Below, piece by piece: positions 1 through 64,000 of a stretch of 64,000 bases of DNA. The translations under genes were made by a program, and so were the position numbers. The notes under the pieces were generated by a model. It was not told where the DNA came from. It saw only the letters and a list, made by a program, of their open reading frames with translations, and ran no database searches. Source of the stretch: Opitutia bacterium (lineage in GTDB: Bacteria > Verrucomicrobiota > Verrucomicrobiia > Opitutales > Seribacteraceae); contig PCBO01000135.1 of NCBI GenBank assembly GCA_002730975.1, forward strand, positions 1 through 64,000, written 5' to 3'. How positions within the stretch are numbered: position 1 is the stretch's first letter; each line of letters opens with the position of its first letter.

Positions 1-258
1 CAAAAGCGCCATGGCCATCGTGGCAAGAGCGCCGAAAGTCGGCATGGATAAAATTGTTGCGGGCGACTTCAGTGAGGAAGGTTTAGCCTGACTGGCGGTA
101 ATGGATCGCATGATGTCCTGAACGCCTTCTTCGGCATCATTTACGTACCAGTCGCCGTGATACTCAAGGCGAGTCTCGCGACGAAGAGCTTCGACGATAA
201 GTTCTTCCTTCCGAGTGGCAGGACGGTTTTGAAAGAGTGCGAGAAGTTTGGCGATCAT
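1..258 (-). CDS. Hypothetical protein, 5' part only; possible anti-sigma factor
   Basis: An open frame of 86 codons runs from an ATG at 256-258 off the window edge. The first 70 or so residues are polar (begins MIAKLLALFQNRPATRKEEL, includes YHGDWYVNDAEEG). A hydrophobic stretch then begins near residue 73 (FGALATMAMALL), which could be the start of a membrane helix. It follows the ECF sigma gene by 15 bases on the same strand. A soluble N-terminus followed by a membrane segment directly downstream of an ECF sigma gene is the usual layout of an anti-sigma factor. No zinc-binding HxxxCxxC motif is visible in this part, so the role is inferred from position only. Confidence 0.5.
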   Translation of the reverse strand, partial: MIAKLLALFQNRPATRKEELIVEALRRETRLEYHGDWYVNDAEEGVQDIMRSITASQAKPSSLKSPATILSMPTFGALATMAMALL

Positions 259-273
259 GGCGCTGTCTTTATG

Positions 274-906
274 TTACGGTTTGATCGGTTCATAGGTTTG
301 AGGATCCATTTTTCCGGCTAACCTTCTACGGGCTCGAAAGAGTAGTACTTTTGTTCCGGTAGTACTTTTCCCAAGAACTTCAGCGATCTCTTTCACCGGC
401 ATGCTTTCCCCATAGTGAAGCCGGAGAGCGATGAAGGCATCGGGAGTCAGCAGTTTCGAGGCACTCACCCATAAGGAGTCGGAATCGGAAAAGGGCGCAC
501 CTTCTTTCCCTGAAATCTCCGATTCTCCTTCGGGCAGTGGGCTTTCCCCTCGCCGCAATCGATTTCTCTTGAAGTTGATGGCCAAGCGACGAGCGATGAC
601 GTATAGCCAAGTAAGGAAAGGTTTTCTGGAATCGTAACGAGACAGGTTTCGATAGGCTCGCAGGAATGTTTCCTGAGTAAGATCTTCGGCATCGGTCGCA
701 CTCTCGGAAAATGAGGCAAGGAACCGAACTAGCCCTCTGCGCCGTCTGCGCACAAGTTCTTCGAAGGCGTCTAGGTTTCCCGCAACTGCCTTTCGGGCAA
801 GTTCCTCGTCGGTCTTGGGTGAGGACACACCGGATGAGAGCTTTCCGGGAGATTCTGGGCTAAGAGAGACTTGCAGATTATTTTTCGCCAGCGTCGATGC
901 TATCAT
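274..906 (-). CDS. ECF-type RNA polymerase sigma factor (sigma-70 family)
   Basis: A 210-residue extracytoplasmic-function sigma factor that would direct RNA polymerase to a small regulon. Sigma region 2 spans about residues 46-116, with the core-binding and -10 recognition helices around DAEDLTQETFLRAYRNL and FLTWLYVIARRLAINFKR. Region 4, a helix-turn-helix for -35 recognition, spans about 152-197 (VKEIAEVLGKSTTGTKVLLF). A roughly 35-residue acidic linker separates them. The ATG start overlaps the end of the upstream secreted-protein gene by 29 bases, so they are probably translationally coupled; a later start before region 2 is possible. The unusual N-terminal 40 residues are Ser-rich. Confidence 0.9.
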   Translation of the reverse strand: MIASTLAKNNLQVSLSPESPGKLSSGVSSPKTDEELARKAVAGNLDAFEELVRRRRRGLVRFLASFSESATDAEDLTQETFLRAYRNLSRYDSRKPFLTWLYVIARRLAINFKRNRLRRGESPLPEGESEISGKEGAPFSDSDSLWVSASKLLTPDAFIALRLHYGESMPVKEIAEVLGKSTTGTKVLLFRARRRLAGKMDPQTYEPIKP

Positions 907-1834
907 TACCTTCTTGAACTTTTTTCTTCGCCATTTCCTTCGCCATTTCCTCTTTCACCAAATCTGCGGAAACGCCAAGATAAATTCGAACGTGGCTTCC
1001 TTCTCGTGAAACATGTGTTTTAATGGCGGAGGCAAGTTCGGCAACCTTAGGGTCGAGGTCGGACCCGAGAGTCATGAGACTAGCGGCTCCTCGGAGAACG
1101 TTCTCAAGATGACCGGCGGTAGACTCGTCCGCAGTCTTCATCACGGCTGCGACTCTCACTTCTCCATCGACTTCGCCGACGGATAGACCAATGGCGCTAG
1201 CCTTCTTAAGCATGGCGGCCTCCGGTGCTTTCATCGGCGGATTGAATTTCATGATTCCTTTCAGGTCGGCGATGCCTTGAGCGACTGGATAGGGTATGGC
1301 CTTGGCCAGTTCGTTGAGTATTTTGTCAGTGTCCCGCGAAGGTTCCTTCCCGTCCATGACGTCGATGCCGTGTTTGACGTAATCCGCACCTGTTCCGGCG
1401 ACAATGGTATCTTCACCAATAATGGCGAAAGCCTTTTCATTTTCAGAATAGATCGTCTTTCCTGCATGATTCGAGGCTTCTATTTCTTCGTTTAAAGCGA
1501 TGAACCCTTCGAGCTGTTTTGCGTTGAAACCTCCCGAGGCGATCGCGATTCCTTTTTCATTTTCACCACGACCGTAAGCCGTCAAGTTTCCTAATCCATC
1601 AATGTCGACCCCAAAGGCGGCTTTGATTCCAGCCAACTGGCGCCGGGCGTTTGGCTGCTTCTTGATTTCGGCAAGTAGAAATTGCCCAACGTCGGTTTTT
1701 AGCAGACTTTCAAAGTCGACGTGAACCATCCAGTTCGCTTGAGCGGAAACCTTTCCGAGTTCTAGTGGACCGGCGCTCAAATGCCCTCCCGAAAAAGTGA
1801 TGAGAGAAAGAATGGACAGGATGCGAATTTTCAT
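878..1834 (-). CDS. Secreted hypothetical protein upstream of ECF sigma factor
   Basis: A 318-residue protein with a signal peptide at residues 1-21 (hydrophobic ILSILSLITFSGG, cleavage probably after LSA). The mature part has no transmembrane segment and alternates short beta-type and helical stretches; it begins with WMVHVDFESLLKTDVGQFLL and ends in a Lys/Glu-rich tail. I do not recognise a named family with confidence; Verrucomicrobia and Planctomycetes carry many proteins of this style. The gene is the first of a minus-strand set with the sigma factor and the partial gene at the window edge, so it may act in the same envelope signalling pathway. That is inference from position. Confidence 0.75.
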   Translation of the reverse strand: MKIRILSILSLITFSGGHLSAGPLELGKVSAQANWMVHVDFESLLKTDVGQFLLAEIKKQPNARRQLAGIKAAFGVDIDGLGNLTAYGRGENEKGIAIASGGFNAKQLEGFIALNEEIEASNHAGKTIYSENEKAFAIIGEDTIVAGTGADYVKHGIDVMDGKEPSRDTDKILNELAKAIPYPVAQGIADLKGIMKFNPPMKAPEAAMLKKASAIGLSVGEVDGEVRVAAVMKTADESTAGHLENVLRGAASLMTLGSDLDPKVAELASAIKTHVSREGSHVRIYLGVSADLVKEEMAKEMAKKKVQEGNDSIDAGEK

Positions 1835-2013
1835 TGGATGAAGTCTTTGGATTGAGTTTTACGTAAAACGATTCGGACAATTTAGAGAATGCCCTTTTCC
1901 CTTAATACCCCAGAGAATGGCTAAAGGTTACGTGCTCGCCGGATTATCTTCAAAACGCGTGCTTCCATAAAATCTATTTAGTGGACTTAAATTTGATTTA
2001 TTGGGGGTTTGCC

Positions 2014-2046
2014 AAAAAAAGAAGGCTCCTCCGCAGAGGAGCCTTC
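2014..2046 (-). terminator. Rho-independent terminator of the hibernation factor gene
   Basis: A perfect 11-bp stem (2021-2031 with 2036-2046) closes a four-base loop. Reading the minus strand it is followed directly by seven T residues (A-run 2014-2020 on the plus strand). It lies about 30 bases past the stop of the hibernation-factor gene, so it ends that transcript and insulates the ECF cluster. Confidence 0.9.
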
Positions 2047-2077
2047 GTAAAGGAGAAAAGTATAAGAACCAGTCCTT

Positions 2078-2428
2078 TTATGCCGCAAAACGATCGTCGG
2101 AAATAGTGTTCTTCTTTCGTTTCACCTTGTTGAGGCGGGACCGGCGACGTAAGCCTCTGTCGAGCTTGTGGACCAGATCGTCGATCGATTTGTAGAGATC
2201 GTCACTGGCTGAGGAAATAGTAATGGTAGTGCCCTTGAGTTCCAGGTGTCCCTTGGCTACGTATTCGTTGCTTCTCGTTGACGAACAGGAAGCGTGCTCG
2301 AGTTCGACTCGGGCGCGTATGATGGCGTCCTCATGCTTAAAAAGCCTTTCGGTTTTTTCGTGAACGATACGTTTCAAGGCATCGGTGAGTTCGAGGTGTA
2401 GTCCGGATAGGATGACATTTTGATTCAT
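2078..2428 (-). CDS. hpf: Ribosome hibernation promoting factor, HPF/RaiA family (short form)
   Basis: A small basic protein of 116 residues with the beta-alpha-beta-beta-beta-alpha layout of the HPF/YfiA family. It opens MNQNVILSGLHLELTDALK, followed by KTERLFKH and a beta strand HLELKGTTITISSAS, then the helix DDLYKSIDDLVHKLDRGLRR and a basic tail. It would bind the 30S subunit in stationary phase and stop translation. It lacks the C-terminal dimerisation domain of long HPF. The ATG at 2428 was preferred over an upstream TTG (2434) because family members start close to the first beta strand. It is followed by a strong terminator and is probably monocistronic. Confidence 0.9.
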   Translation of the reverse strand: MNQNVILSGLHLELTDALKRIVHEKTERLFKHEDAIIRARVELEHASCSSTRSNEYVAKGHLELKGTTITISSASDDLYKSIDDLVHKLDRGLRRRSRLNKVKRKKNTISDDRFAA

Positions 2429-2751
2429 AAGCAATCTAGTATTCTTTCGGATTTATGGTTAAACGAGCCTGACATGAAGGCATGCGAGGACCCGAAGTGA
2501 AGTTTCCAAGGGGAGAGTTCTGTACTCCCGATACAGGGTATTTGATCCGTGTGAAGATCTTAAAATGAGACGCATAAACCGTTTGTCGATATTTCTTAAT
2601 AAAGCACGGTTTTGAGAAAATTTCCAATTTTTGTAAAAAAAATCCTATGAATTTAATTTTTATACTTTAAGGATTTGTTGCAAGGAAAGAACAAAAGGAA
2701 TTTATCTTAAATATTTGAAATTTACAGGGCAGATATTTGTTCGCTTGTGTT
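2429..2751. other. Divergent intergenic region, about 320 bases
   Basis: This region separates the divergent hpf and rluA-type genes and must hold both promoters. It becomes very AT-rich beyond 2600. A TATACT hexamer at 2661-2666 could be a -10 box for the plus-strand gene, but no -35 box sits at the proper distance. A weak hairpin (GGGAG 2511-2515 with CTCCC 2525-2529) lies in the hpf leader. I see no RNA gene, repeat or conserved riboswitch core. Confidence 0.4.
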
Positions 2752-3558
2752 ATGGATGAAAAGTCTCGAATTGAAGAACGATCACCGCTTGTATCGGCAG
2801 AGGAATTTCTTGATTGGATTCTCTTTGAAGATCAAGATTTACTTGTTGTGAATAAACCGGGTTGGCTAGTTTGCCATCCTTCGAAAAACGGTCCTTGGTC
2901 CAGCTTGGTCGGCGCGGGACGAGAACATACGAGAGCAGACAGACTATACTTGGCGGGAAGGTTGGACAGGGAAACGAGTGGCGTCGTCCTTCTCGGTAAA
3001 AACCCCGAGGTGGGAAAAACTTGGCAAATGGCCGTCGAAAAAAGAGAAGCCGGTCGAAGTTACTTAGCGATATTGACCGGGGAGCTTAAAAACCTTGAAA
3101 CAGTGGAAACTCATATAGGAAACGATCCCGACAGTCCCGTTTTCGTAAAGCAGCGCGTGACTCAACCCTCACGGAAGTCAAAACTCGCCCAAACTTGCTT
3201 TATTCCCCTAATCGCTTCCAAGGGCCACACCTTGACGAGGGTTACGACCCAAACCGGCAGAAAGCACCAGATTCGTGTTCACGCTCAACATATCGATCAT
3301 CCCCTCGTGGGGGACAAGCTGTATGGCGATGATGAAAACCTATATCTGGAATTCTGCCAAAATGGTTGGACGAATGATTTAGCCGATGCACTCCCTATGC
3401 ACAGGCAAGCCCTGCATTCATCGTCTTTCGGCATGAAGGATGGGACAAGCTCTTTCAATGCACCCATGGCTGCGGATATGGAAATGTTTTGTCTCAAGGA
3501 AATGGCCATTTCCCCAGAGCAAATAAAAGCTGCTCAAGGGTCGGCTCTTGTCATCTAA
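2752..3558 (+). CDS. RluA-family RNA pseudouridine synthase
   Basis: Isomerises specific uridines in rRNA or tRNA to pseudouridine. The catalytic motif is GRLDRETSG, with the nucleophilic Asp near residue 72. Other family blocks are DLLVVNKPGWLVCHP near the N-terminus, REAGRSYLAILTGE in the middle, and TQTGRKHQIRVHAQHI followed by HPLVGDKLYGD. There is no N-terminal S4 domain, so it resembles the RluA/TruC-type short enzymes. The ATG at 2752 is used; a TTG at 2737 preceded by AGGGCAG is an alternative start. The target nucleotide cannot be told from the sequence. A second, distinct family member lies at 22211-22972. Confidence 0.9.
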   Translation: MDEKSRIEERSPLVSAEEFLDWILFEDQDLLVVNKPGWLVCHPSKNGPWSSLVGAGREHTRADRLYLAGRLDRETSGVVLLGKNPEVGKTWQMAVEKREAGRSYLAILTGELKNLETVETHIGNDPDSPVFVKQRVTQPSRKSKLAQTCFIPLIASKGHTLTRVTTQTGRKHQIRVHAQHIDHPLVGDKLYGDDENLYLEFCQNGWTNDLADALPMHRQALHSSSFGMKDGTSSFNAPMAADMEMFCLKEMAISPEQIKAAQGSALVI

Positions 3559-3641
3559 GGGAAAGAAACCGCGGAAAAGGATTGGCGCGGACCGTGGGTG
3601 AGGGTAGGGCAATCTTTTTTCATTTCGTATAGTTCTTCTTC

Positions 3642-4439
3642 ATGCCACCTTCGCCATCCAGTCCATGGGAAGCCCTCAGGGCAGGATTTCGCAGAGCCTG
3701 CGTCAGGCGTTTAGTAGGTGACGAGGAAGGCGCGATAGCTGTGCTAAGGGATGAAATCCCGGGACTAGTGGTGGGCTGGGCCAAAACATCTTCTCTCGAA
3801 GCACCCGAAAAGAAGGCCAAGCTCAAAGAGGTTTTTGACGATGAGTCCGGGCGCGCCGACGAATTGGCGGTAGCCTTTGACCTTTTTGCGGCGAGATTCG
3901 AGACGAAAGTCGCCGATCACGTATCCCGAGAAGTAAAAAAAGCTAGGGCAGAACTGGTTGCAGTATCTAACAAAATTGAGGAAGCCCTCGCGAATTTCTC
4001 CCGGAGAATCGATGCCCTCCCATCCATAAGCCAGATCACGCTCCCCGGTCCAGTGGCCGAATCGCTTCCAATTGAAGATGAGGCGACTACGGAAGAATCC
4101 AAACCTTCCAAGCCAGAGATAGAGATAGAGGAGGAGCCCGCGCCCGAACCCGCCTCGATCGAAGTAACTCCCGAGTCTGAAACCAAGCCTGCCGAACCCG
4201 AGTTTCAAGATGTAGCGGAGAATGAACTCCCGCAAGCGCCGAAACCTGAACCTGAACCGGCGGAAGAGCCTGAACCAGAGCCTGTCCCAACGGCAAAGCC
4301 CAAAAAGGAGCCGATGCAAGAACCTGATACCGATTCTGAAGCTGAGACCATCGCTGAAACCTCACCTGTAATTCCGCGAGGGATTCGTTTCGACGACATC
4401 GAGGGAATGATCGACGAATTGCTTGCCGAAGAAGAGTAA
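3642..4439 (+). CDS. Acidic Pro/Glu-rich coiled-coil protein next to actin-like gene
   Basis: A 265-residue soluble protein without signal peptide or membrane segment. Residues 1-130 are helical; 85-125 has heptad-like spacing (VADHVSREVKKARAELVAV, then KIEEALANFSRRI). Residues 140-240 are a low-complexity acidic region of Glu and Pro repeats (EEPAPEPASIE, KPEPEPAEEPEPEPVP). A short conserved-looking tail, GIRFDDIEGMIDELLAEEE, could be a binding peptide. No family is recognised. It lies 107 bases upstream of the MamK-like gene on the same strand. In magnetotactic bacteria the acidic Glu/Pro-rich MamJ is encoded just before MamK and binds it; here the resemblance is in composition and gene order only. 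Confidence 0.75.
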   Translation: MPPSPSSPWEALRAGFRRACVRRLVGDEEGAIAVLRDEIPGLVVGWAKTSSLEAPEKKAKLKEVFDDESGRADELAVAFDLFAARFETKVADHVSREVKKARAELVAVSNKIEEALANFSRRIDALPSISQITLPGPVAESLPIEDEATTEESKPSKPEIEIEEEPAPEPASIEVTPESETKPAEPEFQDVAENELPQAPKPEPEPAEEPEPEPVPTAKPKKEPMQEPDTDSEAETIAETSPVIPRGIRFDDIEGMIDELLAEEE

Positions 4440-4546
4440 AAGAATGAAAGAGAGGCAAAAGTTATTCACGTCCTCAAGTTTTCGTTGCCAAGAACTTCGG
4501 TTTCGCATGCCTATTTACTTTCCGATGTTTCAAAAGTTAGCGAAAA

Positions 4547-5704
4547 ATGGCTCAACAAATGATTATGGATGTTATATCTCCAACCACTGAGGAAAAAACC
4601 GTGCCTAAGTCTAAAACCACTTCAGCCTCCAAAACTGCCAAAGGTAAAAAGAAAATGTCTCTCGGACTCGATCTCGGGACCCTTTTTTCCTGCTACGTCA
4701 ACAAACTCCCCAAGCCTGATTCCGATGACTCGGGTGCAACCATCATTCCCTCGGTAGTCGGTTATGCGGAGGAGGGGATACTCTCCGGAATCCTTCCGGG
4801 CAACAACTCCACTCTTTTCGGTGATGATGCATTGGCTAACGAATTGCATCTTCGTCTTGCCCATCCTCTCTCCGATGGGGTAGTCAGCGACGTTGATTCC
4901 GCTAATCTTTTCTTAAAGCACATACGGTCGCAGATTGATCCTGAAGGCAGTTCGGAAGTTCTTGTCGTAATCGGGGTGCCTGCAGTCGCGGATTCATCGG
5001 CCAAAGATAATTTAAAAAAAGCGGCCAAGGGAGCATTCGACGGGGTGCTTTTTATACCTGAACCCTTTTTGGCAGCCCTTGGTCACCGAGATGAAAGTCG
5101 TTTGGAAGATCCCGACTATCAAGATCCCGTGGCAAACTCGCTTTTTATCGACGTGGGTGCCGGTACAACTGACTTTTGCATCGTTCAAGGATATTTCCCA
5201 AAACCCGAAGATCAGTTAAGCATTCCTTTCGCAGGTAACGAGATCGACGCTATCTTGGACAAGTCGATTCGAGAAGCATACCCCGAGGTTGATTTACCGC
5301 TATCCATGATTCGGAAGTTCAAGGAAGAATTCTCCTATGTCGGTGAAATTGAGTCCGGGGCTCGGGTGAAGGTTCCCGTGGAAGGAAAGCCCCGCAAAAT
5401 CGAGATCGGCAAATCGGTTGGTGAAGCTTGCAACGAGCTATTGAGAGAAACAGTGGAGTCGACTCGAAAAATCATAGCCACTGCTTCTTCACAGTCCGTA
5501 TTTTCGCTGTTGCAGAATATTATCCTAACCGGTGGGGGGAGTAGAATCCGCAACTTTTCCCAAGAATTGCAAAAGCTCCTGCTCGAGGACGGCTATGAGA
5601 ATCCTCTGGTCACTGTGGCAGCTCGTGAAAGTAAGCCTTTCGTGGCGCTTGGGGCAATGAAGGTAGCTCTGGCAGCTCGTGACGACCAATGGATTCGCCC
5701 CTAG
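4547..5704 (+). CDS. Actin-like ATPase of the MamK/MreB type
   Basis: A 385-residue filament-forming ATPase with the actin-fold signatures: phosphate-1 loop LGLDLGT near residue 39, phosphate-2 loop IDVGAGTTDF near 200, adenosine motif IILTGGGSRI near 325. From memory of MamK, several blocks are closer to it than to MreB: PSVVGY, PLSDGVVSD, VIGVPAVADSSAKDNL, PEPFLAALG, PEDQ followed by AGNEID, KEEFSYVG, and LLQNIILTGGGSRI. The first 36 residues are a Lys/Ser/Thr-rich extension; an ATG at 4655 (MSLGLDLGT) is an alternative start. No other magnetosome gene is in the window. The acidic coiled-coil gene lies upstream and an HDOD gene converges from downstream. Confidence 0.9.
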   Translation: MAQQMIMDVISPTTEEKTVPKSKTTSASKTAKGKKKMSLGLDLGTLFSCYVNKLPKPDSDDSGATIIPSVVGYAEEGILSGILPGNNSTLFGDDALANELHLRLAHPLSDGVVSDVDSANLFLKHIRSQIDPEGSSEVLVVIGVPAVADSSAKDNLKKAAKGAFDGVLFIPEPFLAALGHRDESRLEDPDYQDPVANSLFIDVGAGTTDFCIVQGYFPKPEDQLSIPFAGNEIDAILDKSIREAYPEVDLPLSMIRKFKEEFSYVGEIESGARVKVPVEGKPRKIEIGKSVGEACNELLRETVESTRKIIATASSQSVFSLLQNIILTGGGSRIRNFSQELQKLLLEDGYENPLVTVAARESKPFVALGAMKVALAARDDQWIRP

Positions 5705-5739
5705 CGAAGCGGCCTTTCAATAGGCAAATTCCAAATTGA

Positions 5740-6684
5740 TTAGATTATACCTTTTAAGGTGTTGCCGACCCGTTCGAGGGTTTGCTCTAGTTCGACGATC
5801 AGATTTTGGGTTTCCTTCTCGCTTTTTTCGCCGAAAAGAATACCCCAGCCCGGCACATCCGTCCAGTTTTCCCGTGGCATGGGCTTGCTCCGTTCGATAC
5901 CTGATATACCAACTGACTGCACTAGTATATCCCCTAATTGCGCGGCCGCGGCAAGCTCGGGGTGGTGCGGAGCTGAATTCGGTTCGTTATGCCATTGAGC
6001 GGTTTCGACGATCTCGCGAGAGATATGGTGATTCCAAAGGTAAAAAGCCCCCATCTTTGCATGATCCCATCCTAGGAGTGAGCGTTCCGAATCGCAGAAT
6101 TCCTTGGCATCCTTGTAAGATCGCTCGTAAATTCGGCTGAACTCATCGGGAAACGTTACGGCCATTATAATTTTCCCCAGGTTATGAAGCAATCCAGCGA
6201 CGTAATCGCTCTCGTCCTTGCATGGAAAGTCCGCTATAACTAAAATTTCTCGCGTAAGTATGGCAGTGCCGATGCTGTGCTTCCAGAAATCAACCCAATC
6301 CAAACTTTTTGCGGACTTTCCCAAGTCCACTATATCTTCAATGATCGGTGTAGCGATAATTAGCTCGCTAATCCGATTTAATCCGAGAAAAAGCGCCGCC
6401 TCCTCGACACCTTTTACCTGCTGCTCATCGGGACTGCCGAAGAAAATGGAATTAACCAAATCCAGAACCCTTGTAGTCAAAGAAGGGTCCAAGCGAATGA
6501 CTTCTGCAATTTGGGCGACAAAACTTTCTTCTGAGTTCAGCAGGGAACTCAGCGTCTGATTGATGCTTCTAAGAGAGGCGAGCTTGGGACACTGGTTGAT
6601 CCTTTCTATGACCAAGAAGTCGGAAACCGGTCTTTTCGAACTAGCGCCCGACTTTGCGGAGGCGATTTCTTTGGAAGAGACCAT
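5740..6684 (-). CDS. HDOD domain protein
   Basis: A 314-residue protein with an HDOD domain, a degenerate relative of HD phosphohydrolases, at about residues 28-235. Typical features are the N-terminal helices with VAQIAEVIRLDPSLTTRVLDLVNS, then FWKHSIGTAILTREI, and GLLHNLGKIIMAV. The sequence keeps a His-Asn pair (LLHNLGK) where catalytic HD enzymes have His-Asp, so phosphodiesterase activity is unlikely; HDOD proteins usually act in regulation of signalling, motility or polarity. It follows the unknown gene at 6707-7168 by 22 bases, suggesting co-transcription, and converges on the MamK-like gene with 35 bases between stops. Confidence 0.85.
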   Translation of the reverse strand: MVSSKEIASAKSGASSKRPVSDFLVIERINQCPKLASLRSINQTLSSLLNSEESFVAQIAEVIRLDPSLTTRVLDLVNSIFFGSPDEQQVKGVEEAALFLGLNRISELIIATPIIEDIVDLGKSAKSLDWVDFWKHSIGTAILTREILVIADFPCKDESDYVAGLLHNLGKIIMAVTFPDEFSRIYERSYKDAKEFCDSERSLLGWDHAKMGAFYLWNHHISREIVETAQWHNEPNSAPHHPELAAAAQLGDILVQSVGISGIERSKPMPRENWTDVPGWGILFGEKSEKETQNLIVELEQTLERVGNTLKGII

Positions 6685-6706
6685 CGCCTGTGAAGACCTA
6701 GGGAGG

Positions 6707-7168
6707 TCAGGATTTCAGTAAGATTTCTCCAGGCCGGTCGGGAGACGAGTCACGACCGAGGAAATTGGAGAGATCAAGGTAGTCACTGAGCAATTGGGCT
6801 CCACTTGTATCAGGTGCAAGCTTCAGGCTCTGCCCGCTAGTTGCTCTAAGCACCAAATTGCCTTCCGGAGTACGCCTAGCGTAAAACTGGGAGTCGGGAT
6901 TATTCGCCATAAAAGCTGAAACTGCAGGATCGGCAAATAATTCGGTCTTTATCTGTTTCCGGATTACGCCGGCATCCTCGACGTTCTTTATGCCGAGACG
7001 ATCGAAAATCGGACTAGACTCGGATGATCCTTTTACTTTTTCCGCATTGGACAACATACCGTCGAAAGCCTCGGACTCACCTGATACTACTTCGGTGCTT
7101 CCACGAAAAGCCGACTGAATAAAGTCCTTGCCGAATGACACTAAACTGGATGCTAATATGGGATTCAT
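6707..7168 (-). CDS. Hypothetical protein co-transcribed with HDOD gene
   Basis: A 153-residue protein I do not recognise. It begins MNPILASSLVSFGKDFIQSA, which could be an amphipathic helix, has a Ser/Glu-rich middle, and a compact C-terminal part with alternating charge (SQFYARRTPEGNLVLRATSG). No Cys residues, signal peptide or membrane segment are evident. The 22-base gap to the HDOD gene suggests a two-gene operon. No Shine-Dalgarno sequence precedes the ATG, as with many genes here. Confidence 0.7.
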   Translation of the reverse strand: MNPILASSLVSFGKDFIQSAFRGSTEVVSGESEAFDGMLSNAEKVKGSSESSPIFDRLGIKNVEDAGVIRKQIKTELFADPAVSAFMANNPDSQFYARRTPEGNLVLRATSGQSLKLAPDTSGAQLLSDYLDLSNFLGRDSSPDRPGEILLKS

Positions 7169-7282
7169 TGTTAAATTGAATGAAAGTTACTGTGATCCTT
7201 AGCAAGTTCAGTGCCGGAATATACTTGAACTGCCGGGAGAAGTCTTAGCGCATGTCCCGACGTTCAGTCTGGATTATACTTT

Positions 7283-7303
7283 CTTCCGCTACAAAAGCGG
7301 AAG
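7283..7303. other. Intergenic hairpin after asd
   Basis: A perfect 8-bp stem (7283-7290 with 7296-7303) with a five-base loop lies 6 bases past the asd stop. In the direction of asd transcription the next bases are not T-rich, so it is a weak terminator at best; it might stabilise the 3' end of the asd mRNA. Confidence 0.5.
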
Positions 7304-7308
7304 AGCCT

Positions 7309-8334
7309 TTAGAGAACGCGAAGAAGATTTTGCCGGATCAAAAGCTCTGCGATCTGAACGGCGTTTAGTGCCGCGCCTTTCCATAACTGATCACCTACTG
7401 CCCACAGAGCCAAACCATTTTCAAAGACTTGATCCAATCGAAGTCTTCCCACGCCGCAGACTTCTTTCTCTGCATAATCGAGTGGCATTGGGTACCTTAA
7501 GGCATTGGGTAGATCCCATAATTCCGTACCGTTAAAAGCTTCGATTGCCGCGTGGGCGTCGGGAACGTTCACCGGGTGCTTGAAGTCAGCGTTAAGAGAC
7601 ATGGCATGAGCCCGAATCACGGGAACCCTGACGCAAGTGCAAGAAACCTTGAGCCCGGAATGATCCATGATTTTACGACTTTCGTTTCGCATCTTCAGTT
7701 CTTCCTTGGTGTAACCATCTTCCCGAAACTCATCGATGTGTGGGATCAGGTTGAATGCGATGGGATGAGGAAATACTTCAGGGGGCACTTGTTCGCCGCC
7801 GCCAAGCACTGTACGAGATTGTTTTTCCAGTTCGGTAACTCCACTCGCTCCTGCACCTGAGACAGCTTGGTAGGTGGAGGCAAAAAAATGTTTTAGCCCA
7901 AACCTCTTGTGCAAGGGATACAACGCCATGAGGGCCACGATTGTAGAGCAATTGGGGTTTGAGATTATTCCCTTGTGTTTTTCTACTGAACTCGGATTGA
8001 TTTCAGGGATAACCAGTGGAACAGAAGGTTCCATACGAAACGCCGAGCTGTTATCGATGACAACGCAACCATGCTTGCGAGCGTCTTCCGCGAATTCCTT
8101 GGAAATGCTACCTCCTGCGCTGAAAATGGCGAAATCCAGTCCCTTGAAGGCTTCGGGAGTAGTCTCGCGAACGGTTTCGAGATTCCCGCAAGCCTTGTAC
8201 TCACGTCCCACGGAGCGAGATGATGCGAGCAAGCGTGTCTCCGCAACAGGAAACTCTCGCAATTCAAGTAAACGAATGATTTCTTGACCCACGGCGCCGG
8301 TGGCTCCGACAATACCTAATCTATATTTTTTCAA
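7309..8334 (-). CDS. asd: Aspartate-semialdehyde dehydrogenase
   Basis: Reduces aspartyl phosphate to aspartate semialdehyde with NADPH, the branch point to lysine/diaminopimelate, threonine and methionine. The 341-residue length fits. The N-terminal Rossmann motif is GIVGATGAVGQE; the catalytic Cys129 is in SNPNCST; the substrate-binding Arg and catalytic His lie in IRAHAMSL (about 241-243). The start is a TTG at 8332-8334, chosen because Asd proteins begin MKKY directly before the nucleotide-binding strand and no ATG is available. The start codon shares one base with the ATG of the divergent YkuD gene, so each promoter must lie inside the other gene. Confidence 0.95.
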   Translation of the reverse strand: MKKYRLGIVGATGAVGQEIIRLLELREFPVAETRLLASSRSVGREYKACGNLETVRETTPEAFKGLDFAIFSAGGSISKEFAEDARKHGCVVIDNSSAFRMEPSVPLVIPEINPSSVEKHKGIISNPNCSTIVALMALYPLHKRFGLKHFFASTYQAVSGAGASGVTELEKQSRTVLGGGEQVPPEVFPHPIAFNLIPHIDEFREDGYTKEELKMRNESRKIMDHSGLKVSCTCVRVPVIRAHAMSLNADFKHPVNVPDAHAAIEAFNGTELWDLPNALRYPMPLDYAEKEVCGVGRLRLDQVFENGLALWAVGDQLWKGAALNAVQIAELLIRQNLLRVL

Positions 8335-8888
8335 TGTACGAAACGAGCTTGTTTGAAAGGTTGCAAAAAAAGAGCGCGGTCCTCGGGGTCAATCAGCCTT
8401 ATATTGGGTTGGTCGCCTCGATTCCCGAACAGAAACTATATTTATTCGTGGACGGGACAAGATTGAAGGCGTGCGTCATGTCAAGTTCTAAGAGATCGCC
8501 CTCATGCGAGGAAAACTCTTTTGGAACCCCATGGGGCTTACACGAAATTTGCGAAAAGATCGGGAGTAATGTGGCGTCGGGCATGGTGTTCAAAGGGCGG
8601 AAACCTACTGGTAAAAGGTATTATGAATATTCGAAGGAAGAGCAGGGGGGAAGTTTAATCACCAGTCGAATTCTTCGACTTCGTGGATTGGAATACGGTG
8701 TGAACGCCGGGGGAAGCAAGGATACTTTTTCACGCTACGTTTACATTCATGGGACCAACCACGAGGAAGCCATTGGTTCTCCGGCCAGTTCCGGTTGCCT
8801 CCAGTTGAGTAACATAGATGCAATCGAGCTCTTCGATTCAGTCCCGGTCGGGACTTTCCTTTTAATCGAGAATGGGCAAGACCCTTGA
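8334..8888 (+). CDS. YkuD-family L,D-transpeptidase without signal peptide
   Basis: A 184-residue protein matching the catalytic domain of L,D-transpeptidases, which cross-link peptidoglycan or attach proteins to it. The domain starts at about residue 24 with LVASIPEQKLYLFVDG. The active-site block has His139 in YVYIHGTN and Cys155 in SPASSGCLQLSN. The usual SHGCxR signature is altered to SSGCLQ: the residue before Gly is Ser instead of His, and the conserved Arg is Gln. No signal peptide, lipobox or membrane segment is present, which is odd for a periplasmic enzyme. The ATG shares its first base with the start of asd on the other strand. Confidence 0.85.
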   Translation: MYETSLFERLQKKSAVLGVNQPYIGLVASIPEQKLYLFVDGTRLKACVMSSSKRSPSCEENSFGTPWGLHEICEKIGSNVASGMVFKGRKPTGKRYYEYSKEEQGGSLITSRILRLRGLEYGVNAGGSKDTFSRYVYIHGTNHEEAIGSPASSGCLQLSNIDAIELFDSVPVGTFLLIENGQDP

Positions 8889-9047
8889 TTCCGCATTTCG
8901 AGACACTACTTGCATCTCGGATTGTTTGCCGGTTGCGTGAGATGAACACAGTTTATATTTCTATAATTTTGGATATGTCATTCAATACCTAAAACCTAGG
9001 AGAATCCTAAAAGCTTATCTTTCGAGCTCCGAATGAATTGCAGTGTG

Positions 9048-9086
9048 TTTTGATCTCCGTTCGCTTATGAAATTTCGAGATCAAAA
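9048..9086. repeat. Inverted repeat in intergenic region
   Basis: A perfect 10-bp inverted repeat (9048-9057 and 9077-9086) with a 19-base loop. It lies between the YkuD gene and the stop of the convergent response-regulator gene. The A/T run is on the side that does not fit termination in either direction, so it may be a protein-binding site or incidental. Confidence 0.45.
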
Positions 9087-9133
9087 AAAATAGCTGATTC
9101 AAAAAGGCAGACTGCGACATTCAGACCAACGAG

Positions 9134-9928
9134 TCACCACCCGCTTGTTGCTGTTTCCCGACGTACGGGGTCCGCTCTCAAGCGAGAAAGTTTTTCAAGA
9201 AGAACAGTAGGTTGACCATTAGAATCCGTCTCCACCAATTGGGAGAATGGACTCACTTGGCTGAGCATGGACTTGATCTTCTCTTCATCCATCTCGGGCA
9301 TCTCACTTTCAATCACAACAAAACGGTGACTGATTTGACGGGCATTAATGAGCACTTGGTCCAAACTTTCTGCAGTAATTACTCGAAACTCGGCTGATCG
9401 AAGTGCTTTTGCAGATGCCTCACGGTCCTTTTTATCTTTCATGAAAAGAAGGACGGAAGGGTTACTTCGATCTCGGATCAAGTGAATCACTTCGTTCATG
9501 TCCAAGGGTTTTTGGAGAAAGGCGATAGCCCCCAATCGGAAGCACTCTTCCTTTAACTCCGATACGGAATATGCGCTCATGAAGATGAAACGAGGAAGAT
9601 TATCAGGCGAATTCTGCGATTTGGAATAGGGGATAGGACAGGAATTCTGGAGCCTAGCTTTTGCTCCCTCCTTAATTTTTTGAAAGGTTTCAACTCCCGT
9701 AATGTCGGGCATCTGTACGTCCATCAAGACGACGTCGAACTCATTCTCCAAGCATAGGCGAATGGCTTCTTCACCACTAGCGGCTACCGTTGGGGATAAA
9801 CCTTCATCCTCAAGTATATCATACATCGTAGATCGCATGGCAGGGTGGTCATCCACAATTAGAATAGAGAATTCTTTTTCCTCCGCGTTTGCCGTTGCTT
9901 TAGGTGTTTTTAAGGTTTTTGCCGTCAT
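9134..9928 (-). CDS. Response regulator with one intact and one degenerate receiver domain
   Basis: A 264-residue protein with two receiver-like halves and no recognisable output domain. The first receiver (about 20-152) is complete: acidic pair D26-D27, phospho-acceptor D70 in LMDVQMPD, S118, and K140 in FLQKPLD; it has an extra loop of about 20 residues near 90-110. The second half (about 156-225) keeps the fold pattern (SVLLFMKD, FVVIESEMPEMD), but a Glu (E207) takes the phospho-acceptor position and the Lys is missing. The start overlaps the end of the kinase gene by 29 bases, so it is the cognate regulator. It probably acts by protein contact, not DNA binding. Confidence 0.85.
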   Translation of the reverse strand: MTAKTLKTPKATANAEEKEFSILIVDDHPAMRSTMYDILEDEGLSPTVAASGEEAIRLCLENEFDVVLMDVQMPDITGVETFQKIKEGAKARLQNSCPIPYSKSQNSPDNLPRFIFMSAYSVSELKEECFRLGAIAFLQKPLDMNEVIHLIRDRSNPSVLLFMKDKKDREASAKALRSAEFRVITAESLDQVLINARQISHRFVVIESEMPEMDEEKIKSMLSQVSPFSQLVETDSNGQPTVLLEKLSRLRADPVRRETATSGW

Positions 9929-11594
9929 GAATTTGGTGTGGAAGCGTAATTAAAATTCTTGCCCCATTACCTTGTGTCCAGTTGCGACGAAGCCAAGAGT
10001 GTTTTTTATAATTGTTTATCATTGAAATGGTTCCATCATGTCTCTGCAAGATATCTCTACATAAATTTAATCCGAGTCCCGCACCGCCGGCTTTCGTAGT
10101 ATGAAGGGTATCAAAAACCTTTGTTTGTTCGGATTCGTCTAAACCGCATCCTGTATCGCTCAGCAAGATCACCGTTTCGCCCTTTGGGGAATTCATCCCC
10201 GAAATTGTGATGGTTCCACCATTAGGCATGGCTTGTTCGGCATTTCTAAACAGGTTAATGAACACTTGTCGAAATAGTGTGGAGTCGGCGAAAATAAAGA
10301 ATTGGGACTCGGTGAAATTGTTAACGAAAGAGATGTTTTCGTTTAAGCGACAATAATCCGCCACCTCTTTTACGAGAGCGACCAAATCGAAACTGATAAT
10401 ATTTAGCTTCTTTCCCCTGCTCATTCCAAGTAAGCCGTCAATCACATTGTCGGAATGAGCCAACTCGCTTTCAATCAAATCAAGATGTTTGCGAATTTTT
10501 TCCTCTTTGGGTTGGCGCCCATTCTCATATCGGTCGTGGACCATTTTATCAAGGAAGTAGACGGATTGCCGAATTGCGCTGAGCGGGTTTCGGATTTCGT
10601 GCGCTATGTTAGCGGAAACTTGTCCTACTGCCGCAAGCCTTTCCTGAACGTTGAGTCGACGGTTGGCGTCCAGTAATTTCTCTTCGGCGAATGCCCGCTC
10701 TTTCGCCTCCTCTACAAGGTTCTGATTGGCCTGAGTCAATTGCTCCGTTCGTCTTTCGACGCGCTGTTCCATTTCCTCGTTCGACTCTTTTAGTATTCGG
10801 TTTGCTTCATCGACGGTCGATAGCATATCGTTGAAGACATCCGTAAGGTCACCGAGTTCGTCCTCCGAAAACTTTCGGGCTCGTACGGAAAAGTCTTTGT
10901 TCAATGCGACTTCATTGGCTTTGGACGACAATTCAAAGATGGGGCGAGTGAGGGAACTCTGAAACCAAAGAGCTCCAAGCATAGTTACAAAAACCCCTAT
11001 CCCCGCTACTCCGAAAGCCATACCTGCATATCTTTTGAATCGATTATCTACGTCCGCTAAAGTACGTTCCAGAAAAATGGCACCGATCTCAATGTTGTTT
11101 TGCGATATCGGGCGAACGACCCAAGTAGATTTATCGCCCCAGAAATCAGCTGTTGCCTTTTCGATATTCGGGAAGCGATTCGATTTCTTGCCACGTTCGT
11201 ATCCAACCAAGAACTCTTGCTCTGTGGTCTTCGATCCTGCTGCTGTTTGACTCTTGTACACCGCGGCGCGAATAATGTTCGTTTGCTCGCGAAGTCTGTT
11301 CAGATCCTCATATACGGATGTTTTGTCATTAAATTGCAACGCAGTTTTTAGGTTGTGAGCCATGCTTTCGGCTCGCGAGTTTAGATTTTCGCGAATGAGA
11401 GAGCGCGTTGCCGAAACATCCACAGTCACGAAACTTACTGCGGCCAAAACCATACCAAAACAGACTGCGGCAAAGGTGGAGAGCATCACCTTCCTTCGGA
11501 AACGAAATCCCCACCCCATGGGTACAAGGGATTTCTCGATGGGAACGTCTTTTTCCCCCCTTGCCAACTTTTTCTTTCGTCTCTCTACAGCCAA
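9900..11594 (-). CDS. Membrane sensor histidine kinase
   Basis: A 564-residue kinase. A basic N-terminus precedes transmembrane helix 1 (about 36-57), a periplasmic sensor of about 130 residues resembling CHASE8-type domains, helix 2 (about 190-212), a HAMP linker (213-265), a coiled coil (265-320), and the catalytic core. The phospho-accepting His332 is in AHEIRNPLSA. The ATP-binding domain has the N box (NLFRNAEQAM), G1 (DTGCGLD) and G2 (GGAGLGLN). It autophosphorylates and would pass phosphate to the receiver protein whose gene overlaps its 3' end. The signal is unknown. Confidence 0.95.
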   Translation of the reverse strand: MAVERRKKKLARGEKDVPIEKSLVPMGWGFRFRRKVMLSTFAAVCFGMVLAAVSFVTVDVSATRSLIRENLNSRAESMAHNLKTALQFNDKTSVYEDLNRLREQTNIIRAAVYKSQTAAGSKTTEQEFLVGYERGKKSNRFPNIEKATADFWGDKSTWVVRPISQNNIEIGAIFLERTLADVDNRFKRYAGMAFGVAGIGVFVTMLGALWFQSSLTRPIFELSSKANEVALNKDFSVRARKFSEDELGDLTDVFNDMLSTVDEANRILKESNEEMEQRVERRTEQLTQANQNLVEEAKERAFAEEKLLDANRRLNVQERLAAVGQVSANIAHEIRNPLSAIRQSVYFLDKMVHDRYENGRQPKEEKIRKHLDLIESELAHSDNVIDGLLGMSRGKKLNIISFDLVALVKEVADYCRLNENISFVNNFTESQFFIFADSTLFRQVFINLFRNAEQAMPNGGTITISGMNSPKGETVILLSDTGCGLDESEQTKVFDTLHTTKAGGAGLGLNLCRDILQRHDGTISMINNYKKHSWLRRNWTQGNGARILITLPHQIHDGKNLKNT

Positions 11595-11696
11595 TGTTTG
11601 GAAACCTCAGTATTATTTAAAGCTTTAAAACTTGTTGAATTTCTCTAAAGATAATCCAAGGATTTACCAATCCACAGAACGCGAAAGCGAGTTACT

Positions 11697-12425
11697 TCAA
11701 GCAGATTTCGAGACACCTTCTTGGTTCAACTCCTGTATCGCTCGTATCGATAGTTCCAGTAGTCTTTCGGGAGAACTTGATTCTTCTCTTTCAAGAAAGT
11801 CGGCCAAATAATCCTTGAATGCTTCTTCATTCCTCACAATTTCAGAATCTTTACGAGAAAGCCTCTTTATTTCTTCTTGAAAAACCGCGTGCAGGCGATT
11901 CGTTTTCTCGTTTGCGTATTCGGTAGATTCATCTTTCCGCCGCAACCGAACGATGCCTTCAAATACAGCAGTTCCAAGGATTTCTCCGTAAAACTCTTGA
12001 TTTCTAGCTTTATGTGAATGATCTGAAAAGACCTGTTCTACTTTGCAGGCGGCGGTCTCTGCAGTTTCGTCTGACAAAAAAATGAATTCGGCATCGGGCA
12101 ATTTGTGAACCTTGAGCAGATCGACGAGATCTTCGCCGCTCACATCCGGCAAACCACGACGGATCGCGACGAGAGGGAAATCCTTTAATCGAGAAGTCAT
12201 AAGCGCCTGTTTCCCGTCGCGACTCACCTCGCAGGTAAAGCCAATATTTTCAAGGGTATCAACAAGTTGTTCGGATCCTCTGAAAGAGCTGTCTACCAGC
12301 AGAATAGTCTTGGGTGATGCTTGTTGAACGGCGTCGTGATTTTTTTGAAGTAAATGCCAGTTTTCCGCACTTTCAAAAAGGTCTATTTTCGATTGTGCTT
12401 TTGGGTTGGAAAGGATGGTTTTCAT
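11697..12425 (-). CDS. Pseudo-receiver protein with C-terminal coiled coil
   Basis: A 242-residue protein upstream of the sensor kinase, on the same strand with a 102-base gap. Residues 38-125 follow the receiver fold (TILLVDSSFRG, then VAIRRGLPDVSGEDLV). Only one of the two acidic pocket residues remains (D45; the next is S46). The phospho-acceptor Asp is replaced by Arg89, so phosphorylation there cannot occur. The C-terminal half (about 160-235) is charged and helical (LHAVFQEEIKRLSRKDSEIV), likely a coiled coil. It may be a constitutive partner or scaffold of the two-component pair. No output domain is recognised. A G-rich tract on the plus strand lies just before its start codon. Confidence 0.75.
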   Translation of the reverse strand: MKTILSNPKAQSKIDLFESAENWHLLQKNHDAVQQASPKTILLVDSSFRGSEQLVDTLENIGFTCEVSRDGKQALMTSRLKDFPLVAIRRGLPDVSGEDLVDLLKVHKLPDAEFIFLSDETAETAACKVEQVFSDHSHKARNQEFYGEILGTAVFEGIVRLRRKDESTEYANEKTNRLHAVFQEEIKRLSRKDSEIVRNEEAFKDYLADFLEREESSSPERLLELSIRAIQELNQEGVSKSA

Positions 12426-12433
12426 AGGTTTTA

Positions 12434-12458
12434 GGGGGCTAGGGTAGGGGGGGATGGG
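12434..12458 (+). other. Potential G-quadruplex tract upstream of pseudo-receiver gene
   Basis: Four G-runs of 5, 3, 7 and 3 with loops of 2-3 bases satisfy the standard four-run quadruplex pattern. The tract lies 9 bases before the ATG of the minus-strand gene at 11697-12425, on its template strand. The mRNA leader is therefore C-rich and lacks a Shine-Dalgarno sequence. Confidence 0.55.
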
Positions 12459-12532
12459 AATACAACAGATTCTCTATTCCTAATACATTAGAAAACGACG
12501 ATACCTTATGTCAAGTTTCGGACTAAAAGCTT

Positions 12533-13417
12533 TTAAAGTACAACTATGGCAACCCCACCAAAAGAAATCAAGGCTCCTAGAACTTTGGGGAAATTTAGTT
12601 TTTCACCAAGAAACCAGTAGGCTAACCCAAGAATAAAAAAAGTGGATGTTTGGTTGAGTATTGATGCTACGGAAGCCTCTAAAAGTCGATAACCTTGAAT
12701 CCACAGGCACATAGCGAAAAAAGCGGGTAGGCAAATGCCAATCCACACGCGCAGGTGCGGAAATTTGGGAGACGTCGAAAGTTTGGCGAACATTCGAAAT
12801 TTCCCGACTACAATCAAACCAAGAAACCCGGTCGTTATCCCGGCCAGCATGCGAATCTCCATCGCAGCGAAGAAAGGAGCTTTTTCCAGAACGGGTTTGG
12901 CGAGAACTATTGCTCCCGCCATGGAAACCATTGCGGCGATGCCATAGGCAATTCCTCGCGAGAGTTTTTGGACTTTCCCTGAACTTCGGTCCGGCACAGT
13001 AGCCATAAGAATGCCGGCTACAACGAGGAGTCCACCAACGATACGATTCAAGGTCAATTGTTCTTCGAGGGCAAACCATGCAAAAATAAATACGAAAGGC
13101 GAATAAAGACAGTCCAAAATAGCACTTCGACCGGCACCCAGAAGATTTAGCGAAGCGAGCAAAAACCAATCTGCGATGCAGACTCCGACCACGCCACTGA
13201 GGACAAGAATCCATGTGTCCGACGAAGAGAATAATTTCCATGTGTCGAATTCAAAAATAAACACTGCTGGGAGGAGTAGAAGAGCTATGCCGATGTTTTT
13301 GAACAAATTGAGCTCAAAAGGAGGAACGGTTTCTCCTGCTCGCTTTAGGGAAATCGTCACAATTGCCCAGAGTAGCGCACATGCGACTGAGCAAATTTCG
13401 CCAATTCCCGGATTCAC
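12533..13417 (-). CDS. EamA/DMT-superfamily transporter
   Basis: A 294-residue inner-membrane protein of ten hydrophobic segments arranged as two EamA repeats (about 5-140 and 150-290), the layout of the drug/metabolite transporter superfamily. Typical pieces are the N-terminal GEICSVACALLWAIVTISLKR and, in the second half, ASVASILNQTSTFFILGLAY with the glutamate in WFLGEKL. The substrate, usually a small metabolite or amino acid, cannot be named. Its start overlaps the stop of the HAD phosphatase gene by 4 bases, so the two are translationally coupled. Confidence 0.9.
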   Translation of the reverse strand: MNPGIGEICSVACALLWAIVTISLKRAGETVPPFELNLFKNIGIALLLLPAVFIFEFDTWKLFSSSDTWILVLSGVVGVCIADWFLLASLNLLGAGRSAILDCLYSPFVFIFAWFALEEQLTLNRIVGGLLVVAGILMATVPDRSSGKVQKLSRGIAYGIAAMVSMAGAIVLAKPVLEKAPFFAAMEIRMLAGITTGFLGLIVVGKFRMFAKLSTSPKFPHLRVWIGICLPAFFAMCLWIQGYRLLEASVASILNQTSTFFILGLAYWFLGEKLNFPKVLGALISFGGVAIVVL

Positions 13418-14061
13418 TCTAGTTCAAGTCCCCAAGCTTCTCGAGCAAGAGAAAAAAGATCTTCATGAATGGAAAGAGCTCCCAGGTGTTCGAGTTGTTT
13501 TGCCGAGTGCGTGCCAGTGGTGACGAGCCTACAGTTCATTCCTACATTTGCCGCTGAATCAAAGTCGAATGGAGAGTCCCCGACCAAAAGCGATTCTTCT
13601 GCCGAGGCATCTAGAAGTTTAAGTGCGTAATGTGAGAATTCAGCATCAGGTTTTCGCCAAGGGGTATCCTTTACGCCAAGAACTTGTTGGACTAATGGAG
13701 TAAATCCAAGGTGGTCACAAGCGGCTCGAGCGTGCCTACCCACTTTGTTGGTAAAGATGCCTGTTTTTTCACCTCGCTCCTGCAAGGCTTTGAGTACCTC
13801 CATGGAGCCGGGCATAGGATCCAGCCCTTCCAGCATGAATTCTTCAAAGATACTCGGATAAATTTCTAATCCTTGTTGAAGCAAATCAGGTCCAACGAGC
13901 TTTTTCATTGTCATGTCCGACGAACCACCCACGGCCGCGCGGACGGTGGCATAATCAGCGGGTTCTAGTCCGAGTTCCTCCATCGCTCGAGCATAAGCCC
14001 GATGAATTGCCGTGAATTGGTCGATGAGAGTCCCATCAAGGTCGAAGAGTATTGCGCGCAA
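13414..14061 (-). CDS. HAD-family hydrolase, phosphoglycolate phosphatase-like
   Basis: A 215-residue phosphatase of the HAD superfamily, subfamily I. Motif I is FDLDGTLID with nucleophile D7 and general acid/base D9; motif II is the Thr in GIFTNKVG; motif III has the Lys in WRKPDAE; motif IV is VGDSPFDFDSA. An alpha-helical cap sits after motif I (about 15-80). It resembles Gph, which clears 2-phosphoglycolate, but substrates in this family are hard to predict. It overlaps the DMT transporter by 4 bases, so a shared metabolite is possible. Confidence 0.85.
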   Translation of the reverse strand: MRAILFDLDGTLIDQFTAIHRAYARAMEELGLEPADYATVRAAVGGSSDMTMKKLVGPDLLQQGLEIYPSIFEEFMLEGLDPMPGSMEVLKALQERGEKTGIFTNKVGRHARAACDHLGFTPLVQQVLGVKDTPWRKPDAEFSHYALKLLDASAEESLLVGDSPFDFDSAANVGMNCRLVTTGTHSAKQLEHLGALSIHEDLFSLAREAWGLELE

Positions 14062-14148
14062 GAGAATTGCCCTTTGTCTATATGTGGTTTGTAATGAATC
14101 GATCTATCCAATGCCAAATCAAATTAAAGTACGCGTCACTAACCTCCG

Positions 14149-15306
14149 ATGACTGTGGAGCAAGGACAATCGCCCTTGGGTCGCGTGAACTGCAAAGTGG
14201 AGAAGGGCGTTTTGCATTGCCGTTTTACAGGACGGTGGACGATTGATACGGTCTCGCAAGAGGCTTCTCGGCTATCATGGAAGCGAGGATTGGCCGACGA
14301 AAAAGATATCATAAAAGTTTCATTCGAGATCGGTGAAGGTGCCGAATGGGATTCGGCCTTGGTAGTTTTTATTCGCTCCTGCCTCATCGATTGCAAGGAA
14401 AGTAAACTTTCTGTCGATATGTCTCGTTTACCTTCGGGTTTGTGCAAACTGTTTCTCATGACCAAAGAGAAGCTCGTTGAAAAAGTCGAACTCGATGGGA
14501 GCGAACAGGGATTTCTGACTGCCGTAGGCGAACTAGTGTTCGCCGTGGCCGAAGCGACCTTGTCTTCCGTTCATTTTCTTGGCGAATGGACTCTTTCACT
14601 GTTTCGCATGTTTAGATTTAAATCACGTTTTAGACCAAGCGACTTTCTTGAATCATGTCGGGCTTGTGGTGCAGCAGCTCTACCCATCGTAACTTTGGTT
14701 AGCTTTCTGACGGGTCTGACGATGGCTTTCGTGGGAAGTGTTCAGTTGGCGAAATTCAACGCCCGAATCTACGTCGCCGACTTGGTGAGTCTTGCCATGG
14801 TTCGCGAAATGGGAGGTCTGATGGTCGCCATCGTTATGGCAGGACGTACGGGCGCAGCCTTTGCCGCCGAGCTTGGAAACATGAAATTAAACGAGGAAAT
14901 CGATTCCTTGCGCACCTTTGGAATATCTCCAATGGATTTTCTTATTCTGCCCCGCACCTTGGCCTTGTTCGTGATGATTCCCATGCTGACTCTTTACGCT
15001 GACGTAGTCGGCATGCTTGGTGGCATGGTTGTGGGTCTGTTCGTAATGGATTTCTCCTTTCACCATTATATCGAGCAAACTCAGACTGCTCTTAGCTCTA
15101 TGTGGGATATTTACTCGGGTCTTGCCAAGACCATTGTCTTCGGTGGTATCATTGGTATGGTCGGATGCCAAAAAGGACTGAATTGTGGGAATGATTCCGC
15201 GGCCCTTGGGAACGCTGTCACCTCTGCTGTGGTTACGAGCATTACTCTTGTCGTGGTCGCCGACGCATTGTTCGAGGTCTTTTACAATGTCATGGGCTGG
15301 CGATGA
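14149..15306 (+). CDS. MlaE-type ABC transporter permease fused to a STAS-like domain
   Basis: Inner-membrane permease of an Mla-type phospholipid transporter. Residues 1-120 form a STAS-like domain (VLHCRFTGRWTIDTV, then WDSALVVFIRSCLID), the role played by separate MlaB in Escherichia coli. Residues 130-385 are the MlaE permease, with about five hydrophobic segments and the conserved stretch MVREMGGLMVAIVMAGRTGA followed by ELGNMKLNEEIDSL. The order is permease, ATPase, MCE protein, lipoprotein; the stop overlaps the ATPase start by 4 bases. The gene likely serves outer-membrane lipid asymmetry. Confidence 0.93.
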   Translation: MTVEQGQSPLGRVNCKVEKGVLHCRFTGRWTIDTVSQEASRLSWKRGLADEKDIIKVSFEIGEGAEWDSALVVFIRSCLIDCKESKLSVDMSRLPSGLCKLFLMTKEKLVEKVELDGSEQGFLTAVGELVFAVAEATLSSVHFLGEWTLSLFRMFRFKSRFRPSDFLESCRACGAAALPIVTLVSFLTGLTMAFVGSVQLAKFNARIYVADLVSLAMVREMGGLMVAIVMAGRTGAAFAAELGNMKLNEEIDSLRTFGISPMDFLILPRTLALFVMIPMLTLYADVVGMLGGMVVGLFVMDFSFHHYIEQTQTALSSMWDIYSGLAKTIVFGGIIGMVGCQKGLNCGNDSAALGNAVTSAVVTSITLVVVADALFEVFYNVMGWR

Positions 15307-16079
15307 ACTCGGAGGCCAATAATATTTCCTCCCCCATCGTTTCCGCCAAAGGCGTTTCCCTTTCATATGGCGACTATGTTGTTTTGCACGACGTAACTTT
15401 CAACGCGATTAGGGGGCAAGCTCTAGTCGTCATGGGAGGTAGTGGTTGTGGCAAGAGCACCTTGCTGAAATCACTGGTTGGTCTCCTCGAGCCAGTTTCC
15501 GGGGCGATTCGTTACGGAGATCAGGATTTCTGGGCAAGCGACAATCAAAAACGTGATGAAATCTCAAGACGCTTTGGTATCCTTTATCAAGGCGGAGCTC
15601 TATGGAGTTCGATGAGCCTGTTGGAAAACGTTTCCTTGCCGCTTGAGATGTTTACCGAACTCTCACCCAAGGAAGTGAGAGAGATTGCCGAGTACAAATT
15701 ATCTCTGGTGGGGCTTTCAGGTTTCGGGGACTTTCGCCCTGCGCAGCTCAGTGGCGGGATGCGCAAGCGCGGCGGATTGGCTCGAGCCATGTCCCTCGAT
15801 CCTGAAATTCTCTTTTTTGACGAACCTTCCGCCGGTCTTGATCCGCTTAGCTCGAGACGATTGGACGACCTCATACTTGAGCTGAAGGAGACTTTGGGCA
15901 TAACTTTTATTGTGGTGACGCACGAACTACCCAGCATTTTTGCCATTGCCGATGACTCCATATTCCTAGATGCAGAGTCCAAGACTCTTTTAGCTTGCGG
16001 TCATCCGGCAACTCTCAGGGATGAATGCTCTGAGGACAAGGTGAGACACTTCCTTTTGAGACAATCGAACTTCTCTTAA
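15303..16079 (+). CDS. MlaF-type ABC transporter ATP-binding protein
   Basis: A 258-residue ATPase that powers the lipid transporter. Walker A is MGGSGCGKSTLLK (about 44-56), the signature is LSGGMRKRGGLARA, and Walker B is ILFFDEPSAGLDPLSS, with the switch His in VVTHEL. The RKR sequence after the signature is typical of MlaF/TrcA-like proteins. It overlaps the permease by 4 bases and is followed by the MCE gene after 44 bases. Confidence 0.94.
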   Translation: MNSEANNISSPIVSAKGVSLSYGDYVVLHDVTFNAIRGQALVVMGGSGCGKSTLLKSLVGLLEPVSGAIRYGDQDFWASDNQKRDEISRRFGILYQGGALWSSMSLLENVSLPLEMFTELSPKEVREIAEYKLSLVGLSGFGDFRPAQLSGGMRKRGGLARAMSLDPEILFFDEPSAGLDPLSSRRLDDLILELKETLGITFIVVTHELPSIFAIADDSIFLDAESKTLLACGHPATLRDECSEDKVRHFLLRQSNFS

Positions 16080-16123
16080 CTCTAGCGTTGCGACCAGATC
16101 TTTCTTACTATTAATTTAATAAA

Positions 16124-17026
16124 GTGAAGAGAAAAGGACATGCTACTCTTGTGGGTGCTTTTGTCGTTGGGGCTTTTGCAGTCTTTGCCGGCTTTGTAGT
16201 GTTTACAGGAGGTTTGACCAGTCTGCGGGATAAAAACGAACGATTTGTGCTCGTATTTCGTGAGAATATTTATGGTCTCAAGGAAGGAGGTAAGGTCACG
16301 CTGAACGGTGTTCGCATTGGTCGAGTTGAACGCTTTTTCCTAGGTGCTGCCGAGCAGGACGCCCCTGTTCCGATCCTTGTTGAAATCGATCGGAGGCTCG
16401 TTTTGCGTCACATGGATGAAAGAGTTAACGAACTGTTTGATTCCGATGGTAAATTTCGGGACGACGTTCTGCCACGCATCCAAGGACAGCTTGTTCAGGA
16501 AAGCTTTGTCACGGGCATACAGTATATCAATCTGGAGTACCATTCATTGCAAGTTGATGCGAATATGACTACTCGGCATGGATACCCGCAGATTGTGACC
16601 CAAGCATCAACTATGGAACAACTAAGTGAAAACTTAGATCCTGAGTACATCGGAAAGCAGCTTACCAGCCTGTTGAAAACAGCAAACCAAAGGTTGGAGG
16701 AACTGAATGTCATTGCCATTAAGGATTCCTTCACCTCGTCATCTCAGCAGTTCGATGTTTTCATCGATGAATTCAGTAAAAATTTCGTTCCCCTCGGACC
16801 GAAAATAGGAGTCGCCTCCGATGAAGCCACCCAGACGATGGCGGAATTAAAAAAACTGTCGCTCTCGCTCAATGAAATGCTGGATCCCTCATCCGATTTT
16901 CGTTTTGGCTTTGGCGAGACGCTGCACGAGATTTCTGCCAGCATGAAGGCTATCAAAAACCTTGCCGAACTTCTCGAGCGTAATCCTCAATCGATAATCA
17001 GAGGAAAGGGCGATGACCAACAATGA
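16124..17026 (+). CDS. MlaD-type MCE domain protein
   Basis: A 300-residue periplasmic protein anchored by one N-terminal membrane helix (about 10-31, LVGAFVVGAFAVFAGFVVF). The MCE domain follows (about 38-130) with the typical GLKEGGKVTLNGVRIGRVER. The rest is helical with a coiled-coil tendency. MlaD proteins form hexameric rings that carry lipids between membranes. The start is GTG at 16124, right before the basic MKRKGH. The stop overlaps the lipoprotein gene by 4 bases. Confidence 0.92.
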   Translation: MKRKGHATLVGAFVVGAFAVFAGFVVFTGGLTSLRDKNERFVLVFRENIYGLKEGGKVTLNGVRIGRVERFFLGAAEQDAPVPILVEIDRRLVLRHMDERVNELFDSDGKFRDDVLPRIQGQLVQESFVTGIQYINLEYHSLQVDANMTTRHGYPQIVTQASTMEQLSENLDPEYIGKQLTSLLKTANQRLEELNVIAIKDSFTSSSQQFDVFIDEFSKNFVPLGPKIGVASDEATQTMAELKKLSLSLNEMLDPSSDFRFGFGETLHEISASMKAIKNLAELLERNPQSIIRGKGDDQQ

Positions 17027-17652
17027 AGTCCAAAACGGTTAGTATTGTTATTTTCATTTCTCTAATAATCTTAGGCGCCTGTGTCAGCGTGGTGCCCGAG
17101 TCAACCCACGTCGAACCAACGAATTATTTACTCACTTCCGTTGACTCCAATCTATCCTCCACCGATTCGGACTTCCTGAACGGTATGTCTTTTTATGTTC
17201 GGCAGGTAGAGCTAGCTCCTTATCTGGAAGCGAATGGATTGGTTTCGCGTACCGAGTCTCATAAGGTTGAGTTTTCCAACTTGCATCGCTGGGGAGAACC
17301 GCTCGACGAAGGAATCGCTCGCGTTGTGGCTAAAAACCTATCAACCATCCTTGGGACGCTTAACTATTCTGCATATCCTCACCGCCAGAAACCCAAGTGC
17401 GACTTGGAGATCGGTTTGCATCTAGAACGTTTTGAGAAAGTTTCAGGAGCAAAAGTGACTCTAGTCGGGACATGGCAACTTTTTCGTGACAATCAGCAAG
17501 TTGATATCGAATCCTTGGCTGAAGTAATCAAATTTTCATCATCTGTCACTGATCTTGATAAAAGTTCCCAGGTCGCGGCTCTTAGCCTAACGTTGGAAAA
17601 AGTTTCCGAACATATTGCCGTCCAGTTGGTCCGACGCTTGAAGACTGAATGA
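17023..17652 (+). CDS. PqiC/ABC-type transport auxiliary lipoprotein
   Basis: A 209-residue lipoprotein. The signal peptide ends in a lipobox (ILGAC, Cys20). The mature part resembles PqiC/DUF330-type auxiliary lipoproteins of MCE transporters: NYLLTSVDS, a FYVRQVELAPYLEANGLV block where family members have the "DRPQ" region, LHRWGEPLDEGIARVVAKNL, and a C-terminal ALSLTLEKVSEHIA. The 4-base overlap with the MCE gene supports this role. Classic Mla operons carry MlaC and MlaB instead, so this is a hybrid gene set. Confidence 0.85.
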   Translation: MKSKTVSIVIFISLIILGACVSVVPESTHVEPTNYLLTSVDSNLSSTDSDFLNGMSFYVRQVELAPYLEANGLVSRTESHKVEFSNLHRWGEPLDEGIARVVAKNLSTILGTLNYSAYPHRQKPKCDLEIGLHLERFEKVSGAKVTLVGTWQLFRDNQQVDIESLAEVIKFSSSVTDLDKSSQVAALSLTLEKVSEHIAVQLVRRLKTE

Positions 17653-17696
17653 TTCGGGGTTCGAAGCTAAGCTTGTTTTTTTCTTAAGAATTTTTA

Positions 17697-17972
17697 ATGG
17701 CTGTATTCTTCACGGTAGCGGTTATCCTGCTTGGAATTTGTGCAGTGATTTTTATCTATCTGCATACGCGTTCCAAAGACACGGAACGTTTAGACGCGGA
17801 AATGAACGAAGATTTCTCAGAAGAATTTGAACTCGATATTCAGGGGCAACCTTCTGATAAAGGCATGGAAGAGATGGTGGAGTGGTTGGAGGATGACCTG
17901 AGAGACAACCGCCTCGGTGAATCGGAGGAAATTGAAAGTTTTCAAGAACTCCCTCGAGCTCAAAGCAATTAA
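17697..17972 (+). CDS. Small single-pass membrane protein
   Basis: A 91-residue protein with one transmembrane helix (about 2-22, VFFTVAVILLGICAVIFIYL) followed by an acidic cytoplasmic or periplasmic tail (EMNEDFSEEFELDIQ, MVEWLEDDLRDNRLG). No family is recognised. It lies 44 bases after the lipid transporter genes, with a short T-rich run (17681-17687) between, so it may or may not be part of that operon. Confidence 0.65.
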   Translation: MAVFFTVAVILLGICAVIFIYLHTRSKDTERLDAEMNEDFSEEFELDIQGQPSDKGMEEMVEWLEDDLRDNRLGESEEIESFQELPRAQSN

Positions 17973-18121
17973 ACTGCATGATTTTCTTTCATTTGAAAAT
18001 CGTATTTGCTCAATGAAAACTCCTTGCCGTTTCGTCCAATCAGGTTTTCTACATCGTTTCGGTGACCTTCGATTTAAAATAGAGTGGTTCTCACCCTTTT
18101 TTCTGGAATCTTGCTTGTTCC

Positions 18122-19495
18122 ATGTCTAATCTGATTGTTAAATCCATGAAATACTCAATGAAGTTTCTTAGTTGTTTTCTCGTAACTATTTTCAGTTTCT
18201 CTGCTCAGGCAGAGAATTGGGCCAACTGGCGCGGTCCGAATCACGATGGTTCTGCCTCCTCGTCAAAACCAGTTCCTGTGAAGTTCGATGCCAAGGACCG
18301 TGTGAAGTGGAAAATTCCTCTTCCCGGTGCCTCATCGGGGACGCCGATAGTCTGGGATAACCGCGTCTTCATATCTTCCATTCGAATTTCAGACGCAAAA
18401 ACCGGGACCGGGCAACTACTTGCCATATGCGTGGATCGGTCAACTGGAAAAATTCTTTGGGAGCAAAACGCAGGAAGTGGCTACCGACCAGGAAAAGGAG
18501 ACGGATTTGATTATCAACTGGATTCCAAGGCAACCTATGCTAACGCTTCTCCTGTAACCGATGGTAACCTCGTGGTGTTTTCATACGGTAATGGTGATTT
18601 GGTTGCCTATGATATGGGAGGTGTGGAACTTTGGCGCCGCAACATTCAAAAAGATTATGGAGACTTCTGTTTTCAGTGGACTTTTTCCGCATCCGTCACC
18701 CTTCACGCAGGGAAATTATATCTTCCCGTGCTCCAAAGGAACGAGCCTGTCCACGGGAGAGGCAAACCTAACGCTCCTTCATTTATTCTCTGTATGAATC
18801 CCCATACTGGCAAAACCATTTGGCAGCATCAGCGACACTCGGATGCCATTAAGGAATCACTCGAGTCCTTTGGCACTATTATCCCTCACAAAGGTCAATT
18901 ACTGGTTGCAGGCGGAGATGTTCTCACTGGGCATGACCCCGCTACCGGCAATGAAATATGGCGTTGGGGTACATGGAATCCAGGCCACAAGCAACAATGG
19001 TGGCGCTTAGTTCCTTCTCCTGTGGCAGGTTCGGGCGTGGTCCTTGCATGCGCTCCCAAGAAAGCACCTGTCTATGCGGTCAAACTAGGTCTCACCAGCA
19101 CCAGATCGGGTAAAGACGACTTAGCTTGGGAAAGTTCAGCCAATCCCCAAATTACCTCCGACGTACCCACTCCACTCTTTTATGGAGAAAAGTTCTTTGT
19201 ACTCAGCGATCTCAAGAAAACTTTATCTTGCATCCAACCTAACAGCGGCAAGGTCGAGTGGTCTACGGTGTTGCCGGGCAAGTACAAGTGGCGAGCTTCT
19301 CCAACTGCTGCTTCCGGAAAAATCTATACGATGAACCATAACGGTGAGGTTGTCGTGGTAGATGCCAAAGACGGTTCCATTCTTCACTCCGCGAAAATGG
19401 GCAAAAACTACGACGACAACACCAGAGCCTCGATTGCTATTTCGGACGGTCAATTGTTTATCCGTACCAACGAAAATTTGTATTGCATTCATTAG
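18122..19495 (+). CDS. Secreted PQQ-like beta-propeller protein
   Basis: A 457-residue secreted protein. The signal peptide ends at about residue 30 (FLSCFLVTIFSFSAQA); an ATG at 18146 is an alternative start. The mature protein starts NWANWRGPNHDG, the usual opening of Planctomycete and Verrucomicrobia PQQ-like propellers, and contains repeated blades ending in patterns such as DRSTGKILWEQ, NPHTGKTIWQH, DPATGNEIWRW and QPNSGKVEWS. These proteins look like BamB or quinoprotein dehydrogenase blades, but PQQ-binding residues cannot be confirmed. It is followed by a strong terminator. Confidence 0.9.
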   Translation: MSNLIVKSMKYSMKFLSCFLVTIFSFSAQAENWANWRGPNHDGSASSSKPVPVKFDAKDRVKWKIPLPGASSGTPIVWDNRVFISSIRISDAKTGTGQLLAICVDRSTGKILWEQNAGSGYRPGKGDGFDYQLDSKATYANASPVTDGNLVVFSYGNGDLVAYDMGGVELWRRNIQKDYGDFCFQWTFSASVTLHAGKLYLPVLQRNEPVHGRGKPNAPSFILCMNPHTGKTIWQHQRHSDAIKESLESFGTIIPHKGQLLVAGGDVLTGHDPATGNEIWRWGTWNPGHKQQWWRLVPSPVAGSGVVLACAPKKAPVYAVKLGLTSTRSGKDDLAWESSANPQITSDVPTPLFYGEKFFVLSDLKKTLSCIQPNSGKVEWSTVLPGKYKWRASPTAASGKIYTMNHNGEVVVVDAKDGSILHSAKMGKNYDDNTRASIAISDGQLFIRTNENLYCIH

Positions 19496-19545
19496 CATAA
19501 ATTTAGATATTGTTTCCCTTTTTAATTTTCCCATCCACCACACCC

Positions 19546-19590
19546 GCGCCGGGCGGTACCCGCCAACACCGCCGCCCGGCGCTTTTTTTT
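19546..19590 (+). terminator. Rho-independent terminator after the PQQ-like gene
   Basis: An 11-bp perfect GC-rich stem (19546-19556 with 19572-19582) is followed at once by eight T residues (19583-19590). It lies 51 bases past the PQQ-like stop. Confidence 0.93.
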
Positions 19591-19618
19591 GCCTAGATTG
19601 CTTTCCCGTTTTTTTGTC

Positions 19619-20530
19619 ATGTTAAAAAGCATGTCCTGCTTTTATGCCATATCTAGAATGAGAATTGGTTTTCTCGCTTTCCTCCTTCTCGTTTCTGCTC
19701 TGGTGTTCTCGACCGCTCAAGATAAGAACATTAATGACTACAGCTCTCTGGAAAATCGGGCTCGATCATTATCCCAGAGGCTTAATGCCCACGAAGCCTT
19801 GATAGCCGAAATTCTCTCAAGACCAGACCCAATTAGCCCAAAACCATCGACACCCACACCGCCATCCCCGCAAATTGACCCACCTGCTTCCCAATCTTTA
19901 GAGTCGGTGGCTCCTCCTGGATTCATGCCCGGCGGACGCCTTCCTGCACCTCAATACGACCAGTCTCAGGATTCCGATACATCAACGCCAACTCCTGTCT
20001 CTCAATGGGAGCAACCCGATGTTTCATTGCGGAACAACGGATACTATCTAGGTCTCATCGGAGCCAGTGTACTGCCACTGGACGGAGCCGTCCGATGGGG
20101 TGGTGGGATGGGAGGCGCCTCCATGCAGTTCGAAAAAGGGTACCTTGCTGGTGTGTTGATGGGGCGCGATTTCGGTTTTATTCGAGTAGAGAGTGAACAT
20201 AATACCATCCATTACGACCAAAAGAATGGCTCTGGTTCAGCTGCAGTTCATCCTGTTCTTTTTCGATGTATCTTTGAAAAAGAGATAGGTGATCGTGTTG
20301 ACTTGCGTGCAGGCATTGGCTCAGGAATCTCACTTGCCCAGTTGAATTATGCTGGAAAAGTATTCGGTGGCATGAGCTTTTGTTACGACTTTCTCTTGGG
20401 CGCAGGCATTCGCCTAAACGAAGCTTTGGCATTGAACTTAGACTACCGCTACTTTCTGACGGCAGCCAGCGAAGACTTCAAGCGACTCCAAAGTAATCTT
20501 CTCACTGCAAGTCTGCAGTTCGACTTATAA
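19619..20530 (+). CDS. Outer-membrane beta-barrel protein with Pro-rich linker
   Basis: A protein of about 303 residues. A signal sequence (MRIGFLAFLLLVSALVFSTA) is in frame; start candidates are ATGs at 19619 and 19658, and a TTG at 19589 is rejected because it lies in the terminator T-run. A short coiled coil (ENRARSLSQRLNAHEALIAE) and a Pro/Ser/Thr-rich linker precede a C-terminal domain of amphipathic strands rich in Gly and aromatics (NNGYYLGLIGASVLPLDG, ALNLDYRYFLT). It ends in SLQFDL, close to the C-terminal signature of outer-membrane barrels. An N-terminal coiled coil plus small barrel suggests an envelope structural role; the function is unknown. Confidence 0.8.
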   Translation: MLKSMSCFYAISRMRIGFLAFLLLVSALVFSTAQDKNINDYSSLENRARSLSQRLNAHEALIAEILSRPDPISPKPSTPTPPSPQIDPPASQSLESVAPPGFMPGGRLPAPQYDQSQDSDTSTPTPVSQWEQPDVSLRNNGYYLGLIGASVLPLDGAVRWGGGMGGASMQFEKGYLAGVLMGRDFGFIRVESEHNTIHYDQKNGSGSAAVHPVLFRCIFEKEIGDRVDLRAGIGSGISLAQLNYAGKVFGGMSFCYDFLLGAGIRLNEALALNLDYRYFLTAASEDFKRLQSNLLTASLQFDL

Positions 20531-20542
20531 GTATAATCAGAT

Positions 20543-20562
20543 GTCGACCGTTTCGGATCGAC
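20543..20562 (+). terminator. Possible terminator after the barrel gene
   Basis: GTCGACCG at 20543-20550 pairs with CGG-TCGAC at 20554-20562, with one bulged A and a three-base loop. It lies 12 bases past the stop. The following T-run is interrupted, so termination is probable but not certain. Confidence 0.4.
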
Positions 20563-20661
20563 TTGGTATTCATTTTTGTTCTTTCGTTGCTTATACGGTT
20601 TTTGATTTAGTGGCGAAAAGGCTTTTCGTAATATGTTTCAAGCGCGATAGTCTTAATTGCT

Positions 20662-21627
20662 ATGAGAAGAATTGATTGTCACGTACACCTTGTCGGGGAT
20701 GGTTCCTCTGGTACCGGTTGTCGGTTTCGTACTCCCAATTTATTGCGTTCTCTTGCCGCTCGTTATTTGCTCCGCACTACGGGGTTGCCCACATCTGTTC
20801 TGCAGGGAGGTCTGGATGAGGCTTATGTGGCGAAACTGTTGTCATCCGTTAAAGCTTCCTCGATCGATGCTGCGGTTCTTCTTGCAATGGATATGCCTCG
20901 GTCTGATGAAGGACAAGTTCTGGAGAAAGAGTCGAACTTTTACGTACCCAACGAAAGGGTTTTGGAACTTGGGGTCGAGTATGAGGAGTTCATACCGGCA
21001 TGTTCTATTCACCCAGGTCGACCCGATGCGATGGATGAATTGGAGAAGTGCATCGCGGGAGGGGCAAAAGTGATGAAACTCCTTCCCAATTGTCACAATG
21101 CGAATTGCTCCGATCCAGCTTTTCGGCCTTTCTGGGAACGCATGGCAAAGGCTAACATGGCATTTCTTGCTCATACTGGAGGTGAATACACAATTCCTGT
21201 TCTAAACAAGGCATACGCTGATCCGAGAGTATTGCATTTGCCAGCCGAATGCGGAGTTACAACAATCGCCGCTCACGGAGCAGGACGAAGTGGTCTGATC
21301 GATCCGGACTACACCTGCGAACTAATCAAGATGTTTTCAAATTATCCCAATTTATTTGCCGACAATAGTGCTCTCGCCACCCCAAATCGTTGGCGGACAA
21401 TCAAGAAATTGCTACCCCGTGAGGTTTGCTCTCGAGTTCTCCATGGGAGCGATTACCCTGTTCCTTCGGGCGGCTTTGGCCCTTGGGTTGGTCGTCTGCT
21501 AAAGTGGAGACACTTCCGGACAATATCCCGAGAACCAAATACCATCGAAAGAGATGCCTTGCTCAAGAAAGCAATCGGTTTCCCCGAAGAAACTTTCACT
21601 AAACTGGACGGCTTGTTGTCGGATTAG
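20662..21627 (+). CDS. Amidohydrolase-family metal-dependent hydrolase
   Basis: A 321-residue TIM-barrel hydrolase of the amidohydrolase-2 type. The metal ligands expected of this family are visible: His7 and His9 in DCHVHL, a His in LAHTGGEY, a His in AAHGAG and an Asp in LHGSDYPVP. A Lys in GGAKVMKLLPN fits the strand that often carries an active-site Lys. No signal peptide is present, so it is cytoplasmic. The substrate is unknown; relatives include decarboxylases and lactonases. It is a single gene between the barrel gene and a convergent PPIase gene. Confidence 0.88.
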   Translation: MRRIDCHVHLVGDGSSGTGCRFRTPNLLRSLAARYLLRTTGLPTSVLQGGLDEAYVAKLLSSVKASSIDAAVLLAMDMPRSDEGQVLEKESNFYVPNERVLELGVEYEEFIPACSIHPGRPDAMDELEKCIAGGAKVMKLLPNCHNANCSDPAFRPFWERMAKANMAFLAHTGGEYTIPVLNKAYADPRVLHLPAECGVTTIAAHGAGRSGLIDPDYTCELIKMFSNYPNLFADNSALATPNRWRTIKKLLPREVCSRVLHGSDYPVPSGGFGPWVGRLLKWRHFRTISREPNTIERDALLKKAIGFPEETFTKLDGLLSD

Positions 21628-21660
21628 CTTTTCTTCCGTTGGAGTCGGGCGGAAATTGAC

Positions 21661-22164
21661 CTAAGAGGAGCAATTCCCTCCTCCGCAACACTCGTCTCCA
21701 CCCATGGGATGACCGTGTTCGAGTTCTTGTTCGGTCGCGTTGCGGACGTCGCGAATAGTTGCTTCAAAAGAAATTGTTTTCCCCGCCATGGGATGATTCC
21801 GGTCCAGAGTGACGTGCGTGTCCGTAACATCTTGAACAAATATGCTCTCGGGCCGGCCATCCGGTCCTGGGACCTCGAATTGGCTGCCTTTGAGAAAGTT
21901 CATATCATTGGAGAACTTTGACCGCTCAATAGTTTCCACGAGTTCATCGCTTCGCTCCCCAAAAGCTTCGTCGGGAGACAACTTCAGTTTGATTAATTCG
22001 CCGATCTCTTTGTCTGCCAAAGCACATTCGATCGCAGGCATCAACGCTCCATGGCCAAAGAGAAAGCCTGTCGGACTGGTTTCTCGAGTGTCCTCCAGAG
22101 TTTCATTCTCACCGTTTTTCATCAGGTAGTTGATGAACACGACCTTGTTTTTCTCAATCTTCAT
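21661..22164 (-). CDS. FKBP-type peptidyl-prolyl isomerase, SlyD-like
   Basis: A 167-residue SlyD-type protein. It has the FKBP half-domain at each end and the insert-in-flap chaperone domain between them. Signs are FINYLMKNGENETLEDT, FGHGALMPAIECALADKEIG, LSPDEAFGERSDELVETI and LDRNHPMAGKTISFEATI, which closes the FKBP fold. The tail is metal-binding: it has HGHPMGGDECC and NCSS, a short form of the His/Cys-rich SlyD tail that delivers nickel to hydrogenases. It assists proline isomerisation and folding in the cytoplasm. Confidence 0.92.
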   Translation of the reverse strand: MKIEKNKVVFINYLMKNGENETLEDTRETSPTGFLFGHGALMPAIECALADKEIGELIKLKLSPDEAFGERSDELVETIERSKFSNDMNFLKGSQFEVPGPDGRPESIFVQDVTDTHVTLDRNHPMAGKTISFEATIRDVRNATEQELEHGHPMGGDECCGGGNCSS

Positions 22165-22210
22165 TTGAGTAGCGTAACTTTAAAGAAAAGGTAAGCAATT
22201 GATAAAAGCA

Positions 22211-22972
22211 CTATGAAAGGAGTTTCCCTAGAATGCGGGGCAGGGGGGACTCGGCGTAAAACTTAGTGGAGGTACCTTGATACTTGAAATCAAGCTCAAT
22301 CGATATTGCGTGGAGGCAAAGTCGTTCGACTCGGGACGCTCGGGCGATTTTTCTGTTCAAGGCGAAGTCGCCATAGATTCGGTCGCCCACTATCGGGAAT
22401 CCTCGTGTTGACGCTTGCACTCGCAATTGATGCGTGCGACCGGTGACGGGTTCCAAGCGGACCAATGACAATCCCAGTCGACCAACTCTCCTACGTTCGA
22501 AGGTTACCTTCGCGAGGGCTTCTTGTCCCCGGCCGGTCTTTACTCTCAGGTTTCCGCCTTCGCGAACTTCCTCCAGTCGATCCTTCCAGTGGCCGTCCTT
22601 CGCTTTCCCTTTTTCTCGAACTATGGCGTAGTAAGTTTTGTGAGTCTCCCGTTCAGCGAAGCTTTTTCTCAAGGAGGCGGCGAGCTCGGCAGAAAAGGTG
22701 GCCAGCAAGACTCCCGAGGTAGGCGAATCTAGACGATGAACGAGATGAAGGGAGCGCTCGACTCCGGTGTCGTCCATCCAAGCATAGCGTTCCTCTTCAA
22801 AATCGTAGTCTGCCCTAAGAAGCGTTCGGGCCTTCTTGTCGTTCTTCCGATTCGGATGCGTCAGCACGCCAACCGGTTTATCGATGGCAACGAGTCCGAA
22901 CGGATGGTAGTCCAGAATCTTGGCATCCCGATCAAGGGGCAGATCCTCTAACTCGGAAAAGGACCTCGTCAT
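22211..22972 (-). CDS. RluA-family pseudouridine synthase (TruC-like)
   Basis: A 253-residue enzyme with the RluA-family motif VHRLDSPTSGVLL; the catalytic Asp is residue 82. Other blocks are LVAIDKPVGVLTHP, HKTYYAIV, PVTGRTHQLRVQAS and PIVGDRIYGD. There is no S4 domain, and length and order match TruC, which modifies U65 of tRNA, better than RluC/D. The start overlaps the stop of the upstream TonB-like gene by 4 bases, suggesting coupled expression. Confidence 0.9.
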   Translation of the reverse strand: MTRSFSELEDLPLDRDAKILDYHPFGLVAIDKPVGVLTHPNRKNDKKARTLLRADYDFEEERYAWMDDTGVERSLHLVHRLDSPTSGVLLATFSAELAASLRKSFAERETHKTYYAIVREKGKAKDGHWKDRLEEVREGGNLRVKTGRGQEALAKVTFERRRVGRLGLSLVRLEPVTGRTHQLRVQASTRGFPIVGDRIYGDFALNRKIARASRVERLCLHAISIELDFKYQGTSTKFYAESPLPRILGKLLS

Positions 22973-24063
22973 CTGTAGAGAAAATTAATGGTCACCTCAT
23001 CCGAGGTTCCAAAGTCCTCTATCATTTTTGCGCTCCATTTTCCAAATGGTTCTCTCGAGACGATGGCTTGTCGACAAATCTCCACAGATACCGACTCACC
23101 ATTCCCGTGGAGTCGATGCAGTTTATGAATCCGACCGTCTGAATCCAAGGTGAAACGCAAGGTGACCTTTGGCGGCAGCCTGTCCCTTCTAAGGAATTGG
23201 CGAGAACCATGTGCTAACTGCGCCCATTGATCCTCGATCGCTTGAAGCATTTCTTGAACATATGCACCGTAAGGATGGAGGCGGCACTCGATGGCGACCT
23301 TGCCGAGGCGTGGAGCATTCGCAACGGTGCTCATAATCGGTCCTCGAATCAAATCTGCAGAAATTCTTGGCCTGGGACGCGGAGTATGTTTGGGCTTAGG
23401 TCTAGCGGTAGGTTGTTCGAGTGCGGCGATCAAGGTCTTGTCCGGAATGTCCGTGAGTACCAGTTGTCGGCGACTATCGGTGTCATTCTCTTTGGCTTCC
23501 ACTTTCTTAACAGTCTTTCCTTCGTCGTCATCCACTTTTTCCAGTTCCAATCGAGCTTCAGGTGGATTGGCTGTGTCCTCATCCTTGCCAACGGGAGACC
23601 CTCTCTCGAAATCCTTGGCTATTTGGGGATCGACTGCAACCGAGGGCGGAGGCTCTGCAAGCGCGACGGGATCACCGTCAGGCACGATTTTCTGGGAGTT
23701 CGGTTTATCTCCTTCGATTTTTGGCGTTTCTGAAGCACTTTCAGAGGCGACCTCCTCGGCTTGGGCGGCTTGTTGTTCGCGAAAAGAGAAATTATCTGTT
23801 TCGTCGGGTGGGTTTTCGGGTGCATCGGGGTTGGCTTCCACGAAACGAGGTTTGATGGATCGCGAAAGATATACGGGATCCCATGTTACTTCCACCTCTC
23901 TGGCAACTTCGCGGGATGATGACACCAACCGAGACTCTTTCGGTAGTAATTGTGCCAGCAATTCCGGAGCTACTAGGTAAGCGATCAAGGCCGCCATCAA
24001 ACCGGCGGAAAAGGCTAGGGGGTCGCCCGAGCGTGGAGGGACACGCAATTTTTTTGTATTCAC
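22969..24063 (-). CDS. TonB/TolA-like membrane-anchored protein
   Basis: A 364-residue protein with an N-terminal membrane helix (about 16-37, AFSAGLMAALIAYLVAPELL), then a long acidic and Pro-rich spacer (about 70-250, with PPSVAVDPQ and KPKHTPRPRPRIS), and a compact C-terminal domain (about 255-364) reading YVQEMLQAIEDQWAQ, VTLRFTLDSDGRIHKL, AIVSREPFGKWS and DEVTINFLYR. That order, helix-rich start, strand with DSDGRI and closing strand, fits the TonB/TolA C-terminal fold. It would span the periplasm. No ExbB/ExbD genes are nearby. Confidence 0.8.
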   Translation of the reverse strand: MNTKKLRVPPRSGDPLAFSAGLMAALIAYLVAPELLAQLLPKESRLVSSSREVAREVEVTWDPVYLSRSIKPRFVEANPDAPENPPDETDNFSFREQQAAQAEEVASESASETPKIEGDKPNSQKIVPDGDPVALAEPPPSVAVDPQIAKDFERGSPVGKDEDTANPPEARLELEKVDDDEGKTVKKVEAKENDTDSRRQLVLTDIPDKTLIAALEQPTARPKPKHTPRPRPRISADLIRGPIMSTVANAPRLGKVAIECRLHPYGAYVQEMLQAIEDQWAQLAHGSRQFLRRDRLPPKVTLRFTLDSDGRIHKLHRLHGNGESVSVEICRQAIVSREPFGKWSAKMIEDFGTSDEVTINFLYR

Positions 24064-24105
24064 GAGGAATTAAAATAACTCGTAAAGCAAGTTGAATCAA
24101 TACCC

Positions 24106-25008
24106 TTAGACGTCGCAGACTTCGGCCGCGTGACGCAAGGCGAGGGACTTGTCTTGCCATGTAGGAATAAATTCCTGGGCAACGTAACCGTCATAACCCG
24201 TTTCGACTATGGCACGCATCACTGCAGGATAATTAATCTCTTGAGTGTCGTCCAGTTCGGCTCTGCCGGGGTTGCCTGCGGTATGGTAATGGCCTATGAT
24301 ATCCTTGTATTCGCGAATGCGACGAATGACGTCACCATTCATAATCTGAACGTGATAGACATCGAAGAGCAGCTTGAAACTCGGTGATCCGATTTTTTCA
24401 ATCATCTTGGCGCAATGGTCGACGTCATCCCCGAAATATCCGGGATGTCCCTTCATGGGATGTGTGTCGTCGCGAGAATTAAGATGCTCCAGACAGAGTG
24501 TGATCTTATTCTTTTCTGCCAGCGGTAATACTTTTTTCCAGAGTGTGATGCAGTTTTTCTCGGCTTGAGCATCATCGATTCCGTCCGCCTTCATGCCGGT
24601 GAAGGTAATGACACGCTTGTATCCTGACTCTGCGCAAAACTCGATCGCGTCGGTAAGCTTTTTGATGCACTCATCGCGATTGGTTGGATCTACGGGCCCC
24701 TTTTTGAATGAGTGACTTCCGACCAAGGAAACGTCCATTCCGAGCTCGCGTACCAGAGGGTAGTGATTTCGTGAGATACCTTCCATCGCAACTAATCCGA
24801 CATCCTTGCAAAGCTTCGCCAGTTCGGGGGTAGGCATCGGATTGAAGGTCCATCCCATAATGGACTGCTTGATCCTGCCATTCTTTATACGATACTTGGG
24901 ATTAGCTTTCTTCTTGGCCATTTGGGCCTGAGAAGTGACGGCAGCGAGACTAATTCCCGCAGCAGTCGCGGCGGCAGTCTTCAGAGCGGTACGGCGATTG
25001 AGTTTCAT
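24106..25008 (-). CDS. Tat-exported sugar isomerase/epimerase-like TIM barrel
   Basis: A 300-residue xylose-isomerase-like TIM barrel, related to hydroxypyruvate isomerases. The ATG at 25008 is chosen because it gives a clean Tat signal (LNRRTALKTAAATAAG, twin Arg); it overlaps the transporter stop by 4 bases. Metal ligands common to the fold are visible: Glu in LCLEHLNSR, Asp and His in LLFDVYHVQIM, His in IGHYHTAG and Glu in YVAQEFIPTW. The enzyme would act in the periplasm on a keto acid or sugar. It is last in an operon with the transporter, a sulfatase and a second TIM-barrel protein. Confidence 0.9.
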   Translation of the reverse strand: MKLNRRTALKTAAATAAGISLAAVTSQAQMAKKKANPKYRIKNGRIKQSIMGWTFNPMPTPELAKLCKDVGLVAMEGISRNHYPLVRELGMDVSLVGSHSFKKGPVDPTNRDECIKKLTDAIEFCAESGYKRVITFTGMKADGIDDAQAEKNCITLWKKVLPLAEKNKITLCLEHLNSRDDTHPMKGHPGYFGDDVDHCAKMIEKIGSPSFKLLFDVYHVQIMNGDVIRRIREYKDIIGHYHTAGNPGRAELDDTQEINYPAVMRAIVETGYDGYVAQEFIPTWQDKSLALRHAAEVCDV

Positions 25009-26576
25009 TTGAATAATTTGTCGTAGGTTTGATAAGCTCCGACCAGTAAGAAGCCGGCGAAGGAAAGCCAAAGAAAGAAATCCCAAGTTTTACTTGGTTC
25101 GAGACGTTTGTCGCAACGTTTGTAACGAAAATAGAGAACTGCGAATCCGATCATCGGCAACATGATGGCCTGCATTGTTCCGGAAATGAGGACCAGAACC
25201 ACGGGCCTAGGAAAAAAGACATAGCAAAGTACGCTAAGGATTGGCAGGACGACCCCCATCCATTTTAGTCCGCGTTGCCGAGCGGATTCATCTAGATCTA
25301 GAACTCCCGACACTTTTGTCACGTCCACCGCCAGACGACCTTGGGCTGCGATCGCGACGTAAAAGGTGGAGAACAGCACGGCGAAGGCTCCAAACAAAAA
25401 CAAGTTCTGGGCGATATCACCGAAGACCGGCTGGTACATTGCGGACAGGGTTTGAATCATTTCCGAACCCTCGGGAATAAGGTTGGAGCGCCCAAGTACG
25501 GCCGCTCCCAGCAAATAAAAAGCGATTGTACAAAAGGTGTAGACGATCATGGCTCCCCAAGAGTCCCAGTGCATGACTTTCATCCACCCCTTAGCACGTT
25601 TGGCCCAAGCATCGGAGTCCTCTCGTTTACCGACGTATTTGCCATAGCCTTTCTCCAAGCACCAGTAGGGGTAGGCCAACAGTTCGGCCGCACCCACTCC
25701 GATTATGCCGAAGGTGGCGAGGGCAGTGACGAGCGGATTTCCTCCATCCTTCCCTTCGGGGAATCCGAAGGAGAGACCACGCCGTAACTCCTCTGCAGTC
25801 ACCGCCCATTTGTCATAGCTCTGGAGAGCGAATAGGTTTGCAATTGTGATTAGAGTGAAACTGGCTACTAAAAATACCGAGAATCTTTCAATGAAGCTAA
25901 ACTTACCCCAAACGAGAAGGGAAATTGCTGCCAGCGTAAGGAATAAGGACCAGTAAACATCGTCTTTAGCTTTGGGAACATCACCTGCTGCCTCCATTTC
26001 GTTTTTGGCAACTGCAATCTCGGATTGGAGCTTCTCGCGTTCCTCCGATGGGCCAGAAGCCGAAAGATTTCTCAGTTCCGCTTTTTTTACGTCGAGTTGA
26101 ATCCTCTTGGCTACGTGTTCGTTGTATGTTCGGCCTTCCTCGGTCAAGGGGACACTTATAGCCATGGCTTGGCCAACTCCTCCGACGATTCCGCCTTGTT
26201 GGCCCAGAATAGCCAACATCATGACAAACCAATAGAGCAATATCCAGTTGGCATTTGCGTGACGCTTACCGATGGCAAACTTCAATCGTGGGCCTGGGAC
26301 TTCGTTAAGCGCCGCCAATGTGGTCTTACCATTCGTTATAGCGTAACGCCCCAGTTCGATCTGGGCGAACACCTTGATGATGCAACCGATTATTATGAGC
26401 CAAAGAAAGTCGAAATGGGCTTCGGCACCGGTTCTCGTCGTGGCGATCAATTCACCCGAGCCCACGATGGAACCGGCGAGGATCAAACCCGGACCGACGT
26501 TCCGCAGGATTCCTGCCGTCGTAGTCGGAGCATCCCGAACTTCGGATTTTCCTGCTGAATCAGTATCGTTCATCAT
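25005..26576 (-). CDS. Nramp-family-like transporter lacking the metal-binding motifs
   Basis: A 523-residue membrane protein of about 11 hydrophobic segments with the Nramp-family start GPGLILAGSIVGSGELI. In true Nramp metal transporters this region carries Asp-Pro-Gly-Asn, and helix 6 carries Met-Pro-His. Here helix 1 reads IVGSGELIAT and helix 6 reads AAELLAYPYWCLEKGY, so the Asp, Asn, Met and His ligands are gone. A charged insert of about 60 residues (about 150-205, KKAELRNLSASGPSEEREK) lies in a loop. It is therefore a relative of unknown substrate, possibly organic. It sits inside a catabolic operon with TIM-barrel isomerases and a sulfatase. Confidence 0.85.
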   Translation of the reverse strand: MMNDTDSAGKSEVRDAPTTTAGILRNVGPGLILAGSIVGSGELIATTRTGAEAHFDFLWLIIIGCIIKVFAQIELGRYAITNGKTTLAALNEVPGPRLKFAIGKRHANANWILLYWFVMMLAILGQQGGIVGGVGQAMAISVPLTEEGRTYNEHVAKRIQLDVKKAELRNLSASGPSEEREKLQSEIAVAKNEMEAAGDVPKAKDDVYWSLFLTLAAISLLVWGKFSFIERFSVFLVASFTLITIANLFALQSYDKWAVTAEELRRGLSFGFPEGKDGGNPLVTALATFGIIGVGAAELLAYPYWCLEKGYGKYVGKREDSDAWAKRAKGWMKVMHWDSWGAMIVYTFCTIAFYLLGAAVLGRSNLIPEGSEMIQTLSAMYQPVFGDIAQNLFLFGAFAVLFSTFYVAIAAQGRLAVDVTKVSGVLDLDESARQRGLKWMGVVLPILSVLCYVFFPRPVVLVLISGTMQAIMLPMIGFAVLYFRYKRCDKRLEPSKTWDFFLWLSFAGFLLVGAYQTYDKLFK

Positions 26577-26616
26577 TTGTTTTTCGTTCCGGGTTCTGGG
26601 ATGCCCTAGTAGCGTA

Positions 26617-28047
26617 TCATCGCCATTCGTCCGCCCATTTAGAGGTCTTGTAATGACTTCGGATACGCCATTCTCTCAGGTTGTTCAACAAGCTTTCTTT
26701 GGTATCCGAATGATTGGGATCATCCCATAGGTTGAGGTACTCCTCAGGATCATTAACCAGATCGAAAAGTTGTCCGAACGGTTCATCCATAAAGTGAACG
26801 AGCTTCCAGTCTTTGCTCCGAATCATAGTCATGAATTCGGAGTCGGTAAATATCAGGTCCTTGGCTTGCTCGGCATATAGATAATCACGACCTTTCCAGG
26901 TCGGATTTCCTTCAAGTGCCGGTAGAATGCTCCGTGCTTCAATGGTTTCCGGCAACTTCGCGCCTGCTAATTCGAGAATAGCCGGCCCGAGATCCATAAG
27001 CTGTACGAGATCCTCGACCTTCCGACCGCCCTTGAAAAGACTTGGAGCATAAACGATCAGGGGAACTCGAGTAATCTGCTCGTACATCGTCCACTTCTGG
27101 CTGTGTCCGTGATCCGTTAGGTTGTCGCCATGATCACTGGCAAATACAATCACGGTATTTTCCATTTCCCCTTTTTCCTCCAACGCTTTTATTATCGCTC
27201 CCACCTTTTCATCGATCATGGTTACGTTTGCCAGATAGTGGGCTCGTTGTCTTCGGCGCTGCTCCTCGGTCGGGTTAAGCATGTGAACGACGGAGTCGTG
27301 ATCAATCTCCGCGTTGTGCACGCGCATAGCCTTGAGTGGTGGCGGTTGTCCATCGAGGTCCTCTTGCGTTACGGGGTCGAGAGGGATCTCCGCTTCCTCG
27401 TAGAGATCAAGAAAGCGCGGAACAGGGTCGTACGGGGGGTGTGGTCCCGGAAAGCCGACCTCAAGAAAGAAAGGTTTTTTACTTTTGTATTCGTCTAGCC
27501 ATTGCATGGCTCGGTTGGCTACGAAGAAATCCGAATGCGTTTCCTCGGGCAGTTCCCACAGAAAGGCACCTAGGCTCTCTCGGTAGTCTTCTCGTTTGCG
27601 ATAGGTGATTCGCTTTTGTTTTTCAAAACCACGTTCCTCGACGTATTTTTCCCAATCGTCCTTGAATTCCGCCCCCTCTAAAAAACGATCTTTGTTTTCT
27701 ACCACGATTCGTTCATGGAACCCGCAAGGAGTCGTAAAAGGCCAAGTGTGCATTTTTCCGACATTGGTGCAGTGATAGCCGGCATTCGCCAAGTTCTCAA
27801 CCCAACTGCGGGTCCAGTTGTCGGCATTTTTCAGGATTCCCGTAACGTGAGGATATTGTCCCGTGAACAAGCTGGCGCGAGAAGGAGCGCAGGAAGCCGC
27901 CGTCACGTGGCATTGGGTAAAGGCCACCCCCTCGTTGACTAGACGGTCCAGATTCGGAGAGATTACGTGCGGGTGACCCAAGGCGGCAATGGTGTCGTGC
28001 CGTTGTTGGTCGGTGAATAAGAAAACGATGTTGGGGCGTTGAGACAT
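26617..28047 (-). CDS. Cys-type arylsulfatase-family sulfatase
   Basis: A 476-residue sulfatase. The formylglycine signature is CAPSR with Cys53 as the residue to be oxidised. Metal ligands include Asp13 in FLFTDQQRHD and the Asp-His pair in FASDHGDNLTDHG; the catalytic Lys-type stretch is HSQKWTMYEQ. No signal peptide is present, so the enzyme is probably cytoplasmic, or exported by an unseen route. It removes sulfate esters, most likely from imported sugars. It is preceded by a TIM-barrel isomerase gene (33-base gap) and followed by the Nramp-like gene (40-base gap). Confidence 0.93.
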   Translation of the reverse strand: MSQRPNIVFLFTDQQRHDTIAALGHPHVISPNLDRLVNEGVAFTQCHVTAASCAPSRASLFTGQYPHVTGILKNADNWTRSWVENLANAGYHCTNVGKMHTWPFTTPCGFHERIVVENKDRFLEGAEFKDDWEKYVEERGFEKQKRITYRKREDYRESLGAFLWELPEETHSDFFVANRAMQWLDEYKSKKPFFLEVGFPGPHPPYDPVPRFLDLYEEAEIPLDPVTQEDLDGQPPPLKAMRVHNAEIDHDSVVHMLNPTEEQRRRQRAHYLANVTMIDEKVGAIIKALEEKGEMENTVIVFASDHGDNLTDHGHSQKWTMYEQITRVPLIVYAPSLFKGGRKVEDLVQLMDLGPAILELAGAKLPETIEARSILPALEGNPTWKGRDYLYAEQAKDLIFTDSEFMTMIRSKDWKLVHFMDEPFGQLFDLVNDPEEYLNLWDDPNHSDTKESLLNNLREWRIRSHYKTSKWADEWR

Positions 28048-28080
28048 GACAGGTCGAATTTTAGAAAAGCGGGTCTGAAT

Positions 28081-28893
28081 CTATCCGAAATATTTCCTGT
28101 AGGAGTCGATCGTTTGCTTGGCTGCTGCTTCAGGATCGGGCCAAGCGAAAGCTTCGGCAGAAATGCAACCATCGTATCCGAGGCTTTTCAGGGTTTCCGC
28201 AATAGAGCCCATTTCGGTGTGACCGAATCCGACGGGACGGCGGTTGCTGTCCGCGAAATGAACGTGGCCGAGATGGCGAACTCCTTCTCGCAAGGTAGAT
28301 GAAATATCGGCTTCCTCGATGTTCATGTGAAACAAGTCGGCCAATAGAGTGACTCCCTTTGTTGAAAGACCATCTAGAAAGTCGGCCGCTTCGGTGAAAC
28401 GATTGAAGAGGTTCGTTTCATACCGATTGAGGGGTTCGTAAATCAACTTTACGCCGGCTGCCGCCGAGCTGTCTCCCAAGTCCTCTAGTGCTTCTGCAAG
28501 CCATTCGAGCGCTTCTTCGCGAGGGACATCGTCGCCATGAGAGCCCTGCATCGAACCTATGATTGCCGGAGCTCCGAATCGCGCCCCGAAAGCGATCATC
28601 TCTCCAATGAAAGTACGGGCTTTGTTTCGAATGTCTTTGCTTGGGTCGGTCAAGGAGAGCCCCCGCAATACCTTTCCGGCTCCAGTGCCCACTGCTCCGA
28701 GACTCAAGTCGGTTTCCTTTAACAGGGACTCCAGTTCTCCCGGATTTCCCGCCTCGGGTCCCTCTGTGAAGAGCTCCACGGAATCATATCCAAGCGCGGC
28801 AGCGCTTCGAATGCTTTTTTCCAAATCGTCCCAAAGGATCCACGGGCCACCCCGCAACGCCGAGACCAAAGATATTGTTACGCAAGATTTCAT
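28081..28893 (-). CDS. Sugar isomerase/epimerase-like TIM barrel protein
   Basis: A 270-residue TIM barrel of the xylose-isomerase-like (AP endonuclease 2) fold, without signal peptide. Ligand positions are visible: Glu in LIYEPLNRYETN, Asp-His in LLADLFHMNIEE, His in LGHVHFADSNR and Glu in CISAEAFAWP. The HFADSNR motif occurs in many hydroxypyruvate isomerase or tagatose epimerase relatives. It is the first gene of the isomerase/sulfatase operon. Its leader contains overlapping hairpins (28912-28961). Confidence 0.9.
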   Translation of the reverse strand: MKSCVTISLVSALRGGPWILWDDLEKSIRSAAALGYDSVELFTEGPEAGNPGELESLLKETDLSLGAVGTGAGKVLRGLSLTDPSKDIRNKARTFIGEMIAFGARFGAPAIIGSMQGSHGDDVPREEALEWLAEALEDLGDSSAAAGVKLIYEPLNRYETNLFNRFTEAADFLDGLSTKGVTLLADLFHMNIEEADISSTLREGVRHLGHVHFADSNRRPVGFGHTEMGSIAETLKSLGYDGCISAEAFAWPDPEAAAKQTIDSYRKYFG

Positions 28894-28911
28894 AAAAGAA
28901 ATCAGTTACTC

Positions 28912-28961
28912 TAGGCAGAAGCAGTGCCTGCCTACGAGAAAAATACGTAGGGAAGGGCAGG
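28912..28961 (-). promoter_or_regulatory. Leader with two mutually exclusive hairpins
   Basis: TAGGCAG (28912-28918) pairs with CTGCCTA (28928-28934) over a nine-base loop. The same CTGCC block is also the partner of GGCAGG (28956-28961) via 28927-28932, with an inner TACG/CGTA pair (28933-28936 with 28946-28949). Only one can form at a time. The element sits 18 bases before the ATG at 28893. It could be an attenuator, a translation switch, or a copy of a dispersed palindromic repeat. Confidence 0.45.
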
Positions 28962-28963
28962 AA

Positions 28964-29854
28964 TCAGGTATCTGAAACCGGAAGATTTTGAGGGGTCAAC
29001 GCCAATCCGGGACCTACTCCGATTCCTCGGATGGGCTGTGCTGCTTCAGGTGCGGGTGAGGGTGCGGGCACAGGTCGTTGTAGTTCTCTAATTTGACGTT
29101 CTTTCTCAAGCCGTTGCTGTTGTCGTTCGAGAAACTGCCTGCGAAGGCGATCTTGATCTGCTGGAGCAATATTCGGTGATAAAGGGTTGATCTTTTTGCC
29201 AGTTGGGTCGACGGGTTCGTTCGCGAAGGGGTCATTGGGGTCAGCTACGGGAGCTGGTACTGCTTTGGGAGCAACCTGAGGCGCTAATCCCGGAGCCACT
29301 TGTCCGGGGGCTCCTATACCGGGAGCAAACGGTGAATTTTCAAGTCCGGGTGCAACGGGAGGGAGCAGAAAAGGACCGCCCGGCACTGCATTGGGGTTGA
29401 CCGCATCAGGATTGACCCCGGCTCCGGGAAGTGGCGAGAACCTTGGTGTCAAGGGTTTCGCCACACCTGCGAAAGGATCTCTAAAAGAGGGTTGCCTCGG
29501 CGTCATGCCAATTGGCAAAAGATCTCCGGATGCACCAGTAACCAAAGGAGCCATGTAGTAAAATTTGCGGTGTGGCTTATATCTCTTGTCTTTGAGGTTT
29601 GGGACGAAAATGTTGGGGTTCGTGGGAGAGGGAACGTAACCTTGCGCTAGCAATTTTTCGATGGTCCCTCCTCGAGGAAGCACGGATCGTCCATTTATTT
29701 GTATGGCAGTGGGTAAGCGACCGACGTCCATGTAGCCTGTTTGTCCTCCTCCTATTGCGGGAGGCAGACGAGGTGCTTGTTTGCTCGATCGATTGGCGGC
29801 GACTAAAATAGCACAAAAGAATGCGTTCAGAGCGAATGCAAAGAGAGACTTCAT
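28964..29854 (-). CDS. Secreted Pro/Gly/Ala-rich hypothetical protein
   Basis: A 296-residue protein with a signal peptide (about 1-20, LFAFALNAFFCAILVAA). A folded part of about 100 residues follows (GRLPTAIQINGRSVLPRGG, KFYYMAPLVTG). Residues 120-235 are disordered Pro/Gly/Ala repeats (VAPGLENSPFAPGIGAPG, NPDAVNPNAVPGG). It ends in a charged helix (DQDRLRRQFLERQQQRLEKE) and a Pro-rich tail. No family is recognised. It might be a cell-wall or envelope spacer protein. The operon with the isomerase gene is uncertain since the hairpin leader lies between them. Confidence 0.75.
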   Translation of the reverse strand: MKSLFAFALNAFFCAILVAANRSSKQAPRLPPAIGGGQTGYMDVGRLPTAIQINGRSVLPRGGTIEKLLAQGYVPSPTNPNIFVPNLKDKRYKPHRKFYYMAPLVTGASGDLLPIGMTPRQPSFRDPFAGVAKPLTPRFSPLPGAGVNPDAVNPNAVPGGPFLLPPVAPGLENSPFAPGIGAPGQVAPGLAPQVAPKAVPAPVADPNDPFANEPVDPTGKKINPLSPNIAPADQDRLRRQFLERQQQRLEKERQIRELQRPVPAPSPAPEAAQPIRGIGVGPGLALTPQNLPVSDT

Positions 29855-30026
29855 GTAAATAAACTAAGAACACTTTGGGCTATTCGTCAAACAATACGTG
29901 AGTTTTTTTAATTTCCTCCGAAAACAAAGAAAGCCAAGTTGCATTTAACTCTTGTTTTAACGCTGTTTTAAGGCCAATCAGAGTTTGTACAAATTATTTC
30001 TTTCACTCCCTATCAATCAAGATTCC

Positions 30027-31010
30027 ATGAAATTCTTAACCTATTCCTTGATTCCCGCATTAGCCTTTTTCATTAACCTGCAAGCAGCTCCCTCAAAGGA
30101 GGATTCAGCCGATCCCTCCAAAGTTGATACCGACTACGCCATCCAAGGAGAATACACCGGAACTGTCATGGGGGAAGACGGCGACAAAAAGCTTGGTTGC
30201 CAAGTAGTGGCTCTGGGAGATGGTCAGTTTACCTCCAGAGGGTTCGTCGGCGGTTTGCCGGGTGATGGTTGGAACCTGAACAAGGAGGAAATGGTGAAAG
30301 GCTCGAAAGCGGCGGATGGTTCGGTTACTTTCACCAACGACAAGCACAAAGGCATTATCCAGTATGGTGTGATGCTGGTGGAGACTCTCGCCGGCAAGAA
30401 GATTGGCGAACTCAAACGCGTCGTCCGCAAGAGTCCCACTCTGGGAGCCAAGCCACCTAAGGGAGCGGTCGTCCTCTTCGATGGCAAGAAGCATGGGGCC
30501 GACCTGTGGAAGGGTGGGCGTCAAACCGAGGATGGTCTTCTCATGCAGGGCTGCACAAGCAAGCAGACCTTCAGCGATTTCAAGATTCACATTGAGTTTC
30601 GCACGCCTTACAAGCCCAAGGCTCGTGGACAAGGTCGTGGGAACAGCGGTTTTTATGCCCACGGGCGATACGAGGTGCAAGTGCTCGATTCCTTTGCACT
30701 GGAAGGTCGTCACAACGAGTGTGGGGGCATCTACTCCACTAAGGCTCCACTTCTCAATATGTGCTACCCGCCGCTCACATGGCAGACCTATGATGTCGAT
30801 TTCACAGCAGCCAAGTTTAAGGATGGCAAGAAGACCGCAAACGCCATCATGACCGTTTATCACAACGGAGTTCTCATCCACGACAAGACCGTCTGTGATC
30901 ATGCTACTACAGCTTCCCCTATGAGAGAAGGCCCGGAACCGGGTCCCGTTTTCTTCCAAAATCATGGTAACCCCGTGCGCTATCGCAACGTATGGGTGGA
31001 GAAGAAGTGA
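30027..31010 (+). CDS. Secreted DUF1080 protein (3-keto-disaccharide hydrolase type)
   Basis: A 327-residue secreted protein. The ATG at 30027 gives a proper signal peptide (FLTYSLIPALAFFINLQAA); an upstream start at 29985 is less likely. The C-terminal domain, about 145-327, is the jelly-roll family DUF1080 or 3-keto-disaccharide hydrolase (VVLFDGKKHGADLWKGG, DFKIHIEFRTPYKP, GNSGFYAHGRYEVQVLDS, NHGNPVRYRNVWVEKK). Before it is a domain of about 100 residues (YAIQGEYTGTVMGEDGD). It probably acts on polysaccharide or 3-keto-sugar. Its stop overlaps the LRR lipoprotein gene by 19 bases. Confidence 0.92.
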   Translation: MKFLTYSLIPALAFFINLQAAPSKEDSADPSKVDTDYAIQGEYTGTVMGEDGDKKLGCQVVALGDGQFTSRGFVGGLPGDGWNLNKEEMVKGSKAADGSVTFTNDKHKGIIQYGVMLVETLAGKKIGELKRVVRKSPTLGAKPPKGAVVLFDGKKHGADLWKGGRQTEDGLLMQGCTSKQTFSDFKIHIEFRTPYKPKARGQGRGNSGFYAHGRYEVQVLDSFALEGRHNECGGIYSTKAPLLNMCYPPLTWQTYDVDFTAAKFKDGKKTANAIMTVYHNGVLIHDKTVCDHATTASPMREGPEPGPVFFQNHGNPVRYRNVWVEKK

Positions 31011-32011
31011 CTTTTCCAAATCTAACTAAACGCTGCCTTTGCTCACTGGCTCTTCTTTCCTCCGCAGGCTGCGAAAAGAAAGAAAAGCAAGAAGTTTCTC
31101 CAAATTCCGGCGAGAATTCAGCTGCACAGGCTCCCGTTAACGAGGCGCCTCCTGCTGTAACCGGCAAAATGACGGCCCCGCCCGCTCCTCCCGATTTCAC
31201 GCCTCCTCCGTCGCCTACAAGCACCCCGCCGGGCTTGGGTGGGCCTTCAAGTCCCAAGGTTGCGGAATTACAAGCCATTCTTCGAAAGGCCAACCCGGCT
31301 TACCAAGGCCAAGGAAAGTTTCATGAGGAAAACGGAGAAATCGTCGCTGCAGAACTTCCGAACTGCAACTTGAGCGACCTTTCGCCCCTGAAAGGCTTGA
31401 GCCTGTTCGGCATGGATATCAGCGGAAACCCCGTTCGGGAAATTCGACACCTAAAGGGGATGCCCCTCCGAAACTTGTTCATGGAAAACACTCTTGTGGA
31501 AGACCTTTCACCTCTGAAAGGGGCTCCCATCTTAGAGCTTCGCTTGAATGGGTCGCCTCTTCAATCGCTAAAAGGCCTGGAAGGCATGCCCTTGGAAAAT
31601 TTGTATATGCTGGGAACGAAAGTGACAGACGTCTCGGCCTTGGCGGGCTCCAAGTTAAGGCAGCTCTGGCTGAACGAGACGCCTGTTTCCGACTTGGCAC
31701 CATTGGCGGGTGCACCGATTGTCAGTCTCACGCTTCATCGTACAAAGGTTTCCGATCTGTCCTTTATTCGTAACTTACCTGTTATTCAGCGTCTGCACAT
31801 TGCAGAGACTCCCGTGACTGATCTCACACCACTCAAGGGCGTGCCCTTGACGCGTTTGGTATTTACCCCTGGAAAGATCGAGAAAGGTCTTAAAGTGGTT
31901 CGTCAACTATTCGGACTGCGCGAGATCGGCACTCGTTTCGACGACCAAAGTCGCGACCTCATGCCCCCCGATCAGTTCTGGAGTCGGTTCGACAACGGCG
32001 AGTTCCGCTAA
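30992..32011 (+). CDS. Leucine-rich-repeat lipoprotein
   Basis: A 339-residue protein. The signal peptide ends in a lipobox (LLSSAGC, Cys27), followed by a Pro-rich linker (PPAPPDFTPPPSPTSTPP). From about residue 110 there are about eight leucine-rich repeats of 21-23 residues, for example LSPLKGLSLFGMDISGNPV, LRNLFMENTLVEDLSPLKG and LRQLWLNETPVSDLAPLAG, of the internalin or SDS22 type. The C-terminal block (DLMPPDQFWSRFDNGEF) resembles the end of LRR segments in Planctomycete proteins. It starts inside the DUF1080 gene (19-base overlap), so translation is coupled. It is likely a cell-surface binding or recognition protein. Confidence 0.85.
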   Translation: MGGEEVTFPNLTKRCLCSLALLSSAGCEKKEKQEVSPNSGENSAAQAPVNEAPPAVTGKMTAPPAPPDFTPPPSPTSTPPGLGGPSSPKVAELQAILRKANPAYQGQGKFHEENGEIVAAELPNCNLSDLSPLKGLSLFGMDISGNPVREIRHLKGMPLRNLFMENTLVEDLSPLKGAPILELRLNGSPLQSLKGLEGMPLENLYMLGTKVTDVSALAGSKLRQLWLNETPVSDLAPLAGAPIVSLTLHRTKVSDLSFIRNLPVIQRLHIAETPVTDLTPLKGVPLTRLVFTPGKIEKGLKVVRQLFGLREIGTRFDDQSRDLMPPDQFWSRFDNGEFR

Positions 32012-32067
32012 GGCTTATTTCCAAATCCCTGCCCCCGCATTCTTAAACGGGCCAATTGGAAAAATCT

Positions 32068-33081
32068 TCAGGATTTCTCCACCCCGAACATCCGGGCGAG
32101 TTCACTCACGAATTCTTTGTCCCTCGCAAGCTTGCAGGCTCTTCTCCAATCCGCCAGATAGGTCGAGAAACTTCGAGAATCCTTTGTCTTGTGGATATTA
32201 ATGAAAGCGACGGCCCCCCAGTTTTCGGGGCATTGCTCGAACAAGGGAAGCAGTTTCGAGGCAATCGTTGTGTTTTTTTCTCGATCGGTCGGATTCTCCT
32301 TTAGCTTCTCCTTGTTGTTATCATACCACTCGGCGACGGTTAACGACTCCCTCCATGCGTGTGAATCCAAGCGTTCTTGTGCATATTTTTCCAAGGCCGG
32401 GGCATAGCTCTTCCAGTTGGGGTAGGGCGGTTTCTCTTCCCATTCCTTACGCATTCTCCTCATGGCAAACAAGGATGCCGTTTCGCACAAGCTCTCCTCG
32501 AACCATTGATTGCTTTGATCCCCCGCCTTGTATCCGCACATGATGTGGCAAAATTCGTGGGAAAACTGAAAGGCGTACTGGCTCCAAAAAGTCTTGTGGG
32601 TATCTAGCCTCACGATGTACTGCCCCTCGTTCCCCCTGCGAAACAACACGATGGGGCCCGTACGGGAACGATCCACGATGATGGGTTTGAACTCTTCCTG
32701 CGAAGCATGTGACCACAGTTGCCTTGCCGATGAGTTCAGCACCTTCCCGATGTCGCGCAGGGAAGCCCCCCCCCAATCGGCCTTGATCACTCGGATTTCC
32801 GGAAAGTTTTTCTTTTCTTTTGCCGCTGGCCTAGGTCTAATGGCGGTCTCCGGAGTTGAAAGTTTTCGAGCCAGAGCCTGCGAATCGGGTTTGAGGTCTG
32901 AAAGTTTAACGACAAAGTTTCGCCCATTCATGAAAAGGGTAACCGTATCCGCATCGGCTCTGATGAATTTCGCCTCTATGGTCGTGCCACTGATGTTCAT
33001 CCATTCATGAGGTTTCGCCTGCCCAAACGCGACATGCGTGACGAAGAAAAGAAACAGGTAAAGAATCTTGGTGTCGTTCAT
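32068..33081 (-). CDS. Secreted SHD1-domain putative zinc metalloprotease
   Basis: A 337-residue protein. The signal peptide is about residues 1-22 (ILYLFLFFVTHVAFGQA). Residues 26-72 match the SLA1 homology domain 1, a small beta fold common in PVC bacteria (EWMNISGTTIEAKFIRAD, LFMNGRNFVVKLSDLKP). The rest is a likely gluzincin: HEFCH (His175, Glu176, His179), then WFEES about 18 residues on as candidate third ligand. Conserved blocks such as WYDNNKEKLKENPTDRE follow. It would be a periplasmic or secreted peptidase with an SHD1 targeting domain. The overall combination is not one I know. Confidence 0.78.
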   Translation of the reverse strand: MNDTKILYLFLFFVTHVAFGQAKPHEWMNISGTTIEAKFIRADADTVTLFMNGRNFVVKLSDLKPDSQALARKLSTPETAIRPRPAAKEKKNFPEIRVIKADWGGASLRDIGKVLNSSARQLWSHASQEEFKPIIVDRSRTGPIVLFRRGNEGQYIVRLDTHKTFWSQYAFQFSHEFCHIMCGYKAGDQSNQWFEESLCETASLFAMRRMRKEWEEKPPYPNWKSYAPALEKYAQERLDSHAWRESLTVAEWYDNNKEKLKENPTDREKNTTIASKLLPLFEQCPENWGAVAFINIHKTKDSRSFSTYLADWRRACKLARDKEFVSELARMFGVEKS

Positions 33082-33173
33082 TTTTTATGGATTTTGCTTT
33101 GAATCGAACCAGAGCTTTTTTATGGAGCCTAAACAGTCACCTTTTGTGGAAACCGTAAGCTTTTACGAAACCA

Positions 33174-34064
33174 TTAGGATTTAGGGACCTTTATAGTCGG
33201 TTTGCCCTTCAACCAGCCGAGAGAGATGAGGAACTTGTCCATCTCCAGAACCGTTTTCTCGTAATAATTTCCCTTTTTCCCCTTGTTGAAGAATCCGTGT
33301 GGTTGGCCGGCGTAGACATGCAGGTCCGATCGGCTTCCCGCTTTCTCCATTAGGGACTTGTATTTATTGGCCGTGGAAACGGGGATCAGCTTATCTTGGT
33401 CACCTAGGAAGACGATGGCTGGTGGCGTACCCTTGCCGATGTTGTGAATGGGAGAGATTTCCTTGTAGCGATCCTTCACACGATCATGGCCATAGCCCTT
33501 GGGGCCGTTGTCGTAAACGGGATTGAAAAGAGCCAAGGCATCCGGTTTGGACGATATCGAAATATCCTCGCCCTCCTCCTCCAGTCCCGGCAAAGTACCT
33601 GTTGCCGCTGCCACGTGTCCGCCGGCGGAACCTCCACCCGCCGCCAAGCGATGCGGATCGATTCCAAGTTTCTTTGCGTTTTGGCGAATCCAGCGAACGG
33701 CCGACTTTCCGTCCTTCACGCACTCGAAGGGTGGGGTACCTTGCCGAGATCTCACTCGATAGTCGGCGCTCATAGCTACCATTCCCCGGGAGGCGAGGTA
33801 TTCGCAATGCGGTCCGAACTGGGCGGGGTTGCCACCACTCCAACCGCCACCGAAGAAAAAAACGATCGCGGGCCTCTTCTCCTTCTTTGGATCATGCCCT
33901 TCTGGATAAAAGACGTTCAGGATTAATTTGGACCCGCTAGCCTCCTTATAGACGATGTGCTCCGCTCCTTGGATTGGGGATGCGACCTTACCCTCTTTGG
34001 CCAATGCTGAGGTAATCAAAAGGAAGCTTTTTATAATCGCTAGGATCATCAAATTCATTTTCAT
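33174..34064 (-). CDS. Secreted alpha/beta-hydrolase esterase
   Basis: A 296-residue esterase. The ATG at 34064 was chosen because it begins the signal peptide (MNLMILAIIKSFLLITSALA); a TTG at 34106 is the alternative. The catalytic features are the oxyanion loop FFGGGWSGG, the nucleophile Ser in AGGGSAGGHVA, an Asp region around FLGDQDKLIPV and the His in GQPHGFFN. This fits the BD-FAE/acetyl-esterase type of hydrolases, which remove acyl groups from polysaccharides. It is probably periplasmic. Confidence 0.9.
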   Translation of the reverse strand: MKMNLMILAIIKSFLLITSALAKEGKVASPIQGAEHIVYKEASGSKLILNVFYPEGHDPKKEKRPAIVFFFGGGWSGGNPAQFGPHCEYLASRGMVAMSADYRVRSRQGTPPFECVKDGKSAVRWIRQNAKKLGIDPHRLAAGGGSAGGHVAAATGTLPGLEEEGEDISISSKPDALALFNPVYDNGPKGYGHDRVKDRYKEISPIHNIGKGTPPAIVFLGDQDKLIPVSTANKYKSLMEKAGSRSDLHVYAGQPHGFFNKGKKGNYYEKTVLEMDKFLISLGWLKGKPTIKVPKS

Positions 34065-34155
34065 CCATTTAAATTTGCAAGGCACTTGATTAAAGAGCGA
34101 GAGCAAATATCTTTAATACATCACAATCTTTCTTGGGTTATCCCTATCTCGAAAC

Positions 34156-34185
34156 TTGATTGAAGAATACTTTCTGCGCTATATG
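34156..34185 (+). promoter_or_regulatory. Candidate promoter of the sugar ABC importer genes
   Basis: A TTGATT -35 box (34156-34161) and a TATATG -10 box (34180-34185) are 18 bases apart. This would start transcription about 23 bases before the ATG at 34215. The match to the sigma-70 consensus is partial. Confidence 0.35.
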
Positions 34186-34214
34186 AATAATATCTAGTCT
34201 CCTAAAACTATTTT

Positions 34215-35501
34215 ATGATGTATTTGACCTTCGCCAAAAGATTTTTAGTCGCCGCCATGGTTTTGTCGTTCTTGCAACTCGGACTTCGGGCCGAGTCGCT
34301 CGAGATGTGGATCAGTTCTCATCAGGACCAGGTCTATTATGAAAAGATGGCGGAACTCTACCGCACGAAGACCAAGAAGGACCTGACCGTGTCGGTGAGC
34401 GCCTACGGATTTAGGGAAATGCCTGACAAGTTGGGCGTGGCCTTTCGGACGGGCAAAGGGATACCCGATCTCGTGCAACTGGACGAAACCTTCTTTGGTG
34501 TTTTCCTCGGGGAAAAGCCTCCCTTCGTCGACTTGAGCAAGCAGGTGAAGAAGTCGGGCTTGGACAAGACCCTCCATTCTAGGCGGCTTGAAGTCTTTAC
34601 CTACAAGGGTCAGGTATTGGGGATACCCCAATCCTTGAGCGCCATGGTACTTTATTACCGCAAGGACTTATTCAAGGATCTCGGAGTGAACCCGGACGAC
34701 TTGGCGACCTGGGAGGGAGTGGAGAAAGTGGGGGAGAATCTTCAAAAAAAGCACGGCCAGCGCCTTATGGCGATGGACGGCACGCTCTTCGACGTGTTTC
34801 TAAGGCAGCGAGGGAGCGACCTTTTCGATGCCAAGGGCAAACTACTTCCGGATTTCGAGCTGGCGGTGGAATTGCTTGAGAAATTCTCGGACCTCTCGGA
34901 GAGGCAGATCACGGTTTTGCCCGACCGAGGTACCATTTTCGACCCCGTCTTTTTCAGTGGCGACTTGGAGACGGGCGAGGTGCTCTGTGTTCCCGGGGCA
35001 GACTGGTACGGGCTCGACTTGTTCCAGCAGTTCGCTCCGGATATGAAGGGAATGTGGGGCATGCTTCCGCTTCCGGCATGGAAGGACGATAAGGGCAAAC
35101 TGGGTCCCAGAACCGCCACTTTCGCCGGACAAGGTCTCATGATTTGCAAGGGTAGCAAGAAAAAGGACGCGGCATGGGAGTTCATCGATTTCGTAATGAA
35201 GGATCCCGACGCCAACGCCGAACGTTTCCTGCAGGGAAACAGTTTTCCCGCCTACAAGCCGGCTTGGAAGGATAAGCGCCTACTGAAGAAGCACGAGTAC
35301 TTTGACCAGTCCATGGGGAAACTGTTGATCGAACTGCAGAAGGAAATTCCTCCTGTGAACGTAACGCCCAAGCGTCCTCAGGCTATCTTCCTAATGCAGG
35401 AAAACTACTTCGGGGCCATCATTTTCCAAGCTCTCGATGCCCGTAAGGCCCTGGAAGAATACCGGGACGCCATCGAGTCGAAGGACGGCAACCGGAGGTA
35501 A
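34215..35501 (+). CDS. Sugar ABC transporter substrate-binding protein
   Basis: A 428-residue periplasmic binding protein of the carbohydrate uptake transporter-1 family. The signal peptide is about 1-26 (FLVAAMVLSFLQLGLRA). The fold signs are LEMWISSHQDQVYYEKM, IPDLVQLDETFFGVFLGE, GIPQSLSAMVLYYRKDLFKD, and GQGLMICKGSKKKDAAWEFI. The sugar is unknown; related proteins bind maltose, trehalose or glycerol phosphate. It is followed by two permease genes, with the ATPase convergent at the end. Confidence 0.93.
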   Translation: MMYLTFAKRFLVAAMVLSFLQLGLRAESLEMWISSHQDQVYYEKMAELYRTKTKKDLTVSVSAYGFREMPDKLGVAFRTGKGIPDLVQLDETFFGVFLGEKPPFVDLSKQVKKSGLDKTLHSRRLEVFTYKGQVLGIPQSLSAMVLYYRKDLFKDLGVNPDDLATWEGVEKVGENLQKKHGQRLMAMDGTLFDVFLRQRGSDLFDAKGKLLPDFELAVELLEKFSDLSERQITVLPDRGTIFDPVFFSGDLETGEVLCVPGADWYGLDLFQQFAPDMKGMWGMLPLPAWKDDKGKLGPRTATFAGQGLMICKGSKKKDAAWEFIDFVMKDPDANAERFLQGNSFPAYKPAWKDKRLLKKHEYFDQSMGKLLIELQKEIPPVNVTPKRPQAIFLMQENYFGAIIFQALDARKALEEYRDAIESKDGNRR

Positions 35502-35513
35502 GCGGCCTCTATT

Positions 35514-36527
35514 TTGCAAACCCATCGCTCAGGGCTTTCATCTCTTCTACTTTTCCTTGGGCCTTTCTTCGGTCTATTGCTCTTTTTCTGGGCGGTGCCT
35601 CTCGGTTTGAGCCTAGATCTTGCCCTGCAAAACCCTGATTACGTTCCCGAGTACCGAGAGGACGTCGGACTCGGAGGAGGGGAGGGTGACGGTTCGGTAA
35701 CTTCAGGCACCTTGGATTGGCTTAATGTTTCGTGGGAACCCCAAGATGAAACCGCGAACGAACCGGAGGAGAAATATGTTGGATTCGGAAATTTTTCCTA
35801 TGTTCTCGGCGACCCAAAGTTTCACAAGGCTCTGGGAAATACAGCTATTTACGTCTTTTGCACGATTGCCATAGCGCTTCCCCTTGCTTTCTTTCTAGCA
35901 CACTTCCTGCGTCAGGTCCCTGGGCGTATTCGGCCCGTCCTGAGTTTTCTTCTCCTGCTTCCGGGGCTTTGCCTGTCGGGAGTCCTCGCCACCCTCTTTC
36001 AACTGTTTTTTCATGGTAGAGAGGGTGCTCTCAACCAGTGGCTCGTTACGCCGATGGGATTGGAGCCGATAAACTGGCTGCTGGATCCATCTTTCGTGTT
36101 GCCCGCTCTTGTTCTTCAGGCGGTGTGGCGGTGGACGGGCTTTATCGTTCTTTTCTTCCTTTGCGGCATGGAAGCCATACCCAAGTCCTTTTACGAGGCG
36201 GCCAAGGTGGAGGGAGCCGGCGCATGGCGAGTAATGAGGAGCATAACCTTTCCCGCCGTACGTCACGTGGTGGTTTTCGCGGCCGTTTTTCTTGTGATCG
36301 ACGGCTTCGCCTCTTTTTCGGGAGCCTACAACCTGCTTGGTGGATCGGGTGGAATTCTTGATTCAGGTCTCCTCCTCGTCACCTACCTGTATCAAGTTGC
36401 CTTCCCGGGAGGTTCCGGGCAGTTCGACTTTCCCGCTGCCGCCGCCATGAGCTTAATGGTAGTGCCCCTTACGGCACTGGTGCTTTTTCTCGTCTTGTTC
36501 GGACGCAATCGACTCTCCAAGGCATGA
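35514..36527 (+). CDS. Sugar ABC transporter permease (MalF-like)
   Basis: A 337-residue permease of six hydrophobic segments. The first is at about 9-28 (LSSLLLFLGPFFGLLLFFW), then a periplasmic acidic loop of about 70 residues, and the core. The EAA motif is EAAKVEGAGAWRVMRSITFP. The start is TTG at 35514, 15 bases after a GGAGG sequence that overlaps the end of the binding-protein gene; no ATG lies in frame nearby. The stop overlaps the next gene by 4 bases. Confidence 0.92.
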   Translation: MQTHRSGLSSLLLFLGPFFGLLLFFWAVPLGLSLDLALQNPDYVPEYREDVGLGGGEGDGSVTSGTLDWLNVSWEPQDETANEPEEKYVGFGNFSYVLGDPKFHKALGNTAIYVFCTIAIALPLAFFLAHFLRQVPGRIRPVLSFLLLLPGLCLSGVLATLFQLFFHGREGALNQWLVTPMGLEPINWLLDPSFVLPALVLQAVWRWTGFIVLFFLCGMEAIPKSFYEAAKVEGAGAWRVMRSITFPAVRHVVVFAAVFLVIDGFASFSGAYNLLGGSGGILDSGLLLVTYLYQVAFPGGSGQFDFPAAAAMSLMVVPLTALVLFLVLFGRNRLSKA

Positions 36528-37348
36528 GGACGACTTCCGCAAATTACCTCTCTCCCGCCGTGATCGTCTCCTTGCTTGCGGGTCTGGTCTTTTCCTACCC
36601 CTTTCTTTGGATGTTCCTTTCGGCATTCAAGACGAACAAGGAAATCTACCAGCCATTGCTCCTGTTTCCCGCCGACTACGAATGGGATGCCTTCGCCGCC
36701 CTATTTTCGGGTGAATACCTAGATTTTACCAGTTTCTTTCTCAATTCCGTTTTCATATCCTGTGCGCAGGCCTTCTTTGCCACAGTCGTTACAGCCTGCG
36801 CAGGATTCGCGTTCGCCAAACTGAATTTCCCATTTAAGGGGGCCCTGTTCCTGTTGGCAATATTGGTCATTCTGGTACCGAAACAGGCCTTGGCCATCCC
36901 ACTTTTCGAGTGGTTGACTTGGCTGGAACTGAACGGAAGTCGATGGGCAGTTATTTTGCCCGGCATTGCCAGCGGGCTCGGCATCGTGTTCTTCACCCAG
37001 ATCTTCAGAAGGATTCCAAACGAATTGATCGACCTGGCAAGGGTGGAGGGAGCCTCGCTGCCACGAACCTTTCTCGCCATCCTTCCGCTAGTTGCACCGG
37101 CCCTTATAACCTATGGCTTGATTCACTTCATTCTGGCATGGCAGGAACACTTGTTTCCCTTGCTTTTGCTTTCCGATGCCAACCAAACGCTACCTCTGGG
37201 ACTGGCTAAGCTGCGCGACTCCAGTCACCGCATCCCGGAAGCCGTCGCTATGGCTGCCGCCACCTTTACTTTGATTCCGGTTGTCGCTTTGTTCGCCTTC
37301 TTTTACCGGAAGATGCGAACGGCCCTATCCGAACTTACTCTACACTGA
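36524..37348 (+). CDS. Sugar ABC transporter permease (MalG-like)
   Basis: A 274-residue inner-membrane permease of six segments. Typical pieces are FSYPFLWMFLSAFKTNKEI, NSVFISCAQAFFATVVTACA, and the EAA-type motif LARVEGASLPRTFLAILP. It overlaps the MalF-like gene by 4 bases. Its last 9 bases overlap the end of the ATPase gene on the other strand. Confidence 0.92.
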   Translation: MRTTSANYLSPAVIVSLLAGLVFSYPFLWMFLSAFKTNKEIYQPLLLFPADYEWDAFAALFSGEYLDFTSFFLNSVFISCAQAFFATVVTACAGFAFAKLNFPFKGALFLLAILVILVPKQALAIPLFEWLTWLELNGSRWAVILPGIASGLGIVFFTQIFRRIPNELIDLARVEGASLPRTFLAILPLVAPALITYGLIHFILAWQEHLFPLLLLSDANQTLPLGLAKLRDSSHRIPEAVAMAAATFTLIPVVALFAFFYRKMRTALSELTLH

Positions 37349-38434
37349 GAGATTTTTCCCGGTCTCCGGGTCGAACAGGTGACATCGTTCGGAATCTACC
37401 GTCAGGCTGACCTTGTAACCGACTTCCACTTCCGGCCGTTCCGTCACCTTTGCCACTATTAGGCTGTCCGCTACCTGAACGTGCAGCAATCGCGCCTCAC
37501 CGACGTCCTCCAACACTTCGAGTGTTCCTTCAATCAAATCATTGCGGAAATCTCTATCTTCGCTTGTGGCTAGGCTTATATTTTCGGGCCTTGCTCCCAG
37601 TATGACATTACCTGATGGAACGTTCTTAAACTGTTGCGTCAGGGATAGAACGAAATCGCCTATGGCGAAGCTGGCATCGCCGTCTTCATTCTTTTTTTCA
37701 CCCTCCAGAAAATTCATGGCTGGCGAGCCTAGGAATTCGCCGACAAACCGATCGACCGGATGATCGTAGATTTCCTTCGGGGTGCCGACTTGTCGTATCA
37801 TGCCATCATTCATAACGCAGACGCGGTCGCCGAGTGTCATTGCCTCCACTTGATCGTGGGTTACGTAGATCGTGGTGGTGCCCAATTCACGGTGCAACAT
37901 GGCAAGTTCTCGTCGCATGATGACACGGAGACGGGCATCGAGGTTGCTTAAAGGTTCGTCCAAGAGAAAAACCGCGGGCCTTCGAGCAATGGCTCGACCA
38001 AAGGCGACTCTTTGGCGTTGTCCACCCGAGAGAGCTCCCGGCTTGCGGTCGAGTAATTCCTCCAATCCAAGTTTCCCTGCGACTTCCGACACTCGCGCCC
38101 TTACTTCCGGTTCGGGAGTCTTTCTTGCTCGCAGGCCAAAAGCCATATTGTCGAAGACCTTCATGTGGGGGTATAAGGCATAGTTCTGGAAGACCATGGC
38201 GACGTCCCGGTCCTTCGGTTCCAAGTCGTTGGCCAATTTCCCGCCGATTCGGAGGGAACCGGAGGTGATCTCCTCCAATCCCGCTATCATTCGAAGCGTC
38301 GTGGTCTTTCCGCAACCCGAGGGACCGACTAAAACCAAGAACTCTCCATCCTCTGCGGTCAGGCTAGCGTTGTCCACGGCCTTCACATTCTTGGAGTAGA
38401 TTTTACTAACGGAATCTAATTCGACTTCAGCCAT
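37340..38434 (-). CDS. Sugar ABC transporter ATP-binding protein (MsmK/UgpC-like)
   Basis: A 364-residue ATPase of the MalK/UgpC/MsmK type. Walker A is GPSGCGKTTTLRM, signature LSGGQRQRVAFGRA, Walker B VFLLDEPLSNLDAR, switch His in YVTHDQVEAM. The C-terminal part (about 240-364) is the TOBE-type regulatory domain (GARPENISLA). The ATG at 38434 is used; a TTG two codons upstream is possible. It faces the permease genes tail to tail. MsmK-like ATPases often serve several importers, which fits its separate transcription. Confidence 0.93.
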   Translation of the reverse strand: MAEVELDSVSKIYSKNVKAVDNASLTAEDGEFLVLVGPSGCGKTTTLRMIAGLEEITSGSLRIGGKLANDLEPKDRDVAMVFQNYALYPHMKVFDNMAFGLRARKTPEPEVRARVSEVAGKLGLEELLDRKPGALSGGQRQRVAFGRAIARRPAVFLLDEPLSNLDARLRVIMRRELAMLHRELGTTTIYVTHDQVEAMTLGDRVCVMNDGMIRQVGTPKEIYDHPVDRFVGEFLGSPAMNFLEGEKKNEDGDASFAIGDFVLSLTQQFKNVPSGNVILGARPENISLATSEDRDFRNDLIEGTLEVLEDVGEARLLHVQVADSLIVAKVTERPEVEVGYKVSLTVDSERCHLFDPETGKNLSV

Positions 38435-38530
38435 TTCCAATTCATCTTTTACACGTTGAGGGAGGAGAGTGAAGAAGAAAGGGGACCATTCACGCTTGTC
38501 GGAAACGAATAGGGGATTAGATTATGGGGT

Positions 38531-39253
38531 GTGAAGGAAATCTTCGACTGCAAACTTGTGCTTTGGGCCATCGTATTTTGGGCGGCACTTACGGGATGCC
38601 AAACTGACTCTTGGGAAAGCCGCGCCTCGAATAGCTCGCGGCGACCGGAAGCAATCGTGGCCGAGTGCACCATTTGCCACAGCACGCAGGAGGCGCAGCG
38701 GGGTCCAATTCTACACGGGATGGACAACTGGTACTTGCTAGGCCAAATACAGAAATTTCATTCGGGTGTACGCGGTCGAAATCCAGACAACCGCTCGGAA
38801 TACCTCATGGGGACGGCAGTGAAGAAAATTCGCAACGACTATGAAATGGCCTTGGCCGCGAATTGGTTTTCCACCCAGGAGCCTCTTCCGGCCATTCGCA
38901 CAGTAGAGGGTGACTTGGAAGCGGGAGCCGAGCTATACGCTACCCGATGCGCATCCTGTCACGGCGAAAAGGCCGAGGGGAAGCGGGAAACTCTCTCTCC
39001 TTCGCTCAACCGTCTGGAGGGATGGTACTTTATCGATCAAATGAAAAAGTTTCGTTCTGGCGATCGTGGCAGCAACCTCGCGGACTTGGGAGGCAAAGCG
39101 ATGTCCGCTGCCGTCAACGGCATGAGCAACCAACAATTCAAGGACGTGGTCGCCTACGTGGTTGATTCCTTCGGCCCGCCCGAGGCACTCACTCTTAGGG
39201 AAAAAATGCTGAAACGGATTTCCGAAGGCAAGGACGCCAACGCTACTCCTTAG
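38531..39253 (+). CDS. Diheme cytochrome c lipoprotein
   Basis: A 240-residue protein with two class I heme motifs: CTICH (Cys46 to His50) and CASCH (Cys140 to His144). A lipobox (ALTGC, Cys23) ends the signal peptide, so it is anchored in the membrane facing the periplasm. Each heme domain also has a MxxxV-type region (GMDNWYLLGQIQKFHSG and GWYFIDQMKKFRSGDRG), resembling the tandem cytochrome c4 or c553 repeats. The start is GTG at 38531; no in-frame ATG is suitable. It is the soluble or membrane-bound electron carrier for an unknown dehydrogenase. The stop overlaps the convergent MurU-like gene by 4 bases. Confidence 0.9.
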   Translation: MKEIFDCKLVLWAIVFWAALTGCQTDSWESRASNSSRRPEAIVAECTICHSTQEAQRGPILHGMDNWYLLGQIQKFHSGVRGRNPDNRSEYLMGTAVKKIRNDYEMALAANWFSTQEPLPAIRTVEGDLEAGAELYATRCASCHGEKAEGKRETLSPSLNRLEGWYFIDQMKKFRSGDRGSNLADLGGKAMSAAVNGMSNQQFKDVVAYVVDSFGPPEALTLREKMLKRISEGKDANATP

Positions 39254-39918
39254 CCAACGCTTGCTCGGATTGCTTCCAGTCGCTCGGGCGTGCCTACGTC
39301 GTCCCAATTGCCCGAGTGGAGGACTCCTCCTACGCGATCCCCTCCTATCGCTGCCTTGAGACGAGGGACGATCGAAAACTTTTCCACTCTTGCTCCATCC
39401 AAGATTCGAGGATGGTAAAGGGCAAGACCGGCGTAAAGAAGTTGCGGGTTCTCGTCCTCGACCACTCGACCTTCAGCAGTTAGGGAAAAATCGCCTCGCT
39501 CTCGCCATGCAGGCTTAGGCACGAGATAGAGCATGGCATCGTCTTTGGAAGAGAGTTCCTTGGGGATTGCGGCGAAATCGAGGTCGCACCAGACGTCACC
39601 GTTGACTAGAAGGAAGGTGTCATCTCCCAAGAGAGGAAGTGCTTTAGCAATACCTCCCCCAGTTTCAAGAGGGTCGGGGCCTTCGTCGGAATAGGCTATT
39701 TTCATGCCCCATGCTCTGCCATCCTCCAAGGCTTCGGGGATTTTACTTCCCAGGTGTCCTAGGTTGATGACAGCCTCCGTATAGCCCGCTTCGCTTAACT
39801 TTTCCAGATGGTGGACTATCATCGGCTTGCCTCCGATCTCGAGAAGTGGCTTGGGAGTGTGGTCGGTGAGCGGTCGTAGGCGTTTGCCGTAACCTGCAGC
39901 TAGAATCATTACTTTCAT
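39250..39918 (-). CDS. murU: MurNAc-1-phosphate uridylyltransferase, MurU-like
   Basis: A 222-residue nucleotidyltransferase. The signature MILAAGYGKRLRPLTDHTPK opens the protein, then KPLLEIGGKPMIVHHLEKL; the metal-binding Asp is in LLVNGDVWCDLDF. In cell-wall recycling MurU makes UDP-MurNAc from MurNAc-1-P and UTP, bypassing de novo synthesis. The assignment rests on the neighbouring AmgK-like kinase (9-base gap), which is the usual pairing; otherwise it could be another sugar-nucleotide transferase. It is convergent with the cytochrome gene, with a 4-base overlap. Confidence 0.85.
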   Translation of the reverse strand: MKVMILAAGYGKRLRPLTDHTPKPLLEIGGKPMIVHHLEKLSEAGYTEAVINLGHLGSKIPEALEDGRAWGMKIAYSDEGPDPLETGGGIAKALPLLGDDTFLLVNGDVWCDLDFAAIPKELSSKDDAMLYLVPKPAWRERGDFSLTAEGRVVEDENPQLLYAGLALYHPRILDGARVEKFSIVPRLKAAIGGDRVGGVLHSGNWDDVGTPERLEAIRASVG

Positions 39919-39927
39919 GGATCGTAT

Positions 39928-40902
39928 TTAGGCAAGGAGTTTGGCTTGGTCGACGATTGAGCGAAGAGGTTCGAGTTCCGGCCAACGATAGAGCACGGAC
40001 TTCGCATAGCGCAGGACTCTGGGCACATCGGCGAGGTAACTTCCTTTTCCATCTCGTAACTTAAGACGATGAAAAATTCCGATGCACTTCAGGTGCCGCT
40101 GCAGACCCGTGAAGTCGAGCCAGCGCAGGAAAGCGTCATCGCTTAACGCGTCCGGCAATAGGCCGGACTTGATCAGGCCTGATTTGTGGGCAAGAGCTTT
40201 AGCGGCTATCCATTCCTCATCGTTGTCGACGTAGCAATCGCGGAGTAGTGACACCGGGTCATAGGTAATCGGCCCGTGAAGAGCTCCTTGAAAATCGATG
40301 ACTCCGGGGTTTCCGTCCGGTAATACGAGCAGGTTTCGACAATGAAAGTCGCGGTGAACAAAAACCTTCGGCTGTTCGAGGAAAGTATCAACTAGGAGGG
40401 TAGTGACTTTTTCGTATTCGTCTTGTGAAAAATCAGGCAAGCACCATTCACGAAAAATTTCCAGTTCCATGCGAACCCATTCCTCGTTGTAATCAGGGAG
40501 CACTTTGGCTTCTTTCCGAAGCCCAGTCTGGAGTTTAAGGATTTCCCCCAGAGCAAGTTCGTAAAGGTTGTCCCGACCTTTACCCTCGATCGCTTCCTGA
40601 TAATGGATATCGCCAAAATCAGAAAGAACCAAAAAGCCACGATCCAGATCTTGAGCGAGGATTTCGGGTACGCGTACTCGTGCTCTGAGGAGTACTTCCG
40701 CAATTTTTACGAAAGGTTCGCAAGGTTCCTTGTCGGGCGGGGCATCCATTACGACATAGGTTTGCCCCTTTAGCATCCATCGAAAGTAACGACGAAAACT
40801 GGCGTCGGCGGAAGCAATCGCCAATTCGCCACCGGCAAAGTTCGGCATGCCTTCTAGCCAAGCTAGAACCTCGTCACGTCTGGAATCCACCACAACTTCC
40901 AT
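39928..40902 (-). CDS. amgK: AmgK-like anomeric sugar kinase (aminoglycoside phosphotransferase fold)
   Basis: A 324-residue kinase of the aminoglycoside phosphotransferase fold. The catalytic loop is VFVHRDFHCRNLLVL, and the metal Asp is in GVIDFQGALHGPITYD. AmgK phosphorylates the C1 of MurNAc and GlcNAc; MurU then makes UDP-MurNAc. The ATG at 40902 is used; a TTG two codons upstream is an alternative. The two genes are separated by 9 bases. No MupP phosphatase gene is next to them. Confidence 0.87.
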   Translation of the reverse strand: MEVVVDSRRDEVLAWLEGMPNFAGGELAIASADASFRRYFRWMLKGQTYVVMDAPPDKEPCEPFVKIAEVLLRARVRVPEILAQDLDRGFLVLSDFGDIHYQEAIEGKGRDNLYELALGEILKLQTGLRKEAKVLPDYNEEWVRMELEIFREWCLPDFSQDEYEKVTTLLVDTFLEQPKVFVHRDFHCRNLLVLPDGNPGVIDFQGALHGPITYDPVSLLRDCYVDNDEEWIAAKALAHKSGLIKSGLLPDALSDDAFLRWLDFTGLQRHLKCIGIFHRLKLRDGKGSYLADVPRVLRYAKSVLYRWPELEPLRSIVDQAKLLA

Positions 40903-40966
40903 AAGCAAAACTTTGGTTTGTGGGAACTAGGCCGTTCGTCAACGAAGAACGCCAAAAAATGAGGTT

Positions 40967-41935
40967 TTAGGCCTCGATGTTGGCCCAGACGTGAACGTGA
41001 GGCTTGCCCCTGAAGTACCATACCATCTTAGGACCTTCGACTTGCCATACGTCCCAGACGCTATCGTCGGCAATGTCCTCTTTCTTGTAGTAGGAGAGGT
41101 GCAGTTTGTTTATATCGTTGGCTTCGATGAGTTTCATGGCTTCGGTTGCATCTTGCTGACGGAAAGGAGCCATCAGGTCGGCCAAGACTTTGCGAAAAAG
41201 ATCCTTTTGGTCACCCGAGAAATCAGAAGCGGGAATTCCTTCGAGACCCTCAACGGTTCCTTTGGTTTCAATGGTTTTGTTTCCCCGTTCACCACGACTT
41301 CGTTTATCCAGAAGGGCGACCTTTTGTTGCTTGCCGTCTAAGGCTTGATAGAGCTCGTTGGCTCGCTTGGCCTGAAACCAGTAAGCGTTGCCGGGATGAT
41401 CGGGCGCTTCATAAAATCCTTTTGCGGCATGCCCGTAGAAAATAGGTCCGCCAAAGGCAGCTCCCTCCACGGAATCGCCATCGCAACGTCGAGTGCAGTG
41501 ACGTCCGGTAAATACGAATTCGAACTTGCCTGAACCGGGTTTGCCAAAAAGAGCGAAGGAACCCTTTCCAAAACCGCTGTCTCCGTCTACTTGGTCGAAT
41601 ACCTTTTGGGCGTATTCGGGGCTGTGCAACTTAAGAAATATTTCCCTGACCATTGCCTGTTGATCATCCGTAAATTGGTCGAGGCGGGTTTTGTTGATAT
41701 GCCAATTATTGTTAACCTTGGAACGCAGAGGATGATCGAAAGGAAGGCAAATAGCTTCGCGCTGTTTCTCATCCAAGCTTTTGTACAAGGTTTGGACCAA
41801 AGTTTCGGCAGTGGTTTTCTTGTCGGTTTTAGGTTTCCCCTGCAATGTTGTGGAAGCGAGGGCAACGGCGCTGGTGCATGCGGTCTTTGCTACGAATTGT
41901 CGACGAGAGAGGTGGTTTGCTGCTTCTTCAGTCAT
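40967..41935 (-). CDS. DUF3500 protein with Tat signal
   Basis: A 322-residue protein with a Tat signal (LSRRQFVAKTACTSAV, twin Arg, then hydrophobic AVALAS). The remainder matches the DUF3500 family as I know it: conserved HP-loops (CLPFDHPLRSKVNNNWHI), FVFTGRHCTRRCDGDS, GGPIFYGHAAKGFYEAPDHP and a YYKKEDIADDSVWDVWQ segment, with HVHVWANI at the end. Function is unknown. It lies 32 bases after the DUF1501 gene on the same strand. Confidence 0.8.
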   Translation of the reverse strand: MTEEAANHLSRRQFVAKTACTSAVALASTTLQGKPKTDKKTTAETLVQTLYKSLDEKQREAICLPFDHPLRSKVNNNWHINKTRLDQFTDDQQAMVREIFLKLHSPEYAQKVFDQVDGDSGFGKGSFALFGKPGSGKFEFVFTGRHCTRRCDGDSVEGAAFGGPIFYGHAAKGFYEAPDHPGNAYWFQAKRANELYQALDGKQQKVALLDKRSRGERGNKTIETKGTVEGLEGIPASDFSGDQKDLFRKVLADLMAPFRQQDATEAMKLIEANDINKLHLSYYKKEDIADDSVWDVWQVEGPKMVWYFRGKPHVHVWANIEA

Positions 41936-41967
41936 GGCTTTTTTTCTTTTAGGTTTTTAGTTTGAGT

Positions 41968-43419
41968 TCAAGCAAGGATATCTTTTACGACTTTGGCACC
42001 CTCTACACCGGTGAGTCTTTGATCGAGTCCAAGATAACGGTGCGTGAACCTTTCATGATCAATGCCAAGACATTGAAGAACGGTCGCGTTCAAGTCGTTC
42101 ACATGAACAGGATCTTCCAAGATGTTGTAGGCGAAGTCGTCTGTTTTACCATATTCTAGTCCTGCCTTTATTCCACCACCGGCCATCCACATGCTAAACG
42201 CCCGTCCGTGGTGGTCGCGACCGTGGTTGTTCTTGGTGAGTTTTCCCTGAGAATAAATAGTACGGCCGAATTCACCTCCGCATACGACCAACGTATCATC
42301 CAGTAAACCCCGTTGCTTGAGGTCGCGAACAAGTGCTGCTGCGGGTTGGTCGATGTCCTCGCACTGTTGGCGAATTTTCGAAGGAAGGGAACCGTGTTGA
42401 TCCCAGCCACGATGAAAGAGTTGAACATAGGGAACGCCGCGTTCGGCTAAGCGACGGGCGACGATACAATTGTGGGCGAAACTTCCTTTCTTTTTTGCAT
42501 CCTTTCCGTAAAGGTCGAGCACATGATCCGGCTCGTCCTTCATGTCAACTAATTCGGGCACGCTGGACTGCATGCGGAACGCCATTTCATACTGCGCTAT
42601 GCGGGCGTCGATTTCGGGGTCGCCTGTTTCTTGCTTCTTGGCTTGGTTTATCTTGGCGATACCATCCAGCATGGAGCGACGAACCTCACGCGTGACACCC
42701 GGGGGATTGGAGAGATACAGAACGGGGTCGCCCGCACTGCGAAACTTCACTCCTTGGTGCTTGGAAGGAAGGAAACCACTTCCCCACAAGCGATCGTAAA
42801 GAGCTTGAGATTGGCCCCGACCTTTTGAAATCATTACGACGTAGCCAGGCAGGTTGCGATTCGGACTTCCCAGCCCCCAGCTCAGCCAAGCTCCCATAGA
42901 CGGTTTACCGGGTTGCTGGACGCCGGTGTTGATGGCAGTGATGGCGGGATCATGGTTTATTGCTTCCGTGTGAACGGACTTTATGAGGGTAATCTCATCG
43001 GCAATGCCGGCGATGTTGGGAACAATATCGCTAAACCAGCTGCCGTTTTGACCATGACGCGAGAATTCGAACATGGGTGCCACGCAGGGAAAGGATTTCT
43101 GGCCCGAAGTCATTCCCGTTATCCGCTGACCTTGTCGAATGGAGTCGGGAAGCTCGATGCCATGGATATCTCGCATTGCGGGGTGGTAGTCGTACATATC
43201 GATATGCGACGGACCGCCGGAGAAAAATAAATAAATCACTCGTTTAGCCTTCGGTCTGAAATGAATACCTCCAAGTGTGCCTCCAAGCCCATCATTCGGA
43301 TTTGCTGCGGTCAAAGCTGGATTAAGGATGTTGGCGGCTCCCAGCGCTCCCAACCCGCGCGCACCCAGATTGAGAAGTTTGCGGCGAGTTAATACCTGAT
43401 TTATTTCTTGTGGATTCAT
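41968..43419 (-). CDS. DUF1501 (sulfatase-like alkaline phosphatase fold) protein
   Basis: A 483-residue protein of the DUF1501 family, related to alkaline phosphatase/sulfatase folds. The twin Arg near the start ([16 protein letters not shown]) marks a Tat signal. Conserved blocks are [48 protein letters not shown] and [19 protein letters not shown]. In PVC bacteria this family is nearly always encoded beside the large DUF1549/DUF1553 protein, as here (20-base gap), and the pair is thought to be envelope proteins of polysaccharide metabolism. Confidence 0.93.
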
Positions 43420-43439
43420 GACAATAGATTAATCAAAAG

Positions 43440-46400
43440 TTATTCTCGGTTGAGAGTTTCGTCGAGATTCAGGATCATTGATGCAAGCAATGTCCAAGTC
43501 GCATGTTCGGCTGAATTAAGAGATTCATCGGGCTTGGAGTCTCCAAACGCAAGGAGCTGCTTGGCTCTTTCGGGTTCTTTTTGGAAGAGTTCGAGTTGCT
43601 CGTCATGGGCGGATTTTAAAACACTTCGCCGTAATTCGTCGGAGAGTCTAGCTGTGGCCAACTCGAAGGCAAAATCGAGCCTGCCATTAAAGTCGGAGCG
43701 ACCACTTTTTAGAATACGCTCGGCAAATACGCGGCTTGCTTCCACGAACTGCTCGTCGTTTAAAGTGATCAGAGCTTGCATCGGTGTATTCGTTCGTTGT
43801 CTCTTGAGCACACATTTTTCTCGAGTGGGTGTGTCGAAAGCCATGAGCGCGGGTTGTGGTGCCGAACGCTTCCAGTAGGTGTATAAGCTCCGTCGATAGA
43901 GTTTTTCTCCTTTGTCCGCGACGAATCGACGGCCTCCGCTGAGGGAAACCTCAACCCAGAGTCCTGGCGGTTGATAAGGCTTTACTCCGGAACCGCCAAA
44001 TTGCTGAAGCAGGAGACCGCTGACAGCCAAGGCGTTGTCGCGTACGAATTCACCCATCAATCGGAATCTTGGTGCTCTAGCATGCCATCTGTTTAATGGA
44101 TCTACCTCGAGGTGTTTGGATGAAGTTTTGGATGTTTGACGATAAGTGGCGGACATAACCATTTGTTTGATCGCTCTCTTTACGTTCCATCCGTTGTCTC
44201 GAAGATCAGCTGCGAGCCAGTCCAGCATGTCAGGGTGCGTAGGCCAACTACCTTGCGAACCGAAATCACTTGGAGTGTCAACAACACCTTCTGAGAAAAT
44301 AGTTTGCCAATGGCGATTCGCAGTAACTCGTGCAGTGAGGGGGTGTTCGGGGTTCATGAGCCATTTGGCCATGCCCAAGCGGGTCTTTGGAAGATTCTCG
44401 GGCATTGGCGGAAGGAAGGCAGGCGTCTCGGCGGTAATTTCCGCAGATTTGTCGGGACTGGAGTAGTTTCCCCGCATGAGAAGGAAGGTTTTGCGCATTT
44501 TGTTTTGCGGGTTGTCAGCCATGACCATGGTGTTGATTTTCGAGTTGCCGCTGAGGGAAGCAAGTTGCCCATCTATTTTTCTCCTTTGGTCGATCAAGGC
44601 CTTGTAAGGCTTGTCCTGAGAGTTGAGGAAATGCTCGAAAAGGACCTTGGTTTGCTCGGGGGTACGGTCGGAGGGGGCGAGGGCAAGAAGTGGCCCGATG
44701 GGGTCGGAACCCGATAAGGCCTTCACCTCGGCGTCGCTCAATTCACGATCATAGAACCGGACGTCGTCCATCTCAAGACCATTGGCGAATGAGGAATTAA
44801 AACGTCTGCCGAGTCGCAGGGGTTTCTTTGTGACAATGGTTGCGTTGAGGCCATCCGCTTCCACCTTTTTCTGTAGTGGTTCACCGTTGAGATAAATTTT
44901 TGTGCCCGCAGCCGAACCCGAGCCATCGTAGGTTGTGAAAATATGCTGCCATTGTTTTGCCGCGATCTTTTTCGTCCCAACCACTTTGACGGCGTTTTCT
45001 TGCCATTTGCTAACAATATGAGCACCTGGCAAACCACCTTGCAACCATAGATCATATCCACGATAGTTATTCCCTTCATCCATCTTTCCGAACACGCAAC
45101 CGCTGTAATTCCCGTTAGGAGCCTTTACCCAGGATCCGTAACTGAAAGGCTTGTTCCACTCAAAGTCTCCAAAGCCTTTTACTTCCACAAATCCATTGCC
45201 TTCTATTTTTAGTCCGCCACCAAACTTTCCTGCCCCGATAGCTTTGGCCTTCCCATGCAACTTGTTTTCACCTTGCTTGCGAACAAGATCTTTAGTCAGG
45301 CTTTTCTCGAACGAATCCAGTGGCAGGTGGGCTACTATTCCGCCGGGTTCAATGGGCTTGGATTCACCCTTTCCGGCAACTTCCAAGAATTGTTCCTCGG
45401 CCCATTGCTCAAAGGCTTTCTTGGCTTGGCCTTTTCGGATATCCAGTTTCTTGGCCAGTTCTTTGCCCTGTATCTCGATTACAGCTTTCTTCTTGTCGTC
45501 ATCAGGGTTGCCGACATTCACTACCGGAGCCTGGTTTCCTCTTCGAGTCTGCATTCCGGGGTCGGCGTTATTGTTGTAGAAGGCATAGAACTGGTAGTAT
45601 TCCTTTTGCGAAATGGGGTCGTACTTGTGTGAGTGGCACTGGGCGCATTCCATGGTCAACCCCATCCAGACGTTGCCTGTGGTCTTTACCCGATCTACCA
45701 CGTATTCCACTCGAAACTCCTCCGCGATGACTCCTCCTTCGTCGGTCGTGGCATGATTGCGGTTAAACCCTGATGCTATCTTTTGTTGCGTGGTAGCTTC
45801 CGGCAGGAGGTCGCCGGCCAATTGCTCAATAGTGAATTGGTCGAAAGGCATGTTGTCTCGGTAAGCCCGAAGCACCCAATCTCTCCACGGCCACATGGTT
45901 CTCGGGCCATCATCGTGAAATACCGAGGTGTCTCCATAGCGGGCGGCATCCATCCAGACAAGGGACATTCTTTCCGCGTATGCCTCCGAATCAAGTAGGC
46001 GATCGACTAGAGCCTCATAGGCATGGTCGGACTTGTTATTCAAAAACGCCTGAACCTCCTCGGGTGTGGGCGGGAGTCCGGTGAGATCGAAACTGAGTCG
46101 TCGAATCAAAGTTCTGCGGTCAGCCTCCGCAGAGGGTTGCAGATCATTCTTCTCCAGAGTGGCGAGAATGAAATGATCTAGAGGATTGATTGGCCAACTG
46201 ACATTTTTCACTTTGGGCAGCTCAGGCTTCTTCAAGGAAACGAACGACCAATGCCCCTCCCACTTGGCTCCTTGCTCAATCCATTTCCTTAAGATGGTGA
46301 TTTCACGCTCGCTTAGATCTTTCTTGCTTTCGGGTGGAGGCATTACTTCGTCGGGATCCTTGGAAAGCACGCGATGCCATAGCTCGCTTTTTCCCAAATC

Positions 46401-46628
46401 TCCCGCCACAATGGCACGAATACCGTCTCTGTCGTCAAATGCCGACTCTTGGATGTCTAGTCGCAGTTTCGCTTTCCTTGATTTTTCCGACGGGCCGTGA
46501 CAATGGTAGCACTTGCCGGACAGGATCGGCTGTACGTCTCGATTGAACTTTATCAATTCCGGGATTTTTCCGGACAATCCCAAACTGAGAGAAATCGATA
46601 GAATACCAAGAAGGTAGAATTTGTTCAT
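43440..46628 (-). CDS. Large secreted heme-motif DUF1549/DUF1553 protein with LamG-like insert
   Basis: A 1062-residue protein. The signal peptide is about 1-20. A cytochrome c-like PSC1 domain at about 28-115 has the heme motif CYHCH (Cys40 to His44). DUF1549 follows (about 140-370) with GLPPTPEEVQAFL, RMSLVWMDAARYGD and CAQCHSHKYDP. A LamG/concanavalin-like domain (about 430-640; WVKAPNGNYSGCVFG, LRLGRRFNS) lies in the middle, and DUF1553 ends the protein (about 780-1050; TRLGMAKWLMNPEHPL, RVTANRHWQTIF). These proteins are probably periplasmic or outer-membrane oxidoreductases. It is probably the first gene of the run with DUF1501 and DUF3500 genes. Confidence 0.92.
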   Translation of the reverse strand: MNKFYLLGILSISLSLGLSGKIPELIKFNRDVQPILSGKCYHCHGPSEKSRKAKLRLDIQESAFDDRDGIRAIVAGDLGKSELWHRVLSKDPDEVMPPPESKKDLSEREITILRKWIEQGAKWEGHWSFVSLKKPELPKVKNVSWPINPLDHFILATLEKNDLQPSAEADRRTLIRRLSFDLTGLPPTPEEVQAFLNNKSDHAYEALVDRLLDSEAYAERMSLVWMDAARYGDTSVFHDDGPRTMWPWRDWVLRAYRDNMPFDQFTIEQLAGDLLPEATTQQKIASGFNRNHATTDEGGVIAEEFRVEYVVDRVKTTGNVWMGLTMECAQCHSHKYDPISQKEYYQFYAFYNNNADPGMQTRRGNQAPVVNVGNPDDDKKKAVIEIQGKELAKKLDIRKGQAKKAFEQWAEEQFLEVAGKGESKPIEPGGIVAHLPLDSFEKSLTKDLVRKQGENKLHGKAKAIGAGKFGGGLKIEGNGFVEVKGFGDFEWNKPFSYGSWVKAPNGNYSGCVFGKMDEGNNYRGYDLWLQGGLPGAHIVSKWQENAVKVVGTKKIAAKQWQHIFTTYDGSGSAAGTKIYLNGEPLQKKVEADGLNATIVTKKPLRLGRRFNSSFANGLEMDDVRFYDRELSDAEVKALSGSDPIGPLLALAPSDRTPEQTKVLFEHFLNSQDKPYKALIDQRRKIDGQLASLSGNSKINTMVMADNPQNKMRKTFLLMRGNYSSPDKSAEITAETPAFLPPMPENLPKTRLGMAKWLMNPEHPLTARVTANRHWQTIFSEGVVDTPSDFGSQGSWPTHPDMLDWLAADLRDNGWNVKRAIKQMVMSATYRQTSKTSSKHLEVDPLNRWHARAPRFRLMGEFVRDNALAVSGLLLQQFGGSGVKPYQPPGLWVEVSLSGGRRFVADKGEKLYRRSLYTYWKRSAPQPALMAFDTPTREKCVLKRQRTNTPMQALITLNDEQFVEASRVFAERILKSGRSDFNGRLDFAFELATARLSDELRRSVLKSAHDEQLELFQKEPERAKQLLAFGDSKPDESLNSAEHATWTLLASMILNLDETLNRE

Positions 46629-46837
46629 GAAGTTTGTATCGTTCTTCTAAAAATTAAACATCATTTTCTCTTCTGCGCTATGAGGATGTTATAGAATAAT
46701 TTATTCATTATAATTCAATCGTTGGACAAATTATCTATGAATCATTCAAATTTAAATATCGTCTCTGAGAGCGCGCAAGAGAATTTGTCTCAAATGCAAC
46801 ATCATTTTTCCTTGAGTGATTCATTCTTGAAAACTTG

Positions 46838-47383
46838 CTAGCTGGTAATATCTCCTTTCAAACTCAATATATCGGGCAACCAATCTTCGGGATGGTCTAA
46901 GAGATGACGGTTTTCAAGATTCTGAAGCATGTCGCTCACTCTTTCGCCGGTAACCGGGTGGCAATGATCGGGAGCAATCTCAACCAATGGCACTAGAACG
47001 AAGTCGCGTTCGGGAATTCGGGGATGAGGGAGCGAGAGCTGTTCGCTTTCTATGATCATGTCACCGTGCAGGAGCAGATCGAGATCGATCATACGAGGAC
47101 CATTTGCGTGAATCACCTCTTTTCCTAGAGCATCTTCGACCCCGTGCAATTGGCGAAGGAAGTCTGGAGGAGAAAGTTCCGTAAGGATTTTGGCTACCGC
47201 ATTCACGAAGTCGGGTTGGTCTTGAAAACCGTAAGGCGACGAACGATATAGGCGTGAAACGGCAATTACATCTCCAAATACGGAAACCAAATCCAAAGCC
47301 TTCCCGAAAGTCCTCCGAGGATTCCCAAGGTTCGCCCCCAATCCAACGAAAGCTTCAAGTTTCAACCTGCACCTTGATTTCAC
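46838..47383 (-). CDS. folK: 2-amino-4-hydroxy-6-hydroxymethyldihydropteridine pyrophosphokinase
   Basis: Transfers pyrophosphate from ATP to the pterin before dihydropteroate synthesis. The 181-residue protein has VGLGANLGNPRRTF, RLYRSSPYGFQDQPDFVNAV, and the metal and substrate block GPRMIDLDLLLHGD, followed by LPHPRIPERDFVLVPL. The start is GTG at 47383, which overlaps folB by 29 bases; a TTG at 47365 would overlap by 11. It is the last gene of the folate operon. Confidence 0.93.
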   Translation of the reverse strand: MKSRCRLKLEAFVGLGANLGNPRRTFGKALDLVSVFGDVIAVSRLYRSSPYGFQDQPDFVNAVAKILTELSPPDFLRQLHGVEDALGKEVIHANGPRMIDLDLLLHGDMIIESEQLSLPHPRIPERDFVLVPLVEIAPDHCHPVTGERVSDMLQNLENRHLLDHPEDWLPDILSLKGDITS

Positions 47384-47705
47384 GAAGACCTAATTTACCT
47401 GTATATCGAGGCTTTTCAACGCTGAGCCCAACCTTGCTTACGGGAAACGCTTCTCTTAAGCTTTCTGCGAGCACTTGAGCGAATCGCTCCAGCATCTTGC
47501 CATCATAGGCAGTGGCAAACTTCTTAATGAAAGCAATCACTTCGCGATAGTCGATGCCGTCCGACAATTCGTCGGTTTTCCGTACCTTCTCGAAATTGTA
47601 CTCAAGTTCGACCGTGACGATTAGATCCTGCGGGGCAAGCAGTTCCTCCTCCAGCAGACCAATTCGAGCCATCACCTCGATTCCTTTCAATTGAATGCTT
47701 CCCAT
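47355..47705 (-). CDS. folB: Dihydroneopterin aldolase
   Basis: Cleaves dihydroneopterin to 6-hydroxymethyldihydropterin. The 116-residue protein has IQLKGIEVMARIGLLEEE, PQDLIVTVELEYN, the catalytic Lys region DGIDYREVIAFIKKFATA, and LERFAQVLAESLREAF. The ATG at 47705 begins the usual short N-terminus; an upstream TTG at 47756 would add 17 residues. It overlaps folK and lies 54 bases after folP. Confidence 0.93.
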   Translation of the reverse strand: MGSIQLKGIEVMARIGLLEEELLAPQDLIVTVELEYNFEKVRKTDELSDGIDYREVIAFIKKFATAYDGKMLERFAQVLAESLREAFPVSKVGLSVEKPRYTGKLGLREIKVQVET

Positions 47706-47759
47706 GTTTTTCAAATAGTTTAACTGAATGTCGGTGGACGAAAAAGGCAAAAGCAAATA

Positions 47760-48590
47760 CTAAGAAAATGGTCCATTCAAGGTGTTGATGACTTCCAATG
47801 CCTGTACGGTTTCTCGGACATTGTGAACTCTGATGACTTCGGCGCCCTTACGAGCACTTTCGATAGCGGCTGCGAGTGAACCGCCCAAGCGGTCCTTGGG
47901 GTTAGGAGCACCGCATAGATGGTCTATCCATGATTTTCTGGATGCCCCTATAAGAATGCCCCAGCGATCGTCGCACAGGGCGTCGAGGTTTTGTATGAGG
48001 GCGAGGTTGTGATCGAGGGCCTTGCCAAAGCCGATTCCGGGGTCCATCCATACCTTGGGTAACTTTTTGTCGGCGAGACGTTTTGCTTGCCCTTTGAAGA
48101 AGGCTAGAACCTCGCCTGTTACGTCGTCGTAGGCGGGAGCGTTCTGCATGGTCTTGGGCAAGCCTTGGGCGTGCATTAGGACATACCCTGCTTGATGGCG
48201 TTCAGCGAGGTCGAAGAGGGTGGTGTCGGACCCGCTCGATACATCGTTGACGACATGGGCTCCCGCCTCTAGGGCGGCTCGGGCTACATCAGGTTTGGTG
48301 GTGTCTATGGAGATGACACACTCGTCCGATGGTAGAGCTTCGATCACAGGCATGATCCGACGAAGTTCCTCGTCAACGGAAACTGAGTCACTGCCCGGAC
48401 GAGTGCTCTCGCCTCCGACGTCGATGAATTGGGCTCCTTCCTCAAGCATTTGCCAAACTCTATCGACTGCCTTGGCAACCTCTAGGTGTCGACCACCATC
48501 GCTAAATGAATCGGGTGTTACGTTCAGGATTCCCATGACGGCTGGATACCGTATGCGAAAGTCTTGTCCGTTGAAATTATGTTGTTTCAT
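47760..48590 (-). CDS. folP: Dihydropteroate synthase
   Basis: Joins p-aminobenzoate to hydroxymethyldihydropterin pyrophosphate, the sulfonamide target. The 276-residue TIM barrel has the signature MGILNVTPDSFSDGG, then FIDVGGESTRPGS, VVNDVSSGSD, WMDPGIGFGKALDHN and a C-terminal VIRVHNVRET. The start at 48590 overlaps the pabC stop by 4 bases, so these two are coupled. Confidence 0.96.
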   Translation of the reverse strand: MKQHNFNGQDFRIRYPAVMGILNVTPDSFSDGGRHLEVAKAVDRVWQMLEEGAQFIDVGGESTRPGSDSVSVDEELRRIMPVIEALPSDECVISIDTTKPDVARAALEAGAHVVNDVSSGSDTTLFDLAERHQAGYVLMHAQGLPKTMQNAPAYDDVTGEVLAFFKGQAKRLADKKLPKVWMDPGIGFGKALDHNLALIQNLDALCDDRWGILIGASRKSWIDHLCGAPNPKDRLGGSLAAAIESARKGAEVIRVHNVRETVQALEVINTLNGPFS

Positions 48591-49369
48591 TCTCCAACTT
48601 TAACTGTTTCGAAGGTTTTTTGGAGTTTCAATAGGTTTTTTTGGGAAGAGCGTTGCCAACGGACTTCAGGAATGGTTGCGAGAGAGACGACCTCGCGACC
48701 GGAACCACAGAGGATAATTTCATTAAAGTCGACGAGTTCGTCGAGAGTTGGTGAACGTCGTTCGATCTCGAAGGTGTTTTTACTTAAAAGAAGTTGGGAA
48801 AGAACGATGCCCGGAAGAATGTCTTCCTCGGGAACAACGAGATAGTTGTCTTGGGCGAAGAGGAGGTTTGAGGTCGCGCTTTCTAGGACTCGGTCGTCAG
48901 TCGGATGAACGATTAGAAAATCTTCCTTTCCAATGTCTAGTTCACCAAGGCGTCCGTACAATTCCTTGTCGAAAGTTGACTTTGCTTCGGGCACCGGTCG
49001 AAGGTGCCGGAGTATCCTCGCGGACAGCTCGGGATCGGTCGGGTTGGCCGGTCGGGCATAGAGAGCGAGGCAATCCTCGTGGAGGCAAACGCGAACGAGG
49101 AATGGCGTGGGGAATTGTGTCGAGTGAAGGAAGGTCTCTATATGTTTGCGAATCTGTACTTGGGAAACGATGGCCTTTATCTCGAGCAGGCATGCGGATT
49201 CCTCCAAGCGAGCGAGGTGAGCATGGAGGAAAAGAGGGGTGGGCGAGGCACCTTCCACTCGAATAGTAGTGAAGGCTCCCTTGCAACCCCAAGGTTGCGG
49301 AGGAGTGACGGAAGCACCGTCCCTATCCCATGCAATAGCGGATGACGTTGGCGAGAATGGCTTGACCAT
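48587..49369 (-). CDS. pabC: Aminodeoxychorismate lyase (PabC-like)
   Basis: A 260-residue PLP enzyme of the branched-chain aminotransferase class IV fold. It has GAFTTIRVEG, LFLHAHLARLEESAC, the Lys region VPEAKSTFDKELYGRL and VLESATSNLLFAQD, followed by EEDILPGIVLSQLL. It makes p-aminobenzoate from aminodeoxychorismate. A close class IV enzyme (D-amino acid or branched-chain transaminase) is excluded by its place between pabA and folP. The start overlaps pabA by 47 bases. Confidence 0.9.
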   Translation of the reverse strand: MVKPFSPTSSAIAWDRDGASVTPPQPWGCKGAFTTIRVEGASPTPLFLHAHLARLEESACLLEIKAIVSQVQIRKHIETFLHSTQFPTPFLVRVCLHEDCLALYARPANPTDPELSARILRHLRPVPEAKSTFDKELYGRLGELDIGKEDFLIVHPTDDRVLESATSNLLFAQDNYLVVPEEDILPGIVLSQLLLSKNTFEIERRSPTLDELVDFNEIILCGSGREVVSLATIPEVRWQRSSQKNLLKLQKTFETVKVGE

Positions 49370-49904
49370 GACTAGTAAGAAAAGATTCGGGATGGTATTG
49401 CATGCCGAAGAGGTGTCTTTCGCAATCCTCGAAGGATAGGGGAACGTTGCGGACGCGATCGCGAGCAGTGGTCCGAATGCCCGTCGGCAAAAGTGAAAGG
49501 CTTGCTGATTCGACTTGAAGCGAGTGGTAGCGACCGACCTTTACGGGGGGCTCGATACCGGCATAGGTGACGGATTCGGGATCTGTTTCGATTTCGGTTT
49601 TCACTCCATGGAGGACTTGCGGTTGTCGAACGATGTGAGCCCCTTCCTCCTCAAGGATAAGCTGAAAGCCCAGGCAAACCCCAAGGATTGGTTTTTTACC
49701 ACGCAGTTGGTGATAAAGCGCCTGAGTCTCCGGATAGTCTGCGGGCTTTCCGGGGCCGGGTGAAAAAACGACCATCCTCGATTCTTCTGAATTTGCTACT
49801 TCGGAAGCCTCGAGACGATCGAGCACCACGACTTCCTCAAAGTCTGAGAGCAGATGCTCGAGATTTCGGGTGAAGGAGTCCTTGTGGTCAACGAGGAGGA
49901 TCAT
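49323..49904 (-). CDS. pabA: Aminodeoxychorismate synthase glutaminase subunit (PabA)
   Basis: A 193-residue class I glutamine amidotransferase. The catalytic Cys77 is in ILGVCLGFQLIL; the His and Glu of the triad are in FGMQYHPESFLT. The oxyanion block is VVFSPGPGKPADYPET. It gives ammonia to PabB. Its start overlaps the pabB stop by 4 bases. It might also serve as TrpG, but no trp genes are near. Confidence 0.93.
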   Translation of the reverse strand: MILLVDHKDSFTRNLEHLLSDFEEVVVLDRLEASEVANSEESRMVVFSPGPGKPADYPETQALYHQLRGKKPILGVCLGFQLILEEEGAHIVRQPQVLHGVKTEIETDPESVTYAGIEPPVKVGRYHSLQVESASLSLLPTGIRTTARDRVRNVPLSFEDCERHLFGMQYHPESFLTSHGQAILANVIRYCMG

Positions 49905-51136
49905 CGCAACAGGTCAAGCAGGGCACGTGCCTTTACTCCGTTTTCGTTGTATTCGTATTTCGGAGAGGAATTCACGACTATGCCGCCGCCCGCTTGGGCA
50001 AAGCAACGATCTTCTAGAATCAAGAGAGCCCGAATGATGAGATTGAGTCGAATCGAACCATCGTCTCCAATAGTGCCAAAGCTCCCTGTGTATGGCCCTC
50101 GAAAAGAGGGTTCGAGCGAGTCGATGATTTCGATCGTACGAATCTTTGGGCATCCCGTGATGGTTCCTCCCGGAAGCATGGCTCGAAGGAGGTCTGCAAG
50201 ATCACAATCGGAACGAAGCCGTCCCTCGATCGTGGACACGAGGTGAAAGAGGTGGGCATAGGTCTCCACTTCTCGAAACCGAGCTATCCGGACGCTTCCG
50301 GGTTCACAGACTGCGGAAAGGTCGTTTCGTTGGAGGTCGACCAGCATGTTGTGCTCGGTTACTTCTTTGGAATCACCAAGAAAACGGGCGATTGCTTCGC
50401 TGTCGCAAATACCGGATTTCCGTTCGTGAGTTCCGCCGATGGGGCGAGTTACGATTTTATCGTCCGTTTTATCGATTACCGTTTCAGGGGAACAACTGAC
50501 GATTGCAAATTCAGGTTGGCGAATCAAGAAAGCTTCCGGAGAAGGATTCGCGGCGTGAAGACGGCGAAAGGCGTCGATGGGATCGATCGAGATTCGGGCT
50601 TCGTGACGCTGGGAAATCTTTATCTGGTAGGTCTCCCCGTCGAGAATGGCATTTCGAGCAGTGGCGAATACCTTCTGATAATCTTCGAAGGAAAGGTTGC
50701 AAATGATCTCTACGGAATTCGCCGAGGGGGTCGGAACCATAGGATTTAACAAACTTGAGGCTAGTTCCTCTTCGCGATCAGGTAGAGTTGACTCTATGGT
50801 TATAAGACTCTCCCTCAAGCGTAAGATCGTTTGCGGGCGGCCGAAAAAACCCTCCGGAACCGAAATGTCGCGGTCAGCCCTAAGCTGAATACCTGCATGT
50901 TTGGCTAGGAATTCGTATCCGAAGAATCCTACCCAACCGGAAAAGGACAACCCCGAGGGTGAAACCGTTTCAGCCAGCTTGCCGATTTGCTCTGAACTAT
51001 TGATCGAATCCAGGGTCAAGGTTTCTGCAAAGTCGAGATAGGCGACGAACCCTCTTCCTTGCTCGGTGCCGACCATCAACGGCCCATCCAAATGAGACAA
51101 GCTAGCCAGCGCATCAAGAACCTCAATCTCCTTCAT
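49901..51136 (-). CDS. pabB: Aminodeoxychorismate synthase component I (PabB)
   Basis: A 411-residue chorismate-binding enzyme. The signature region is MLPGGTITGCPKIRTIEIID, then YTGSFGTIGDDGSIRLNLII and a C-terminal GGIVVNSSPKYEYNEN. Other blocks are GETYQIKISQRH, SPEAFLIRQPEFAIVSCSPE and TRPIGGTHERK. The lysine of IKISQR-type active sites is present. Together with PabA it makes aminodeoxychorismate. The start overlaps the HAD gene stop by 4 bases. Confidence 0.93.
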   Translation of the reverse strand: MKEIEVLDALASLSHLDGPLMVGTEQGRGFVAYLDFAETLTLDSINSSEQIGKLAETVSPSGLSFSGWVGFFGYEFLAKHAGIQLRADRDISVPEGFFGRPQTILRLRESLITIESTLPDREEELASSLLNPMVPTPSANSVEIICNLSFEDYQKVFATARNAILDGETYQIKISQRHEARISIDPIDAFRRLHAANPSPEAFLIRQPEFAIVSCSPETVIDKTDDKIVTRPIGGTHERKSGICDSEAIARFLGDSKEVTEHNMLVDLQRNDLSAVCEPGSVRIARFREVETYAHLFHLVSTIEGRLRSDCDLADLLRAMLPGGTITGCPKIRTIEIIDSLEPSFRGPYTGSFGTIGDDGSIRLNLIIRALLILEDRCFAQAGGGIVVNSSPKYEYNENGVKARALLDLLR

Positions 51137-51816
51137 GGCAAAAGATCGAGAAGTTCTCGAAAACTCTCTATTCTTAGTATGTTCTTGGGCGATTCATGTT
51201 CCTTCTCAGAATAAAGTACGCTGCGCCAACCCGCTGACAAGGCACCTTGTACATCCCTAGAATAGCTGTCTCCAAGATGACACATATCCTTGGATGTGGT
51301 TCCCAGCACTCGTTCCACCTCTTGAAAAATTTTCTTCGAAGGTTTTTCAAAACCAATCTCGGAGGAAATAAACAGTTCTTCAAATAGTCCGCTTAAACCA
51401 AGGTCGCGAAGAACGAGACGAAGACGGGAATCGTTGTTCGAAAGTACTGCCAGACGATAGCCACGCGACAAAAGAACTTTAAGGGTGTCGACTACTCCGT
51501 CGGCAAGCCGCCAGCATTTTCCCTCGGCAAAAGTTTCCCAGAGTTCCTCGAACAGGGAATCGTGAATTTCTTTTGGGCAGAATCCTTCGAAGGTGCGCCC
51601 CACGATCATACGCCAGAAAGCCCTTTCGTCTACATCGAGTGTGCCCTTGTTAGACTGCATCTCGGAAAAAACGCGATGGAAGCGCTCGTTTATCTCGCGG
51701 TCTTCGGCTGCATAACCTCGGCATCGAGCGGCGTCCGCATAGACGTTCCCTACGGAAGGCCAAGGCCGCATGAGCGTGCCTGCGGCATCAAAAGTTATGG
51801 CTCGAACAGTCGACAT
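51133..51816 (-). CDS. HAD-family hydrolase at head of the folate operon
   Basis: A 227-residue HAD protein. Motif I reads TFDAAGTLM: the nucleophile Asp10 is present but the second Asp of DxDGT is Ala12. This form occurs in HDHD3/DREG-2-like HAD proteins. Motif II is in LAVLSNNDSR, motif III Lys in IGFEKPSKKIF, and motif IV HLGDSYSRDVQGA. It is the first gene of the folate/pABA set. As no alternative dihydroneopterin-phosphate phosphatase is visible in the operon, it is a candidate for that step, but this is inference. Confidence 0.85.
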   Translation of the reverse strand: MSTVRAITFDAAGTLMRPWPSVGNVYADAARCRGYAAEDREINERFHRVFSEMQSNKGTLDVDERAFWRMIVGRTFEGFCPKEIHDSLFEELWETFAEGKCWRLADGVVDTLKVLLSRGYRLAVLSNNDSRLRLVLRDLGLSGLFEELFISSEIGFEKPSKKIFQEVERVLGTTSKDMCHLGDSYSRDVQGALSAGWRSVLYSEKEHESPKNILRIESFRELLDLLP

Positions 51817-51865
51817 TGTTAAAGTGAATGAAAATTGTTATCCTTTTTCTCTATTGGTAGAAACT

Positions 51866-51871
51866 TATAAT
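51866..51871 (+). promoter_or_regulatory. Consensus TATAAT, candidate -10 box
   Basis: A perfect -10 hexamer lies between the divergent HAD and SBF-like genes. It would start transcription about 40 bases before the ATG at 51917, and so supports that start over the ATG at 51887. No good -35 box is at the proper distance. Confidence 0.35.
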
Positions 51872-51916
51872 TGCGCAAGAAAGGGGATGGCTTCAAAAAC
51901 AGGAAATCTTCAAATC

Positions 51917-52933
51917 ATGCGAGTCTTTCCTAAAGGACAGGGTTTTACATTCGGGCTTCTAGGAGCCTTGGCTCTCGCTTGGTACTGGCCCGAGGGTGGA
52001 AAACCGGAAGGGCTGTTGAAGCCTGAAGTTACGACAATGGCAGCCGTGGCCTTAATCTTTTTATTACAAGGTATTAATCTGCCTCTGGGCCAATTACGGC
52101 AAGGATTAGGTGACTGGCGACTTCATCTTTTCATACAATTTTTTTCCTTCGTCTTGTTTCCTTTGGCAATCTTAGGGTTAGTTGTCTCGGAGATGATTTC
52201 AGCTCCATGGGCTCCCGGATTCCTATTCCTCGCAATCCTCCCCACAACCATTTCGACCGCTATAGTTTACACTTCGGTTTCGGGTGGAGATTCAGTTGCC
52301 GCAACTTTCAACGCTACGCTTTCCAATCTCTTGGGGATAATTGCAGTGCCCTTGTGGTGCGCCTTTTTTGTTTTCCCGATTGAGGGTATCACCATGGTTA
52401 AAGAATCTTCCGATAGTTTTTTCAGCGAATTCCTTGCGAAGTTGCTTGGACTCATACTTACACCGCTTTGCGTAGGTCTCTGGTTTCGCAGAATCCTCGG
52501 TAATCAAACTTCTGCTCGTCACAAACGATCCCTGCGTAATCTCTCCTATGGTTGCGTACTCTTCATCGCCTATGCTGGTTTCTGCCAAGGTTTCCTTGGG
52601 TCAGGCAATGGCTCGGTGGCAATTGACTGGGAGGTGCTGGTGTGGGCGACTATATTGCTTGTCTGGGTTAAGTGCTCTACATGGGGATTGTCGGGGCTAT
52701 TGGGATTTGAACGAAATAGGCGACTGCCCGCCTTCTTTTGCTCCTCACAAAAATCCTTGGCCGTGGGCTTGCCTATGGGCCAGTTGCTTTTTGGGCTTGA
52801 ACATCCCAGACTGTTTTTTCTGCTGTTTCCTTTGATAGTCTATCACATGCTGCAGCTCTTGATAGGAGCCATCCTTTTGGGGCATTGGCAGGGCAGTAAA
52901 CCCCAAACCTTTCTATCGAAAGATTCCCTTTAG
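51917..52933 (+). CDS. SBF-like (bile acid:Na+ symporter family) membrane transporter
   Basis: A 338-residue membrane protein with about nine or ten hydrophobic segments. It resembles the SBF-like family (YfeH-type): FTFGLLGALALAWYWPEGG, VALIFLLQGINLPLGQLRQG, ILPTTISTAIVYTSVSGGDS with VAATFNATLSNLLGI, and CSSQKSLAVGLPMGQLLFG. The start was placed at 51917 by family length; GTG 51770 and ATG 51887 are also in frame. Substrates of this branch are unknown. Confidence 0.85.
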   Translation: MRVFPKGQGFTFGLLGALALAWYWPEGGKPEGLLKPEVTTMAAVALIFLLQGINLPLGQLRQGLGDWRLHLFIQFFSFVLFPLAILGLVVSEMISAPWAPGFLFLAILPTTISTAIVYTSVSGGDSVAATFNATLSNLLGIIAVPLWCAFFVFPIEGITMVKESSDSFFSEFLAKLLGLILTPLCVGLWFRRILGNQTSARHKRSLRNLSYGCVLFIAYAGFCQGFLGSGNGSVAIDWEVLVWATILLVWVKCSTWGLSGLLGFERNRRLPAFFCSSQKSLAVGLPMGQLLFGLEHPRLFFLLFPLIVYHMLQLLIGAILLGHWQGSKPQTFLSKDSL

Positions 52934-52972
52934 GATTGCTCGGTTTTACTTTTACCGTGTTTTAACGATTCC

Positions 52973-53782
52973 GTGATCTGCAAGACTTTTAAGCAAAAGG
53001 AAAAAATGCGCGAAGCCGGACGAGCCGCTGCTACTGTGTTGCACAAGTTGTGCGCCATGGTGGAAGCGGGGATTTCCACTTTGGATTTGGATGAAGCCGG
53101 GGGGAAACTGATGAAGGAAGTGGGTGTCACAAGCGCCTGCAGGGGCTACAGAGCCGGTTCCAAGGTTTTTCCTTGTTATACTTGTTTGTCTGTCAACGAG
53201 GAAATTGTTCACGGTATTGGCTTGCCCGAAAGAAGGCTGGAGTCGGGGGACATTATCTCCGTGGACGTGTGCATCTCTTGTGATGGTTACATTGGCGATA
53301 ATTGTCGAACGGTGCCCGTAGGAAAAGTTTCCCCTGACGTGGAACGTTTGATGCGAATCACCGAAGAGTCCCTTTTCCTCGGGATCGATCAAGCCGTTCA
53401 CAAAAACAGGGTGGGGGATGTTTCCAGGGCAGTCCAGAACCACGTCGAAGATGCAGGCTTTGCGGTAATAACGAATTTCGTGGGACACGGGGTTGGCAAG
53501 ACACTTCACGAAGACCCTCAAATCCCAAACTATGGCCAAGCGGGTTCCGGTCCCAGATTGAAAAAAGGCATGGCTGTATGCATCGAGCCCATGGTGAACA
53601 CCAAAAGTTCAAAGGTTAAGATGGCTGAAGACGGATGGACCGCTTTGGCGGTAGACGGTATGCCATCGGCTCACTTCGAACACACGTTGCTCGTCGATGA
53701 AGAGAGGGCGGAAATAATTACAATTCCTGAAGGCTTCGAAAAGGCTGAACATTTTTTCGCTGCCTCAACGTCAGTAGCTTAA
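52973..53782 (+). CDS. map: Methionine aminopeptidase, type I
   Basis: Removes the initiator Met from new proteins. The 269-residue pita-bread fold has the five metal ligands: D98 in ISVDVCI, D109 in YIGDNCRTV, H172 in FVGHGVGKTLHE, E205 in VCIEPMVN, and E236 in HFEHTLLVDE; H80 in EEIVHGIG is the usual substrate His. The start is GTG at 52973, chosen because it begins MICKTFKQKEKMREAG, the usual family opening. It is 39 bases after the transporter stop. Confidence 0.95.
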   Translation: MICKTFKQKEKMREAGRAAATVLHKLCAMVEAGISTLDLDEAGGKLMKEVGVTSACRGYRAGSKVFPCYTCLSVNEEIVHGIGLPERRLESGDIISVDVCISCDGYIGDNCRTVPVGKVSPDVERLMRITEESLFLGIDQAVHKNRVGDVSRAVQNHVEDAGFAVITNFVGHGVGKTLHEDPQIPNYGQAGSGPRLKKGMAVCIEPMVNTKSSKVKMAEDGWTALAVDGMPSAHFEHTLLVDEERAEIITIPEGFEKAEHFFAASTSVA

Positions 53783-53807
53783 CAACTCTTGAAAGGAGAA
53801 TCACCTT

Positions 53808-54686
53808 ATGCTGAAAAATATTGCCAACTCAGTTTTCTCCTTTGACGTGGAGTGGATTCCTGACCCAAAGGCGGGTGAAATTCTCTATGATGCCGCTCCT
53901 GCCAATGGTCCCGGGGAGGATGCCAGAGCGGCATGCGAGTCCCTTTGGGCCGCAGCCAGAGAGAGAGCGGGCAGTAAGGATCCGGACTTACAACCGTACC
54001 TGAAGACCATTCTTTGCCGGATCGTGTCCTTGGCCGGAATTCTTCGAGAAAGCCCGCCGGGTGGAGAACCTACCCTAAAACTGGTTTCCCTTCCTGCGGA
54101 TTGCTCAGATGCGAGTAAGGTGGAGGAGAAATCCATCCTCATTGCATTCATGAAATCCGTAGGTCGAAGAAAGCCACAACTTGTCGGCTATAATTCGGCC
54201 CAAGCAGATGTTCCGATCATCGTTCAACGTGCCATTGTCAACGGCTTGCCCGGATTCGGTTTTTCGGACCGACCGAGCAAACCATGGGAGGGCGTCGACT
54301 ATTTTGATGCAAGAAACAGTACCTACAGCGTCGATTTAGCGGATTCTCTCGGGCAGTTTCGTGACCGTCCCTCACTGCATCAAGCTGCGACTCTCAGTGG
54401 GATTCCGGGTAAAATCGACGTTAGTGGTGGGTCCGTTGCTGACATATGGTTGGATGGAGGTTTGTCCGAAATCGTCGAGTATAATGAATTCGACGCCTTT
54501 ACCACCCACTTGCTTTGGGCTAGGGTGGCTCACTTCTCGGGATTGCTTTCTAGCGATGCTTACATTCGCGAACAAAACCTTGTTCGTGAACTTCTTGAGG
54601 AGGAAATCGAGGGCGGCAAATCACATCTGGAAAAGTTCGTAGGCGAATGGGATCGCCTCTTGTCCTTAACGGGGCAAAGCTACTAA
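53808..54686 (+). CDS. Predicted 3'-5' exonuclease, PolB-like family
   Basis: A 292-residue DnaQ-fold nuclease of the predicted PolB-like exonuclease type. Motif Exo I is FSFDVEWIP (Asp13, Glu15), Exo II is around LVGYNSAQADVPIIVQRA, and Exo III has Tyr and Asp in YNEFDAFTTHLLWARV. It would remove nucleotides from 3' ends in repair. It is preceded by the clearest ribosome-binding site in the window, AAAGGAG, 9 bases before the ATG. It lies 25 bases after map. Confidence 0.85.
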   Translation: MLKNIANSVFSFDVEWIPDPKAGEILYDAAPANGPGEDARAACESLWAAARERAGSKDPDLQPYLKTILCRIVSLAGILRESPPGGEPTLKLVSLPADCSDASKVEEKSILIAFMKSVGRRKPQLVGYNSAQADVPIIVQRAIVNGLPGFGFSDRPSKPWEGVDYFDARNSTYSVDLADSLGQFRDRPSLHQAATLSGIPGKIDVSGGSVADIWLDGGLSEIVEYNEFDAFTTHLLWARVAHFSGLLSSDAYIREQNLVRELLEEEIEGGKSHLEKFVGEWDRLLSLTGQSY

Positions 54687-54786
54687 GGTGCATTTCCATC
54701 TATTTTAGGTTTGAAGGTTCCGGGGAATTCCGGCGCAAATGCTTTAATAACTTTTTAATCCGGAAACTATCCGTAGTTTTGTATAA

Positions 54787-55788
54787 ATGACCGATTCAGC
54801 AACTGCCGAGACTGCACTTAAACGCCTCAAGGAAACTCACCAACGTCTCCTTGATGAAATTCACAAGGTGATTATTGGGCAAGACGATGTCATCGAGCAG
54901 CTTCTCGTGAGCCTTTTGGCTCGCGGTCACTGCCTCTTGACGGGTATCCCTGGTCTGGGAAAGACATTACTGGTGAAGACCGTCGCCGATGCATTGGACC
55001 TTTCTTTCAAGCGAATTCAGTTCACGCCCGACTTGATGCCCGCCGACGTCGTGGGGTCCGAAATCGTGGACGAGGATCCCGAAACGGGCAAAAAAGCTTT
55101 TCGTTTCTCTCTGGGGCCTATTTTCGCCAATGTAGTCCTGGCCGACGAAATAAACCGTACGCCTCCCAAGACTCAGGCATCCTTGCTCGAGGCCATGGAA
55201 GAAAGGCAAGTCACGGTATCAGGCACTACTAGACCTTTGGAGCAGCCTTTCTTTGTCCTGGCTACGCAAAATCCCATCGAACTCGAAGGTACCTATCCTC
55301 TGCCTGAGGCTCAGCTCGACCGTTTTCTTCTCAATCCGATTATCGATTACCTCCCGATCGATGAAGAAATCCGTATGGTTTCGAACACGACCGGCGCTCC
55401 GAAAGAAGGTGCTGAATCCATTCTCGATGGTGACGACATCCAAACCTTGCAGTCTCTTACTCGCGAACTGCCGGCATCCAAAAACGTTGTTTCCTACGCC
55501 GTTCGCTTGGCCGCTGCATCGCGTCCGACTTTGGCCGACACAGACGAATGGGTTAAGAAGCGTATAAAGTGGGGAGCGGGTTCCCGTGGTTCGCAAGCCT
55601 TGATCCTTGCCGGGAAGGCACGAGCATTGCTCGCAGAAAGGCCCAACGTATCTTGTGAAGACGTACGAGTAATGGCGAAGCCGGCCCTCCGACACAGAGT
55701 CTTGACCAGCTTTCTTGCTGAATCCGAAGGCATCAGTTCGGATGACGTCATCGATCGTTTGCTCGAACAAGTTCCCGAATCCGTCTAG
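54787..55788 (+). CDS. MoxR-family AAA+ ATPase
   Basis: A 333-residue AAA+ ATPase. Walker A is LTGIPGLGKTLLVKTVADA (53-60 core), Walker B LADEINRTPPKTQASLLEAM, and sensor 1 FVLATQNPIELEGTYPLPEA. MoxR proteins act as chaperones that assemble von Willebrand factor A (VWA) proteins or activate metal enzymes. It starts the MoxR-DUF58-BatA operon; the DUF58 gene follows after 5 bases. Confidence 0.96.
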   Translation: MTDSATAETALKRLKETHQRLLDEIHKVIIGQDDVIEQLLVSLLARGHCLLTGIPGLGKTLLVKTVADALDLSFKRIQFTPDLMPADVVGSEIVDEDPETGKKAFRFSLGPIFANVVLADEINRTPPKTQASLLEAMEERQVTVSGTTRPLEQPFFVLATQNPIELEGTYPLPEAQLDRFLLNPIIDYLPIDEEIRMVSNTTGAPKEGAESILDGDDIQTLQSLTRELPASKNVVSYAVRLAAASRPTLADTDEWVKKRIKWGAGSRGSQALILAGKARALLAERPNVSCEDVRVMAKPALRHRVLTSFLAESEGISSDDVIDRLLEQVPESV

Positions 55789-55793
55789 ACTGG

Positions 55794-56693
55794 ATGCCCG
55801 TCGAGACGGAACTGTTGGACCCCGTTCATCTGGCGTCCATCGAGGATTACTCCTTACTTACCCGTATCGTCGTTGACGGAGCTTTACCGGGCATGCATCG
55901 CAGCCAAAGGCACGGTCGCGGCAGCGAATTCTTTCAGTATCGCGAATACTCATCCGGGGACGACTTGAAGCTGGTTGATTGGAAGGTCTACGCCAAACGA
56001 GGTGAGCTTGTTTCCAAAAGCTTTCAAGAGGACACCAACCTAACTTGTTATCTTGTTCTGGATACCAGTGCCTCAATGGGATATCAAGGCTCTAGGTCTC
56101 CCTGTAGTAAGCTTCGCTACGCCTGCATGTTGGCCGCTTGCTTTGCCTACATTGCCAATAGGCAAGGGGATCGCGTGGGCCTTTTCGCGTATTCCGATGA
56201 GGCGAAGGAATGGCTTCAGCCCAGAAGCGGCAGCGGACATCTCAACCGAATTTTCACCGCGCTCGCGGGCCTTGAAGCAGAAGGAGTAAATGATCACCGA
56301 AGCAGTTGGGATACTCTTTCCACAGGTCTTCCGGGAAAAAGTCTCGTTGTTTTTTTGTCTGATTTTCTGGAAGCGGAAGAGGAATTGCCTGAGCATTTGC
56401 GATTCGCCACTTCCGCCCGCTATGAATGTCTTTGCCTGCAAACCCTCGATCCCGACGAGCTTGACCTTCCTAACTCTGAGGCTCTTCGATTTTCCGAGAT
56501 GGAGGGGGCGCATGAAATCTCTACCTCTCCTCCAGCCATAAGAAAGGATTATAAGGCCGGTATGAACGACTTTCTCGATCGCCTGAACGACAATCTCGCA
56601 TTAGTCAACGTAGAGTTCGAAAGCCTTACGACGGATGCGCATCTCGGACACGCGCTACATCGTTTTCTCTGTATGCGCTACGGATCACTTTGA
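55794..56693 (+). CDS. DUF58 domain protein
   Basis: A 299-residue DUF58 protein, a VWA-like family. The N-terminal part has the typical RHGRGSEFFQYREYSSGDD, LVDWKVYAKRGELVSKSF and TCYLVLDTSASMG, the MIDAS-type DxSxS. Later GDRVGLFAYSDEAKEWLQP and SGHLNRIFTALA follow. It is cytoplasmic or membrane-associated. Members work with MoxR and Bat proteins in envelope stress or gliding systems. The start is an ATG at 55794. Confidence 0.93.
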   Translation: MPVETELLDPVHLASIEDYSLLTRIVVDGALPGMHRSQRHGRGSEFFQYREYSSGDDLKLVDWKVYAKRGELVSKSFQEDTNLTCYLVLDTSASMGYQGSRSPCSKLRYACMLAACFAYIANRQGDRVGLFAYSDEAKEWLQPRSGSGHLNRIFTALAGLEAEGVNDHRSSWDTLSTGLPGKSLVVFLSDFLEAEEELPEHLRFATSARYECLCLQTLDPDELDLPNSEALRFSEMEGAHEISTSPPAIRKDYKAGMNDFLDRLNDNLALVNVEFESLTTDAHLGHALHRFLCMRYGSL

Positions 56694-56771
56694 GCGTAGA
56701 GAGGTTGGCATGAAGGCAAAGTACGGGCTCTACGACGCTTACATTTCTAAGGTTTTAAATCTTTTTCTCAT

Positions 56772-58775
56772 ATGCTGACCTTCGTGCAACCAATGGCCCT
56801 CTGGGCTTTTGCTGCCTTGGCCTTGCCCGTCATTGCTCATATGGCGTACAGGCAGGTTACTAATAGATTCCTCTTCCCCTCTCTGCGTTTCATCAAGCCT
56901 GCTCGTATTCCCAGAACAGGTCGAAAAACGCCAACCGATTGGCTGCTTTTACTGGCTAGGATCATGCTTTTTGGGGTCTTGGCCTGCCTCTTTGCCGATC
57001 CTTATTGGAAAGAATCATCTCCACCTGCTGCCACCAAAGTAGGACGTGAAACAGTAATCGCTCTGGATCTTTCTCCGAGTATGTCTGGTTGGACCGGTCT
57101 ATCCGAGGCAAAGAACAGGCTCGATGCACTTCTCGAGAACATCGAGGGTCAAGTAGGTTACGTCGGTTTCGGTTCCGGCGTAATGGCGGAAATCGCTCCG
57201 ACCGAGGAGGTCGGCCTTGTACGAAGTGCCATTTCACAAGCCACAACTGGTTATGGGAGTGGCAACCCGCAGTCAGGTATTGATCGAGCTGCAAAGCTTT
57301 TTTCTTCCGGGGCTAAGGAACGAAATTTAGTTTTAGTATCCGACTTTCAGCGTTCGGACTGGCAGGCCACTTACCGTCGTCTCGACGAGGAAGGGATAAC
57401 GGTAGACCTCCTCCCCGTGGGTCATTCCAGAAAGGTTGGGATGAAACGTGAGGGAAACCTCTCGCTCGCCGAGGCCAAGGCTGCTCCCGCCGGTCCCGGC
57501 AAAGTGAGGGCATGGGCTGTGGTTCGTAATTCTTCCAACGAACCGTTCGAGACCACTATCTCAATTGAAGCTGGCGGTGAAATTCGTGAAGAAAAGCCAA
57601 TCTCTGTTCCAGCGAATGGTGCTACTCAAGCTCAATTCATTCTACCCGAAGGAGATTTCGCTTCTGCCATCCTCAAACTAATGGTTGAAGACGAGCTAGC
57701 CCTGGACAATATTCGCCATCTTTGGCTGAAAGCTCCTCCGCCCAGGAGATTCGGATTTTGGAGTTCGACGAACGAAACAGAAGAAACCATCGAGGAGCGA
57801 GAATTTCTCAAAGTGGCCATCGAGAGCGCCGGAGATAACGGGTGGAACCGCTGGCTTTCCGTTCAGGAAAATGCCGATGGGCTCCGAATCGGTGACCTTA
57901 CGAGCGAACTGGACTTGCTCATCGTGACCGGAATAGGGTCATGGTTTGCCGAAGAAAAGCTTGAGGACACATTAAGGACCTACGTCAAAGGCGGCGGTTT
58001 TGTAATCGTGACCCCTTCGGAGCCTTTTGCCGCTTCTGTTTCGACATTACGTAATGCCGATCTTCTCGATCTCGGATTCGTTCGGGTGGTAGGTGGTGCC
58101 GGCGCTACTCGTGAACCGTTCCGAATCTCGGCCTTAGAACCTGGCTCTCACTTGGCCAAAACCTTTTCAGGTAAAGCCGCTCGAGACCTTTATTTGACTG
58201 GTGTTTACAGGTACGGTCTCGTCCGACCTGCGAAGGCTGAGGGAGTTTCCACGCCACTTCAGTCCACGGAAGGCAACCCCTTTGTTGTTCAGCGCATTTC
58301 TCCGGAGGGGGGCAAACTCACTTTTTTCCCTTATCGCCTAAATGTCAGGTGGACGGATCTTCCCATGAGAAATAGTTTCCTGCCGCTGCTCATGGAGCTC
58401 GTTCGTGGTTCCAAGGGTGTGATCGACCGGTCTTGGCCGCGCTTGGAATCCGGCGAAACCTTGGTGGACGGCGAGGAGACTTTTCGCGCTGAAAAGCCGG
58501 GAACGTTTCGTTTTCGGGACCGCTTTGTGGAAGTTGCCCTCGCTCCCTCCGAAAGCATTGCCGAGGTTATGGAACCGGTTGAAACCAGAGAAAGCCTTGG
58601 AGCAGGATCCATTTCACGCAAGGTGCTCACTGCCGGCGAAGATCTCGACGAAGAAGATAGCAAGTCCCTGTGGTTGTGGTTTGCAATAGCGGCGGTGATT
58701 CTTTTTATTGTTGAGTATCTTTGGTCTAGGCCACGTAGAACAACAGCACTTCAAAAGGAAACGGTAAATGCCTGA
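56772..58775 (+). CDS. BatA-like membrane protein with VWA-type domain
   Basis: A 667-residue protein. The N-terminal BatA-type membrane region has helices at about 7-25 and 57-77 (FVQPMALWAFAALALPVIAH, TDWLLLLARIMLFGVLAC) with FLFPSLRFIKPA between. A VWA domain follows at about 93-220; MIDAS is ALDLSPSMSG (D99, S101, S103), and VLVSDFQRSDW contains a later metal Asp. A glutamine-amidotransferase-like middle (about 370-440, DLLIVTGIGSWFAEEKLE) follows, and a C-terminal helix (LWLWFAIAAVILFIVEYLW). The stop overlaps the next gene by 8 bases. Confidence 0.9.
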   Translation: MLTFVQPMALWAFAALALPVIAHMAYRQVTNRFLFPSLRFIKPARIPRTGRKTPTDWLLLLARIMLFGVLACLFADPYWKESSPPAATKVGRETVIALDLSPSMSGWTGLSEAKNRLDALLENIEGQVGYVGFGSGVMAEIAPTEEVGLVRSAISQATTGYGSGNPQSGIDRAAKLFSSGAKERNLVLVSDFQRSDWQATYRRLDEEGITVDLLPVGHSRKVGMKREGNLSLAEAKAAPAGPGKVRAWAVVRNSSNEPFETTISIEAGGEIREEKPISVPANGATQAQFILPEGDFASAILKLMVEDELALDNIRHLWLKAPPPRRFGFWSSTNETEETIEEREFLKVAIESAGDNGWNRWLSVQENADGLRIGDLTSELDLLIVTGIGSWFAEEKLEDTLRTYVKGGGFVIVTPSEPFAASVSTLRNADLLDLGFVRVVGGAGATREPFRISALEPGSHLAKTFSGKAARDLYLTGVYRYGLVRPAKAEGVSTPLQSTEGNPFVVQRISPEGGKLTFFPYRLNVRWTDLPMRNSFLPLLMELVRGSKGVIDRSWPRLESGETLVDGEETFRAEKPGTFRFRDRFVEVALAPSESIAEVMEPVETRESLGAGSISRKVLTAGEDLDEEDSKSLWLWFAIAAVILFIVEYLWSRPRRTTALQKETVNA

Positions 58776-61700
58776 ATTTCTTAACATTCTTCGCAGAGAA
58801 GCTCGGTTAGTGGCTTTTTCCAGAATGACCGTTGCTTTGGCTGCGGCATTCGTTACATGGCCGGGTTTGGCTCTATTGCTTGATGCTTACGATGCGGCTT
58901 TTCCTATTCTTGAATCCCAAGCGGTCAAATACGTCTTTGTTGCCCTTGGATTAACTGCTTTGGTTTTTCTTCTCCTTTCATGGCGGGCTTGGTCGGCTCG
59001 GCCAAATCCTGAGCAGGTAGCGATCGATGTAGAGAAGGGTAATCCTCAGCTGATGGATCTCCTTAACTGCGCCGTGGACCTTCACGACCGTGATCGTGAA
59101 GAGTATACCTACATGGAGCGCCGGGTCTTGGAGAAGGCGGAGCAACGAGCGGAAACGATATCTTGGGAACGCGGCGCCCGTCCGAGTGGTCGTTTTTGGA
59201 GCGCAGTTGTGGCAGGCTTACTAGCGGGCAGTCTTCTTACGGCATGGAGTTTTGAACGAAGCCCTCTGCAAAAGACCTTTGACTCTTTGTTGGATGAACC
59301 TGGACTTTCGGTATTCACCACGAAAACGGGGGAGACCAGAGCGAAGGAACATCCTGCTTCCTATGAATTTTCTCGCGGTACCGACGTCTCCGTGTTTGCC
59401 GACGTCACCCGGGGACACCGCGGTAAAAAGAATGCATTCATCGAGTTCGAGGAGAACGGTAAGGTCGAGCGTCTTGAAATGCTCGAGACTACCACTCTTG
59501 GCCGTTTCGAATATGTCGTTCCGGGTTTGGCGGAACCTTTTATCTACAGGATAGTCACCCTCTCCATTGAGGGAGATTGGCAAAAACTCAATCCCTTTGA
59601 CCCTCCCGTGTTGGAAGAGGCTCGTTGGGGCATTACTCCTCCCTCCTACACGGGGCTGGATGCCTTCGAGGAAGTCGGATTTGGTCAGCGGCGAGTACCC
59701 GAGGGCAGTCACATCGAGTTGTCTTTGCAGGTCGCCTCGACTCCGCCGCACGTCGTCGCTCACATTCTCTCCGAGGTCAATTCCAGCAGCGAGCTCGCTT
59801 GCAATGACGAAGGTTTTTTCGAACTCAATAGAGTGCTCCGCCAGAATTGGTCCGGACGTCTTGCCTTGAAGGATTCCGATTTCCCTCAGCGTGATGCCGT
59901 GGAACATGAAGAATTCGTCTTCTCCGTAATTCCCGACAAACCTCCCGTAGTTGAGATCACCGAGCCCGCCAAGGATCTTGAAGTTCCCTCCGACGGACAG
60001 TTGCTTATGGAAATCTTTGCCGCCGACGATTACGGGGTCGCCAAAGCCGAGGTCGTCGTTTCCCACGGTGGAAAAAAAGAATCGGTCAATGTCTTTCTGG
60101 ATCCCGTGGAAAGGGAAAAGACTTTGTCTTACATTATTGACCTTAGCGAATTGAGTTTGGCTGTCGGCGATGTGGTTTCCTATCACGCCACCGTTACCGA
60201 CAACAAAGAACCGGAGGGTCAGCAAGCACGGTCTGAAATCTACTTTATTGAAATTTTGCCTCCTGAAGGTGAGGAAATCGAAGGCGATGGTGGTGATATG
60301 GCGGCCGAGCAAAAGGAAATTCCCATCCGCGACTTCATTAATCAGACTAAGCAAATCATTCGTTCCACTTACGATGCCCTAGGCGAGGAGGGGGAAGAAC
60401 GGGAACGACGATCCATTGCCATTTCTGCAGATGCGCTTGGTCTCAAGCATGGCATGACAAAGGTCTATGACGAAAATGATGGAAAATTCCCTTCCGTCGA
60501 CGGCATCGACTTAGGGGAACTTCTCAACGAAGCTACCTTTCATATCGAGCAGACCGAAATCTTCGCAGGCGACAACGAACTGAAGGAATCGCTAGAGCCT
60601 TCCGAGGAAACTCTTCGCAAATTAGTTTTGATGTATGCGCTTATTCGCAAGCAGCAAAAGATGAAGAGCAAAGGGAAAGGTAAAAAAGGTGAAAAACAAG
60701 AGGAGACTGCGGACAAGCAGGAACCATCTGAAGAACAAGGTGAACCATCCGATCCTGCAGAGGAGTTGAAACAATTGGGCGAAGCCCTCGAACAGGCTCG
60801 AGACCTCAAGGAACGTCAAAACGAATTGAATTCGAAAATCGGAAGAGCATCCCGCAACGGACGCAAAGGCGAACCGAACCGTGAACTGGCCAAGGAACAA
60901 GATGAAATACAAGAAGACACCGAAGAGTTGCGTGACGACTTCTACGGGAAGTCGGGTCGAATTGGCGACGTTAGATCCTTCGACCGAGCCGGTAAGGAAA
61001 TGCAGGATTCCAAAGGCGAGCTTGGCAAAGATGATCCCCAGAAAGCCAAACCACATGGCGACTTGGCTGCCGAGGCATTGAGCGATGCGATCAGTGAAAT
61101 CGAAGGCAAGATGTCCTCGATCGCCGCTGATATGCTGGGCCAACTCGAAAGCCAAGGCAAGGGCTTGGCCAAACGCCAACGTGAAAACGCTGAAAAGACA
61201 GAAGCTGCCGGAGCCGGAAGTGGCGAACCTCTCAAGGGAGAGCAGGACGGAATCAACGAGGAAGCTAAAGATTTGCTGTCCAAGATCGAGCAAGCGGGAA
61301 TGGCCCTTCGCGATCTAAACGAGAACGCCACCGAAGATCTTTTCCGCTCCGCTCGTGAGGCTCGTGGGAAGGGTATCGAAAAATCCGGGAAAAGGGCCTC
61401 GAATGCCTTGCTTTACGAAGCTTTCCCACAAGCCAAACGGGAGGAGGATAAGGTTGCCGGTGAACTAGAGGATGTTGCCGAAGACCTGGCGGACGTTAAG
61501 AGAAAACTTCAAAATCAAGGTAACGCAGCACTCGCCGAACTGGCTAAAAAACTTCGAGATACCCAACGACAACTACCCGGCTTGGGAGATGAACAACTTA
61601 AGGAACGCAGTGATGAACTCGCCAAGGCTATAGGTGATTTACCAGGAGGTGAATCCGATGAACGCGTAAGAAACCTTACTCAATTTTTCGAGCAAGTCGC

Positions 61701-61896
61701 CATTGATGAAAACCCTAGCCAGGCTCGTTCCGCCGCTTCCGCCGCGGTAGCTCAAGCTTTGGAACTAGTCGAGCAATTCTTCTGGAAGGAAGCCGTCGAG
61801 GAACGCCTGCGCCGCAACCACGAAACGACTGCTGCTCCGCGCAAGTACAAACGGCAAGTCGAAGAATACTTCCGTCGTATCGCGGAAGGGAATTAA
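58768..61896 (+). CDS. DUF4175-like giant membrane protein with long charged coiled coil
   Basis: A 1042-residue protein. Membrane segments are at about 20-45, 52-70 and 147-167. The extracytoplasmic beta-rich region (about 170-500) reads as repeated Ig-like or cadherin-like folds (PPVVEITEPAKDLEVPSDGQ, VAKAEVVVSHGGKKE). From about 610 to 1000 it is very rich in Glu, Lys and Gln (KGKGKKGEKQEETADKQEPS, ELRDDFYGK) with coiled-coil patterns; the end is AVEERLRRNHETTA. It resembles the DUF4175-type partner of BatA and VWA proteins. It has an 8-base overlap with the BatA-like gene and 1 base separates it from the next. Confidence 0.85.
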   Translation: MPEFLNILRREARLVAFSRMTVALAAAFVTWPGLALLLDAYDAAFPILESQAVKYVFVALGLTALVFLLLSWRAWSARPNPEQVAIDVEKGNPQLMDLLNCAVDLHDRDREEYTYMERRVLEKAEQRAETISWERGARPSGRFWSAVVAGLLAGSLLTAWSFERSPLQKTFDSLLDEPGLSVFTTKTGETRAKEHPASYEFSRGTDVSVFADVTRGHRGKKNAFIEFEENGKVERLEMLETTTLGRFEYVVPGLAEPFIYRIVTLSIEGDWQKLNPFDPPVLEEARWGITPPSYTGLDAFEEVGFGQRRVPEGSHIELSLQVASTPPHVVAHILSEVNSSSELACNDEGFFELNRVLRQNWSGRLALKDSDFPQRDAVEHEEFVFSVIPDKPPVVEITEPAKDLEVPSDGQLLMEIFAADDYGVAKAEVVVSHGGKKESVNVFLDPVEREKTLSYIIDLSELSLAVGDVVSYHATVTDNKEPEGQQARSEIYFIEILPPEGEEIEGDGGDMAAEQKEIPIRDFINQTKQIIRSTYDALGEEGEERERRSIAISADALGLKHGMTKVYDENDGKFPSVDGIDLGELLNEATFHIEQTEIFAGDNELKESLEPSEETLRKLVLMYALIRKQQKMKSKGKGKKGEKQEETADKQEPSEEQGEPSDPAEELKQLGEALEQARDLKERQNELNSKIGRASRNGRKGEPNRELAKEQDEIQEDTEELRDDFYGKSGRIGDVRSFDRAGKEMQDSKGELGKDDPQKAKPHGDLAAEALSDAISEIEGKMSSIAADMLGQLESQGKGLAKRQRENAEKTEAAGAGSGEPLKGEQDGINEEAKDLLSKIEQAGMALRDLNENATEDLFRSAREARGKGIEKSGKRASNALLYEAFPQAKREEDKVAGELEDVAEDLADVKRKLQNQGNAALAELAKKLRDTQRQLPGLGDEQLKERSDELAKAIGDLPGGESDERVRNLTQFFEQVAIDENPSQARSAASAAVAQALELVEQFFWKEAVEERLRRNHETTAAPRKYKRQVEEYFRRIAEGN

Positions 61897-61897
61897 G

Positions 61898-64000
61898 ATG
61901 GGTTTCGATTGGCCCGCTCCTCCCGAGTGGTTGGGTATTGCCGGCATTTTATTGCTTGCTTCCGCCATATACCACTTTTCCGGATTACGTGCATCCGCTA
62001 CGGATCCTACCCGACGAATGGTCATCGCCCTGCGTTCCGTAGCCTTGGCCTTGTTTGCATTTCTTCTTCTTAGACCTTACTGGGAAACTACTTCTCCTGA
62101 TGCGGAACGCTATCGTTTGGTCGCCTTGGCCGATCTTTCCGGAAGTATGCTCACAAAGGACCTTAAGGATGGACCATCTCGGGCAGATCAAATCAAATCG
62201 GCGTTGGACGCTTCTTCCCCTGACAGCTGGATTTCCCGAGCCCGGCAGCGACACGAAAAGGTGGAGGGGTTCGGATTCGACGAAAGAACCGATACACTCC
62301 GTCCCTCGGCTTGGACCCGTCCCTCGGCAGGCAATAAGACTGCACTGGGCGAAGCTCTCCGCGAGACTCTTGCAAAAGTTAACGCCTCCGATGTTCCAGC
62401 GGCTGTCATTGTGTTTTCCGATGGTCGCAACAATCAGGGAAGCTCATCTTTGGAGGTGGCCAAGGATTTTCGCGCGAGAGGGATTCCCGTAAACGTGGTT
62501 GGAGTCGGTGAAGCTCGTGCCGCGGGCGACGTCTCCGTTAGTTTTGCCGATCGCCTTCCCCGAGCCATCGCGAAGGAGGAGCTGAAGCTTAGTGCTTTGG
62601 TTCGTAATGATTTCGCCAAGAAAACATCAACTAAGGTACGCCTGCTACAAGGCGAAAAGCAACTTTTGGAAACCATTGTCAGTTTAGATTCCGGTGAGGA
62701 AAAACGTGTGGACTTCGTTCCCATTATTCCCGAGGCGGCAGGCCCGGCTCGATATCGATTGACGGTGGAACCGCCATTGGGCGATCGCGACCCTTCGAAT
62801 GATTCGGATTCGCTTCTGGTACTCGTGCAGCCACCCGAAGTCGTGACCGCCTTATACTTTTCAAATAGGGTCCATCCGCTCTATCCTTTCCTCAAGAGAA
62901 CTTTGGCGTCCGACGAACGTTTTGACTTTCGAGCCCTTATACGAATGGGCGAGAAAACTTTTCATGCCTTTGGAGAAGACCTTAAGCCGGAACTGCCCGA
63001 AGACCCTGAGTTCTGGATGGACTTCGACACCGTCATTCTGGACGCCACCGTTTTCAGTGATTTGAATGACACTGTAGTGGGTGGATTGAAGCGATTCGTC
63101 CACAGGCGGGGTGGTGGACTATTGCTCTTCGGACCTGCGGAATTGGCTCGCGAAAAGCTTGGGGGCGTCGCACCGGTTCGCGAAGTGGAGGAATTTCTCG
63201 GAAAAGAGGACCGCTCGCTTGTTGCTTTGGATGAACCGATTTTTGCACCCGAGGATGAGGCCGGAAAGATGAAACCGTTTCTACCGGGTCGCCTTCCCGG
63301 TTTTTTCGTAACCGAGAAAAATCCAGCCGCTCGGGGCGTTGTTGTTTCAAGAGCAAATGGGAAGGCCGTGCTCGTTCTGCAAGCGTATGGCGCGGGGCGG
63401 GTAGGGTACTGGGGTTCGCCTCACGACTGGCGAAGACCTCTGCGTGATGAGAAGGACGGCAAGGAATTTCGGAAATTCTGGACTGCTCTTGCGGAATGGC
63501 TTGGTTCCGGCGGCGAGGAAAGGTTGCGCATCGAAGACGAAAATCGCCCGCGAGAAAGAGGAAAGTCCGTCGACCTCGCTGTCGAAACTTTGGGGGCGGA
63601 CTTTGAGCCTTCCCATGACGCCTTGGTCGAGGCCAAGGTAGAAGGTCCGGACGGTTACGAACGGACCCTGCATTTGTATCCCGAAGGTGCCGTGGCAGGT
63701 CGATACGCGAGTTCCTTTCTGCCCGGGTCGCCGGGGGAGTACAAGGTGACTTACTCTCTCTCTTTTCCAGATGGAGAAGCTTTGGAAAGAGAGAACTTTT
63801 TACGAGTGGCTGAAACAGGTGAGGAAAGCATAGACGTATCCTACAACGAACGCGACCTTCGCATGCTAGCGAAATTAACTGGAGGCGATTATTTGAAAAT
63901 CGATGAACTTGATTCTGGTTGGGAACCCAAAATGGCCGAGAACCTTCCCTTGCGGGTGGAACGAGTAAGTCTCGCCGATAACTGGATTTTCTTCCTTGTT
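61898..64000 (+). CDS. VWA-domain membrane protein, 3' end cut by the window
   Basis: An open frame of 701 codons runs from the ATG at 61898 to the window end with no stop. Two N-terminal helices (about 11-29 and 42-59, WLGIAGILLLASAIYHF, VIALRSVALALFAFLLL) precede a VWA domain with MIDAS ALADLSGSML (D79, S81, S83), then VIVFSDGRNNQG, a gatase-like part (about 350-440, VILDATVFSDLND) and a beta-rich tail. The layout matches the BatA-like protein upstream, suggesting duplication. It lies 1 base after the DUF4175-like gene. Confidence 0.9.
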   Translation, partial: MGFDWPAPPEWLGIAGILLLASAIYHFSGLRASATDPTRRMVIALRSVALALFAFLLLRPYWETTSPDAERYRLVALADLSGSMLTKDLKDGPSRADQIKSALDASSPDSWISRARQRHEKVEGFGFDERTDTLRPSAWTRPSAGNKTALGEALRETLAKVNASDVPAAVIVFSDGRNNQGSSSLEVAKDFRARGIPVNVVGVGEARAAGDVSVSFADRLPRAIAKEELKLSALVRNDFAKKTSTKVRLLQGEKQLLETIVSLDSGEEKRVDFVPIIPEAAGPARYRLTVEPPLGDRDPSNDSDSLLVLVQPPEVVTALYFSNRVHPLYPFLKRTLASDERFDFRALIRMGEKTFHAFGEDLKPELPEDPEFWMDFDTVILDATVFSDLNDTVVGGLKRFVHRRGGGLLLFGPAELAREKLGGVAPVREVEEFLGKEDRSLVALDEPIFAPEDEAGKMKPFLPGRLPGFFVTEKNPAARGVVVSRANGKAVLVLQAYGAGRVGYWGSPHDWRRPLRDEKDGKEFRKFWTALAEWLGSGGEERLRIEDENRPRERGKSVDLAVETLGADFEPSHDALVEAKVEGPDGYERTLHLYPEGAVAGRYASSFLPGSPGEYKVTYSLSFPDGEALERENFLRVAETGEESIDVSYNERDLRMLAKLTGGDYLKIDELDSGWEPKMAENLPLRVERVSLADNWIFFLV

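Follow-up and report, generated by a model that had tools for sequence, protein, structure and literature searches.

A BeeR-family actin-like ATPase of an Opitutia bacterium, its conserved upstream gene and a probable two-gene cassette with a divergent filament interface

BeeR is a MamK-related actin family of non-magnetotactic Verrucomicrobiota which was described in 2025 (PNAS; PMC11929497; PDB 8r2n). The O. terrae protein was found to polymerise with ATP into filaments in the form of a three-stranded tube, MamK was identified as the closest relative, and a disordered N-terminal extension of 30-50 aa was recognized as a hallmark of the family, whereas the cellular function was given as unknown in that paper, the only one found on BeeR. 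MamK (PDB 5jyg, 5ljv), the nearest other actin family, forms the filament of the magnetosome chain, is encoded in mam clusters and has no N-terminal extension. In our study, a window of 64,000 nucleotides (the whole stretch analysed, positions 1 to 64,000 of contig PCBO01000135.1 of an Opitutia bacterium) was examined around an actin-like gene at 4547-5704 on the forward strand, which a preliminary description had presented as MamK-like and free of neighbouring magnetosome genes.

The open reading frame at 4547-5704 (+) starts with ATG and encodes a BeeR-family actin-like ATPase of 385 aa. The sequence blocks which had been quoted for its resemblance to MamK (PLSDGVVSD, PEDQ, AGNEID, KEEFSYVG and LLQNIILTGGGSRI) are all found in the translation. 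Among the NCBIfam models BeeR ranked first with 499 bits (E 6.5e-150), followed by MamK with 227 and mreB with 55 bits, and the PDB sequence search gave 8r2n as the best match (E 2e-106), then MamK (9e-42) and MreB (3e-13), so that the preliminary view of MamK as a closer relative than MreB is borne out by both rankings. The AlphaFold model (mean pLDDT 87) matched 8r2n best in Foldseek, with TM scores of 0.83/0.90 and 48% identity in the structural alignment; MamK came next and is 30-31% identical by structure. The Lys/Ser/Thr-rich N-terminus, also pointed out earlier, was recovered as a predicted disordered extension of about 35 aa (4547-4651, +), in which residues 1-31 have pLDDT below 50, and it fits the published hallmark. 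The protein resembles O. terrae BeeR in its actin fold, in its disordered extension, in having MamK as closest relative and in its Verrucomicrobiota host without magnetosomes. The MamK-like reading stands as far as a MamK-related, non-MreB actin is concerned, but a closer family than MamK exists.

The score of 499 bits lies below the curated NCBIfam cut-off for BeeR (530 bits; that for MamK is 400). Scores below 530 were obtained in 12 of the 28 genomes of the class in which BeeR was matched, the source genome being counted in, and the cut-off therefore appears to be tuned to Opitutaceae-like members. A maximum-likelihood tree was built from 37 BeeRs, 8 MreBs and one MamK fragment. It placed the protein within BeeR in a clade with support of 98/99, and the MreBs formed a separate clade (100/100), which excludes a position firmly inside MreB; the monophyly of BeeR against the single MamK fragment had support of 92/86. 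Because of the tree, the fold and the anatomy, the protein has been classed with BeeR, taken broadly, and its membership of this family is almost certain. Its named relatives are Opitutales/Verrucomicrobia records. Orthologs reach 96% identity within the genus, and most genomes of the family carry one with 62-72% identity; by this degree of conservation and presence the frame is judged to be a genuine gene and no chance ORF. The puzzle of the MamK-like actin is thus largely solved, as the protein belongs to an already described family.

Two other identities have to be weighed against BeeR. A divergent MreB with a role in cell shape would agree with the Pfam MreB_Mbl match, which is above cut-off at 76 bits, but the source genome carries a canonical MreB elsewhere (contig C61), followed by a gene read by eye as MreC-like, and the protein under study is only 27% identical to this MreB; with MreB also set apart in the tree, this identity deserves hardly any credence. 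A genuine MamK on the margin of a magnetosome island, the other possibility raised in the preliminary description, could draw on MamK being the second-best family and on the contig end lying 4.5 kb upstream of the gene. It is strongly disfavoured, since 227 bits is far under the MamK cut-off and the BeeR score is twice as high; moreover, no mam-like gene lies beside 4547-5704, the MamB and MamM models have no match in the whole source genome, and the MamK model finds there only BeeR and MreB, both below 400 (mamB, mamM and mamK being the mam genes covered genome-wide). The genes that recur beside BeeR in 43 related loci likewise include none recognised as mam. The remark that no magnetosome genes surround the actin is therefore upheld, whereas a mam cluster just outside the window is contradicted by the genome searches for MamB and MamM and by the neighbours of the orthologs, and the island edge finds no support in a protein that belongs to a family of non-magnetotactic Verrucomicrobiota (PMC11929497).

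Directly upstream of beeR, at 3642-4439 (+), lies a gene for a 265-aa protein of no known family, here called the partner, which was recognised by its adjacency in BeeR loci. In a first-pass clustering of open reading frames from the 43 loci, a same-strand gene immediately upstream was kept in 33, and no other genuine neighbour was seen in more than about 13. A profile of the partner placed it adjacent, upstream and always on the same strand in 93 of the 114 BeeR loci whose upstream sequence spans 700 nt or more, not all of which are independent, as some represent one gene from two collections. A search for BeeR across the phylum brought back mostly genomes that had already been sampled. These 93 include the O. 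terrae locus (L082 in genome G147, inferred to be O. terrae from an identical BeeR match score), where the partner has 153 aa and a short linker, in comparison to 265 aa and an acidic linker in the window. In six loci (e.g. L082:9838-10411), genes that look by eye like those of ribosomal proteins L27 and L21 were seen upstream of the partner.

The distribution of the two genes was found to be coupled across 384 genomes of the class, with BeeR in 28, the partner in 27, both in 23, and BeeR or the partner alone in 5 and 4, respectively (Fisher p 3e-28, uncorrected for relatedness). Within the genera g29, g31, g35 and g45, both genes are carried by some species and both are missing from others, a pattern that points to repeated joint loss. 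In one genome (G312, L204:7544-8414), whose genus mates have both genes intact, remnants of the partner and of the BeeR N-terminus were seen side by side; the partner remnant contains four stops, and 50 nt further on 57 residues of BeeR are left, with 77% identity to the BeeR of a sister. BeeR without a detectable partner occurs mostly in one clade, family f39 and its relatives, together with a few small or reduced genomes, and the partner is for this reason not indispensable to BeeR; the f39 loci L096, L103, L104 and L105 are examples of BeeR genes with no partner upstream. In the window the two genes are separated by 107 nt and share no start or stop, scans for promoters and terminators near these genes gave nothing above shuffles, and a putative operon is suggested by synteny only.

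In structure prediction the partner has three parts. An N-terminal helical domain (residues 8-125; 3663-4016, +) is predicted by AlphaFold with pLDDT mostly above 90, with helices at 8-24, 28-49 and 54-125 in high confidence, and is the most conserved part of the family. It is followed by a linker (4017-4379, +; pLDDT mostly 46-69) which is predicted to be disordered, is acidic in the family of the window (net charge -23) and is variable; partners elsewhere have 133 aa and up. The C-terminal end carries a helix motif, RGIRFDDIEGMIDELLAEEE (4380-4436, +; helix 253-264, pLDDT about 80), and 81 of the 86 distinct partner sequences contain the corresponding pattern, FDDIxxMIDxLL or IADxIDxML, compared with 5.6 (about 6) when the tails are shuffled, the regular expression having been written after the alignment was viewed. 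Searches of Pfam, NCBIfam and PHROGs with the partner gave nothing consistent, and a fold search with its model gave nothing at E below 0.001. Three intact partners are located in genomes with no detected BeeR (L201:7528-8034, L203:7464-7979 and L202:1486-2034), and in two of the three the C-terminal helix motif is missing, a hint of a BeeR-related role for the motif, three cases being too few for more. The idea that the N-terminus of BeeR and the linker of the partner carry complementary charges was also considered and was rejected, as the correlation over 81 pairs was positive (0.36) and not negative.

The cross-strand contact positions of BeeR, which alignments place at 5273-5704 (+), differ in the window's family from those of O. 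terrae, in that R242, N246, T307, Q310 and Leu385 are replaced or missing. The window's protein has E243 in place of R242, E247 in place of N246, and V278, I285, K308, A311 and D380 at further contact positions; it ends in WIRP, with no equivalent of Leu385, and most of the published interface residues are thus replaced. Among 33 distinct sequences of this family, R242 is replaced by Glu in 31, N246 by Glu in 32 and N379 by Asp in all 33, and the Leu385 position is empty in 32, the tail ending early. The residues printed as R252 and N380 in PMC11929497 do not agree with the genome numbering; the residues meant are probably R255, which is conserved, and N379. Acidic residues hence occupy the sites of the published Arg-Asn and Glu-Asn tube contacts; with these replacements and the missing Leu385, the published lateral contacts are unlikely to form in this family. 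It is not certain that the tube has been lost, because several interface residues vary in other BeeR groups too, and for a different filament architecture in the marine clade the residue comparison leaves about an even chance. Given the divergence, not every member of the BeeR family can be taken to form a three-stranded tube. Both the partner gene and the altered interface go beyond the known BeeR; they are absent from the main text of PMC11929497 (its supplement might mention the neighbour) and from the open literature searched.

These outcomes probably describe a two-gene Verrucomicrobiota cassette, composed of BeeR and an adaptor or regulator, in which the lateral arrangement of the filament has changed in the marine lineage. 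In actin-like ATPases, polymerisation is driven by ATP, and the product of the second gene would likewise be expected, also from its O. terrae ortholog, to polymerise with ATP into filaments. The build of the first gene product, with a folded end, a flexible linker and a short helix, suggests that it is most likely an adaptor or regulator of BeeR. One of its ends may bind the filament, perhaps the C-terminal helix, and the other end would then bind a second filament, an anchor or a cargo. BeeR may organise a compartment or cargo, as the preliminary description had proposed. In the marine lineage the O. terrae tube contacts would have given way to acidic residues and a shortened tail, and the filament is probably rearranged laterally. 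A functional link between the two genes is very probable, and direct binding of their products, as judged from genome context only, is favoured to a lesser degree. The fuller picture, in which BeeR is one half of a two-component cytoskeletal system tethered by the helix adaptor to a cargo or anchor, with strand architecture changed in marine Opitutales, is tentative and falls somewhat short of even likelihood. MamJ is an acidic protein that links something to the MamK actin filament, and it offers a functional analogy only to the partner. The coiled-coil linkers of the MamK magnetoskeleton (PMC12748827) are likewise an analogy in working only; the partner is set beside these proteins by function and has no known family.

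Some of the same observations could be read in two other ways. The combination of an actin with a small adaptor-like protein recalls the ParM/ParR type of DNA segregation, with a DNA-binding adaptor, and a phage partition protein is a weak PHROGs match of the actin (E 7e-10). The pair is, however, chromosomal and situated among housekeeping genes, both in the window and in single-contig genomes (e.g. G147), and no iterons or centromere-like repeats were seen around it, none of note being returned by the repeat search; a par-like role is disfavoured for these reasons, and as the partner contains no DNA-binding family either, it is given very little weight. It is slightly less improbable, though still improbable, that the upstream gene only lies next to beeR, with shared transcription and no role in BeeR biology. 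The gap between the genes with no shared start or stop and the BeeR clade that does without the partner would suit such a neighbour, but the adjacency persists while other neighbours change, and the two genes are present, absent and decayed together. The linked pair is therefore preferred, and a gene which is kept and lost with BeeR provides a concrete handle on the function of the filament.

Two further features of the window were observed. At 6707-7168 (-) a 153-aa protein with no Pfam family is encoded, which is conserved beside a gene with an HDOD domain in about 12 loci. An MlaE-type permease and an ABC ATPase (Pfam) at 14149-16079 (+) form an ordinary lipid-transport cassette.
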